This document shows positions 1-43,633 of a DNA stretch of 43,633 nucleotides, piece after piece. Numbering within the stretch: the first letter of the stretch is position 1; each line of letters begins with the position of its first letter. The stretch is from Phycisphaerae bacterium (GTDB lineage: Bacteria; Planctomycetota; Phycisphaerae; Sedimentisphaerales; Anaerohalosphaeraceae), in assembly GCA_018052735.1 (NCBI GenBank), contig JAGPMT010000025.1, forward strand, positions 1 through 43,633. The letters are read 5' to 3'. A program made the translations under genes and the position numbers. The notes under the pieces were generated by a model. The model ran no database searches and was not told the origin of the DNA. It was given only the letters and a program-made list of their open reading frames with translations.

Positions 1-646
1 GCTGTATCTCGATGATGCTGAAGCCCACCCGCCCTTCCCGGCAATACTGGGCGTTTTTAATCTGTTCGTAATAGTCCTTCAGCTGCTGGTAGGAAAAACG
101 CTTTTCCTCCTTTAAGGTGCTGGACAGATACGACTGAATCATAATCATCTTCTTCTGGTAATCCCGAAAGGAGCGCCAGTCCATCCCCATCTCGTTGAGC
201 TTGCTTTCGGCCAAGGCATAGTTGTTGCCGTAGCTGGCTACAAAACGGGCGGTTTCGGCTTCAACGGCCTTATCCAGATTTTCGTCGATGTTGTCGGGGG
301 CTTTTTGGCGCGCCTCCCGATAAATCAGAATATCTGTAATTTTGCCCCGGATGGCTCTGCGGACAATGGGAAGCGCTTTTGCTTCAAATCTCTGCTGGTC
401 CAGCACAGCGGCGTCCGGCTTGATGTAATCTTCCACGGCAAGCAGAATCTCATCGGAGGAAATGGTCTCCGAATAAACACCCAGCACCATCCCGCCGGTG
501 GCCTGCGGCAGATTGGTTTTATTGGCCAGAGGAATCTGGCGCATTTGTTCTTCGGTAAACTTGCCTTTGGGTTTTGAACCGCAGCCGGAATAAAAAAGCA
601 ATCCTGCGGCTATAAGACAGCCGAAAAATCTGCCTGTGTTAGTCAT
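1..646 (-). CDS. SurA/PpiC-like peptidyl-prolyl isomerase lipoprotein, C-terminal part outside window
   Basis: Open from an ATG at 646 to the window edge, about 215 residues. The N-terminus is a lipoprotein-type signal: basic start, hydrophobic run, then FYSGC with the acceptor Cys near residue 22; Tyr at -3 is not the classic lipobox residue. Residues from about 50 on (MVLGVYSETISSDEILLAV, then an amphipathic helical stretch with LNEMGMDWRSFRDY and LKDYYEQIKNAQYC) follow the SurA/PpiC N-terminal chaperone pattern; the rotamase domain would lie beyond the window. GGAG sits 9 bases before the ATG and a strong promoter lies just upstream, so it can be expressed separately from the cys genes in front of it. 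Expected to act in the periplasm in folding of exported proteins. The family assignment is inference from pattern, because the catalytic domain is not seen. Confidence 0.6.
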   Translation of the reverse strand, partial: MTNTGRFFGCLIAAGLLFYSGCGSKPKGKFTEEQMRQIPLANKTNLPQATGGMVLGVYSETISSDEILLAVEDYIKPDAAVLDQQRFEAKALPIVRRAIRGKITDILIYREARQKAPDNIDENLDKAVEAETARFVASYGNNYALAESKLNEMGMDWRSFRDYQKKMIMIQSYLSSTLKEEKRFSYQQLKDYYEQIKNAQYCREGRVGFSIIEIQ

Positions 647-692
647 TTATATCGGCTCCAGAAAGTCCATATTCTTTGTTCGGAACGAAATG

Positions 693-719
693 ATTATACG
701 AAAAATCCGGCCATTTCAA
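693..719 (-). promoter_or_regulatory. Sigma70-type promoter of the SurA-like lipoprotein gene
   Basis: On the minus strand a perfect -10 TATAAT (693-698) lies 15 bases downstream of a -35 TTGAAA (714-719). The predicted start is near 686, giving a leader of about 40 bases before the ATG at 646. The spacer is 2 bases shorter than ideal. Confidence 0.6.
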
Positions 720-781
720 ACTTCTTTCTCAAAAAGGCGGTTTGTTTTGGACGCAGGGGAAATGTTGTGCCGGATTGGATG

Positions 782-1561
782 CTATTGCTGCTGCAGGGTG
801 GTGTTGAACAGATGCTGCAAAATCGCCGCGTTGCCTGCGAATAAACCGTCCAAAAGAGGATTGGGCTGATTGAATCGGCGAATCCGTCTGTTTTTATCCA
901 GTATTATCCCTCCTGCCGCTTCCACCAGCAGCCATCCGGCGGCAACATCCCATTCATTTTTGGCTACCAGCGTAAAGGTCATATCCTCCAGTCCGGCGGC
1001 AACACGAGCCAGCTTATAGGCCACCGACCCCATCGGGATAATCCGAAAGGGGGCATTTTCAAACGGTTTCCACTGGCCGCGGTTGACCTCGCTGCGGCTG
1101 GCGGATACCGCTGCTCCGTTCAAGTCCTGCTTTTGACTGACCGCAGCCGGCTTGCCGTTGAGGGTAATGCCCTGTCCGCGAACTCCCAGAAAGGTCTGTC
1201 CGGCCGCAGGATTGCAGATTCCGGCCGCCTGCGGACAGCCGTCCACGACATAGGCAATCGAAATGCACCATTCGGGGATGCCCTGTATGAATTCCCGCGT
1301 GCCGTCCAGCGGGTCAACGATCCACACGCAGTTTTGCTTCAGGCGCGACCGGTCATCTTGGGTTTCTTCGGACAGCCAGCCCTCGCCGCTTCGCAGCAGC
1401 CGGCTTTTGAGAATGCTGTCCAGCCGCGTATCGGCTTCGGTAACCGGATCGCCGCCGTCTTTGAGGGCGGCTTGAATCCGGCCGGAGGTGAAATCCTGAA
1501 GCGCTTCCTGTGCGGCCTCCAGTGCTGCCTCAATCCGTTTTAATACATCCGCATATCCCAT
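782..1561 (-). CDS. cysQ: 3'(2'),5'-bisphosphate nucleotidase CysQ (inositol monophosphatase family)
   Basis: 259 residues, usual length for the family. The metal-binding signatures are all present: SEE at 64-66, DPLDGT at 83-88 and WDVAAG at 204-209. Family members hydrolyse a phosphate from PAP or PAPS with magnesium. Its place as last gene of a cysC-cysD-cysN-cysQ run, 11 bases after cysN, argues for PAP recycling rather than an inositol phosphatase role. Cytoplasmic; no signal peptide. The ATG at 1561 has only a weak ribosome site, consistent with translation coupled to cysN. An inositol-1-monophosphatase activity cannot be excluded from sequence alone, but the C-terminal NEWDVAAG form is typical of CysQ. 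Confidence 0.88.
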   Translation of the reverse strand: MGYADVLKRIEAALEAAQEALQDFTSGRIQAALKDGGDPVTEADTRLDSILKSRLLRSGEGWLSEETQDDRSRLKQNCVWIVDPLDGTREFIQGIPEWCISIAYVVDGCPQAAGICNPAAGQTFLGVRGQGITLNGKPAAVSQKQDLNGAAVSASRSEVNRGQWKPFENAPFRIIPMGSVAYKLARVAAGLEDMTFTLVAKNEWDVAAGWLLVEAAGGIILDKNRRIRRFNQPNPLLDGLFAGNAAILQHLFNTTLQQQ

Positions 1562-1572
1562 CGCACATCCGT

Positions 1573-3384
1573 TCAGGGCTTGAAGATGATGCCTTTGTTC
1601 TGCAGCAGAACCTTCATACGGTTGAGCGTTTCGTCCAGATTGCTTAAATCGGGGACCTTCATAGAAAAATCAATGTCGGTCGGGTCCTCGCCCAGCCAGA
1701 TCGTTTCAATCAGGTCGCTGTCCACGACATTCTGAATAATCTCCATATCCTGCTGGGTCAGCCCGATGGCGGTAACGACCAGAATGACGCCTGCATCCAG
1801 CAGGATATTGGCGACTTCGGCCAGACGCCGCAGGTGCTCCGGCCGATGCCGCTGGTCGTCGCCGGGCTTTTTGATGTCTGCATCGACCCCGTAGAGGACA
1901 TTGGCAATGCCCATGAAATACACCGTTTTGCCGTCGGCAAACAGCCGCTGCTCCAGAGCGCGGGCCAGCGTTTTCTTGCCGACATTCCGCTTGCCGGTTA
2001 TCAGAATGAGGGCGGCCTTCTGGTTGTACCGTTCCCACCGCTGCTCGCGGCTGATAGCACTGCCGGACCATTTCAGATTGCGCTGGATAACCTGCTGGCG
2101 CATCTGCTCCTGCGCATCGGGCAGCGCCTGACGGATAATGCCGCCGCCGCGGATTTCATAGTCATCGACGATAACAAAGCGTGCGGTGGCAGGCAGCGTT
2201 TCAACGGCATCAAAGGCCACGGCATGCTGGCAGCAGAGAATGCAGTCGGCGACATCGTGGTAGTCAATCTTATCCTTTCGGCAGGCCGAGCTTAAATCCG
2301 ATGCGTCCATTGTACTGATGATTGTTTCGATGCGTACCGGCTCTTTGACCGTGCCGATTTTCAGGAGGTAGTCTTTGCCCGGCTCCATCGGCTTTTTGCC
2401 CATCCAGAACAGATTGACGCGCATCCGCCTGCTGACGCAGGGTGCCGGCTGGTCGGCACGGGCGGCCAGCTGGCCGCGGCTGATATAAATCTGCTGCTCC
2501 AGAGTAAAGGCCGCAGCGCTGCCGGCCTCGAAGGCCGCCGGCGGCTGACCGTTGAACCGCTCCAGCGTTTTAACGGTGCTGCGTTTGCCGGATGGGTAAA
2601 AAACCACATCGTCGCCGGGGGCAATCCGGCCGGCTTCGACTGTGCCGGCGATGATCCGCCGCTTGTCTCCGGCTTTGGTGAATTTATAGACGCCCTGCAC
2701 CGGCATCCGAAAGGGCTTGTCCACCGGCGGCGGCTCTTTGCGGAAGTTATCCAACGTCTCCAAGACCGTTGGGCCGCCGTACCAGTCCATTGTCCGGCTC
2801 CGGACAGCGACATTGGCGCCTTCCATTGCGCTGACCGGCACAAAGGCTTCGGCAGACAGCCCGATGCTGTCCAGAAAGGCCCGGTATTCGGCGGCAATGG
2901 CTTCAAAGACATCGCGTCTGTATCCGACAAGGTCCATCTTGTTGACCAGTACAACCAACTGGCGGATCCCCAGCATGGAAATCATATAGCCGTGCCGGCG
3001 GGAGTTTTCCTGAATGCCTTCTTCGGCGTCGATGACCAGCACAGCCGCCTCGGCGTGCGAGGCGCCGGTAACCATATTCTTGAGAAACTCGATGTGTCCG
3101 GGAGCATCAATGATGATGTAGTGCCGTTTGGCGGACTTAAAGAAAACCCGGGCGGCATCAATGGTAATGCCCTGCGACTGTTCGTCTTTGAGGGCATCCA
3201 GCAGGAAGGCATATTCAAACGGCTTGCTGCTGCGCCGGCAGGTTTGGCGGACCTGCTCGAGTTTGCCTTTCGGCAGGGAATCGGTGTCGGCCAGCAGCCG
3301 CCCGATAACCGTGCTTTTGCCGTGGTCCACGTGTCCGGCAATCACAATGTTCATCCGTTCATCTGTATCGGGGCAGTGTGCCAT
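1573..3384 (-). CDS. cysN: Sulfate adenylyltransferase subunit 1 (CysN) with degenerate APS-kinase-like C-terminal domain
   Basis: 603 residues. Residues 11-220 are an EF-Tu-like GTPase with GHVDHGKST (17-25), GITID (72-76), DAPGH (93-97), NKMD (148-151) and VSAMEG (184-189). Residues 220-425 are the beta-barrel domains of CysN. With CysD it forms ATP sulfurylase, where GTP hydrolysis drives APS formation from ATP and sulfate. Residues about 450-603 look like an appended APS kinase as in CysNC fusions, but the P-loop reads GKRNVGKKT (464-472) with Lys where Ser/Thr should coordinate magnesium, the DGD motif is replaced by MGIAN and the Ser-Pro-Tyr-Arg loop is missing. A complete separate CysC is encoded in the same operon. 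AAGGA lies 6 bases before the ATG at 3384, supporting this start over the Met at residue 11. Confidence 0.9.
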
Positions 3385-3416
3385 ACTCTGTCCTTCTTGC
3401 AGTGTCTGAAATCATC

Positions 3417-4298
3417 TTACATATACCCTTCCCGCCGGAGGGTTTCCAGTCCGCCGCCGTCTTCGGCATCCTGCGCCCGGCCGGACCGCTCGGCAATATT
3501 GGCCAGCTGCCCGCTGCGGAGCTCGTCGATAATCTCCTGCGGATTTCTGGCCTGCGAGTCGATGGGAAAGGTGCAGGGCCAGCAACCCAGAGAGCGGTAG
3601 CGCTTGCCGTCGCCCTGATTGTAATACAGCGACACGGTAGGGATTTTTTCCCGTTCGATGTATTCCCAGACATTCAGCTCTGTCCAGTCCAGCAGCGGAT
3701 GAATGCGCACATGGGTTCCCGGCGCAAAATCAGTCTTGAACTGATTCCAAAACTCCGGCGGCTGGTCGGCGATGTCCCATTCGCTTTGGCGGTCGCGTGG
3801 CGAAAAGTAGCGCTCTTTGGAGCGGGATCCTTCCTCGTCCGCCCGCAGGCCGACAATCACGCCGGTAAACGGCTCGGTATTGGCATCAGCCTCATAGTGG
3901 CCGGCGGCGTGGTTAAACCGGTACCGCGGCCACTGCCCGCTGAGCGTGTGCTTAAGCGCCTCGGTCTTGAGCAGCTTGCAGCAGGTCAGCCGGTCGGCAT
4001 TGCCGTCAGGGAAGGTCTTTTTGGCTTCCAGCGCCTCGGTGTTTTGGCCGTAAATCATATCCAGATTCCATTGACGGGTCAGGCGGTCGCGGTAGGCAAT
4101 CATCTCGGGTATTTTGTAATGGGTATCGATATGCACCAGCGGAAACGGCACATGTCCGAGAAACGCCTTGCGGGCCAGCCATAAAAGTACCGTGCTATCC
4201 TTGCCGATTGACCAGAGCATACAGAGGTTTTTGAAGCTGGCATAGGCCTCCCGCAGGATGTGAATGCTCAGATTTTCAAGCTGTTCCAGATGATCCAC
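3417..4298 (-). CDS. cysD: Sulfate adenylyltransferase subunit 2 (CysD)
   Basis: 293 residues, full length for CysD. It is a PP-loop ATP pyrophosphatase with the SIGKDST loop at 30-36, followed by [26 protein letters not shown] and [10 protein letters not shown], all diagnostic of CysD. It carries the catalytic site for sulfate + ATP to APS + PPi and needs the GTPase CysN as partner. The gene begins 3 bases after cysC ends and is 32 bases before cysN, so the three are one transcript. The stretch around residues 120-145 ([20 protein letters not shown]) is an extended region compared with the E. coli protein as I remember it; its meaning is unknown. Cytoplasmic. Confidence 0.95.
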
Positions 4299-4301
4299 GC
4301 T

Positions 4302-4838
4302 TTATTCCTGTAAATAGGGTTTCAGATAGTCCATAATCTGCCGGACGGACTGTTCAACCGTCTGCTGTTCGGTATCGACCACGATTTCGGGATGGAGCGG
4401 TTCTTCGTACGGGTCGTCGATGCCGGTGAACTCCCTGATTTGGCCGGCCAGCGCTTTCTGGTAGAGACCTTTGACATCCCGCCGGCGGCATTCCTCCAGC
4501 GAGGCCTTGACATACACTTCGATAAAGTTTCTGCACAGACTGCGGACAAAATCTCTGGCCGCTCGATACGGCGAAATGAACGAGGCAATGACGATAACGC
4601 CGTGATGCTCCAGACGCGAAGCCATAAAGCCCACCCGCTTGATATGCTCATCGCGGGCCTCTTTGGAAAAGCCGGTGTTGGGGAATACCCCCCGCAGGAC
4701 ATCGCCGTCCAGCCGTTCGACCGGTTTGCCCATCTGCTCCAGATGATTGTAAATTCGCTCGGCAAGCGTACTTTTGCCTGCCCCTGACAGCCCCGTCAGC
4801 CACAGCACGAATCCTTTTTTGCCTGTTTTTTCGCTCAA
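4302..4838 (-). CDS. cysC: Adenylyl-sulfate (APS) kinase CysC
   Basis: 178 residues with every APS kinase landmark: Walker A GLSGAGKST (16-24), DGD (44-46) for APS binding, FISPYRAARD (87-96), RDVKGLY (120-126) and FTGIDDPYE (137-145). It phosphorylates APS to PAPS with ATP. First gene of the cys operon. Because the kinase-like tail of the neighbouring CysN has lost its key residues, this is probably the only working APS kinase in the locus. No cysH or cysI lies nearby, so the use of PAPS (assimilation or sulfation) cannot be told from this window. Confidence 0.95.
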   Translation of the reverse strand: MSEKTGKKGFVLWLTGLSGAGKSTLAERIYNHLEQMGKPVERLDGDVLRGVFPNTGFSKEARDEHIKRVGFMASRLEHHGVIVIASFISPYRAARDFVRSLCRNFIEVYVKASLEECRRRDVKGLYQKALAGQIREFTGIDDPYEEPLHPEIVVDTEQQTVEQSVRQIMDYLKPYLQE

Positions 4839-4951
4839 AAATCAAGCCTCGTCATCAATGGCGGCCCGAAGGGCCAACGTCATCCAGCCCAGAGCAGCGC
4901 CCTAAGGGAATCATAAACGATACAAAAAATACCCTGAAGGGGCAATATACA
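4839..4951 (-). promoter_or_regulatory. cys operon leader with three short GC hairpins
   Basis: The predicted transcript leader of the cys genes is about 113 bases with no credible reading frame. It holds three short hairpins with C/G stems: 4932-4941 (CCC-TGAA-GGG), 4900-4908 (CCC-TAA-GGG) and 4863-4875 (GGCCC-GAA-GGGCC). None is followed by a T run, so they are not standard terminators. No SAM riboswitch core was recognised. Role unknown; may affect RNA stability or translation of cysC. Confidence 0.35.
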
Positions 4952-4957
4952 CTTGGC

Positions 4958-4986
4958 AATATAACCAAATAAACGGCTAAATACAA
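4958..4986 (-). promoter_or_regulatory. Putative promoter of the cysC-cysD-cysN-cysQ operon
   Basis: Minus strand -35 TTGTAT (4981-4986) and -10 TATATT (4958-4963) with a 17-base spacer. It is the best sigma70-type match between cysC and blaI. The stretch 4987-5084 between this and the blaI promoter contains only A/T homopolymer tracts and no convincing gene. Confidence 0.45.
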
Positions 4987-5084
4987 TCCCGAACTGCCGA
5001 AAACAGGACTTTTCGGGGCGGATAAAGGATTGCGGGGTGGGAGCCCGAATTTTTTTTAAAAATTTTTTTTGAAACATTTTTTGG

Positions 5085-5131
5085 TTGACGGCTTCTACAT
5101 ATGTAGTAAAATATCTTCTACACTTGTAGAA
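5085..5131 (+). promoter_or_regulatory. blaI promoter with two BlaI/MecI-type operators
   Basis: -35 TTGACG (5085-5090) and -10 TAAAAT (5107-5112) with a 16-base spacer. The spacer is filled by a perfect 12-base palindrome CTACATATGTAG (5095-5106). A second dyad TTCTACACTTGTAGAA lies at 5116-5131, centre to centre 23 bases away. Both contain the TACA-N-TGTA core known for BlaI/MecI operators, so autorepression by the BlaI encoded just downstream is expected. Confidence 0.8.
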
Positions 5132-5149
5132 AATCAGAAAGGACTGCTT

Positions 5150-5539
5150 ATGAAACTGACTGAAGCCGAATGGCAAATTATGAATGCCCTGTGGCAGGAT
5201 TGGCCCGCCACCGCCCGGCAGATTGCAGAGCGATTGCCGAAAGATGTCAACTGGGCTTATACCACCATTAAAACAATGCTAAAGCGGTTGTCCGATAAAA
5301 AGGCCGTTAAAGAGATCAAGAATGGCAATGTCGGGGTCTATGAGCCGATTCTGACACGGCAAAACGCCCGGCGCAACGCGCTTAAGTTGCTGGTCAATCA
5401 GGCGTTTGACGGAGCATTTGGGCCGCTGCTGCATTTTTTATTAGAGGATCAGAAGTTATCGGATAAACAAAAAGAGGAATTATTGCGGGTACTGCAGCAA
5501 GGCGAGCAGAAAGGAGCACACAATGATCCAGTTTTTTAA
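5150..5539 (+). CDS. blaI: BlaI/MecI/CopY family transcriptional repressor
   Basis: 129 residues. The N-terminal winged helix has the family pattern LTEAEWQIMNALW at 3-15, then ATARQIAERL and WAYTTIKTMLKRL, the DNA-reading helix. The C-terminal third is the helical dimerisation region. The ATG at 5150 is preceded by AAAGGA with 6-base spacing; an upstream in-frame ATG would run through the promoter and operators and is rejected. Family members repress their own operon and are cleaved after a signal from the BlaR1/MecR1 membrane protease. The partner gene overlaps this one by 17 bases but is broken, so this repressor may have lost its inducing protease. No beta-lactamase is in the window; planctomycete BlaI/BlaR1 pairs often control other genes. 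Confidence 0.93.
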   Translation: MKLTEAEWQIMNALWQDWPATARQIAERLPKDVNWAYTTIKTMLKRLSDKKAVKEIKNGNVGVYEPILTRQNARRNALKLLVNQAFDGAFGPLLHFLLEDQKLSDKQKEELLRVLQQGEQKGAHNDPVF

Positions 5540-6190
5540 TACTATTTCAGACAAGTGGTTAGCATTTCAATGGGCAATGCTTTGGCAGACGGCGGTTTTA
5601 ATCGCGATTATCTGGATGCTGGATGTTCTGATTCGTAAATGGGCGTGGCCGCAGGTGCGTTATGCGCTGTGGCTGCTGGTTTTGGTTAAGTTGTTGCTTC
5701 TGCCGACGCTTACGCGTCGCCGGTGAGCGTCACATCCCAGATTCCAGACGTGGCGCAGCAAATCGTCAGCATCCAGTTCAAGCCTGTGCCTCAGGCGGCG
5801 CCGGACCCTGCAGGGGATAAAATATCGGTTTTGCCGGAAACAAACTGGACGACTATCGCATCCAATAGATAGCAGGCGGCAGAAAAAGCTGGGGTAAGCC
5901 GTAATAGAACCGCAGAGCCGGAACGCGGCAGTGATGTTCTGGCGGCTGAAATCTCTGCGGCTGTTACTTCTTCTGTTGAAACCAGCGTTGAGCAACCTGC
6001 GGCGCTCTCGTGGAAATCGTATCTGATGCTCACATGGATGCTGGGGACTGCAATCCTGACCGTTTGGCTGGTTGTGCGGCTGTTGGGTTTTGGCCGGGAG
6101 TATTTGAAAGACGATGGACAGTATCAACTGCCGGAACGTTTTTATGCACAGCTTCACGCTGCCGGAGAACGGCTGAAACTGCGGCGGCTG
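5523..6190 (+). pseudogene. blaR1: Broken BlaR1/M56 peptidase gene (frameshift, internal stop, 3' deletion)
   Basis: The ATG at 5523 opens 67 codons with two membrane segments and the M56-typical WPQVRYALWLLVLVKLLLLP, ending at a TGA at 5724-5726. The sequence continues one frame away (SPVSVTSQIPDVAQQIVSIQF from about 5717), meets an in-frame TAG at 5870-5872, then reads on through a further membrane segment (SYLMLTWMLGTAILTVWLVV) and a juxtamembrane stretch up to about LKLRRLP near 6190. After that the plus strand no longer resembles the family and the complement of a TonB-receptor gene takes over. The HExxH zinc protease site and the whole C-terminus are missing. Two point lesions and a truncation make this a pseudogene unless sequencing errors explain the first two. 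Confidence 0.8.
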
Positions 6191-6732
6191 CCGAATCTGC
6201 CGGCTATCTGGCCGCCGTTGTATTGGCTGCCGGATTTTGTAAAAATGCTGACAACGGCAAACAGGGCATTGCTGCCGTACAGCGCCGAGCCCGGTCCCCG
6301 CACGATTTCAACGCGGTCGATCAAATCCGCATCGATCAGCGATTCATTGCCCAGCAGGGCTGTATTGCCGACATTGTCATTGAGCCGCTGGCCGTCCACC
6401 AGCACCAGAATACGGGAGTTAAAATCCCCCGGTCTGCCGAATCCTCGGACGCCCATGTAACTGTAATTGCGGTCGTAGGTTTCATAAAAGCCCGGGACGG
6501 AGTTTAAAATATCCGTTATATTGCGGTATCCATACCGTTTGATTTCTTCCTGTGTAATCACTGTAACAGAAGAAGGGGCCTGGCTGGCCGGCTGGGTATG
6601 TTTGGAAGCGGAGTACACCTCAATATCCATCAGGGACTCCAGCGGCATATTGAAAAAATCCTCCTGCGAGCTGTTATTATCGGCCGCTGAAACAACCGAT
6701 GCGAGCATAAACAGCAATGCAGGAAACACCAT
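6154..6732 (-). pseudogene. TonB-dependent receptor, N-terminal signal and plug only
   Basis: 192 residues from the ATG at 6732. A signal sequence ends at VVSAAD; then comes the plug domain: VYSASKHTQPASQAPSSVTV, TQEEIKRYGYRNITDILNSV, GVRGFGRPGD, RILVLVDGQRLND and DRVEIVRGPGSALYGSNA. It stops soon after the plug at a TGA at 6154-6156, where an intact receptor would continue for several hundred residues of beta-barrel. The last 10 or so residues are probably read-through into antisense blaR1. A GGAGG site lies 25 bases before the ATG, too far for it, and no start codon sits at the right distance, so the start may be damaged too. Not functional as a transporter. The 162 bases between it and the endonuclease V gene upstream show no clear promoter. 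Confidence 0.8.
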
Positions 6733-6894
6733 CCAGTTCCAATTTTTAAATAAATCGCCTCCTGTTGATAAAGATAAAACTTCTCCTGCTACTAACTTGA
6801 ATAAGATGCTTATTTGTCGGGAATCGGCAGCCCGAGGTTTACGAGTTTTTTGAAGATTAGCTGGGCAATTGTGTGTAGGGGGCTATTGGCAGAT

Positions 6895-7578
6895 TCAGAA
6901 AGCGGCTGATGTTTTAGCGTTCGAAGCGGCCTGATGAGCCAGCCGTGCCGGTTCGGGCAGGCGGTATTTTGTACAGCAGGCAAGCGTATAGTCAACGGCA
7001 TCCTGAAAACTGCACAAATGGCCGGGGGAGACAAAAAGGGGTTTTGTGCCGCTGCGGGTGCGCAGGACGGCCCCGATTTTATCTGCGCCGTCATAGAGCC
7101 ACGAAAAGTGCCCCTTTAGCAGGGGTGGGGTATCGAATGTGCCGATCAGGCGGCTTTTGGCGCAGCCGATAGTCGGGGTGTTCAGAAACAGGCCCAGATG
7201 GCTTGCCAAACCGAGCCGGCGGGGGTGGGCGATGCCTTGGCCGTCAATCAGGAATAAATCGACCGGATTTTGCAGCTTTTTAATGACTTCCAGATAGACC
7301 GGTATTTCCCGAAATGACAGCAATCCCGGCACATAGGGGAAAACCAGCGGCAGCCGGACGACGGCGGTTTCGAGGGGTTTGAGGTCGGGAAATGAAAACA
7401 CCGCCGCTGCTGCGTATATGGCGGTTTGGGCCTTGTTCAAAGCGCAGTCCAAGCCGGCGACAAACCGCGGCTGTTTTCGCATCGGCTGCAGGCGGACTTT
7501 GCCGGCCAATGTTTTCTGCAGCTGCTTTGCCTGTGCAGGAGAGAGGTCCCATTGATGAAGATTGCTGATCGGCTGCAT
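6895..7578 (-). CDS. nfi: Endonuclease V (deoxyinosine 3'-endonuclease)
   Basis: 227 residues, normal length. Family landmarks in order: VAGLDCALN with the first catalytic Asp near residue 44, FPYVPGLLSFREIP with the catalytic Glu, LFLIDGQGIAHPRRLGLASH with the second Asp, and IGCAKSRLIG. It nicks DNA one phosphodiester 3' of deaminated bases such as inosine, starting repair; cytoplasmic. The ATG at 7578 has no visible ribosome site and follows a terminator, so its promoter is unclear. It is followed at a distance by the truncated receptor gene and shows no functional link with it. Confidence 0.93.
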   Translation of the reverse strand: MQPISNLHQWDLSPAQAKQLQKTLAGKVRLQPMRKQPRFVAGLDCALNKAQTAIYAAAAVFSFPDLKPLETAVVRLPLVFPYVPGLLSFREIPVYLEVIKKLQNPVDLFLIDGQGIAHPRRLGLASHLGLFLNTPTIGCAKSRLIGTFDTPPLLKGHFSWLYDGADKIGAVLRTRSGTKPLFVSPGHLCSFQDAVDYTLACCTKYRLPEPARLAHQAASNAKTSAAF

Positions 7579-7597
7579 GGTGTTGGCGGAGAAAATA

Positions 7598-7634
7598 AAA
7601 AAGGAACCACAGCGCTCGGCTGCGATTCCTTTTT
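7598..7634 (-). terminator. Intrinsic terminator after the outer-membrane barrel gene
   Basis: Inverted repeat AAAAAGGAA (7598-7606) and TTCCTTTTT (7626-7634) with an inner CAGC/GCTG stem (7610-7613 and 7619-7622). On the minus strand the hairpin is followed by TTTTTTATTTT, fitting termination of the gene at 7673-8500. A/T tracts on both sides would let it act on the plus strand too. Confidence 0.7.
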
Positions 7635-7672
7635 ATGCTGTCCTAATGCTAAACAGACATGTAATCGATTGG

Positions 7673-8500
7673 CTAAAACTTCCAGCCGATGCCGGTGCCG
7701 ATAGCCCAGCCGTCGCCGGTGGCGGAAAATTCGGTTGTCCAATCCATATTGTTCCCGATCGGGAAAATGGCGCCGATAAATCCGCCGAAGCTGCTGTCTT
7801 CTTCAAGGTCAGCAGACTCTTTGTAAACCCAGCCCAAGTTATCTACTGATTTGTAATCATAGTCTCCATTGAGATAGTAATAAAAAGGTCCGCCGTAGAG
7901 TTTCCAGCATCCCATATCCACAGTGGGGCCTAAAGCCACCAGCAGATCAAAAGATTCGATGTCAATAGTGTCTTTCCATAAATAAGTTATTTCACCATCT
8001 TCAGAGCCTTTTTCGTCCCAGCTGGTGTCCAGCCAGTTCATTTGAGCGGAAAGACCCCATTTGACCTTGTCCTGTTCGGCAAATGTGAAGCGGGTACCCA
8101 ATCCCCAAGCAAAATCATTGTCAAAGTTTATACCGCCTTTCCATGAATCCCCGTCATCATAAACGGCATTCCCTTTCGTTTTGACGTCAGCCAGACCCAG
8201 TTGTGCATAGACTTCCCACCAATCTGCCAGGCCGTACCCGATTGCAATGTAGTGCCGCTGGGTCTTAAAATTTTTAAACTGGATTTTGCCTGCTCCTCCT
8301 TCGTCGAAGACACCAACGTCAAACCAAGCCCATTTCAGCGAGGTCTTTTCGAGGTCCATATCAGAGTAGGTGTAGTTGTACCCGAGATTCCATTGTCCCT
8401 GTTTCAGCTCAGCGGTTGGCGGGCCCATAAAGCCAACTGCCAATGCCCCGACACTCATCGACGCAACCAGCACTGCTAAAACAATCATTCCTTTGTTCAT
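7673..8500 (-). CDS. Outer-membrane beta-barrel protein, function unknown
   Basis: 275 residues. A clear signal peptide (MNKGMIVLAVLVASMSVGALA) is followed by alternating-residue, aromatic-rich strands typical of an 8 to 12-stranded barrel: QWNLGYNYTYSDMDL, HYIAIGYGLADWWEVYAQLG, NDFAWGLGTRFTFA, LYGGPFYYYLNGDY and FGGFIGAIFPIG. The last residue is Phe in IGWKF, matching the outer-membrane insertion signal. The start is supported by AAAGGAG and the gene has its own promoter and terminator, so it is monocistronic. It resembles OmpA/OprF-type N-terminal or autotransported barrels in shape only; no specific family was recognised and no substrate can be assigned. Confidence 0.8.
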   Translation of the reverse strand: MNKGMIVLAVLVASMSVGALAVGFMGPPTAELKQGQWNLGYNYTYSDMDLEKTSLKWAWFDVGVFDEGGAGKIQFKNFKTQRHYIAIGYGLADWWEVYAQLGLADVKTKGNAVYDDGDSWKGGINFDNDFAWGLGTRFTFAEQDKVKWGLSAQMNWLDTSWDEKGSEDGEITYLWKDTIDIESFDLLVALGPTVDMGCWKLYGGPFYYYLNGDYDYKSVDNLGWVYKESADLEEDSSFGGFIGAIFPIGNNMDWTTEFSATGDGWAIGTGIGWKF

Positions 8501-8554
8501 AACTACTCCTTTCTAAAAAAATTTTCCTGATAGATATTACCCGCCTATTTTGTA

Positions 8555-8582
8555 ATTATCGGTCTGCTGATTGGCATGTCAA
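8555..8582 (-). promoter_or_regulatory. Strong promoter of the outer-membrane barrel gene
   Basis: Minus strand perfect -35 TTGACA (8577-8582) and -10 GATAAT (8555-8560) with a 16-base spacer, about 50 bases before the ATG at 8500. An A-rich stretch just upstream (8583-8615) could serve as an UP element. Confidence 0.65.
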
Positions 8583-8674
8583 CAAAAAATAACAAAAAAA
8601 AATATACTATATATAATTTACCTGAAAACAGCAGTATTGTTTGCAGTCAGCCGGATATGGTGTGATAAAAGCCG

Positions 8675-8703
8675 TTTACAAGGGCAGCCAATCAAGGTAT
8701 GAT
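8675..8703 (+). promoter_or_regulatory. Putative uvrA promoter
   Basis: -35 TTTACA (8675-8680) and -10 TATGAT (8698-8703) with a 17-base spacer, leaving a leader of about 50 bases before the GTG at 8760. No LexA-type box of a kind I know was seen around it. Confidence 0.5.
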
Positions 8704-8759
8704 TACCTGTTTGTGTTAATCCCCGAAAAAAGGACTCTTTATAGGAATTACAAAAAGAC

Positions 8760-11612
8760 GTGAGTGAAGCCAAATACATCCGAATCACCGGTGCCTGTGA
8801 GCACAACCTCAAGAATATCAGCATTGATATCCCGAGGGACAAGCTGGTGGTGGTGACAGGGCTGAGCGGCTCGGGCAAAAGCTCGCTGGCGTTTGATACC
8901 ATTTATGCAGAAGGCCAGCGGAAGTATGTCGAATCGCTCAGCGCCTATGCACGGCAGTTTCTGGAGCAGATGCAGAAGCCGCAGGTGGAGCATATCGAGG
9001 GGCTTCCGCCGACAATTGCCATTGAGCAGCGCAGCGCCTCGAGCAATCCGCGTTCAACGGTGGCGACGACGACGGAGATATACGACTACTGCCGTCTTTT
9101 ATTTGCGCGTGCCGGCACGCCGCACTGCTGGATTTGCGGCAAGGTTATCAGCAGTCAGCACGCCACGCAGATTGTCGATTCCATTCTCCAATGGCCGGCT
9201 GAAACGCGGATTCAAATCTGTGCTCCCCTTATCAGCGGCCAGAAAGGAGAGCACAGGGATGTTTTTGTTCAGATTCAGCGGGAAGGATTTGTGCGGGTGC
9301 GTGTGGATAACCAGATTTATGATGCCAAAGCGGTGCCGCTGCTGGACAAGAACAAAAAGCACGATATTGCTGCTGTGGTGGACCGGCTGGTTTTAAAAGA
9401 GGGCATTCGCATCCGGCTGGCCGATTCGATTGAAACAGCCCTGAAAATCGGCGATGGGGTTGTGCTGGTGATGAAGCAGGAGCCGAGTGCGCAAAAAACC
9501 GAAGGAGGCAACGGGGGCTGGACGGATGTTGTTTACAGCGAAAAATATGCCTGTGTGGACCATCCGCAGGCGTCTTTAGCCGAGCTTAGCCCGCGTTTGT
9601 TCAGTTTCAACAGTCCCTATGGGGCCTGTCCGTCGTGTGACGGTCTGGGAACAATTCTCGAATTTGATCCGGACCTGATTGTGCCGGACAAAAGTGTTTC
9701 ACTTGAAAACGGGGCTATTGAGGCGTGGCGCAAAGGCGGAAAGCGGATGAATATTTATTATAACCGGCTGGTCAAGCGGTTCTGCCGCAATTTCAATATC
9801 GACAAGGCCGCGCCGTTCAGCGAAATCCCGGCCGATATCCGCAAGATTTTGATGTACGGAACCACGGACGCTGATGAAGCGGCCTATGGCGTCAGCTTTG
9901 AGGGTGTTATCCCCAATCTGGTGCACCGCTGGAAGCACACGACCAGCGAGTTTGTCAAGGAGCGTCTGCATGGGTATCTGTCCGAACAGCCGTGCAAGCA
10001 GTGCGGGGGGACGCGACTGCGGCCGGAGGCGGCTGCTGTGACGATTGGGGATAAAAATATTTGCGCAATCACGCGGATGAGCATCGATCAGGCGTACAGT
10101 TATTTTAAATCGCTGCGGCTGGATGAAGAGAAAACGCAGATCGCCGCCCAGCCGCTCAAGGAAATTCTGGCTCGGCTGAAATTTATGAAGGATGTAGGAT
10201 TGGGGTATCTGACCTTAGACCGCACCAGCCGCACGCTGAGCGGGGGAGAAGCCCAGCGGATTCGCTTGGCCACACAGGTCGGCAGCGGACTGGTCGGCTG
10301 CTGTTATGTTCTGGATGAGCCGACGATTGGACTGCACCGCCGCGACAATGACCGGCTGCTGGGCATTCTCAAGAAGCTGCGCGATATCGGCAATACCGTT
10401 CTGGTGGTAGAGCACGATGATGATGTCATCCGGTCGGCTGACCATATTATTGACATCGGTCCGGCTGCCGGCCGGCACGGGGGCGAGCTGGTTGCGGCCG
10501 GAACATTGGATGCTATCTGCCGCTGCGAGCGCTCGATTACCGGTCAGTATCTCAGCGGGGCCAAGCGCATCGAACTGCCGGCCCAGCGGCGAAAAGTGCT
10601 GATGAGCAACTGCATCGAGGTCCGCGGGGCCGAAGAGCATAATCTGAAGAATATAACGGTTAAATTTCCGCTGGGTGTGCTGACCTGTGTAACCGGCGTT
10701 TCCGGCTCGGGCAAGAGCACGCTGGTAACCGAAATTCTGCTCAAAGCCCTGAAGCGTCGTCTGTACGGCTCGCCCGAAAAACCCGGCCGGCATAAAAGCA
10801 TCAGCGGGATTAACCGGATCGATAAAGTAATTGAAATTGACCAGTCGCCTATCGGCCGCACTCCCCGCAGCAATCCGGCTACCTATACGGGTGTGTTTGA
10901 CCTGATCCGCCAGCTTTTTGCGATGACGCGAGAGGCCAAAATCCGCGGCTACAAGCCCGGCCGGTTCAGCTTTAATGTCAAAGGCGGGCGGTGCGAGCAC
11001 TGTCAGGGGCAGGGCACGAAAAAGATAGAAATGCATTTTCTGCCGGATGTGTTTGTGACCTGTCAGGAATGCAAGGGAACCCGCTATAATCCCGAAACGC
11101 TGCAGATCACCTATAAAGGAAAGAACATCGCCGAGGTGCTGGATATGCGGATTGACGATGCGCGGCAGTTCTTTGCCAACTTTCCCAAAATAGTGCGGCT
11201 GATAAAGGCCCTCTGCGATGTGGGGCTGGGGTATATGACGTTAGGCCAGTCCAGCACGACGCTGTCGGGCGGCGAAGCCCAGCGGGTGAAACTGGCGGCA
11301 GAATTGGGCAAGCCCGGCACCGGCCATACGCTGTACATTCTGGATGAGCCGACAACAGGGCTGCATTTTGCCGATATTCACAATCTGATGAATGTGCTGC
11401 GGCGGCTGACGGATATGGGCAATTCCGTGATTGTGATTGAGCATAATCTGGATGTTATCAAGATGGCCGATTATATCATTGACCTTGGCCCGGAGGGCGG
11501 CGAGGAGGGCGGACGGGTTATTGCGGCCGGCACGCCCGAGAAAATAATACAAAATGACCACAGCTATACGGCCCGCTATCTCAAAGAAAAACTGGCCGCT
11601 GAAAGGGGGTAA
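8760..11612 (+). CDS. uvrA: Excinuclease ABC subunit A
   Basis: 950 residues, starting with GTG. It has two ABC ATPase halves: Walker [10 protein letters not shown] (34-42) and GVSGSGKST (646-654), two LSGGEAQR signature motifs and the Walker B strings [10 protein letters not shown] and [10 protein letters not shown]. The DNA-reading zinc module is CEHC (745-748) and CQEC (768-771) separated by 19 residues. The first zinc site is C-V-D-H plus CPSC, with His in place of the more usual fourth Cys. It recognises bulky DNA lesions and loads UvrB in nucleotide excision repair. Full length, no lesions. AGGA lies 13 bases before the GTG, which is a loose fit, so the exact start is not certain. Confidence 0.97.
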
Positions 11613-11655
11613 GCCGTTTTCTGCCGGCCGACTCTGTCAGGACACCGAAACACCC

Positions 11656-12990
11656 ATGTCGCATCAACAAAAACTTCCATTCATTGGCCTGTACCAGCGC
11701 TGTTGGGACTCGATACGAACGACCTTCCGGTCGCTGCGGTATCGCAATTACCGCCTGTTTTTCATCGGCCAAGGTCTTTCTCTTGTCGGCACGTGGATGC
11801 AGCAGGTGGCCGTCAGCTGGCTGGTGTACCGGCTGAGTCATTCGGCCGTTGCGCTGGGGGCCGTTGCTTTTGCGGGGCAGGCGCCTGTTTTTCTTCTGGC
11901 GCCGGTCGGCGGCATCACAGCTGACCGCTGCAGCAAGCACCGCATTCTGCTGCTGACGCAGATGCTTTCCATGGTGCAGGCTGCGGTGCTGTCGGTTCTG
12001 GTTTTGAGCGGGACTGTGCAGGTCTGGCAGATTGGGCTGCTGAGTCTGATGCTGGGAACCATTAATGCATTTGATATGCCGACGCGCCATGCCTTTGTTA
12101 TCGAGATGATTGAAGACAGCGGCGATCTGGGCAATGCCATCGCATTGAATTCCTCGATGTTCAACGGGGCTCGGCTGGCAGGGCCTGCGCTGGCAGGCGT
12201 GATTATTTCCATTTTCGGCGAAAGCCTCTGTTTTGTGCTCAATGCTGTCAGTTATCTGGCGGTTATTCTATCCCTTTTGAAGATGCAGATAGGCCGTTTT
12301 GAACCGCCGTCAAAGCCGGTTCATCCTGTTGCACAGCTCAAGGCCGGATTTGCCTATGCCTATCGATTTACCCCTGTTCGCGATGTTATCGGATTTATTG
12401 CAGCAATGAGTCTGGTTGGCATGCCCTATGCTGTACTGCTGCCGGTTTTGGCCAAAACCGTTCTGGGCGGCGGACCGCAGACATATGGTCTTTTAATCGG
12501 GTCCGCCGGAGCCGGAGCGCTGTTCGGCGCTCTTTATATGGCGTGGCGGAAAACCGTTCGGGGCTTGGGCCGGATACTGGTTTTCGGCGGCTCGCTGTTT
12601 GGGGGCTCGCTACTGGTGCTTTCGGCAGCCGAATCCGCGGGATTTTCAATGGCTTTGCTGCTGCTGTGCGGATTTGGGATGATGGTCTTGATGGCCGGCT
12701 GCAATACGATTCTTCAAACGATGGTTGATGACAGCAAGCGGGGGATAGTGATGAGCATCTATATGATGGCGCTGATTGGGATGGCACCGCTGGGGAGTCT
12801 GGCGGCCGGTTTTATGGCACATCGGCTGGGGCTGCATCTGACCTTGCTGATGGGGGGATTGTTGTGCCTTCTGGCCAGCGGGCTGTTTGCCCTGCGGCTG
12901 CCGCGGCTGCGGGGGATAGTCCGTCCGGTCTATGTTGAAAAAGGAATCATCACAGAAACGGCCGGCAGAGTTCAAGACGCCGGTGAGTAG
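11656..12990 (+). CDS. MFS exporter of the EntS/MFS_3 (DHA3) type
   Basis: 444 residues with about 12 membrane segments. The N-terminal RNYRLFFIGQGLSLVGTWMQ followed by VAVSWLVYRLSHSAVALG is the hallmark of the DHA3/EntS branch of the major facilitator superfamily, proton-driven exporters of siderophores, drugs or other small molecules. An in-frame ATG at 11554 overlaps the end of uvrA by 59 bases and adds 34 non-hydrophobic residues; I prefer the ATG at 11656 (MSHQQKLP), 43 bases after uvrA, although its ribosome site (AGGA 14 bases upstream) is weak. Likely cotranscribed with uvrA. Substrate unknown. Confidence 0.85.
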   Translation: MSHQQKLPFIGLYQRCWDSIRTTFRSLRYRNYRLFFIGQGLSLVGTWMQQVAVSWLVYRLSHSAVALGAVAFAGQAPVFLLAPVGGITADRCSKHRILLLTQMLSMVQAAVLSVLVLSGTVQVWQIGLLSLMLGTINAFDMPTRHAFVIEMIEDSGDLGNAIALNSSMFNGARLAGPALAGVIISIFGESLCFVLNAVSYLAVILSLLKMQIGRFEPPSKPVHPVAQLKAGFAYAYRFTPVRDVIGFIAAMSLVGMPYAVLLPVLAKTVLGGGPQTYGLLIGSAGAGALFGALYMAWRKTVRGLGRILVFGGSLFGGSLLVLSAAESAGFSMALLLLCGFGMMVLMAGCNTILQTMVDDSKRGIVMSIYMMALIGMAPLGSLAAGFMAHRLGLHLTLLMGGLLCLLASGLFALRLPRLRGIVRPVYVEKGIITETAGRVQDAGE

Positions 12991-13354
12991 GCACAAGACA
13001 AAACAGCAGAGCGGGCAATTGGAAGTCTCACGAAATCCAGAGTTGGGGATCGTTTTAGTGCAGCGTCCGATAACTTAATGTCAGCTGTATCTCCGTAAAA
13101 ATACGGACGGAAATTTGTAAGACACTTCCCCTCAAATCTGTTTAACAATACCGAAAATTTATCTAAAAGCGGTTTTTTCATTAAGCCGCAGGGTTTCTTT
13201 GTCGAGACCAATAGCAGTTTTCGCTGTTTGTTGCCATAATTGGTATGGTAATGTTTTTGCAGGGCTGACCAGAGAGGTGTGGAATAACCGCCGGCAAATA
13301 ATGGATTTAGAAACGGCTATGAAATCAAATTGCTTACAAATCGAACAGGTACAA
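12991..13354. other. Intergenic stretch before the yfiR-like gene
   Basis: 364 bases without a convincing gene. Visible structure: a small hairpin CCGTA-AAAA-TACGG near 13095, a GCGG/CCGC pair with a T-rich loop near 13169-13188 that could be a weak terminator, and an ACCAAT/ATTGGT pair about 30 bases apart around 13206-13244. I looked for a cyclic-di-GMP (GEMM) riboswitch because of the downstream YfiR homologue and did not find its core. No clear -35/-10 pair was seen. Confidence 0.4.
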
Positions 13355-14050
13355 ATGTCTTTCAGCCGTTTTTTATGGAAAAGTACTGCTGCGGCTTGTT
13401 GGTTTTCTGTTTTGCTGACGGTTATCGTCGGCTCGGTTCAAGCCGTTGTCCAGCCGCCGGCAGCAATCACGGCAGATTTAAATAATAAGGGTGCCCAATC
13501 GATTGAGTACAAGGTAAAAGCGGCCTTTATCTATAACTTCACAAAGTTTACGGTTTGGCCGCCGGAAAAACATCAGGCATCTTCGGAACAGCAGAATGGT
13601 CAAGCAAGTCAGACCAAGCCGCTGTTTATCGGTATTTTAGGAAAAAATCCATTCGAAGATGCCTTTGTGCCTATATTGAACAAGGATGTCGGCCGCCGCA
13701 TGGAACTGGTGGAAATCGGCAGCTTTGCGGAGTTTCAGCGTTCTTACGGCCGCCGTTCCGATGCGCTGGATGCCTACCGCAAAGCCAATGAGCAGACGCT
13801 TGCGAAATGCGATGTTTTGTTCATCTGCGACAGCGAAAAATCCTTTGTCAGTGAACTGATTACTCTGACAGCCGGCCGGAGTATTCTGACTGTCAGCGAT
13901 ATGGCGAATTTTATCAGCAACGGCGGGATGATTTCTTTTGTAAAGGAGGACAACAAAGTCCGATTTGAAGTAAATCTCAAAGCCGCCCAGAAGGAGAATC
14001 TCAAAATCGGCTCGCAGCTGCTCGGTTTGGCCCGACAGGTACACCAGTAA
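13355..14050 (+). CDS. YfiR family (DUF4154) periplasmic protein
   Basis: 231 residues from the ATG at 13355. A signal peptide (MSFSRFLWKSTAAACWFSVL onward, ending near VGSVQA) is followed by the family pattern: EYKVKAAFIYNFTKFTVWP, FIGILGKNPF, CDVLFICDSE, ILTVSDMANFISNGGMISFV and a closing KIGSQLLGLARQV. In Pseudomonas, YfiR is a periplasmic repressor that binds the outer domain of the diguanylate cyclase YfiN. Here the next gene, 56 bases on, is a histidine kinase with a YfiN-like sensor domain, so this protein is predicted to be its periplasmic regulator. In-frame ATGs at 13301 and 13319 would lengthen the N-terminus but have no ribosome site and fit a signal peptide less well. Confidence 0.85.
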   Translation: MSFSRFLWKSTAAACWFSVLLTVIVGSVQAVVQPPAAITADLNNKGAQSIEYKVKAAFIYNFTKFTVWPPEKHQASSEQQNGQASQTKPLFIGILGKNPFEDAFVPILNKDVGRRMELVEIGSFAEFQRSYGRRSDALDAYRKANEQTLAKCDVLFICDSEKSFVSELITLTAGRSILTVSDMANFISNGGMISFVKEDNKVRFEVNLKAAQKENLKIGSQLLGLARQVHQ

Positions 14051-14106
14051 CATCTGTGCATTCAGCAGGGAGACAATTCATCTGACACTTTAAGTCTTTG
14101 CAGGAT

Positions 14107-16128
14107 ATGAAAAAGCTGGTTATTCATACGATTCGGAAAAAGCTGATTGGCATCATTATGACCATCTGCGTGGTGTGTCTGGTGATGTCCGGCGCCGCAT
14201 TCAGTCTATGGAGCTATATTTCGTTTCGCAATGAGATGATTTCCAGTATGACGGTGCAGGCGGAAATGACTGCCGGTCATTGTTCGGCTGCGCTTGCTTT
14301 TGATGATGCAGCGCATGCCGAAAAAATCCTGGCCTCCTTTGCAGCCAAACCCTCCATTGTAAGCTGCTGCATTTACAATGCGCAGGGGAAGCATTTTGCA
14401 GCGTACATTCGCAAAGATTTTGCGGATCATCATACTGCCGTGACGCTTCAAAACGAAGGGCATCGTATCGACAAGGGCTATTTGCAGATATTTATGCCGA
14501 TCGTTCTTGACGGGGAAAAAATCGGCACGGTGGTGCTGGTTTCCAACCTTGAACCGCTGAAGGCAAATTTCCGGAACAGCGGCTTTATTATTGCAGCGGT
14601 TACCATTGCTGCGGCACTTGGCGGGTATCTGCTGGCGCGAAAATTCCAGCAGATTGTGTCCAAGCCGATACTGGAGCTGGCAGCTTTGGCGCGTGCTGTC
14701 CGTGAAAAGCGGGATTATACGCAGCGGGCTGCCAGCATATCCCAAGATGAAATAGGTATTCTGACCGAAGCATTTAACCAAATGCTGGATGAAATTCAGA
14801 AGGAGATGGAGGATCGCATCAAGGCGCAGAACGAGCTGATCCAGCATCGCGACCAGCTGGAGGAGATGGTCGCCGAGCGGACCAGTGAGCTGAAATCTGC
14901 CAATTACAATCTGGCAATGGCGGTTGAAAAGGCCAATCTGATGGCTCGTCAGGCGCAGGAAGCCAACCGGGTCAAGAGCGAATTCTTGGCCAATATGAGC
15001 CATGAAATCCGGACGCCGATGAATGCCATTATCGGCTTCAGCGAGCTGCTGATTGAAGAACCGCTCGATGAGCAGCAGCGGTCCTTTGTGCAGACCATAC
15101 TCAACAGCGGCCAGAACCTGCTTCGGATCATCAATGATATTCTGGACTTTTCCAAGATTGAGGCCGGCAAGCTTCAGACGGAAATCATCGAATGTGATCT
15201 GCAGGGGTTCTTGGGCGACATCGAATCGCTCTTTAGTCCAGCGGCTCGGGAAAAGGGCGTTGATTTCAAGGTGCTCTGCTGCGATGAACTGCCGGTCAAA
15301 ATCTATACCGACCCCATTCGTCTGCGTCAGTGTCTGCTGAATCTGTGCAGCAATGCCCTGAAGTTTACCGCCCAGGGGCATGTTTATGTCAATGTATCCA
15401 CCGAGCGCGACGGGAAGAAGGATTTCATCCGCTTTGATGTGGAAGATACCGGCATTGGCATTCCCAAGGACAAGCTCAATGCGATTTTTGAAGCGTTTAC
15501 ACAGGCCGACAACAGCACGACCCGCAAATTCGGTGGCACCGGTCTGGGGCTGACGATTACCCGCCAGCTGACCCATTTGCTGGGCGGCGATATTACCGTC
15601 CGCAGCGAAGAAGGCCGCGGCTCTGTCTTTACGATGCGTCTGCCGATAGGGACCTGCTCTAAAAAACCGGCTATTGAACCGTATCCGGTACTGAATGAAA
15701 TGGCCGCTCTGTCCGAAGCGGCTGCTCAGCCGCCTGCTCCGGATCCGGCCGGTCGGATATTGGTGGCTGAAGATGCTGTTGCCAACCAGAAGCTGATAAC
15801 TATCCTTCTGGAGCGCAAAGGCCATAAAGTTACGCTTGTTGAAAACGGCCAGCAGGCCATTGAAGCGGTTCAGAAGAACAGTTTTGACCTGATTTTTATG
15901 GATATGCTGATGCCGGTTATGAGCGGCTACGAAGCCGTGCGTCAGCTGCGGGCGGCCGGGTGCACTCTGCCGATTATTGCGCTGACGGCCAATGCGATGA
16001 GCGACGACGAAAAGAAATGCCTGCAGTGCGGCTGCGATGAGTATATTTCAAAGCCCATCAACCGCCAGAAACTGGATGCCCTCCTGACGAAATACCTCCG
16101 CCAGCCAGCCGTCGAAAGCCGGTCCTGA
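14107..16128 (+). CDS. CHASE8-type hybrid sensor histidine kinase
   Basis: 673 residues from ATG. Order: membrane segment 13-36; periplasmic CHASE8-like domain about 37-155 ([20 protein letters not shown], then [20 protein letters not shown]); membrane segment 156-178; HAMP 179-232; coiled coil to 290; HisKA with phospho-accepting His299 in [12 protein letters not shown]; HATPase with [16 protein letters not shown] and GGTGLGLTI; receiver domain about 545-660 with Asp599 in FMDMLMP and the conserved Lys in SKPIN. It should autophosphorylate at His299 and pass phosphate to its own receiver; no Hpt domain or separate regulator is nearby. CHASE8 is best known from YfiN diguanylate cyclases, so its pairing with a kinase beside yfiR is notable. 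The start is unsure: the ATG has AGGA almost touching it, and a TTG at 14098 is possible. Confidence 0.93.
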
Positions 16129-16296
16129 TGACACGATGCCTGCCAGACAGCGACAGAGACTTACGATGACGACCTATAAACAGTGCTTTATGCTTCTTTA
16201 ACCTTCCTGCAACTGATTCGCCATACGCTTCTTCCCGATAGGGATGTTGGGTTTATTTTTCATTTACAAAATGCATTATTCGGAGGTGTAATATCC

Positions 16297-16360
16297 TGTA
16301 ATGTTTTTAATCAAAATTAAATAAAATATAGTTGACATTACAAGGTATGTGTTACATAAT
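16297..16360 (+). promoter_or_regulatory. padR promoter with overlapping dyads
   Basis: Perfect -35 TTGACA (16332-16337) and -10 CATAAT (16355-16360) with a 17-base spacer. The spacer carries ACAT-N8-ATGT (16335-16350) and ATGT-GTT-ACAT (16347-16357), which share the ATGT/ACAT halves known from PadR operators. In addition TGTAATG (16297-16303) is the inverse complement of CATTACA (16336-16342). Autorepression by the PadR protein is likely. The stretch 16129-16296 upstream shows no gene. Confidence 0.6.
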
Positions 16361-16402
16361 ATATAAAGCAATATAATAATCTTTGTTTTCAGGAGAAAAT
16401 CA

Positions 16403-16747
16403 ATGAAATTTGAACGGGAACTATTGAAGGGCGTTGCGCCAGTGGTGGTCCTTGAAATTCTAAGCCGCGGTAAAATGTACGGTTATGAACTGAGCGAGGC
16501 CCTTGAACAGCGAAGCCGGGGTATTTTGACACTTGGCCGGGGTACGCTGTATCCCCTGCTGTATAATCTGGAGGCCAAAGGTCTGATTGCCGCCGAATGG
16601 GAGGAAAGCAAATCCGCCCGCAAACGGCGGTATTACTCCATCACCAGCAGCGGCAAGGCAGAACTAGCCGCCAAAAAGGAGCAGTGGATGGCGTTGCAGC
16701 AGGGCATCAATCTGGTGTTTGGACTGGGCAGCTTAAGTCCGGCATAG
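16403..16747 (+). CDS. PadR family transcriptional regulator
   Basis: 114 residues, a one-domain (subfamily 2 size) PadR. Typical strings: VLEILSRGKMYGYELSEALE, TLGRGTLYPLLYNLEAKGLI and ARKRRYYSITSSGKAEL, covering the winged helix and wing, then a C-terminal dimerisation helix. AGGAG precedes the ATG. It binds as a dimer and usually represses a membrane protein or exporter gene next to it; here the next gene 57 bases downstream is a single-pass membrane protein. Ligand unknown. Confidence 0.93.
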   Translation: MKFERELLKGVAPVVVLEILSRGKMYGYELSEALEQRSRGILTLGRGTLYPLLYNLEAKGLIAAEWEESKSARKRRYYSITSSGKAELAAKKEQWMALQQGINLVFGLGSLSPA

Positions 16748-16804
16748 TTTGGCTGGCACGGTCAAGCTCTGCTTGGCCGTGGGGATAAAACGCAGGAGTC
16801 AAAC

Positions 16805-18451
16805 ATGGAAAAGAAATGCCTATCAGATTTACCGCGGGTTGCGGTCGAATATATCGATTCGGTCATCAAGGCGATGAAATACCGCCGGAATGTACGGATT
16901 GAAGTGCGGCAGGAATTGATTGACCATTTTGCCGATGCGCTGGCGGATTGTAAAACAAACGACGAAAAGCAAAAGCTGGCCGAAGAATTGATAGCCGAAT
17001 TCGGCGATGTCAAACTCTTGGGCACGCTGCTTCGCCGGGCCAAAAAACGCTGCCGGCCGCTGTGGCGGACGATGGTTGCGCGGGCATTTCAGCTTGTCGG
17101 CGTTCTTTTTGTATTACTGGTTCTGTATATCGGCTGGTTTTTTTCCGGCAAGCCCGTTATCACTACGAACTACCTGGAGGTCCTCAACCGGCAGGTACGG
17201 CCTGTCGCCGATGACAGTCAAAATGCATGGCCGTTTTATAAACAGGCCGTCGAAAAATATGTTCAATATGAAGCGAATGAAGAACGGGAAAAATTTGATT
17301 TTCGAAACCCCTCGACACTGTCAACGGAGGAGCGGGGTTTTGTTCAAAAATCAATCAGCGGCAATCAGCAATCGCTGGACTTGATCCGCCAGGGAAATCA
17401 AAGACCTTACTATTGGCCGGTCTATGACGTGCAGGAAGGTCAAAATCCGGAGTTAATAGCGATATCCATTCCCCATTTGAAAGAATATCGAAGATTAGCG
17501 GAACTCCTGTGCTGGCAGGGATTGCTGAGCGCTGAAGCGGGTCGTTTGGATAAGGCCTTTCAGGAAGTTCTGGAGAGCTACTCGTTCGGGAAGCATCTTC
17601 GGGGTCAACATACGATGCTGATTGAACAGCTTGTAGCAATTGCCCTGGAAGCGATGTCCACAAAGACCCTGCGAATTGTCTTATCGGAATATGGCGAACA
17701 CATTGACGCAGCAATTCTGGAATCCGCCCGAAAACGATTTGAAGCCGAAATTGCCGACGAAGATTTTACAGCTGATTTTGACGGAGAAAAATTGTTTATA
17801 TATGATGAAATCCAACGCAGCTTTACTCAATCCCGAATCGGGAAAAGTCACTTGTATATAAAACGTCTTGAACAAAATGTACCCGCGTTAGCTTTTGGAG
17901 CACAAGGGAAATTAGTGAAGCATTGGTTTCGGATTCTTTTCACCCATCCCGGCAAAGAGGAAACGTTAAAAATGAGTGAGGAGTTTTATTCAGCTATAAA
18001 AGCAAACGCCGGAAAAACACCCGCCGAAATTAAACTGCTGGGTACGGAAACTAAAGCCGATAAAATTGAAAAGGAAATATTCAACGACAACATTTTTTTG
18101 GGTCTCCTGATGCCTGCATTCAATGCCGTAATAAGCCGTACCTATCGAAATCGAATTGACAGTGAAGCAACATTAACAGTATTGGCGATACTGGAATATC
18201 AAAAGCAAAAGGGAGTACTCCCGGAAAATCTGAATGTGCTGGTTAAAGATGGTTTACTTAAAGAGATTCCCATCGATCCGTTCAGTGATAAACCGTTGGT
18301 TTATAAAAAGACCGACGGAGGATTTACACTGTACAGCGTGGGCTTGAATTTTATGGATGACGGCGGAACCCGGAGTAAGGATAGTCACGACAGGCCGGCT
18401 TTGTGGGGCGAGGGGGGCGATGCAGTTTTCTGGCCGGTCACGGATAGTTGA
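16805..18451 (+). CDS. Membrane-anchored protein of unknown function, PadR-associated
   Basis: 548 residues with AGGAG before the ATG. Residues 10-80 are a helical cytoplasmic head (YIDSVIKAMKYRRNVRIEVR, then ELIDHFADALAD and ELIAEFGDVKLLG) resembling the N-terminal part of DUF1700/permease-prefix proteins that commonly sit beside PadR genes. One membrane segment spans about 92-114. The long outer part is helical with no catalytic motif I recognise. The tail (DPFSDKPLVYKKTDGGFTLY, then SVGLNFMDDGG) resembles a C-terminal motif seen in many planctomycete and acidobacterial pseudopilin-like proteins. The head may sense or recruit partners inside and the tail may fold at the cell surface, but that is a guess. 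Operon with the PadR gene. Confidence 0.75.
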   Translation: MEKKCLSDLPRVAVEYIDSVIKAMKYRRNVRIEVRQELIDHFADALADCKTNDEKQKLAEELIAEFGDVKLLGTLLRRAKKRCRPLWRTMVARAFQLVGVLFVLLVLYIGWFFSGKPVITTNYLEVLNRQVRPVADDSQNAWPFYKQAVEKYVQYEANEEREKFDFRNPSTLSTEERGFVQKSISGNQQSLDLIRQGNQRPYYWPVYDVQEGQNPELIAISIPHLKEYRRLAELLCWQGLLSAEAGRLDKAFQEVLESYSFGKHLRGQHTMLIEQLVAIALEAMSTKTLRIVLSEYGEHIDAAILESARKRFEAEIADEDFTADFDGEKLFIYDEIQRSFTQSRIGKSHLYIKRLEQNVPALAFGAQGKLVKHWFRILFTHPGKEETLKMSEEFYSAIKANAGKTPAEIKLLGTETKADKIEKEIFNDNIFLGLLMPAFNAVISRTYRNRIDSEATLTVLAILEYQKQKGVLPENLNVLVKDGLLKEIPIDPFSDKPLVYKKTDGGFTLYSVGLNFMDDGGTRSKDSHDRPALWGEGGDAVFWPVTDS

Positions 18452-18471
18452 TACCTGTTGACTGATCACTG

Positions 18472-18738
18472 TTACGCATGGTCGAAGATCATTTTTTTGA
18501 CCTCGACGCCTTCGATGGCGTTCAGTTTGCCCATCAGTTCCGTTGTCTTGGCATCGTCATCCGTCATTTCCAGAATCAGCAGACCGTTGGGTGAGCAGAA
18601 GCCCTTGTCTGTCTCATGGAGACCCAGACGGGTTCGGATGCTGCAGCCGTATTCGGTCAGCAGGTGCTGTACGGCTTCGACGTGCCGAATGCGGTCGGTA
18701 ATATGAACGCCCAGAATAATGTGTTTTGACAGCGGCAT
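18472..18738 (-). CDS. TM1266-like small ACT/NikR-C-fold regulator
   Basis: 88 residues starting with MPLSKHIILGVHITDR. The pattern (ILGVHITDRIRHVEAVQHLL, EYGCSIRTRLGLHE, GLLILEMTDDDAKTTELMGK, LNAIEGVEVKKMIF) fits the TM1266 family of putative iron-only hydrogenase system regulators, which have the fold of the NikR ligand domain without a DNA-binding part. GGAGG lies 5 bases before the ATG at 18738, deciding this start over a GTG 12 bases upstream. Last gene of a four-gene minus-strand run. No hydrogenase gene is in the window. Its tail-end neighbour on the plus strand ends 20 bases away with no terminator visible between them. Confidence 0.7.
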   Translation of the reverse strand: MPLSKHIILGVHITDRIRHVEAVQHLLTEYGCSIRTRLGLHETDKGFCSPNGLLILEMTDDDAKTTELMGKLNAIEGVEVKKMIFDHA

Positions 18739-18754
18739 AAAGACCTCCACAAAA

Positions 18755-19843
18755 TCAGGTGTAAAAGAATTCGCCGAGTTTGCCCGACGACTGCTGATAG
18801 GCCGGCGGCGCTGCGTTCAGGAATTCATCCGCTTTGCGGCAATATTTGACAACGCCGGCAAACAGCTTGACCATATTTTCCAAATCGCCCAGCGAAACGC
18901 ATTCAGGAGCGATTCTGCCGGTGCGTGCATTGCAGTTGTGATAATTAGCCAATGGAATGCATATCCCCGCGGCGGCATAGCCGAAGCGGCTGTACACGGT
19001 TGCCTCGCAGGTGCCGGCGTCCATCAGTTTCCGCTGGTATTTGAATGTGTTGTCTTTTGACTGTATTCGTCGGGCTGCTTCCAGCAGAAAAGCCGTCAGT
19101 CCGGGTGAAAACAGACTGGCTCGGTCGCCGACGCGGACAATTACGCCGTCTTCCATTTTGGCCGCTGGTAGTGCGGCGCTGGTTTCCACACTGATGATGC
19201 GCAGCCCGCTGTGCAGCCGGCCGCTGCAGCAGAGGTGCTTGGCGCCATGGAGGCCGGCTTCTTCGGCGACCGTGAAAAGAGCCGTTACTTTTTTGCGGAT
19301 GCGTCGCTGCGCCAGCAAGTCCAGCAATGCCAGAATCGAGGCACAGCCGATTAAATCGTCGCAGGCACGGCTGTACAGACGGCTGCCGCGTATCCGGCAG
19401 GCCGGCAGGTCCCACATTCCGACGGCGCCTTGCCGTACATCGCCTGATACCTGCAGCCATATGCGGCGTCTTCGGAACCGCTTGTCAGACTGCATTTTTA
19501 TAATCCGGGCCTTGACGATTTGGGATTGACAAAAAATGCAGATGCCGGCGCTGCGGAAGTATGCATCCTTCAGGCCGCCGTAAAAAAGGGCCGTTGTGCG
19601 CCTGCGGTGCGCGTCCGTTTCGATAATAAAGCCGGGATGATCCATATGGGCTGCGAAAGCCAGTTTCGAGTCCGGATAAGAAGTGCCGTAAACGGCTGTT
19701 AAATTGCCCACGCGGTCCTGATGAATCTGGATGCTGCGTGCCTTGCAGAAATCGGCAATGTACCGGCGGACAGCGGCCTCGCGATAGGGGGCTGTCGGCT
19801 GATGCAGCAGGCGTCGAACAATCTCAAGCACTGCAGGATTCAT
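18755..19843 (-). CDS. M42 family metallo-aminopeptidase
   Basis: 362 residues. Dinuclear metal ligands and catalytic residues are visible: HMD (His67, Asp69), CDD (Asp162 in RACDDLIGCASIL), the Glu pair 194-195 in TVAEEAGLHGA, Glu220 in SVETSAA and His302 in NYHN. Family members are cytosolic aminopeptidases, often large assemblies, that trim peptides; some act as endoglucanase-like annotated proteins by old naming. Glu220 stands where many M42 enzymes have Asp (VDV). The start at 19843 overlaps the end of the C_GCAxxG gene by 20 bases; a longer form reaching 19906 would lie mostly inside that gene and is unlikely. Downstream of an M3 peptidase in the same operon, suggesting a joint role in peptide turnover. 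Confidence 0.85.
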   Translation of the reverse strand: MNPAVLEIVRRLLHQPTAPYREAAVRRYIADFCKARSIQIHQDRVGNLTAVYGTSYPDSKLAFAAHMDHPGFIIETDAHRRRTTALFYGGLKDAYFRSAGICIFCQSQIVKARIIKMQSDKRFRRRRIWLQVSGDVRQGAVGMWDLPACRIRGSRLYSRACDDLIGCASILALLDLLAQRRIRKKVTALFTVAEEAGLHGAKHLCCSGRLHSGLRIISVETSAALPAAKMEDGVIVRVGDRASLFSPGLTAFLLEAARRIQSKDNTFKYQRKLMDAGTCEATVYSRFGYAAAGICIPLANYHNCNARTGRIAPECVSLGDLENMVKLFAGVVKYCRKADEFLNAAPPAYQQSSGKLGEFFYT

Positions 19844-20279
19844 CGGCTTGCAGCATTTCCTCCGCCAGTTCAGCAGCGGTATGGACAAATCCGTCGCACT
19901 GTTCAAATGCGCCCGGCTGGGCGGCCATCATTTGTCCCTGCGGCGTCAGGAAGTCAAATCCCAGCAGGTCGCGGCAGTAGAGCGAGCCGGTGCGGAGTTT
20001 GAATTCTTCTGTCAGCTTCTGGACCTTTCGATACAGCTCATACTTGGCCGTTTTATCCATTGCTTGGCCGCAGCCGTACTTGAGCCCCAGCACCATGACC
20101 GCACCGGTTAGTGCCCCGCATACCTGACCCGTACGGCCGATTCCCCCGCCGAAGCCCGAGGCCACCTTCAGAGCCGTCGGGGTATCCATGCCGAGCTCTT
20201 CCGCAAAGGCTGCCAATACAGCTTGGGCACAGTTCAAACCCGCCCCAAAGAGCTGCACCGCTTTTTGTGTGTGCTTCAT
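19824..20279 (-). CDS. C_GCAxxG_C_C family protein
   Basis: 151 residues. It carries the family signature: GLNCAQAVLAAFAEELG, GFGGGIGRTGQVCGALTGAV, a later Cys in LYCRDLLG and another in FEQCDGF. The spaced cysteines suggest binding of a metal or iron-sulfur cofactor; the family is widespread in anaerobes and has no firmly established function. The gene starts 13 bases after the M3 peptidase and overlaps the M42 gene, so translation of the three is probably coupled. Confidence 0.88.
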   Translation of the reverse strand: MKHTQKAVQLFGAGLNCAQAVLAAFAEELGMDTPTALKVASGFGGGIGRTGQVCGALTGAVMVLGLKYGCGQAMDKTAKYELYRKVQKLTEEFKLRTGSLYCRDLLGFDFLTPQGQMMAAQPGAFEQCDGFVHTAAELAEEMLQADESCSA

Positions 20280-20292
20280 TGTTTATCCCGAT

Positions 20293-22071
20293 TTAAGTTA
20301 TGCAATATTCCATCCACTGGCTTCGAACGGCCTGTGCCAGCGGCTTGATGGTGTCGGCCGAAAAATCGAACGGGATGCCTGCTGCCGCAAACAGTTCCGT
20401 CAGCGGCCGGCTACCGCCAAGAGCCAGCGCTGTTTTGTACTGAGCGATGGCCTGCTGGCGGTTTTTCAAAGATGCCAGCCATATCCCCAATGCTCCCAAC
20501 TGGGCGATTCCATACTCGATGTAGTAAAACGGAACCTGATAGAAATGCAGAATCCGCTGCCACATCGACGCCCGGCAGTCTTCCAGCCCCGACCAGTCCA
20601 CAATGCCGTCTTCATACTGCTGATTCAAGGCAAGCCATTGAGCGTTTCGTTGGTGCGGTGTATGGGCCGGATGTTCATAGAGCCAGTGCTGAAAGGCATC
20701 ATTGACAGCCACGGAAACCAGCGTGCGGACAATCGTCTCCAGCTGCTCGCGCCACCACCGCCGCCGCTGGGCTTGATCATAGCATACCGACAGATGTGCC
20801 CCTGCCAGCAGCTCCATGGACATCGAAGCCACTTCGCAGAACTCCATCGGAGCATGCCGATAAGCCCACAGCGGCTCATCCGCACAGGCCAGCGTATGAA
20901 AGGCATGTCCCCCTTCGTGCATCAGCACGCGCAGGTCATCGTTAGTGCCGATGGCATTCATAAAGATAAAGGGTTTGCGTGCCTCATATAAGGTCGACTG
21001 ATACCCCCCGGGGGCTTTGCCCGGGCGGCTTTCCAAGTCCAACAGGCCGCTGTCCATCATCATCCTGAAGCCCTCGCCGAACTGCCTGTCCAGCTGAGCA
21101 AACATCTGATAAACGCCGGCAGCGAACTGCTGTGTTGTCTCAAACGGCCGCAGCGGCGCCCGCCCGAGAGGATCCGTATTCAGATCCCACGGCCGCAGTT
21201 TGTCCAAGCCCATCTGTTTTGCCCGATAGCCCAGCATTTCCTTCAAAAGCGGGACAAGATGCTGGCGCACAGCGGCATGAAACTGCCGGCAGTCCTGCGG
21301 GGTGTAATCGAACCGGTGATATTCCCTGAACTTGTAGTCCCTGTAATTGCTGAAGCCGGCGTTTTCGGCAATCCGGCTGCGGACAGAAATCATTTTGTCA
21401 AAAATATCATCCAGCTGGTCTTTATCCTGCAAATACCGCCGGGAGGCAGCCATCCAAGCCCGCTGGCGCAGAGGACGGTCGGTTTCCAGCAGAAATTTGC
21501 GCATCTGTACAATCGGCCAGATGCGGCCTTCAAAGGGCACTGTCATTGCACCGGTTAGAGTCTGATACTGCTGGCTGAGCAGGGCATCCTGCGTCTGCAG
21601 AGGCACATTGGCATCGCGATACAGTTGTACATCGCTGCGGACGGTGCGGCTGTAAACGGCGTAGCGAGGCGGCTGATATTGCAGTTGTTCGGTCAGCAGG
21701 AGCCATTTGCGGTCGAGTTTGTCAGAAAGAGGTTTTACCGCCGGAACCACTGTGTCCATAAAAGTCCGATAAGCTGCAGCCCGCTGCGGATCATCGGTTT
21801 GGCAGGTCATTCGGATATAAAGAATGCTTTGACACTGAGCGACAGCGGCTTCCAGCTCCGAGCGGTCGGCCAGCCACTGCTCCAGCTGGTCTGTATTATC
21901 TATCGGCCTATCGGCCAGCTGGCGGTAAAGGGCCGCGACCGAATCCCGATTTGTCAGCTCCAGTCCGGCCGGAACAAACCGACGCGGCTGATAAGGAGGC
22001 AGCGTTTCCAAACTGATATCGTTGTTTTTGCTCGCGGAGCTGTCTGCTTTTTGGTTATTCACTTTTATCAT
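20293..22071 (-). CDS. pepF: M3 family oligoendopeptidase (PepF-like)
   Basis: 592 residues, normal for oligoendopeptidase F. The zinc site is HEGGH (385-389) in LRVLMHEGGHAFH, with the third ligand Glu413 in MEFCEVASMSMELL. Other family strings: FRMMMDSGLLDLESRPGKAP, GGYQST and PFIFMNAIGTNDDLRVL. It cleaves short peptides in the cytoplasm; no signal peptide. First gene of the four-gene run down to 18472. The first 25 residues (rich in Lys, Asn, Ser) are poorly conserved in type, so the true start could be slightly further in. A good extended -10 promoter lies directly upstream. Confidence 0.92.
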   Translation of the reverse strand: MIKVNNQKADSSASKNNDISLETLPPYQPRRFVPAGLELTNRDSVAALYRQLADRPIDNTDQLEQWLADRSELEAAVAQCQSILYIRMTCQTDDPQRAAAYRTFMDTVVPAVKPLSDKLDRKWLLLTEQLQYQPPRYAVYSRTVRSDVQLYRDANVPLQTQDALLSQQYQTLTGAMTVPFEGRIWPIVQMRKFLLETDRPLRQRAWMAASRRYLQDKDQLDDIFDKMISVRSRIAENAGFSNYRDYKFREYHRFDYTPQDCRQFHAAVRQHLVPLLKEMLGYRAKQMGLDKLRPWDLNTDPLGRAPLRPFETTQQFAAGVYQMFAQLDRQFGEGFRMMMDSGLLDLESRPGKAPGGYQSTLYEARKPFIFMNAIGTNDDLRVLMHEGGHAFHTLACADEPLWAYRHAPMEFCEVASMSMELLAGAHLSVCYDQAQRRRWWREQLETIVRTLVSVAVNDAFQHWLYEHPAHTPHQRNAQWLALNQQYEDGIVDWSGLEDCRASMWQRILHFYQVPFYYIEYGIAQLGALGIWLASLKNRQQAIAQYKTALALGGSRPLTELFAAAGIPFDFSADTIKPLAQAVRSQWMEYCIT

Positions 22072-22098
22072 TTAATAGGCCGCCGGTTTTTTAGGGTG

Positions 22099-22126
22099 AT
22101 TATATCACGGTTCCAATCTTTGTAAA
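22099..22126 (-). promoter_or_regulatory. Promoter of the M3 peptidase operon
   Basis: Minus strand -10 TATAAT (22099-22104) with an upstream TG forming an extended -10, and -35 TTTACA (22121-22126), 16-base spacer. Predicted start about 22092, giving a short leader to the ATG at 22071. Confidence 0.65.
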
Positions 22127-22169
22127 TCTGTCTTATCTCCGGCAAATAATCCGCAGTAACCAGCAGGCA

Positions 22170-22556
22170 TCATTTGAACGTCGCCTTCACTGTCGGTTTG
22201 GTTAGTTGTATCAGCGTAAAGATGCCTAAAATTGTTCCCAGCGGCACACATAGACATTCCAAGCCCGCGATAATTTGACAATAAACCAAATATTTGCGGG
22301 TGCTTATATATCGTCCGGCCAGCAGCACCAGAGTGCCAAAAATACAGGTAAGGGGCAAAATCAGCAGTAAAGCTGCAAAGAAGGTCAAGAACAAAACAAA
22401 CAAGTTGGTATCATGCGGACTATGCGACAGAGCAACTGCCGCAATGCCGATAATGAATGGTGCGATTAAACCTTTGAAGTAAATCAACACGGCCAGCACA
22501 TAATGAAGTATTGAAATCGTTTCCAAATAATTGGCATTACTTGTTTCAGTTTCCAT
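22170..22556 (-). CDS. Small integral membrane protein, unknown function
   Basis: 128 residues with about four hydrophobic segments: 18-42, 52-84 (long enough for one or two passes) and 89-117. The end CVPLGTILGIFTLIQLTKP is a motif I associate with a small membrane family common in planctomycetes and other bacteria, without known function. GGAG lies about 8 bases before the ATG. Separate from the M3 operon, whose promoter lies between them. Possibly divergent from arsR, sharing the 200-base region that carries a 12-base inverted repeat. Confidence 0.65.
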   Translation of the reverse strand: METETSNANYLETISILHYVLAVLIYFKGLIAPFIIGIAAVALSHSPHDTNLFVLFLTFFAALLLILPLTCIFGTLVLLAGRYISTRKYLVYCQIIAGLECLCVPLGTILGIFTLIQLTKPTVKATFK

Positions 22557-22577
22557 AGGAATTGCTCCAAGAGAATA

Positions 22578-22635
22578 TTTATATTGCAGCCGATTTGAAA
22601 ATTGTACAGATGCAGGAATTCAACTGCAATATAAA
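22578..22635. repeat. 12-base perfect inverted repeat between membrane gene and arsR
   Basis: TTTATATTGCAG (22578-22589) and CTGCAATATAAA (22624-22635) are exact inverse complements separated by 34 bases. It sits in the divergent region just upstream of the membrane protein gene (start 22556). There is no T run for a terminator. Could be two half sites for a regulator or an RNA hairpin in the 5' leader. Confidence 0.6.
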
Positions 22636-22680
22636 ATGCTCGTTATATGTGGACAAAGCAAGTTCGCAATTATTTTTTTG

Positions 22681-22729
22681 TTGATAGTAATGAACAGTTG
22701 TTATACTATGTGAGTATATACTCATATAG
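22681..22729 (+). promoter_or_regulatory. arsR promoter and ArsR operator palindrome
   Basis: -35 TTGATA (22681-22686) and -10 TATACT (22702-22707) with a 15-base spacer. A 24-base palindrome with one mismatched pair spans 22706-22729, with perfect core TGAGTATATACTCA (22711-22724). It overlaps the end of the -10 and the expected start site, where an ArsR/SmtB repressor would block initiation. Confidence 0.75.
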
Positions 22730-22753
22730 ACACAATTATTGTGGATATTTCAA

Positions 22754-23071
22754 ATGCAGTATTTATATGAAAAACAAGCTGCGATTGCCAAGGCAATTGC
22801 CCATCCAGTGCGGGTGGCGGTACTGGATTTTCTCCGTACTGGCGAACAATGCGTTTGTGACATCGCTGCGGCAGTCGGTTCCGAACGAACAAACCTTTCC
22901 AAACATCTGTCGGTGATGGTGGCGGCTGGCGTGCTCGAATCCCGAAAGGATGGGCTAAAGGTGATGTATCGCATCAAGACACCTTGTGTACTGCGGTTTC
23001 TCGAATGTCTGACAGGGTGCCTGCGGGAACAGGCGGCCGAGCAGAGGAAATTTCTGGAAGCCATACATTAA
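22754..23071 (+). CDS. arsR: ArsR/SmtB family metalloregulator
   Basis: 105 residues from the ATG at 22754. Winged helix with HPVRVAVLDFLRTGEQCVCD and TNLSKHLSVMVAAGVLESRK; the CVC pair (Cys33, Cys35) in the ELCVCDL position is the known alpha-3 As(III) or soft-metal site. Extra cysteines near the C-terminus (TPCVL, CLTGC) could add ligands. It is expected to repress the operon of the permease and thioredoxin genes that starts 32 bases downstream and to release DNA on metal(loid) binding. A TTG five codons upstream is possible but lies without a ribosome site. Confidence 0.92.
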   Translation: MQYLYEKQAAIAKAIAHPVRVAVLDFLRTGEQCVCDIAAAVGSERTNLSKHLSVMVAAGVLESRKDGLKVMYRIKTPCVLRFLECLTGCLREQAAEQRKFLEAIH

Positions 23072-23103
23072 CAGCATACTTAATCAATAAGCTGAGGACT
23101 CTT

Positions 23104-24435
23104 ATGAATCTCAAGGCGGAATGGAAAAAGCTGGCATGGATTATCAGTGTTTTTTTGCTGTGTTTTTATCTGCCGGTGGGTGTGGGGCGTTTTGATAATG
23201 CCGTCAGTGAAGCCCTGTCGCTGACCAAATGGTATGCACGGGAGCATGTGCTGCTCTGTCTGGTTCCGGCGTTTTTTATCGCCGGAGCGATTGGTGTTTT
23301 TGTCAGTCAAGGTTCGGTGATGAAATATTTAGGCCCCAAGGCCAACAAGGTTTTGGCCTATGGTGTGGCATCGGTCTCGGGGACAATATTGGCTGTCTGT
23401 TCCTGTACGGTGCTGCCGCTGTTTGCGGGCATCTACCGCATGGGTGCGGGTTTAGGACCGGCGGTGGCTTTTTTGTATTCAGGACCGGCGATTAATATTC
23501 TGGCGATTATTATGACAGCCCGCATTCTTGGAATGGAAATGGGTATAGCCCGTGCGGTGGGGGCGATTCTGTTCAGCATTGTAATTGGGGTATTGATGCA
23601 TCTGATTTATCGTAAAGAGGAAATCGCCAAGGCCGAGGCGGCGATGGCTGTGCCGCAGGCCGCATCCAGCCGGCCTTTGTGGAAAAATGCGGTTTTTTTT
23701 GCGGCAATGGTGCTGATTCTTGTGGCGGCCAATTGGGCACGAAGCGGCGATGTACGGGCTTTCTTTTTATGCTGCCCCGGCGGCTTGCAGACCTACGCCG
23801 TGGAGGGCAAGCTTCTTGAACAAACGGATACAACGGTAACGGTAGTGGACAATACAGGCACAAAACACGTGATTCCTGTTGACCAGTTTAAAGGTGTTGA
23901 GCCGATTAAGAAAAATCCGGTCTATGAATGGATATCTCAGGCCCGTTGGGGCATTGTTGCCGCGGCAGGGGTGCTTCTGGCGGCTATGTGCATCTTCTGG
24001 TTTACCAAGCCGGAACTGATTGAGTGGGTTGATGCCTCTTGGACTTTTGCCAAGCAGATTCTGCCCCTTCTGCTGATAGGTGTGCTGGCGGCGGGATTTT
24101 TCCTTGGTCGGCCGGGCAAGGAAGGAATTATTCCGAATATCTGGGTAGAAAAGGCTTTGGGCGGCAATGGCCTTGGCGCTAATCTTTTTGCGGCGGTGGC
24201 GGGAGCATTTATGTATTTTGCCACCTTGACAGAAGTGCCGATTCTTCAGGGGCTGATGGGATCCGGCATGGGCAAGGGACCGGCATTGGCGCTGCTGCTG
24301 GCAGGACCTGCCCTGTCGCTGCCCAATATGCTTGTTATCCGCTCAATAATGGGCACACAGAAAACAGTTGTGTATGTGCTGCTGGTGATTGTGATGGCAG
24401 CGATTTCGGGAATGCTCTTCGGGGCGTTTTTCTAA
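23104..24435 (+). CDS. ArsP_1/DUF318 family permease
   Basis: 443 residues, about 10 membrane segments in two halves. Signature: SGTILAVCSCTVLPLFAGIY, GLGPAVAFLYSGPAINILAI and, in the second half, FATLTEVPILQGLMGSGM. The Cys pair in CSCT is conserved in the family. Members include ArsP, which exports trivalent organoarsenicals, and SO_0444-type copper/zinc efflux proteins; the substrate here is unknown. A soluble insert of about 60 residues (around 225-285, with FFLCCPGGLQTYAVEG) lies between the halves. AGGA sits 6 bases before the ATG at 23104; an earlier in-frame start would lie inside arsR and is rejected. Confidence 0.88.
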   Translation: MNLKAEWKKLAWIISVFLLCFYLPVGVGRFDNAVSEALSLTKWYAREHVLLCLVPAFFIAGAIGVFVSQGSVMKYLGPKANKVLAYGVASVSGTILAVCSCTVLPLFAGIYRMGAGLGPAVAFLYSGPAINILAIIMTARILGMEMGIARAVGAILFSIVIGVLMHLIYRKEEIAKAEAAMAVPQAASSRPLWKNAVFFAAMVLILVAANWARSGDVRAFFLCCPGGLQTYAVEGKLLEQTDTTVTVVDNTGTKHVIPVDQFKGVEPIKKNPVYEWISQARWGIVAAAGVLLAAMCIFWFTKPELIEWVDASWTFAKQILPLLLIGVLAAGFFLGRPGKEGIIPNIWVEKALGGNGLGANLFAAVAGAFMYFATLTEVPILQGLMGSGMGKGPALALLLAGPALSLPNMLVIRSIMGTQKTVVYVLLVIVMAAISGMLFGAFF

Positions 24436-24445
24436 AGGAAAAAAA

Positions 24446-24952
24446 ATGGCAGATAAGGCCGATGAATTTACTGTCAAGGCGATAGGCATTATTCGGACAC
24501 CTTTTAAGCATCCGCAGGAGGCTCCGATTCAGCCGGCGTTTGCCAAAGGTGCCGAAGGTGTCGTTGACATATTCGAGCCGTATGAGGCCGCACTGAAAGA
24601 TTTGGACGGCTTTGAGCGGATTTGGCTGATTTATTATTGCCACCGGGCGGCCGAGTGGAAACCGCTGTCCAAGCCCTATCTGGATACAGTTGAGCGGGGA
24701 CTGTTTGCTACACGGGCGCCGGCCAGACCGAATCCCATCGGCATATCATCGGTGCGATTGGTGCGGATCGAAGGCCGCCGGCTGTATGTCCGGGATATTG
24801 ATGCACTGGACGAGACGCCGCTGCTGGATATTAAACCCTATTCAGGCAGATTTGATGTTTTTGAGACCAAGTATAACGGCTGGATGGATGCGGTCGATAC
24901 GAGCAATCCGAAGGCCGATGGACGTTTTTGGAAACCGCAGACAAGTGAATAA
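24446..24952 (+). CDS. trmO: TrmO/TsaA-like tRNA (t6A37) N6-methyltransferase
   Basis: 168 residues. Motifs: AIGIIRTPFK, LDGFERIWLIYYCHRA and FATRAPARPNPIGIS, which form the SAM-binding beta-barrel of the TrmO/VirR family, followed by LLDIKPYSGRFDVFE. In E. coli TrmO methylates the N6 of t6A37 in threonine tRNA. Here the gene sits 10 bases after the permease in an ArsR-led operon, an unexpected place for a tRNA enzyme; similar single-domain TsaA proteins might methylate another substrate. Cytoplasmic. Confidence 0.88.
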   Translation: MADKADEFTVKAIGIIRTPFKHPQEAPIQPAFAKGAEGVVDIFEPYEAALKDLDGFERIWLIYYCHRAAEWKPLSKPYLDTVERGLFATRAPARPNPIGISSVRLVRIEGRRLYVRDIDALDETPLLDIKPYSGRFDVFETKYNGWMDAVDTSNPKADGRFWKPQTSE

Positions 24953-24964
24953 AAGGGATAGGCA

Positions 24965-25195
24965 ATGAAGAAGATACAAATATTAGGCACGGGCTGTCCA
25001 AAATGCAAAAAGCTTTCGGAAAATGCGGAAGCGGCGGCCAAAGAAATGGGGATTGAATATACGCTCGAAAAAATTACCCAGATTAATGACATGATGAAGA
25101 TGGGGGTTATGGTAACTCCTGCGCTGGCTGTGGATGGGGTTGTTAAAACGGCCGGCAAAGTGTTGACTGTTGAGGAAATAAAAAAGCTTCTTTAA
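24965..25195 (+). CDS. Mini-thioredoxin (redox-active disulfide protein)
   Basis: 76 residues, much shorter than a normal thioredoxin. Motif GTGCPKCKK with CxxC at 11 and 14, and the cis-Pro loop VMVTPALAVDG. This is the thioredoxin_3 / MtThio-like type. It is cytoplasmic and could reduce the permease-associated proteins or carry a metal(loid) between thiols. 12 bases after trmO, 28 before the DGC gene. Confidence 0.92.
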   Translation: MKKIQILGTGCPKCKKLSENAEAAAKEMGIEYTLEKITQINDMMKMGVMVTPALAVDGVVKTAGKVLTVEEIKKLL

Positions 25196-25223
25196 CAAAG
25201 CAAAACATTGAAAGGATACAAAA

Positions 25224-25598
25224 ATGGCGGATCGAGAAAGCTGTCTGTGTTCGGGCGGACCCAAACTGATTTTTGCTTGTTCCGGGGCAGCGGATGTAGG
25301 TGCAATAGCCGACCAAGCGGCTCGAAAAATGTCAAAAGACGGCATCGGCAAAATGTTTTGTCTGGCCGGCATAGGCGGGCGCATTGACGGCATTATGAAA
25401 ACAACCGAAGCCGCCTCCATGATTTTGGCTATAGACGGCTGCCCGCTGAACTGTGTTAAGGCCTGTCTTGAGAAGGCCGGTTTTACCGCATTCAAGCATC
25501 TTCAGCTTGCGGATTTGGGGCTGGAAAAAGGCAAGAGCCCGGTTACAGAAGAAGCCGTCAGCCGGGTTGCCGACAAAGCCAAGCTGATGCTGGCATAG
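25224..25598 (+). CDS. DGC-domain putative zinc-binding protein
   Basis: 124 residues. The diagnostic string is AIDGCPLNCVKACLEKAGF, with Cys at 73, 77 and 81; further cysteines are at 7, 9, 19 and 46 (MFCLAGIGG). The family (PF08859 type) is described as putative metal binding and often stands next to ArsP-type permeases and thioredoxins. A role in sensing, trapping or handing over a soft metal is inferred from context. Confidence 0.85.
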   Translation: MADRESCLCSGGPKLIFACSGAADVGAIADQAARKMSKDGIGKMFCLAGIGGRIDGIMKTTEAASMILAIDGCPLNCVKACLEKAGFTAFKHLQLADLGLEKGKSPVTEEAVSRVADKAKLMLA

Positions 25599-25613
25599 CA
25601 CAACGGCGGCTTT

Positions 25614-27092
25614 ATGGAACCTCTGCCAATTGACAAGACAGTTCAATGTCCCTGTGACAGCGGCGGGGCGCATCCCTTTTTGCTTCTGGTAATCTTTGCA
25701 GGAGCATGGTTGTTGTTTTACTGCATAAAAATGCTGATTAGGTCCAAGGGAGTATTGCCGATGAATAAAATGCATAAAATAATGATTGTAATGGCGCTGG
25801 CGGTTCTGGTTGGGGTTGTCATTGTCATGAAACAGCAGGAGCCCCAAAGCCCTGCTTTGCAGAATACCTCGACACAGCAAGCTCAAACAGCCGTATCTGA
25901 ATTACCGGTAGAAAACAAGGCTGCTTCTCCGATGCCGGCAGCAAAGCCCGGTACGCTGCCGATGCTGCTGGATTTGGGGGCTGACAAGTGCGTTCCCTGC
26001 AAGATGATGGCGCCGATTCTGGAGGCATTGAAAAAGGAATATGAGGGCAAACTCCATGTGGTATTTATCGATGTGTGGGACAATCCCAATGAGGCCTCAC
26101 GATACGGCATTCGACTGATTCCTACGCAGATTTTCTATGATGCCGGCGGGCGGGAGCTGTTTCGACACGAGGGGTTTATCTCTAAAGAAGATATTCTGAC
26201 CAAGTGGAAAGAGCTGGGCGTGAATTTGGCAGATGCCGGGGGTATGCCGCCGGCATTTGAGCGGCTTGTGCCGGCCCGGGCGGATACGCGGCCCAAAGAA
26301 CAGATTTGCTATATGTGTGACGGGGATATTTCACCCCAAACGCTGGTGACGGTTAAAACTGACAAGGGCGATGTGCGGCTATGCGGGCTGCACTGCTATT
26401 TTATTATGTACTCCTGCTTAATGGAAGACAAGACGGATTTTGAAAACAAAGTGACGGTTTCGGATTTTGAATCCGGCAGGCCGGTGCCGCTGACCGAAGC
26501 CGTCTTTCTGGCAGGAACCGATGCCAAAGGCCGTCCGATGCTGCGGGCTTATGCAAATGCTGATGCGGCCAATCAGGCCCGCCAGACCGACGGGGGCAAT
26601 GTGATTGGTTTGCAGGCGCTTCGGCAGAATGAACTGTCCTGCCGATGCGGATTCTGCGACCGTGCGTGCTATCCGCAGGACGCCGCCGAGGTGATTGTTG
26701 AAGGCGGACTGCGCACGTGGGGCTGCTGCTCGCATTGTGCGCTGGGGGTAGCTGCCCGAACGGGCAAGGATATTGAAATTCACGAAAAAGACAGACTGAC
26801 TGGTGAGCCGATTATTGTCAAAACGCTCAACGGCAGCATCCTGTCGCTGGATCCGCCTACAGCAGTGGCGTGGTTCGGGCAGCGTCAGAAACCCGACGGA
26901 TCCTGGACCTCTGCCGGCTGCTTTCATCAGGGATTTTTTGTCAATCCGGATAATCTGATAAAATGGGTCGAACAGAATCCCTATGAAACCGGCAGACTTA
27001 TCAGCATTCATCAGGCGCTGGCCGATAAGATGAAGCTGTCGCCGGAACAGATACAGAAGGCCTGCAAAATCGGTGAATGTACGCCGAAATAG
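25614..27092 (+). CDS. Membrane-anchored thioredoxin with C-terminal multi-cysteine domain
   Basis: 492 residues. Hydrophobic segments lie at 20-42 and 55-72. The thioredoxin fold at about 112-215 has CVPC (126-129) and the cis-Pro in RLIPTQIF (Pro170). Behind it is a region of about 275 residues with paired cysteines: CYMC (232-235), CGLHC (257-261), CRCGFCDRAC (343-352), CCSHC (371-375), then Cys436, 484 and 489. I do not recognise this part; it looks like a metal-binding or disulfide-exchange domain on the outer face. Two starts are possible: ATG at 25614, filling the gap after the DGC gene, or ATG at 25761, which has AAGGGAG 8 bases before it and leaves one membrane anchor. CcdA follows directly, suggesting electron supply from the cytoplasm. 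Confidence 0.8.
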   Translation: MEPLPIDKTVQCPCDSGGAHPFLLLVIFAGAWLLFYCIKMLIRSKGVLPMNKMHKIMIVMALAVLVGVVIVMKQQEPQSPALQNTSTQQAQTAVSELPVENKAASPMPAAKPGTLPMLLDLGADKCVPCKMMAPILEALKKEYEGKLHVVFIDVWDNPNEASRYGIRLIPTQIFYDAGGRELFRHEGFISKEDILTKWKELGVNLADAGGMPPAFERLVPARADTRPKEQICYMCDGDISPQTLVTVKTDKGDVRLCGLHCYFIMYSCLMEDKTDFENKVTVSDFESGRPVPLTEAVFLAGTDAKGRPMLRAYANADAANQARQTDGGNVIGLQALRQNELSCRCGFCDRACYPQDAAEVIVEGGLRTWGCCSHCALGVAARTGKDIEIHEKDRLTGEPIIVKTLNGSILSLDPPTAVAWFGQRQKPDGSWTSAGCFHQGFFVNPDNLIKWVEQNPYETGRLISIHQALADKMKLSPEQIQKACKIGECTPK

Positions 27093-27129
27093 CGGCCGGC
27101 ACAGTAAATCTGCAGGAGAATCCGTATTC

Positions 27130-27825
27130 ATGCAGGACTTGTTTACACAACTGACTCGTGCAGTCGAGGGCGCATGGTTTATTGCGGTGCCTGCCTCTTT
27201 GATCTGGGGGATTTTAAGTATTCTACTCAGTCCGTGCCATCTGGCCAGCATTCCGCTGATTGTCGGCTTTATTGATGGACAGGGTAGAATTTCTGCCAAA
27301 CGGGCGTTTTGGATATCGACTGTTTTTGCTGTGGGGATTCTTATCACAATTGGTGCCATCGGAGCCATTACGGCCGCCTTGGGCAGAATGATGGGCGATG
27401 TGGGCAGATACGGTAATTATTTTGTGGCGCTGCTATTTTTTGCAGTCGGGCTGCATCTGCTGGATGTTATCCCGATGCCGGGGTCCGGGCCGGGGCAGAT
27501 TGGGATAAAGCGTAAAGGAATGCTGGCTGCATTTATTTTAGGGCTGGTGTTCGGCATTGCGTTGGGCCCCTGCACCTTTGCTTATATGGCGCCCATGCTG
27601 GGGGTCACATTCAAGCTGGCAATGACCAATTTCTCATACGGTGTTGTTCTCTTGCTGGCCTACGGCATTGGCCATTGTTCCGTTATTGTCTTTGCGGGTA
27701 CATTTACTGAGGTTGTACAGCGGTATATGAACTGGAATGAGAAATCAAAAGGCGCTGATAATCTTAAAAAAATATGCGGTCTGCTGGTGCTGCTGGGCGG
27801 GGTGTGGCTGATTTATACGGCTTAA
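27130..27825 (+). CDS. ccdA: CcdA/DsbD-like transmembrane thiol reductant transporter
   Basis: 231 residues with six membrane segments. Redox cysteines occur in ILLSPCHLASIPLIVG in the first segment and ALGPCTFAYMAPMLGV in the fourth, the CcdA pattern. It should move electrons from cytoplasmic thioredoxin to the outer thioredoxin domain encoded just upstream. GCAGGAGA lies about 10 bases before the ATG at 27130; an in-frame ATG at 27073 overlaps the previous gene and adds a polar tail, so it is not chosen. Last gene of the ArsR-led operon. No cytochrome c maturation genes are present, so a role in that pathway is less likely here. Confidence 0.9.
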   Translation: MQDLFTQLTRAVEGAWFIAVPASLIWGILSILLSPCHLASIPLIVGFIDGQGRISAKRAFWISTVFAVGILITIGAIGAITAALGRMMGDVGRYGNYFVALLFFAVGLHLLDVIPMPGSGPGQIGIKRKGMLAAFILGLVFGIALGPCTFAYMAPMLGVTFKLAMTNFSYGVVLLLAYGIGHCSVIVFAGTFTEVVQRYMNWNEKSKGADNLKKICGLLVLLGGVWLIYTA

Positions 27826-27857
27826 ACGGGGCTTGGCAAAAAGGGAGGATAATTTAA

Positions 27858-27885
27858 TTGATTTTTGCCGATTGATATATAAAAT
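27858..27885 (+). promoter_or_regulatory. Promoter of the fluoride-responsive operon
   Basis: -35 TTGATT (27858-27863) and -10 TAAAAT (27880-27885), 16-base spacer. The expected start near 27892 falls just before the riboswitch aptamer. Confidence 0.6.
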
Positions 27886-27892
27886 AGTATTC

Positions 27893-27945
27893 AGACGGGG
27901 ATGGAGTTCCCCCTATAACCGCTTCAAAAAGCTGATAACTCCTGC
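27893..27945 (+). ncRNA. Fluoride riboswitch (crcB motif)
   Basis: Three conserved pieces of the crcB RNA are present in order: GGGGATGGAGTTCCCC (27897-27912), AACCGCT (27917-27923) and AGCTGATAACTCCT (27930-27943). They match the GATGG-GTTC hairpin, AACCGC pseudoknot strand and CTGAT-CTCCT strand of the fluoride aptamer. The last ACTCCT is shared with a terminator stem, so fluoride binding should prevent termination and turn on crcB. Confidence 0.93.
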
Positions 27946-27968
27946 AGGAACTGCTGCGGGAGTTTTTT
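27938..27968 (+). terminator. Intrinsic terminator of the fluoride riboswitch
   Basis: ACTCC (27938-27942) pairs with GGAGT (27959-27963), with an inner TGCAG/CTGC pairing, followed by a T run at 27963-27968. The left arm overlaps the 3' end of the aptamer, giving a classic transcription on-switch. Confidence 0.85.
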
Positions 27969-28035
27969 ATTGACTCACAACGCCCCGCAGGAAACAATAA
28001 CACGAACAGTATTACCCAAATGCCGGAGATTAAGG

Positions 28036-28413
28036 ATGTTGCAGAAATTGATATGGCTGGGTCTTGCCGGGGCAGCCGGAACATTGACACGCTATTGGCT
28101 GTCAGGGCTGGTCCAAAAAAATGTTTCGGTTGATTTTCCAATCGGAACAATGACGGTAAACATTGTTGGCTGTCTGCTGTTTGGTCTGCTGTGGGCTTTT
28201 ATCGAGAGCCGGCTGTCTATCAGCGGCCAAATGCGCACAATTATTTTTCTGGGATTTTTCGGGGCCTTTACTACATTTTCATCATTTGCTTTTGAAACCA
28301 GTCAGCTGTTGGATGAATCGCAATGGCTGTGGGCAGCGGGCAATATCCTGCTGCAGAACATTCTGTGCCTTGCCGGTATGATTACCGGCTTGACGGTTGG
28401 CAGGTGGATTTAA
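28036..28413 (+). CDS. crcB: Fluoride exporter CrcB/Fluc
   Basis: 125 residues, four membrane segments. Family strings: GLAGAAGTLTRYWLSG, FPIGTMTVNIVGCLLFG and GFFGAFTTFSSFAFE; the TTFS track phenylalanines line the fluoride pore. It works as a dual-topology dimeric F- channel. GGAG lies 7 bases before the ATG at 28036, which is preferred to upstream in-frame codons inside the riboswitch. Controlled by the fluoride riboswitch immediately upstream. Confidence 0.96.
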   Translation: MLQKLIWLGLAGAAGTLTRYWLSGLVQKNVSVDFPIGTMTVNIVGCLLFGLLWAFIESRLSISGQMRTIIFLGFFGAFTTFSSFAFETSQLLDESQWLWAAGNILLQNILCLAGMITGLTVGRWI

Positions 28414-28433
28414 TCTTAAAAAGGAGACCGGTT

Positions 28434-28778
28434 ATGCAATTGCCCTCGGAAGCACAACTGCTGCGAATCTTTATCGGAGAAGCGGACCGTTTCGGCGGGA
28501 AACCGCTGTATGAAGCGATTGTTCATCTGGCCCGCCAGAAGGGCATGGCCGGGGCTACAGTAGTAAGAGGGCTGATGGGTTTCGGTGCGCACAGCCGTAT
28601 GCACACAGCCAAAATTCTTCGCCTCTCGGAAGACCTGCCGATAGTTATTGAGATTGTCGATAAGCCCGAACGGATTAAAGATCTTCTTGCCGAACTGGAT
28701 GGGATGATAAAAGAGGGACTGGTGACGCTGGAAAAAGTGACCGTATTTGCCTACCGCTGCGAAAATGGGAATCGATAA
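28434..28778 (+). CDS. DUF190 family protein, fluoride-operon partner
   Basis: 114 residues. The pattern LLRIFIGEADRFGGKPLYEA, ARQKGMAGATVVRGLMGFG and LSEDLPIVIEIVDKPERI is DUF190, a PII-like (GlnB-fold) small cytoplasmic protein almost always found next to crcB. AGGAG lies 8 bases before the ATG, 20 bases after crcB. Its biochemical role is not established; a regulatory subunit for the channel is plausible. Confidence 0.93.
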   Translation: MQLPSEAQLLRIFIGEADRFGGKPLYEAIVHLARQKGMAGATVVRGLMGFGAHSRMHTAKILRLSEDLPIVIEIVDKPERIKDLLAELDGMIKEGLVTLEKVTVFAYRCENGNR

Positions 28779-28824
28779 GTTTATTTAGCGGTGACTTTTT
28801 AAATTATGGAATAGACAGGACAGT

Positions 28825-29001
28825 ATGGTACTGCGCAAATTACGAATTAGATTACTGCGATTGGCGTTCCTTCCGATTGTTTTTGTGGCAGTTTTTGTAA
28901 GACCCAAATAGTCTCTGGATTCATTTACCGCTTTTTTTGTTTCTGAGATATCTGTTCTGGATCAGCATGGAATTATACTGGTGCTGTGGCATTTTCCATA
29001 G
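28825..29001 (+). pseudogene. Small decayed ORF with in-frame TAG, possibly a methyltransferase remnant
   Basis: ATG at 28825 preceded by AGGA (5-base spacing) opens 28 codons: basic N-terminus MVLRKLRIRLLRLAF, then a hydrophobic run LPIVFVAVFVRPK and a TAG at 28909-28911. The same frame then reads on as SLDSFTAFFVSEISVLDQHG and further hydrophobic residues to a TAG at 28999-29001. The join around FVRP[stop]SLDSF resembles the start of isoprenylcysteine/phospholipid methyltransferase-like membrane proteins where the stop would replace Trp. It could instead be a genuine 28-residue small membrane protein. The rest of 28779-29042 shows no other gene and no convincing terminator. Confidence 0.35.
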
Positions 29002-29042
29002 AGATTATTTTGTCGCCGATTGAACAGAAGGGACAGTTCTTT

Positions 29043-30215
29043 ATGAACAATCATGCCCATAGACGGGCGATGGGGTTTGTGCTGCTGCTGGGTGTTGTCT
29101 CGCTGTTTGCGGATATGACGTATGAGGCAGCGCGGTCCCTTTCGGGGCCGTATCTGGCGATTCTGGGGGCCAGCGGGGCGATTGTCGGCTTTACGGCAGG
29201 CGCGGGTGAACTGCTCGGCTACGGTCTGCGGTTTTTTTCGGGCCTTTTGAGCGATAAGACGCAGCGTTATTGGCTGATGACCATTGCCGGCTATGCGGTG
29301 AACCTCTTAGCCGTCCCCTTGCTGGCGCTGGCTGGTCACTGGGGCTGGGCTGTCGGTCTGATAATGGCCGAACGGTTCGGCAAGGCGCTTCGCACGCCCG
29401 CACGGGATACAATGCTGTCCTGCGCCACATCGGTGGTGGGGCGCGGGTGGGGTTTTGCTGTGCATGAGGCGATGGACCAGATCGGGGCGATGGCCGGTCC
29501 GCTGATTGTCATGATTGTGCTGGCCGTCAACGGCTCTTACCGGTTCGCGTTTGCCGTTCTGGCGATTCCGGCTGTTCTGGCGCTGAGTGTGCTGATTGCA
29601 GCGCGCGTTATGTTTCCGCATCCGCATAAACTGGAAGAGGAAATTCCGCAGCAGGGGGACGGAAAATTTCCAGCGGTTTTCTGGCTCTATCTGGCGGCCG
29701 TTGGTTTTGTGGCGGCAGGTTTTGCCGATTACCCGCTGATTGCCTTTCACATCAAATCGCATGCGCTGCTGGCGGACAAATGGATTCCGCTGCTGTATGC
29801 CTGTGCGATGGGTATTGATGCGCTGGCCGCTTTAGGCTTTGGACGCTGGTATGATAAAAACGGCGTTCTGGCACTGGCCGGAGCCGTGATTATTTCATCG
29901 ATTTTTGCTCTGTTTGCTTTTTCGTTTAGACCTGCCGCAGTCATTGCGGGCATTCTGTTATGGGGCATCGGCATGGGCGCGCAGGAATCTATTATCCGGG
30001 CAGCTGTGGCGGATATGGTGCCCAGACACCGCCGCGGCACAGGATTCGGGCTGTTCAACAGTTGCTTCGGGATTGCCTGGTTTGCCGGCAGCTTTCTGAT
30101 GGGCATTCTCTATGATGTTTCGCTGCCCGCCCTGATTGGATTTTCGATTGCGGCACAACTGGCTTCTCTGCCGCTTCTTCTGGCTGTCCAAAAACGCCTC
30201 AGCCCGTCGAAGTAA
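29043..30215 (+). CDS. MFS transporter in metal(loid) resistance cluster
   Basis: 390 residues, about 11 or 12 membrane segments. N-terminal half: SLFADMTYEAARSLSGPYLA, GFTAGAGELLGYGLRFFSG, LSDKTQRYWLM; later ERFGKALRTPARDTMLS and GIGMGAQESIIRAAVADMVP. This is an uncharacterised MFS branch common in bacteria and archaea. AAGGGA stands 5 to 10 bases before the ATG at 29043. It ends 1 base from the stop of acr3 on the other strand. Its position next to arsenic and fluoride genes suggests efflux of a toxic ion or conjugate, but nothing in the sequence names the substrate. Confidence 0.85.
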   Translation: MNNHAHRRAMGFVLLLGVVSLFADMTYEAARSLSGPYLAILGASGAIVGFTAGAGELLGYGLRFFSGLLSDKTQRYWLMTIAGYAVNLLAVPLLALAGHWGWAVGLIMAERFGKALRTPARDTMLSCATSVVGRGWGFAVHEAMDQIGAMAGPLIVMIVLAVNGSYRFAFAVLAIPAVLALSVLIAARVMFPHPHKLEEEIPQQGDGKFPAVFWLYLAAVGFVAAGFADYPLIAFHIKSHALLADKWIPLLYACAMGIDALAALGFGRWYDKNGVLALAGAVIISSIFALFAFSFRPAAVIAGILLWGIGMGAQESIIRAAVADMVPRHRRGTGFGLFNSCFGIAWFAGSFLMGILYDVSLPALIGFSIAAQLASLPLLLAVQKRLSPSK

Positions 30216-30216
30216 G

Positions 30217-31401
30217 CTATGGCCTTACGGAGCGGCTAAACCAGTTCTGTGTGCGGAGGCAGATTTTAACCAGCATCAGCATCACGGGCACTTCAATCAA
30301 GACGCCGACGACGGTTGCCAAAGCCGCTCCCGATTGAAGGCCGAACAGCATCGTGGCTGTAGCAATTGCGACCTCAAAATGGTTGGATGCCCCAATCATG
30401 GCCGAGGGAGCGGCATCCGGATAAGACAGGTTCAGCATTTTGGACAATCCATACCCAATTGCAAAAATCAGACAGGTCTGAATAAACAATGGAATTGCAA
30501 TCCACAGAATGGTCAGAGGATTATTCAAAATTGTTTGGCCTTTGAAGGAGAACAGCAGCACCAGCGTCAGCAGCAGGGCAAGAATAGTAATCGGCGTCAG
30601 GATGTGCAGAAATTTCTGCTCAAACCAATCAGCCCCTTTATGAGCAAGGATCCATTTTCGGGAAATAAAACCGGCCGCAAGGGGCAGCGCGACATAAATG
30701 GCGATGGACAATAATAAGGCCTGCCACGGCACCGGCAGTTTGCCGACCCCCAGAAGAAAACCCCCCAGCGGCCCATAAAGAAGCAGCATTGTCAATGAAT
30801 TAATGGCCACCATTACCAGCGTATGCCCGTCATTGCCTTTGGCCAGATACCCCCAGACCAGCACCATTGCCGTACACGGTGCGATGCCAAGCAGGATGCA
30901 GCCGGCTAAATAACTTCTCCAAAGCGGAACTTGCAGCATTTTGACGCCGTTTTTCAGTACGATTGTGCCGACGCCGTATTCTGCGCCTACCGGCAGATCC
31001 AGCCCCAACGGCATCTTGACCCAATCGACAGCATTCGGGCCGATAAACTGATAAAACAAAGTACCGAGGAAAAACAACGCTATCGCATACATGGTAAAGG
31101 GTTTGATTGCCCAGTTGATAAACAGCGTCAGTCCTACCGGCTTGATGCTTTTGCCGGCTTTAAGGACTTCGGCAAAGTCAATCTTGACCATGATCGGATA
31201 CATCATCAAAAACAGACAGGCCGCTATGGGAATGGAGACTACAGGTGCCCCATTGACATAGATGGCCATGCCATCCAGAGATGCGGCCAAGCCCGGTGCC
31301 AGCTTGCCCATCACAATACCTCCCAGAATGCACAAAATAATCCAGACGGTAAGATACTTTTCAAATATGTTCAGCCCTTTTGCTGCTTGCGGATTAGACA
31401 T
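30217..31401 (-). CDS. acr3: Arsenite efflux transporter Acr3
   Basis: 394 residues, ten membrane segments. The conserved Cys176 in [12 protein letters not shown] and Glu343 in [11 protein letters not shown] are present; their spacing of 167 residues equals that of the functional Cys/Glu pair known in bacterial Acr3. [11 protein letters not shown] and [11 protein letters not shown] are typical N-terminal strings. An extra loop (about 120-150, [20 protein letters not shown]) is longer than in short members. It exports As(III) driven by the membrane potential or proton gradient. Last gene of the minus-strand arsenic operon, 2 bases after arsM. Confidence 0.96.
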
Positions 31402-31403
31402 TG

Positions 31404-32450
31404 CTACTCCTTGTTATGGTGCGGTATCTCTTTTTCCAGCAGTTCATCCATTTGCCTTGCGGCTCCTGTCCGGACCATTTTGCCGATATGAACGGCCTGC
31501 TGTATTTCTGTATGCCCAAGGCCCATCTGCTGTGCTTTGTTCGTGTGGAATATGACACACGGATGACAGTTGCACGCCACTGATGCGCCGAGGGCAATCA
31601 GTTCCTTGGTGGCGCTGCTGACAGTTGCCGAATGGTCCTTATACGCGATAAAATCTGCGCTGACAATGTAATCGCTGAGTTTCTTATCTGCCGGCAGATG
31701 TTGGCGAATCGACTGATACAAAGAATCATTGCAGCTGGCCATCCTATCCATGTTAGATGGTTTTACAGCAACCTGCGGATGAACCAGACCCGCCGCAGCA
31801 ATCATCGTCTGCGTCTGCTCGATCAGAACTGCTCCCGCCACACAGCCGATAAGGGCAGCGATTGACTCCTGAACCTTTTGAGGCAACGGATTGGTCAGTG
31901 CCAAATCGGAGATGCAGGCCTTGCCGCCGGGTTTCAAAACACGGGCAATTTCCTTCCAGACCTGCTGCTTGTCCGGTGAGAGATTAACGACGCAGTTGGA
32001 AATAACCACATCGACCGAGGCATCCGCTGCCGGCAGATGCTCAATTTCCCCCAGACGAAATTCCACATTGGATAGCCCCGTCTTTTCTGCAAAGGCTTCA
32101 ATGCCCGCCCTCGCTTTGCTGACCATCTCGGCAGTCATGTCGACGCCGATAACATAGCCTGTCGGACCGACTTTGCTGGCGGCGATAAACACATCCAGTC
32201 CGCCGCCGCTGCCCAAATCCAAGACAACCTGACCGGGCTTAAGGTCGGCGATAGCCGTCGGATTGCCGCAGGAAAGCCCCATATTAGCGCCCTGCGGCAC
32301 TATGTCCAATTCCTCCCGGCGATAGCCGATGCCCTCAGCCAGCTTGTTCGGCTCTGCTGAACCGCAGCAGCAGCCCGATTGACCTCGGGCAATATCGGCA
32401 TACCCCAGACGCACTGCATCTCTGATTTTATTATTTCCCTTGCCAGTCAT
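31404..32450 (-). CDS. arsM: Arsenite S-adenosylmethyltransferase ArsM with C-terminal AhpD/CMD-like domain
   Basis: 348 residues. SAM motif [10 protein letters not shown] (77-86) and the three As(III)-binding cysteines Cys61 (MGLSCGNP), Cys153 (ISNCVVNL) and Cys203 (LIGCVAGA). An N-terminal CCCG (27-30) could be an extra binding site. Residues about 278-340 form a second domain of the carboxymuconolactone decarboxylase/AhpD kind with Cys295-x2-Cys298-x3-His302, the AhpD redox motif. ArsM methylates As(III) and needs thiol reduction of its cysteines; a fused disulfide-reducing domain would fit that need, though this is inference. 14 bases after arsC, 2 before acr3. Confidence 0.95.
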
Positions 32451-32464
32451 AAAAACTCCCTATT

Positions 32465-32911
32465 CTAATCCGTTTTGTCTGGATAGTTGTGCATTGTCAG
32501 CCAATTCTGAACGCGCTGCTTAACTGCATCGCGCGTCTGGCGAAAGGCGTCCACTACCTCTTCCTTTGGACCGGTTTTCTTTGCCGGGTCTGCCAAAGGC
32601 CACCGTTCGGTATGCAGTGCCAAAGGCATCAGCTGGGGGCATTCCGCCTCCCCCTCCTGACAAACGATAATAACCCAATCCAGCAGTTCTTTACCCAGAT
32701 ACAAGTCGATGCTTTTGGCAGTCTGACCGGCAATATCAATGCCGTCTTCCTGCATGACAAGATAAACCAGCGGATGAATCATCTGGGGATAAAGGCCGGC
32801 GCTGATGGCCTCAAATTGATCCGGCGCCAGTTTCTTCAAATAGGCCTCGGCCATCTGGCTGCGGCAGGAATTGTGCTTGCAAAAAAATAACACGCGCTGT
32901 TTTAGTTTCAT
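32465..32911 (-). CDS. arsC: Arsenate reductase ArsC, thioredoxin-coupled (LMW phosphatase type)
   Basis: 148 residues. The P-loop is CKHNSCRSQMAE with nucleophile Cys11 and Arg17; the resolving pair is Cys84 and Cys91 (IIVCQEGEAECP), 7 apart as in the Bacillus/Staphylococcus enzyme. The usual CTGNSCRS loop is changed to CKHNSCRS. It reduces arsenate to arsenite with electrons from thioredoxin. Start overlaps the stop of the ArsR-ArsC fusion by 4 bases (ATGA), so translation is coupled. It is the second ArsC-like domain in this operon. Confidence 0.92.
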   Translation of the reverse strand: MKLKQRVLFFCKHNSCRSQMAEAYLKKLAPDQFEAISAGLYPQMIHPLVYLVMQEDGIDIAGQTAKSIDLYLGKELLDWVIIVCQEGEAECPQLMPLALHTERWPLADPAKKTGPKEEVVDAFRQTRDAVKQRVQNWLTMHNYPDKTD

Positions 32912-33696
32912 AAGCCGCTCCTTTGATCGGTTAACGCTTCCGGCAGAGTCTCAATGAACTGTCTAATTTCATCCCGTATGCGGCGATAGCAGTTCAGTGC
33001 GTCCTCTTCTGTTTTTGCATCTTTTGCCAGTCGCGGGGGATCTTCAAAATTGATATGGATACTTTTTGCCTTGCCGGAGAACAGCGGACAGCTTTCCCGT
33101 GCATTATCACAGACGGTAATTACATAATCGAAATCTATTTCCGCTAATTCATTTAGATGTTTAGAGCGATGTTGTGAAATATCCACTCCTGCCTCTGCCA
33201 TTACTTTGACAGCGCAGGGATTCAATCCGTGTGTTTCAATCCCGGCTGAATACGGTTCAAGTATGTCCCCTTTTAAGTGTCTGGCCCACCCCTCGGCCAT
33301 CTGACTCCGACAGGAATTGCCCGTACATAAAAAGAGGATTTTCAGTTTATTCTTCCCCTTCTGCGGCACTCTGCAGTTGGATTCCCCCAGCCGTTTGAGA
33401 TCTTGCTGTGCTTGCGGATGGTCTTTTAAATAATCGCGAAAGAAATTGTGCAGGGATTGCTCAAACATTGTTGCTGCAGGGGATAATCGGTAGTGCATCC
33501 AAGTCCCTTGACGCTGCGCGGTAACCAATCTTGCCTTGCGAAGCTCACCCAAATGCCGCGATATCTTAAACTGCGGTTCATTAAGCGCATCGACAAGCTG
33601 GCATACACACAACTGGCCGCTTTGTGCCAGCAGTGTCATCAACCGAAGCCGAATGGGATCGGCAAGAACCTTCAAAATGGCCGCTTCTTGTTTCAT
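32908..33696 (-). CDS. ArsR-ArsC fusion: arsenic repressor joined to arsenate reductase
   Basis: 262 residues. Residues 1-95 are an ArsR winged helix (LADPIRLRLMTLLAQSGQLC, CVC at Cys30/Cys32, PQFKISRHLGELRKARLV). A linker of about 20 residues leads to an ArsC domain at 118-250 with CTGNSCRSQMAEGWARHL (Cys124), Cys196 and Cys203. The reductase makes the As(III) that the attached repressor would sense, so local product could relieve repression. AAGGAG precedes the ATG at 33696. First gene of the arsenic operon; the operator palindrome lies 16 bases upstream. Confidence 0.94.
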   Translation of the reverse strand: MKQEAAILKVLADPIRLRLMTLLAQSGQLCVCQLVDALNEPQFKISRHLGELRKARLVTAQRQGTWMHYRLSPAATMFEQSLHNFFRDYLKDHPQAQQDLKRLGESNCRVPQKGKNKLKILFLCTGNSCRSQMAEGWARHLKGDILEPYSAGIETHGLNPCAVKVMAEAGVDISQHRSKHLNELAEIDFDYVITVCDNARESCPLFSGKAKSIHINFEDPPRLAKDAKTEEDALNCYRRIRDEIRQFIETLPEALTDQRSGL

Positions 33697-33711
33697 TTAT
33701 ATGCTCCTTTT

Positions 33712-33755
33712 ATGCATATATGTATATATACGCATATGTATGATAAAAAAGTCAA
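33712..33755 (-). promoter_or_regulatory. Promoter and ArsR operator of the arsRC-arsC-arsM-acr3 operon
   Basis: Minus strand -35 TTGACT (33750-33755). The -10 lies in an AT-rich imperfect palindrome at 33712-33735, with arms ATGC and GCAT at its ends and alternating TA inside; best -10 matches CGTATA or GTATAT with a 17 or 18-base spacer. Its sequence differs from the palindrome at 22706-22729, so the two ArsR proteins probably control separate sets. Confidence 0.6.
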
Positions 33756-33780
33756 TAGAAAATTGTAAAATTTAGTTAAC

Positions 33781-34239
33781 TTATAGCTTTTTTATGTCCT
33801 TTTTGCTATCGATAATAAGTGTTACCGGACCGTCATTGACGGCATCCACTATCATATACGCTGCGAAAACTCCGGTTTCGACGGCCAGTTGACTTTTTCG
33901 GAGGACATCGATTGTTTGTTGGTAAAGTATTTTTGCCACCTGAGGCGTGCCGGCAGCGGAGAAATCCGGCCGACGCCCTCTGCGGCAGTCGCCGTATAAT
34001 GTGAACTGGCTGACCAGCAGGATGCCGCCTCCGATGTCCCGAACCGACAGGTTCATTTTTCCGTCTTTGTCTTCGAAAATCCGGAGGTTGGTTATTTTGT
34101 CGGCGATAAAATCAATATCTGCGCGGGAGTCGTCTCTGCCGATCCCCAGAAACACCAGCAATCCTTGTTCGATGCGGCCGGTGATTTGCCCCTCTGCGCT
34201 GACAGATGCTTTTTTGACGCGCTGGATGACAGCCCGCAT
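33781..34239 (-). CDS. dtd: D-aminoacyl-tRNA deacylase
   Basis: 152 residues, full length. Start MRAVIQRVKKASV; the active-site strands LLVSQFTLYGDCRRGRRPDF (Ser77-Gln-Phe-Thr80) and NDGPVTLIID (Gly137-Pro138) give the cross-subunit Gly-cisPro pocket of DTD1. It removes D-amino acids (and glycine from tRNA-Ala) from tRNA. 3 bases after the universal stress protein gene, so it is probably the last gene of the TRAP operon. Confidence 0.96.
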   Translation of the reverse strand: MRAVIQRVKKASVSAEGQITGRIEQGLLVFLGIGRDDSRADIDFIADKITNLRIFEDKDGKMNLSVRDIGGGILLVSQFTLYGDCRRGRRPDFSAAGTPQVAKILYQQTIDVLRKSQLAVETGVFAAYMIVDAVNDGPVTLIIDSKKDIKKL

Positions 34240-34242
34240 TGC

Positions 34243-34728
34243 TCATCCTTTTTCTTGAAGCCGCTTTTGATAGCTCAGCGGCACCACCAGTACAGCACAA
34301 TCGGCTTTGCGGACTACCTTTTCATTGACATTGCCGAATAGTGTCTTCTGCAATGCGCCGCGGCCCTGCCGCCCCATCACAATCAGGTCTATTTCCATCT
34401 CTTTGGCAAATGCCACAATTTCCTGCCAGTCTTTTCCGATGCGGTATTCGATATGCAGTTTCAATCCCTCGGGCAGTTTGGATACATAGGCCTCTGCTAT
34501 TCGCTCATCCAAGTCGCGTTTGGCCTTGTTATCAACGTTTTCGACCTCGTAGATGTAGGTTTTCCAGAACTGGGCTTCTGTTTCGGGGATGACATGCAGC
34601 AGATACAATTCGCTGCCCGGCCGCCGCATTGCCGCGTCCACTGCAAATTGGAAAGCGAAATCCGCATTTTCCGACAGATCGGTGCAGAATAGAATTCGCC
34701 TGTAGGTTGTTTGTATTTGGTTTTGCAT
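34243..34728 (-). CDS. Universal stress protein (UspA family)
   Basis: 161 residues, a single UspA domain. RRILFCTDLSENADFAFQFA at the start, IGKDWQEIVAFAKEMEIDLI in the middle, and the ATP-binding loop GRQGRGALQKTLFGNVNEKV matching G-x2-G-x9-G-S/N. An insertion of about 20 residues (FWKTYIYEVENVDNKAKRDL) precedes the middle part. 29 bases after dctM. USPs beside TRAP transporters are known; TeaD, next to the ectoine TRAP TeaABC of Halomonas, binds ATP and adjusts transport. A similar control role is inferred. Confidence 0.92.
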   Translation of the reverse strand: MQNQIQTTYRRILFCTDLSENADFAFQFAVDAAMRRPGSELYLLHVIPETEAQFWKTYIYEVENVDNKAKRDLDERIAEAYVSKLPEGLKLHIEYRIGKDWQEIVAFAKEMEIDLIVMGRQGRGALQKTLFGNVNEKVVRKADCAVLVVPLSYQKRLQEKG

Positions 34729-34757
34729 ACCATTTCACCGCATAATGAATTATTTGC

Positions 34758-36059
34758 TCAGCCGACCAGTGTCGGCAGGAAGGTGCAGATTTTCGGAAAC
34801 ATCACAAACAAAACCGCTGATAGAACCATAGCGCCCAAAAATGGAACAGCGCCGCGAAAAATAGTCTGCAGCGATACATCCCGTTCAATCCCGCCGACCA
34901 CATAGACATTGACGCCAACCGGCGGGGTTATGACTCCCATTTGCGTAACCGTCACAATGATGACGCCGAACCAGATGGGGTTATAGCCCAATTCCTGAAC
35001 GACAGGGAAAAAGATGGGTATGGTCAGCATAATCAGCCCCAGCGCATCAATGAAACAGCCGGCCAGCAGATAAAACAGGATAATCATAAACATAATAATC
35101 CATCCCGGCAGGGGCAGCCCTGCCAGCCAGCTGGCCAGTTCAAACGGAATTCGGGTAACTGCCAGAAACCGTCCGAAAATATTGGCTCCGGTGACGATAA
35201 TCATCACCATACAGGAGGTGCGTACGGTTTCCTTAACCGACTGGATAAGGATTTTGCGGCTTAACTGCCTGCGCAGTGCCGCAATAATCAGACTGCCCAG
35301 AGCCCCGACAGCCGCAGCTTCGGTGGGGGTGAACCAGCCGGCAAACATTCCGCCGATAACAGCCAAAAACAGTATCAGCGTTTCTGTAATGCCCAGCAGA
35401 GAAACAATTTTTGCCCCCCAGCCCAGCCGCGGACCGCAAGGCCCCAGTGCGGGATTGATTTTACATTTTATGTAGATTGTCAAGCAGAACAGCAGGGCCA
35501 TCAGCAGCCCCGGGAAAATGCCGGCGATAAACAGTTTTCCAATGGATTGTTCGGTCAGAATCGCATAGACGATGAATACCACGCTGGGCGGAATCAGCAT
35601 ACCCAAGGAACCGCCGGCAGCAACAGCCCCGCAGCTTAACTCGGGGTGATATTTGTACCGCTTCATTTCCGGCAGGGCTACGGCGGCCATCGTAGCGGCT
35701 GTAGCCGGACCGGAACCGCAAATAGCCCCAAATGCTGTACAGGCCCCTACAGTGGATATCGCCAGACCGCCGGGCAAATGCCCCAGCCAGTGATAGGCCG
35801 TATCAAACAGACGGCGGCTGATGCCTGCATGAAAGGCAATCTGCCCCATGAAAACAAACATCGGGATGACGGTCAGACTGTATTGGGTGAATGTTTCATA
35901 GAGTTCTGTCGTCATCATGGCTGTGGCGGCCTTGGGCGTTACAATGGCCGCAAAGCCCGCAAATCCCACAATCGCCATCGTAAAGGCCACCGGCATGCTG
36001 GCCGCCAGCAGCACAAACAGCACCGCACATCCGATGATTCCATACTGCAGCGGTGTCAT
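34758..36059 (-). CDS. dctM: TRAP transporter large permease subunit DctM
   Basis: 433 residues, about 12 membrane segments. DctM strings: SLTVIPMFVFMGQIAFHAGI, GAICGSGPATAATMAAVALP, GGSLGMLIPPSVVFIVYAIL and TEAAAVGALGSL. Start ATG at 36059 overlaps the dctQ stop as ATGA; a longer form starting at 36143 would run inside dctQ and is rejected. Sodium-coupled uptake subunit that moves the ligand delivered by DctP. No lesion seen. Confidence 0.95.
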   Translation of the reverse strand: MTPLQYGIIGCAVLFVLLAASMPVAFTMAIVGFAGFAAIVTPKAATAMMTTELYETFTQYSLTVIPMFVFMGQIAFHAGISRRLFDTAYHWLGHLPGGLAISTVGACTAFGAICGSGPATAATMAAVALPEMKRYKYHPELSCGAVAAGGSLGMLIPPSVVFIVYAILTEQSIGKLFIAGIFPGLLMALLFCLTIYIKCKINPALGPCGPRLGWGAKIVSLLGITETLILFLAVIGGMFAGWFTPTEAAAVGALGSLIIAALRRQLSRKILIQSVKETVRTSCMVMIIVTGANIFGRFLAVTRIPFELASWLAGLPLPGWIIMFMIILFYLLAGCFIDALGLIMLTIPIFFPVVQELGYNPIWFGVIIVTVTQMGVITPPVGVNVYVVGGIERDVSLQTIFRGAVPFLGAMVLSAVLFVMFPKICTFLPTLVG

Positions 36060-36586
36060 GGCTTTATCATCTCCTGCCGGGGGAACAAGAGCTGATATAC
36101 AACAACCAGCGCTGCAGCAAAACAGCAGATACCGATAATCCACGGCAGCCAGAACAGCGGCATCTGCAGTGTCTGTGAAACCTGCCCGCTGATATACATC
36201 GACCGGCCGTACAGGAGACTCTGCCAGCCCAGAAAGCCGAACAGCATAATCGACAGAAGCCGCATCACGCTGTCCACCGCAATCCGGCTGACAGGGCCGA
36301 GCTTGTGAAAGAAATATTCGATAGCCACATGGCCTTTGACGGCTGTTGTGTAGGGCAGAGCAGCGGCCAAAGCTACGGCTCCTGCAATCCGCACAATATC
36401 ATAAGCCCCAACAAAAGGCCTATTGATACACGGCAGACGAAGGAGAACATCCGCGCAGATGATGCCGATCATGACAAAAACAGCAACTCCCGAGACAGCG
36501 GTCAGCCCAAACACCACTCCCTTAAGAAACTGCAGATAGGCCTGTCGGATACGCCGCACCACGTCATGTTCGCTGTGGGAATCCAT
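36056..36586 (-). CDS. dctQ: TRAP transporter small permease subunit DctQ
   Basis: 176 residues from the ATG at 36586, four membrane segments, with the family pattern MIGIICADVLLRLPCINRPF, ALPYTTAVKGHVAIEYFFHK and LQMPLFWLPWIIGICCFAAA. The ATG at 36586 lies 1 base after the dctP stop; an upstream ATG at 36622 would overlap dctP by 35 bases. It pairs with DctM in the membrane. Confidence 0.92.
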   Translation of the reverse strand: MDSHSEHDVVRRIRQAYLQFLKGVVFGLTAVSGVAVFVMIGIICADVLLRLPCINRPFVGAYDIVRIAGAVALAAALPYTTAVKGHVAIEYFFHKLGPVSRIAVDSVMRLLSIMLFGFLGWQSLLYGRSMYISGQVSQTLQMPLFWLPWIIGICCFAAALVVVYQLLFPRQEMIKP

Positions 36587-36587
36587 T

Positions 36588-37688
36588 TTATTGAGCGTTT
36601 CCTGCTGCCTTTTGTTCTTCAATCAAAGCTTGGATTTTGGCCAGAAATTCCTTGCCCGGCAGATTTTTGGCCGCTGCTGCAGCGATGTATTCATCCAATA
36701 TCGGCTTGACAGCCTCTTTCCACCGCTGCTGTTCCTGAGGGGAAAGCGGGATTATTTCACGGTTGAGCTCTTTGATGAATGCCATTCCTTCCTCATCGGC
36801 CTGATCCCACGCCTGGCCGTGCTTATCGACCCATTCGGCGCTGACTGCTTCAACAATCTTCTGCTGCTGGGGGCTGAGCTTGGCCCAGCTGGCCTTGTTC
36901 ATTACCACAAACATTGCAGTAGTGTAGCCAATAATGGAGCTGTCGGTCATATATTGAATGACCTCGCCCTGTTTCCAGCCCTTGAGAGTTTCCACCGGGC
37001 ACAGCGTTGCATCCACCACGCCCTTTTGCAGGGCTTCGTAGGTTTCCGGCTGGCTCATTGCGATGGGTGTTGCTCCCAGCGTCTGAACGATTTTGGCTGA
37101 AAGGCCGGTGGCACGTATTTTCAGATTCGACAGATCTTCCAGCTTGCGCACCGGCTTCTTGGAGGCCAGAATACCCGGACCGTGAGCGTGAATATAAAGC
37201 AGCTTCACATCGGCCAGTTCAGCAGGCGCAAATTCCTGCGCCATTGCGGTTGCAATCCGTGTGGCAGCTGTGCCGCTCGGATACCCCAGCGGCAGATCCA
37301 GACCTTCCAGCAAAGGGAATTTTCCCCGGGTATAGGCAAAACAGCTCATCCCGATATCGGAAATTCCGCTGACCACTCCGTCATAACACTGGTCGGCCTT
37401 GGTGAGGGTTTGGGCCGGATAAATGGTGATTTCGATGCTGCCGCCGCTGCGCTTCCTGATTTCCTCGGCCCAGGCCTCAGCCGTTTTTGTCTGGATGTGT
37501 GTGGGCGGGAAAAACACACTGTACGACAGCTTGACAGTCGGCATTGACGCCGAGGCCGGCTGCTGGGATGATTCCGGGGCAGTCGTTTCAGCCGGCTCAG
37601 CCGGCGGCTGTGTCTTTTTAGAACAGCCTGCGATACCCAGCGATAAAACAACGATTGCGGCAACTGCCATTACGATAATTCGTTTCAT
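36588..37688 (-). CDS. dctP: TRAP transporter substrate-binding lipoprotein DctP
   Basis: 366 residues. Lipobox LGIAGC with Cys22, followed by a Pro/Glu/Thr-rich linker to about residue 50, so the binder is tethered to the membrane rather than free in the periplasm. DctP strings: [60 protein letters not shown] (with the carboxylate-binding Arg) and [20 protein letters not shown]. Ligand is probably an organic acid because of the Arg, but the identity is unknown. GGAGG precedes the ATG. First gene of the TRAP-USP-dtd run. Confidence 0.94.
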
Positions 37689-37731
37689 GACATTACCTCC
37701 TGAAAGTTGAATAGTTTCTGCTGTGCATTCT

Positions 37732-37746
37732 GCACACAGTTATTTC
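37732..37746. promoter_or_regulatory. Short dyad upstream of dctP, possible operator
   Basis: TGTGC-ATTCT-GCACA, a perfect 5+5 inverted repeat 44 bases upstream of the dctP ATG. The promoter here is unclear: the best match on the minus strand is TTGCAT-17-TAGCAT and is weak. May be the site for a regulator of the TRAP genes. Confidence 0.3.
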
Positions 37747-37804
37747 CTATGCTGCTATGCTAAGCATTCAAATCCCTCGATGCAAGAGCAATTTTATCAC
37801 CAAC

Positions 37805-37834
37805 AAGACTTTTTTCAGATGCTTTTTTAGTCTT
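37805..37834 (-). terminator. Possible weak terminator after queG
   Basis: AAGACT (37805-37810) and AGTCTT (37829-37834) form a six-pair stem right behind the queG stop, with an A/T-rich loop. Few G/C pairs and no long T run, so low confidence. Confidence 0.3.
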
Positions 37835-38799
37835 CATATTCCGATATTCTGCTTGAGACGGTTTAAGCCCAGTCGAATAAAACCGGAACCGGCGAAAATT
37901 TGGGCAAACTCTTCCTGCTGCATGCTCCTAATCTGCTTGGCTGTGAGATTCTGCCATTCCGGATGAATGTGGAAATCGGGATTTTTCCGAAGCGGGGCGG
38001 CTGCTTCATAGGGGCAGGCCAGAAGGCATTCGTCGCAGCCGAAAATATAATGGGGAGCGCAGCCGTTGGCTGAGCTGCCATCGGGCAGCGTGGGCTGCGG
38101 TGCAGCTGCGGGTGCTTCGATGGTTTGGAAGCTGATGCATTTTCGGGCATCAAAAGTGCCGTCTGAAGCCAGTGCGCCTGTCGGGCAGGCGCGGATGCAC
38201 CGGCCGCAGTCGCCGCAGGATTGCTTTTCCGGCGGGCTGTCGGGTTTCAGTTCAAGCGTCGTAATCAATTCGCCCAGCAATATCTGATTGCCCAGCTCAG
38301 GGTGAATAAGCATATGGTTTTTGCCGATAAAGCCCAATCCCGCACGCTGTGCTAAAGCCCGTTCTGCCAACGGAGCAGAATCAACACAGACTTTGAATTG
38401 TATTCTTGTCCTTCGGGCTGCCGCCTGAACCGCCGTACAGCCGGAATTGCCAATAAAGTCAGCCAATTCAAACAGCCGCTTTTTGATGAATGGATGATAG
38501 TCCTCATACAGCGCAAAGCGGGCGATCCGGACAGAAGGATTTCTAACCAGCTCCTCTGGTTTAGGGCGGTAATTGAGGGCGACGCAAATGACAGACTTTG
38601 CCTGCGGCAGCAGTTGGCCGGGGTCGAACCGCTTTTGAATATTGCGGTGTAGATACGCCATCTTGGCGGCATTGCCGCCCTCTATCCATCGCCGGAAGTA
38701 CTCTGCCTGAGCAGACTCTATCGGCTCGGCCGTCGTAATTCCCACTGCATCAAAGCCAACGTCAAGGGCCTTTTGTTTGATATCTGCTTCGATAGTCAT
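37834..38799 (-). CDS. queG: Epoxyqueuosine reductase QueG
   Basis: 321 residues, the short form without the C-terminal HEAT-like repeat of longer members. Catalytic Asp140 in VCVDSAPLAERALAQRAGLG; the first 4Fe-4S set is CGDCGRCIRACP (195-205) and the second CDECLLACP (255-262), with Cys221 in FDARKCISF. It uses cobalamin and reduces epoxyqueuosine to queuosine in tRNA; cytoplasmic. Divergent from ileS, with a 104-base gap between starts. No clear minus-strand promoter seen. Confidence 0.95.
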   Translation of the reverse strand: MTIEADIKQKALDVGFDAVGITTAEPIESAQAEYFRRWIEGGNAAKMAYLHRNIQKRFDPGQLLPQAKSVICVALNYRPKPEELVRNPSVRIARFALYEDYHPFIKKRLFELADFIGNSGCTAVQAAARRTRIQFKVCVDSAPLAERALAQRAGLGFIGKNHMLIHPELGNQILLGELITTLELKPDSPPEKQSCGDCGRCIRACPTGALASDGTFDARKCISFQTIEAPAAAPQPTLPDGSSANGCAPHYIFGCDECLLACPYEAAAPLRKNPDFHIHPEWQNLTAKQIRSMQQEEFAQIFAGSGFIRLGLNRLKQNIGI

Positions 38800-38842
38800 A
38801 GCGCTATCTTAAATTGGGCAATCCATTATTACAAGGTCAGAC

Positions 38843-38871
38843 TTGACAGAACAGGGAAACAGACATACCAT
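38843..38871 (+). promoter_or_regulatory. Putative ileS promoter
   Basis: Perfect -35 TTGACA (38843-38848) and a weak -10 TACCAT (38866-38871) with 17-base spacer, 32 bases before the ATG. No T-box leader fits in the short upstream stretch. Confidence 0.45.
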
Positions 38872-38903
38872 AACCTTTTTGAAATTCAGTAAAAGGATGC
38901 AGT

Positions 38904-41756
38904 ATGTCGGATAAAGATGGCAAAAAAGGATATAAAGATACACTGAATCTTCCGCAAACCAGTTTTGCGATGAAGGCCAACCTGACCCAGCGCGAGCCGC
39001 AGCAGCGAAAACTGTGGGAAAAGGAAGATATTTACGGCAAAATCATGGCCGCCCGGAAAGAGGCCCCGCTGTACATTCTGCACGACGGCCCCCCGTATGC
39101 CAATGGTGATATTCATATGGGCCATGTCATCAATAAAGTGCTGAAGGACTTTGTTGTTAAATATAAAACAATGACGGGCTTTTGTGCCCCCTTTGTTCCC
39201 GGCTGGGACTGCCACGGCCTGCCTATTGAGGTTAAGGTGATGGCCGAACTGGGCGAAAAGGCCAAGCAGATGTCCAAGCCCGAAATACGCAGGGAGTGCC
39301 ATAAATACGCATCGAAATATGTCAAACTCCAAACGAAACAGTTTCAGTCTTTGGGTGTCTTCGGCGACTTTGAACATCCGTACCTGACGCTCAAGCCGCA
39401 GTACGAGCAGGGGATTCTGGAAATCTTTGCCGAATTGGTCGGCAATGGACTGGTCTATAAGCAGCTCAAGCCCATTCATTGGTCTGTGGGTTGTGAAACG
39501 GCCTTGGCCGATGCCGAGCTGGAATACAAGGATATTACATCTTCGAGCATTTATGTTAATTTTCCGATGGATGCCGCCTCGGCGCAAAAGGTTCGGCAGA
39601 TGGGTCTGGCGCCTGCAGACAGCAAGGTCTGCTTTATGATATGGACAACGACCCCGTGGACCTTAGCGGCCAATTTGGCTGTTGCACTGCATCCATGGCA
39701 TGATTATGTGGGTTTGACGTATAACAGAAACGGCACGACATTTACCTCGATTGTCTGTGCGGATCGTCTGGAAGCAGTTATTAAGGCCGCCGGTTGTCCG
39801 GAAGGGCAGTATTCTGTCAGCCAGCCCGTCAAAGGCAGCGCCTTCGAAAAACTGCGGTATCTGCATCCCTATATTGAGAAAAATCCGACCGATAAGGACG
39901 CTTATTTTGCTATTAATGCGGAGTTTGTTACCACCGATGACGGCACCGGCATTGTGCACATTGCACCCGGGCATGGAGCCGAAGACTATGTGGCCGGAAT
40001 GCAGTACGGGCTGGCTGTTTATTCGCCGGTTCGTGATGATGGTACGTATGATGATACGGTGCCTCAATGGCTGCGCGGCAAAAAAGTACTTGAGGTTGAT
40101 ACCGAAGTAAATGCCTACCTCAGGCAGTTGGGGCTGCTGGTGCATGAAGACAGCATTCTGCACAGCTACCCGCACTGCTGGCGAAGCAAAATGCCGGTAA
40201 TTTTACGTGCCACCGAGCAATGGTTTATCAGTGTGGATAAAGATGTGGAAAAGTTCGGCGGTAAAAGTCTTCGCAATCTGGCACTGGAACAGATAAAAGA
40301 TGTAACCTGGGTGCCGAGCTGGGGGCAAAAGCGGATTCAGGGAATGCTCGAATCCCGCCCTGATTGGTGCATCAGCCGCCAGCGGGCTTGGGGGCTGCCG
40401 ATACCGGCGTTTGTCAACAGCAGAGGGCAGTCGCTGTTGACCAAGGAGTCGGTCTTGGCTGTTGCGCGGCATATCGGCAAAAAGGGTTCCGACAGCTGGT
40501 TTACCGATTCCCCCAAAGAGATTTTAGGCAGCGATTTTGTTCTACCGGACGGATTTGACTGGGATGACCTGCGCAAGGAAGAAAATATATTTGATGTATG
40601 GTTTGAGTCCGGCTGCAGCTGGCACAGTGTCATACGGATGGCCGGCCAGCCCGTACCGGTGGATTTATACTTGGAAGGTTCTGACCAGCATCGCGGCTGG
40701 TTTCAGCTGTCGCTTCTGCCGGCCTTGGGGGCAACCGGCAGGCCGCCGTTCAAAACGGTGCTGACGCATGGTTTTACTGTTGATGAAAAGGGAATGAAGC
40801 AGTCCAAGTCGGCAGGCAACTATGTCAGTGCGCTGGAGGAAATAGAAAAATACGGGGCTGATGTTCTCCGGTTGTGGGTTGCCAGCGTCAATTATCAGGA
40901 AGATATGCGCTGCAGCGATGAGCTGATTGGCCGTCTGCAGGAGGCCTATCGCAAAATACGCAATACCCTGCGATACCTTCTGAGCAACATCAATGACTTC
41001 GTGCCGGCCGAAATGGCTGTGGACTATAAGGATATGCAGGTGGTTGACCAGTGGGCGATGGAAAAGCTTCAGGAACTGATTGCTCAGGTGCACGAAGCGT
41101 ACGAAAGCTTTATGTTCCATCGCGTCTATGGATTGATTTACAATTTCTGCACAGTCGAGATGAGCAGTATCTATATGGATGTGCTTAAAGACCGGATGTA
41201 CTGCGATGGAGCCGCCAGCCGCAGCCGCCGCAGCGGACAGACTGCGATGTATCGCATACTCGATGCGCTGGTGCGGATGCTGGCGCCTATCCTTGTCCAC
41301 ACTGCCGAGGAGGCGTGGGCTGCGATCCCCTATAAAAGTCAGCCCGTTGACAGCGTTCATTTGGCGCTGATGCCGCAGCCGGATGCGTCCATCAATCCCT
41401 CTGCCAATGCCGGCCGATGGGGAAAAATTATGGCTCTGCGGGATGACGTGCTCAAAGTGCTGGAACCGCTTCGCAAAAATCAGCTTATCGGCAGCAATCA
41501 GGAAGCGGCGGTACAGATTGAAACAAATGATGAGGAACTGCTGACGATCCTCAATCAGATAGGCATTGAGACTTTTGCTGCTCTGTGCATTGTCAGTCAG
41601 GTTTCTGCGGCCAAGGGAGCGGCTCTTAAGATTACAGCGTCTAAGAGTCCGTACCCCAAGTGTCAGCGCTGCTGGAACTACTGGCCTACTGTCGGCCAGA
41701 ATGCCGACTACCCTGACCTGTGTGACCGGTGTATCAAGGTGACTGCCGGATGCTGA
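38904..41756 (+). CDS. ileS: Isoleucyl-tRNA synthetase
   Basis: 950 residues. Class I signatures: HMGH (71-74) in ANGDIHMGHVINKVLKD and a KMSKS variant KQSKS (632-636) in KGMKQSKSAGN, with Gln in place of Met. Editing-domain strings include TTPWTLAANLAVALHP and DDGTGIVHIAPGHGAEDY. The C-terminal zinc finger is CQRC (920-923) and CDRC (940-943), marking the bacterial form that carries it. AAGGA lies 7 bases before the ATG. Essential housekeeping gene, intact. Confidence 0.98.
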   Translation: MSDKDGKKGYKDTLNLPQTSFAMKANLTQREPQQRKLWEKEDIYGKIMAARKEAPLYILHDGPPYANGDIHMGHVINKVLKDFVVKYKTMTGFCAPFVPGWDCHGLPIEVKVMAELGEKAKQMSKPEIRRECHKYASKYVKLQTKQFQSLGVFGDFEHPYLTLKPQYEQGILEIFAELVGNGLVYKQLKPIHWSVGCETALADAELEYKDITSSSIYVNFPMDAASAQKVRQMGLAPADSKVCFMIWTTTPWTLAANLAVALHPWHDYVGLTYNRNGTTFTSIVCADRLEAVIKAAGCPEGQYSVSQPVKGSAFEKLRYLHPYIEKNPTDKDAYFAINAEFVTTDDGTGIVHIAPGHGAEDYVAGMQYGLAVYSPVRDDGTYDDTVPQWLRGKKVLEVDTEVNAYLRQLGLLVHEDSILHSYPHCWRSKMPVILRATEQWFISVDKDVEKFGGKSLRNLALEQIKDVTWVPSWGQKRIQGMLESRPDWCISRQRAWGLPIPAFVNSRGQSLLTKESVLAVARHIGKKGSDSWFTDSPKEILGSDFVLPDGFDWDDLRKEENIFDVWFESGCSWHSVIRMAGQPVPVDLYLEGSDQHRGWFQLSLLPALGATGRPPFKTVLTHGFTVDEKGMKQSKSAGNYVSALEEIEKYGADVLRLWVASVNYQEDMRCSDELIGRLQEAYRKIRNTLRYLLSNINDFVPAEMAVDYKDMQVVDQWAMEKLQELIAQVHEAYESFMFHRVYGLIYNFCTVEMSSIYMDVLKDRMYCDGAASRSRRSGQTAMYRILDALVRMLAPILVHTAEEAWAAIPYKSQPVDSVHLALMPQPDASINPSANAGRWGKIMALRDDVLKVLEPLRKNQLIGSNQEAAVQIETNDEELLTILNQIGIETFAALCIVSQVSAAKGAALKITASKSPYPKCQRCWNYWPTVGQNADYPDLCDRCIKVTAGC

Positions 41757-41858
41757 AAGGAAAGCAGCTCTGGACTGATAACAGGGCAGGTCTATTCTCC
41801 AAAGAATAAGGGCAGATTTGCATCAGCGAGCTTTTCTGAACGCCTTAGATACTGGGGG

Positions 41859-41887
41859 TTGGAAATTGACATATCAGGGTGTATAAT
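41859..41887 (+). promoter_or_regulatory. recJ promoter
   Basis: -35 TTGGAA (41859-41864) and perfect -10 TATAAT (41882-41887), 17-base spacer, predicted start about 41894 and a 37-base leader. The stretch 41757-41858 after ileS holds a small TATTC/GAATA hairpin but no proper terminator. Confidence 0.65.
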
Positions 41888-41930
41888 AGCGCAGGTCAAC
41901 CGAGCAGAATAGATAGGGATTGGATAAGCG

Positions 41931-43633
41931 ATGCGAAATATAGCGGCAGGGATGCAGAAAAAGGTCTGGCAGATACGTCCGGCCAGCCGTGATGCGGCTA
42001 AATTGGCCCAGTCGCTGAATATATCGCCGCTGGTCGCGCAAATTCTTATTAACCGCCAGCTTGACCAGACCGAACCAGCCCGTGCTTTTTTATCTCCCAA
42101 ACTGAGCGACTTGATTGCGCCGGAACAGATGTTCGGCATTTCCGAAGCGGCGGCGTGCATTCGTCAGGCGATTGAAAGCCGCAAAAAAATATCCATTTAC
42201 GGCGATTATGATGTGGATGGCATCACCAGTGTGGCAATTCTGTGGCATCTGCTGCAGATGCTGGGGGCGCAGGTGGATTATTATATTCCCCATCGTATCG
42301 ATGAGGGCTATGGTCTCAACAGCGACGCCGTGCGCCGACTGGCCGCCGGCGGCACAGAGCTTCTGATAACGGTTGATTGCGGGATTACCGCTGTCGAACC
42401 GGTGCGGCTGGCTCGGGAGATGGGCATCCAAACCCTTATAACCGATCATCATCAGCCGGGGGCAGTTCTGCCTGATGCGGCGGCTATCGTTCATCCGCGG
42501 CTGGATCCCGCCTACGGCAATCCGCACTCGGCCGGTGCGATGGTGGCATTTAAGCTGGCTTGGGCAGTGGCTAATGCCTACAAAAAAGGAGTTCAATTAT
42601 CAGCCCCGCTGCGTCAATATCTGCTCAATGCCACCACGCTGGCCGGCATCGGCACGATTGCCGATGTGGTGGACCTTCGGGGTGAAAACCGTGTGCTGGC
42701 CGGCTATGGATTGAAGGCGCTGGAGGCCTCCAATCTTGTCGGGATTCGGACGCTGGTGCAGACAGCCGAGCTGTATGCCGCTGATGTCAACAGCTATGCT
42801 GTAGCATTCCGTCTGGCCCCGATGCTCAATGCCGCCGGACGAATGGGACATGCCCGTCTGGCAGTCGAGCTGCTGACGACAGAAAGCGAAGTCCGAGCAA
42901 TCCAGATTGCACAGTACCTCAAAGACCAGAACCGTCTCCGCCAGAAATATCAATTGGATATCTTCAAGCAGGCCCGCCAGCGGATTGTGCAGATGGGGCT
43001 TCATCATCCGGACCGAAAAACCATTGTGCTGGCTGATGAGAACTGGCACACTGGTGTTATCGGCATCGTTGCTGCCCGGATTGTAGATGATTTTTATCGG
43101 CCGACGATTTTGATAAACACCGGCGAGGGAATTGGGCAGGGTTCCGGCCGCTCTATCGAGGGCTTTAATTTGCATGCGCATCTGGAGGCCTGTTCGGACT
43201 ATCTGATAAGTTTCGGCGGCCACGAGATGGCGGCTGGCTTGAGAATCGAACCGTCGCGCATAGCGGCGTTTGCAGAGGCATTTGAGGCATCCGCAGAACA
43301 GGCATTCAGGGAAAAGATGCCCGCGTCCTGTTTGACGATTGATGCCGAAGTGCGTATAGCCGATTTTACCGAACGGCTGATGAAAGAACTCAACTACCTC
43401 GAGCCGTTCGGGCAGGGCAATCCCAAGCCCCTCTTTGCTGTTCGCGGCGTCAAACTGATTGCTCCCCCGCGCAAGGTCGGCGCCCGCAATGACCACCTGC
43501 AGCTTTCGATTGCTGATGCCAGCGGAGCTGTCCGCTGTATCGGCTTCGGGATGGGAAATCTCGAAAAGAAACTGCTGGAGATTGACACATTCAGCGTCGC
43601 TTTCGAGCCGCAGTATAATACCTACAACGGCCG
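41931..43633 (+). CDS. recJ: Single-stranded-DNA-specific exonuclease RecJ, 3' end outside window
   Basis: About 567 residues are visible and the frame is open to the window end. DHH motifs: GDYDVDGITS (Asp92, 94, 96), VDCG (Asp149) and DHHQPG (172-177); the RecJ-specific LNAAGRMGHA follows. The DHHA1 part has SFGGHEMAAG with Gly-Gly-His at 429-431. The OB-fold part begins near LEPFGQGNPKPLFAVRGVKL and is cut off. It degrades single-stranded DNA 5' to 3' in recombination and mismatch repair. A second ATG at codon 8 with GCAGGG before it is a possible alternative start. Confidence 0.95.
   Translation, partial: MRNIAAGMQKKVWQIRPASRDAAKLAQSLNISPLVAQILINRQLDQTEPARAFLSPKLSDLIAPEQMFGISEAAACIRQAIESRKKISIYGDYDVDGITSVAILWHLLQMLGAQVDYYIPHRIDEGYGLNSDAVRRLAAGGTELLITVDCGITAVEPVRLAREMGIQTLITDHHQPGAVLPDAAAIVHPRLDPAYGNPHSAGAMVAFKLAWAVANAYKKGVQLSAPLRQYLLNATTLAGIGTIADVVDLRGENRVLAGYGLKALEASNLVGIRTLVQTAELYAADVNSYAVAFRLAPMLNAAGRMGHARLAVELLTTESEVRAIQIAQYLKDQNRLRQKYQLDIFKQARQRIVQMGLHHPDRKTIVLADENWHTGVIGIVAARIVDDFYRPTILINTGEGIGQGSGRSIEGFNLHAHLEACSDYLISFGGHEMAAGLRIEPSRIAAFAEAFEASAEQAFREKMPASCLTIDAEVRIADFTERLMKELNYLEPFGQGNPKPLFAVRGVKLIAPPRKVGARNDHLQLSIADASGAVRCIGFGMGNLEKKLLEIDTFSVAFEPQYNTYNG

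Follow-up and report, generated by a model that had tools for sequence, protein, structure and literature searches.

A small CMD/AhpD-like domain fused to an arsenite methyltransferase belongs to a subfamily associated with arsenic gene clusters

The window, by which we mean the whole stretch of 43,633 nucleotides analyzed (positions 1 to 43,633 of contig JAGPMT010000025.1 of a Phycisphaerae bacterium), contains a run of four minus-strand genes for arsenic handling. In transcriptional order these encode an ArsR–ArsC fusion, a second ArsC-like protein, an arsenite methyltransferase (ArsM) joined to a CMD/AhpD-like domain, and Acr3; the first two genes overlap by 4 bases, and the gaps that follow are 14 and 2 bases long. 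Convergent to this run, the plus strand carries genes for an ArsP permease, a TrmO-like protein, a thioredoxin–MerB-like protein, a DsbD-like protein, CrcB, a DUF190 protein, and an MFS transporter. TIGR02691, the model of the thioredoxin-type reductase, was the best model for both ArsC parts among the matches listed, though neither part reached its cut-off. The second ArsC-like protein was more distant than the ArsC part of the ArsR–ArsC chain. A scan of viral contigs gave no relative, and a viral origin was rejected.

Features of the window and, in the last two rows, related fusions from other genomes (positions within the respective locus)
Feature	Position	Strand	Evidence
ArsR–ArsC fusion, first gene of the run	32908..33696	minus	TIGR02691, 146 bits, below cut-off 174.3
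Second ArsC-like LMWPc protein, 148 aa	32465..32911	minus	TIGR02691, 108.5 bits, below cut-off 174.3
ArsM–CMD fusion gene, 348 aa	31404..32450	minus	ORF; Pfam and NCBIfam matches; architecture repeated in 14 other proteins
ArsM domain, residues 1–270, with As-site Cys61/153/203 and N-terminal Cys27–29	31641..32450	minus	NF008823 above cut-off; fold match 4fr0
CMD/AhpD domain, residues 275–340	31431..31628	minus	PF02627 and TIGR00778 above cut-offs
Glu283-x11-Cys295-x2-Cys298-x3-His302 and Cys293	31545..31604	minus	Equals the E118/C130/C133/H137 pattern of M. tuberculosis AhpD
Acr3 arsenite efflux transporter	30217..31401	minus	TIGR00832, 377 bits (cut-off 282.8)
ArsP-type permease, then after 10 bases TrmO-N-like protein	22984-24952	plus	
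Thioredoxin domain joined to MerB-like (alkylmercury lyase) domain, then DsbD-like protein	25614-27092	plus	
CrcB-like protein and DUF190 protein, within the arsenic island	27970-28778	plus	
ArsM–ArsD–CMD triple fusions, Verrucomicrobiota	L018:1580-3082, L019:4998-6449, L031:5019-6470		ArsD by PF06953
ArsM–ArsD fusion without CMD, Verrucomicrobiota	L026:5001-6155		

The sequence-only reading of this DNA had described an open reading frame for ArsM with an AhpD-like tail. The frame is real and the residue numbering was correct, but the gene lies on the minus strand. A frame-shift or an assembly error as the origin of the fusion was ruled out, since the same architecture recurs in genome G025 at 68% identity and in other proteins; counting the window's own, 15 non-redundant fused proteins were found. 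Cysteines are present in the fusion protein at positions 27–29, 61, 153, 179, 203, 240, 293, 295, and 298.

Residues 1–270 are a bacterial ArsM, predicted to methylate As(III). The arsenite methyltransferase model NF008823 matched residues 6–272 (294 bits, cut-off 263), and all three As-site cysteines were present: Cys61, Cys153, and Cys203, which the sequence-only reading had singled out, aligned with the As-binding cysteines 72, 174, and 224 (CmArsM numbering) of solved algal ArsMs. A passage of PMC5552862 names cysteines 72/174/224 as the As site of CmArsM and calls them conserved. The window protein differs from bacterial ArsM in carrying an extra C-terminal domain. The AlphaFold2 model of the whole fusion protein had a pLDDT of 91.4, and the best fold match of the ArsM part in this model was CmArsM (4fr0; Z 25.0, rmsd 2.0, 221 residues aligned). 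The linker to the tail is almost absent in the model, the last ArsM strand spanning residues 262–271 and the next helix residues 273–276.

The supposed similarity of the tail to the CMD family was borne out by a domain search, in which PF02627 matched residues 275–326 (E 2.2e-9, 37.6 bits, cut-off 23) and the AhpD core model TIGR00778 scored 36 bits (cut-off 27.8). AhpD proper (TIGR00777) remained below its cut-off on the tail (17.9 against 191.95). ArsD (PF06953) was absent from the 12 Pfam families matching the window protein, and an ArsD model was found neither among the best 25 of its 45 NCBIfam matches nor among the 7 families of the tail. Modeled alone, the tail was a three-helix domain (pLDDT 91.3) with the CMD-like protein 3bey as its best solved match (Z 9.5, rmsd 2.3, 68 residues aligned); Foldseek also gave 3bey first (E 6.1e-3, prob 1.00), with no match at E 0.001, and the sequence profile of the tail matched 3bey with E 5.5e-7. 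The comparison with AhpD (1gu9) gave Z 5.8, rmsd 2.9, and 71 aligned residues. Helical bundles readily give middling Z values, and the fold match adds little beyond the sequence match. The tail shares its helical fold and the Glu-Cys-x2-Cys-x3-His pattern with M. tuberculosis AhpD, whereas the PDB chains of AhpD have 172–175 residues and the tail is one short domain of about 65. It is also similar (27 bits) to NF041047, the GSU3128 family (seleno)protein with a single CMD domain (84-position model), but far under the cut-off of 110.

The Cys295/Cys298/His302 pattern was likewise confirmed, with His302 four residues after Cys298, and to it we add Cys293, which had gone unmentioned and stands two residues ahead of the CxxC. 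The proton relay of M. tuberculosis AhpD is given in a passage of PMC3141380 as Glu118, Cys130, His132, Cys133, and His137, and His132 is said there not to be absolutely conserved. Four of these five relay residues are kept in the tail, where Pro297 takes the place of His132, and a thiol-redox role of the tail is therefore plausible. The E-x11-CxxC-x3-H pattern was present in 47 of the 50 CMD domains compared and, since these included all 11 control domains (see below), it is a family-wide pattern. One free CMD beside arsM (L108:6866-7069) has CxC instead of CxxC and one residue fewer.

The possibility exists that the domain acts as a peroxidase, or as an adaptor of AhpC, against the oxidative stress that arsenic causes. 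The AhpD-like protein PA0269 has weak peroxidase activity according to part of PMC3141380, and the tail resembles TIGR04169 (29 bits, cut-off 120), an arsenosugar biosynthesis-associated peroxidase-like protein that is also CMD-like and whose NCBI name links it to arsenic methylation chemistry. On the other hand, the gene adjoins arsC, acr3, or arsM, and AhpC, the partner of AhpD, gave no match (TIGR03137) in the window's own genome, which is 96% complete so that a missed gene is possible; the same model matched in 14 of 14 control genomes. We consider a peroxidase role very unlikely, the AhpC adaptor being disfavoured. The tail was the only PF02627 match in this genome.

A fusion of ArsM and an AhpD domain has been catalogued as NF041537, reportedly by Haft and Tolstoy in 2025; the find of the sequence-only reading is therefore not a new kind of protein. 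In the NCBIfam table of PMC13188914, NF041537 is listed as an arsenite methyltransferase/AhpD domain selenoprotein with three selenocysteines and the motifs UxxG and CxxU. The order of the domains is the same, and the model aligned over residues 4–326 of the window protein, but with a score of 195 against a cut-off of 510; moreover, the window protein has no selenocysteine, its frame being open without any UGA, and was thus ruled out as a member. It is a distant, selenocysteine-free form of the catalogued fusion. None of 21 genomes of the phylum contained a selenoprotein version above the cut-off. Cys298 stands at the CxxU place. To judge from where it stands in the table, CxxU may be the AhpD motif; selenium would then occupy the place of Cys298, which is what would be expected of a redox site. 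Selenocysteine and cysteine versions of one fusion would allow the two residues to be compared at one site.

We searched 397 genomes of the class with a profile (A1) made from 7 rows of tails and free proteins, L107, L005, and L113 being left out, and 45 genomes had a match at E 1e-10. Twenty matches, the window's own included, reached at least 60 bits, and 18 of them lay in ars surroundings: seven were fused to ArsM (G000, G025, G084, G039, G376, G384, and G031), two stood directly upstream of arsM (G033 and G022), and nine had no arsM nearby (G002, G041, G087, G095, G021, G029, G088, G413, and G005). The remaining two (G013 and G016) were outside such surroundings. Between 50 and 60 bits there were three matches, in ars surroundings in G390 and G089 and not in G154. 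Twenty-five matches scored below 50 bits; eleven of them served as controls, and none of the eleven had an ArsC, ArsM, or Acr3 homologue in its stretch (5–12.5 kb). Since the controls differ in sequence from the test set, they show no more than that the ars link is a property of the subfamily and not of CMD genes generally; several flanking stretches were short (4.1–9 kb), and the absence of an ars gene applies to the stretch alone. CMDs resembling the ars type also occurred outside ars surroundings in L104 (beside carB), L109, L150, L151, and L152. In a phylum-wide sample of 392 genomes, five of the six matches at E 1e-13, the window's included, came from the order of the window; within the phylum the subfamily is therefore mainly one of that order.

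The free copies were found beside several ars genes. In G041, a separate homologue of 67 residues (63% identity) lies between arsC and acr3, and the order arsC–CMD–acr3, with no arsM between or beside, was found in L097, L099, L100, L114, and L146, where 29–80 bases separate the arsC homology from CMD and 41–66 bases separate CMD from acr3. In L149 the three genes are ordered likewise and arsM lies on the far side of acr3; in L105 a P-type ATPase gene is placed between CMD and acr3; the arsC side alone is present in L106, and that of acr3 alone in L098 and L103. Over the loci with a separate CMD, the arsC homology ended 5–80 bases upstream (nine loci) and the acr3 homology started 41–272 bases downstream (eight loci). 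CMD adjoins ArsP and thioredoxin-like genes in L101 and L102, and ArsP, Thioredoxin_3, or DsbD-like genes are near the free CMD in L097, L101, and L103. In L004, L005, L107, and L108 the CMD gene is directly upstream of arsM, 34–36 bases from its homology. An ArsC homologue was present in 21 of 24 CMD-bearing genomes; none was found in G021, G026, and G036, of which G026 is 73% complete and the other two have CMD at a contig end. In G005, CMD is beside ArsP and acr3, and arsC is on another contig. The subfamily is linked to arsenic handling in general, i.e. to arsC, acr3, ArsP, and arsM.

The separate arsM-adjacent genes, together with the 15 fused proteins, could mean that the domain serves methylation alone. 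However, seven of the nine genomes without arsM near CMD (G002, G005, G021, G029, G041, G088, and G413; completeness 86–99%) had no ArsM at E 1e-25 and yet carry the free copy in an ars cluster; G041 among them is a single contig of 99% completeness, and in three of the seven CMD lies exactly between arsC and acr3. As for the other two, G087 has an ArsM elsewhere in the genome and G095 has ArsM matches below the cut-off only. Since free copies occur in genomes where no ArsM was found, the domain cannot exist only for methylation, and a helper of ArsM alone is, as a family-wide role, largely refuted and highly improbable. The sequence-only reading had seen in the tail a built-in reductant of ArsM, and had set against this a domain that is a separate enzyme with no link to methylation. 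The reductant remains plausible, given the CMD/AhpD identity and the relay residues, but was conceived too narrowly; the opposite picture holds in part, for the free homologue of G041 and its counterparts in the six further ArsM-less genomes. Conversely, ArsM does not need the domain as a rule: the ArsM tree has 98 rows, 77 of them with neither a fused CMD nor one in the fetched stretch (flanks of about 1.5 kb for the rows from the genome search), and G032, G035, and G037 have ArsM and no CMD match at E 1e-10.

The fused proteins comprised 12 ArsM–CMD and three ArsM–ArsD–CMD chains. L018, the one chain tested against NF033727 ('metallochaperone ArsD'), scored 120 bits (cut-off 90). Among the best 80 of 235 related loci seven were fused; the A2 rows were taken from 36 of these 80, two free CMDs, and the window, four ArsD-bearing loci being left out. 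In the ArsM tree (98 rows; a quick tree with no bootstrap) the ArsM–CMD label needed eight changes, at least six of them forced by starred branches; such counts do not separate gain from loss. The window and L083, the likewise fused protein of G025, were sisters on an unstarred branch (support 93) and could descend from a single fusion event. In the CMD tree the window's tail fell into a starred set of five (97/92) with three tails from arsM-less loci and one from beside arsM; the tail of G025 joined in a starred set of eight (99/96), and the other fused tails were outside. A single clade of all 15 fused CMD domains was rejected (p-AU 2.67e-5, on 68 columns only). The trees imply repeated joining or splitting of neighboring genes, with several separate fusions or losses.

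Such switching between the fused and unfused states could also be expected of a passive tail, acquired by neutral fusion through loss of a stop codon and devoid of any role, and the end of the ArsM frame in L010 looks like the architecture of L006 with the CMD cut out in frame and the terminal CCG stretch kept. All 15 fused domains have, however, retained the catalytic pattern, and we regard a tail without a role as extremely improbable. The window protein is without the CC(G) stretches that occur near the C-termini of several ArsM–CMD and some plain ArsM proteins (L084, L085, L006, L008, and L054).

Turnover ends with a disulfide both in this class of ArsC and in ArsM, and an outside thiol system must reduce it; for ArsM, the title of Marapakala 2015 speaks of 'A disulfide-bond cascade mechanism'. 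To our knowledge, the electron supply of both enzymes is poorly defined in bacteria beyond the model species. M. tuberculosis AhpD is described in a section of PMC3141380 as having a thioredoxin-like active site and acting as an adaptor protein, and an AhpD-like CxxC domain would therefore be a natural donor. The reading we prefer, and to which we give an even chance, is that the tail is an ars-dedicated thiol–disulfide donor for ArsC and ArsM, tethered in the window to ArsM. We infer that the CMD would pass electrons in pairs to those ars enzymes whose turnover ends with a disulfide, the recipient being ArsC where the CMD is a free gene beside arsC, and ArsM where it is beside arsM or fused to it. 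In the fusion protein, Glu283 and His302 would activate the reduced pair Cys295/Cys298, which would in turn reduce the active-site disulfide of ArsM after each methyl transfer, and the oxidized domain would be recharged by dihydrolipoamide or thioredoxin. The window's genome has a lipoamide dehydrogenase above the cut-off, and its best match for thioredoxin reductase was just below (332.3, cut-off 343.45). One donor for both enzymes would explain why arsC–CMD–acr3 occurs without arsM and why CMD can adjoin arsM or be fused to it. The gap between the ArsM and CMD homologies varied from 15 to 120 bases, and was 354–381 bases with ArsD inserted; thus, no fixed geometry is conserved, which together with the inserted ArsD argues against fixed channeling and for a tethered mobile partner. 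It counts against a donor that CMD often adjoins acr3, since Acr3 needs no electrons.

Cys293, the ArsD insertions, and the contact with acr3 make an As(III) carrier the strongest competing reading. Trivalent arsenic, taken over from ArsC, would be bound by the closely spaced thiols of Cys293, Cys295, and Cys298 and handed on to ArsM or Acr3, a duty like that of ArsD on an unrelated fold; transfer of arsenic thiolates by the tail had already been raised in the sequence-only reading. A carrier would fit the placing of CMD between arsC and acr3, whether arsM is present or not, and the three Verrucomicrobiota proteins that have ArsD between ArsM and CMD. The third cysteine, which gives C-N-C ahead of the second cysteine of CxxC, is found in exactly eight of the 50 domains, those of the starred clade that holds the window, and four of the eight come from loci without arsM. 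However, the other 42 domains are without Cys293, the Glu and the His of the redox pattern are retained, and ArsD and CMD in one chain would be unlikely to duplicate one duty. We consider the carrier rather unlikely.

Returning to the donor reading, the chances seem to us balanced that these domains of 65–95 residues represent an unnamed component of ars clusters in Planctomycetota and other bacteria of the PVC group, namely an AhpD-like, dedicated thiol partner of ArsC, ArsM, and Acr3. It would be an electron donor, possibly an As(III) carrier, joined to ArsM several times, including ArsM–ArsD–CMD chains, in which a single polypeptide combines modules for methylation, chaperoning, and redox chemistry. 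New here is the genomic context, as neither the arsM-free arsC–CMD–acr3 arrangement nor the ArsM–ArsD–CMD chains were met in the literature searched, which consisted of open-licence papers; the CMD gene in the relevant passages of PMC10304115, PMC7284689, and PMC8745256 is pcaC. If the small CMD is a dedicated donor, it is a genetically linked and separable partner of ArsM and ArsC, and with its fused, adjacent, and free versions one could test directly what holds back the methylation of arsenic and the reduction of arsenate.

The convergent genes of the island gave two minor observations. The CrcB-like protein presumably belongs to the fluoride exporter family. Long matches of the thioredoxin–MerB-like protein were also found near ars genes in L110, L111, and L112, and a role of this protein and its DsbD-like neighbor in organo-arsenical or organomercurial handling is possible.
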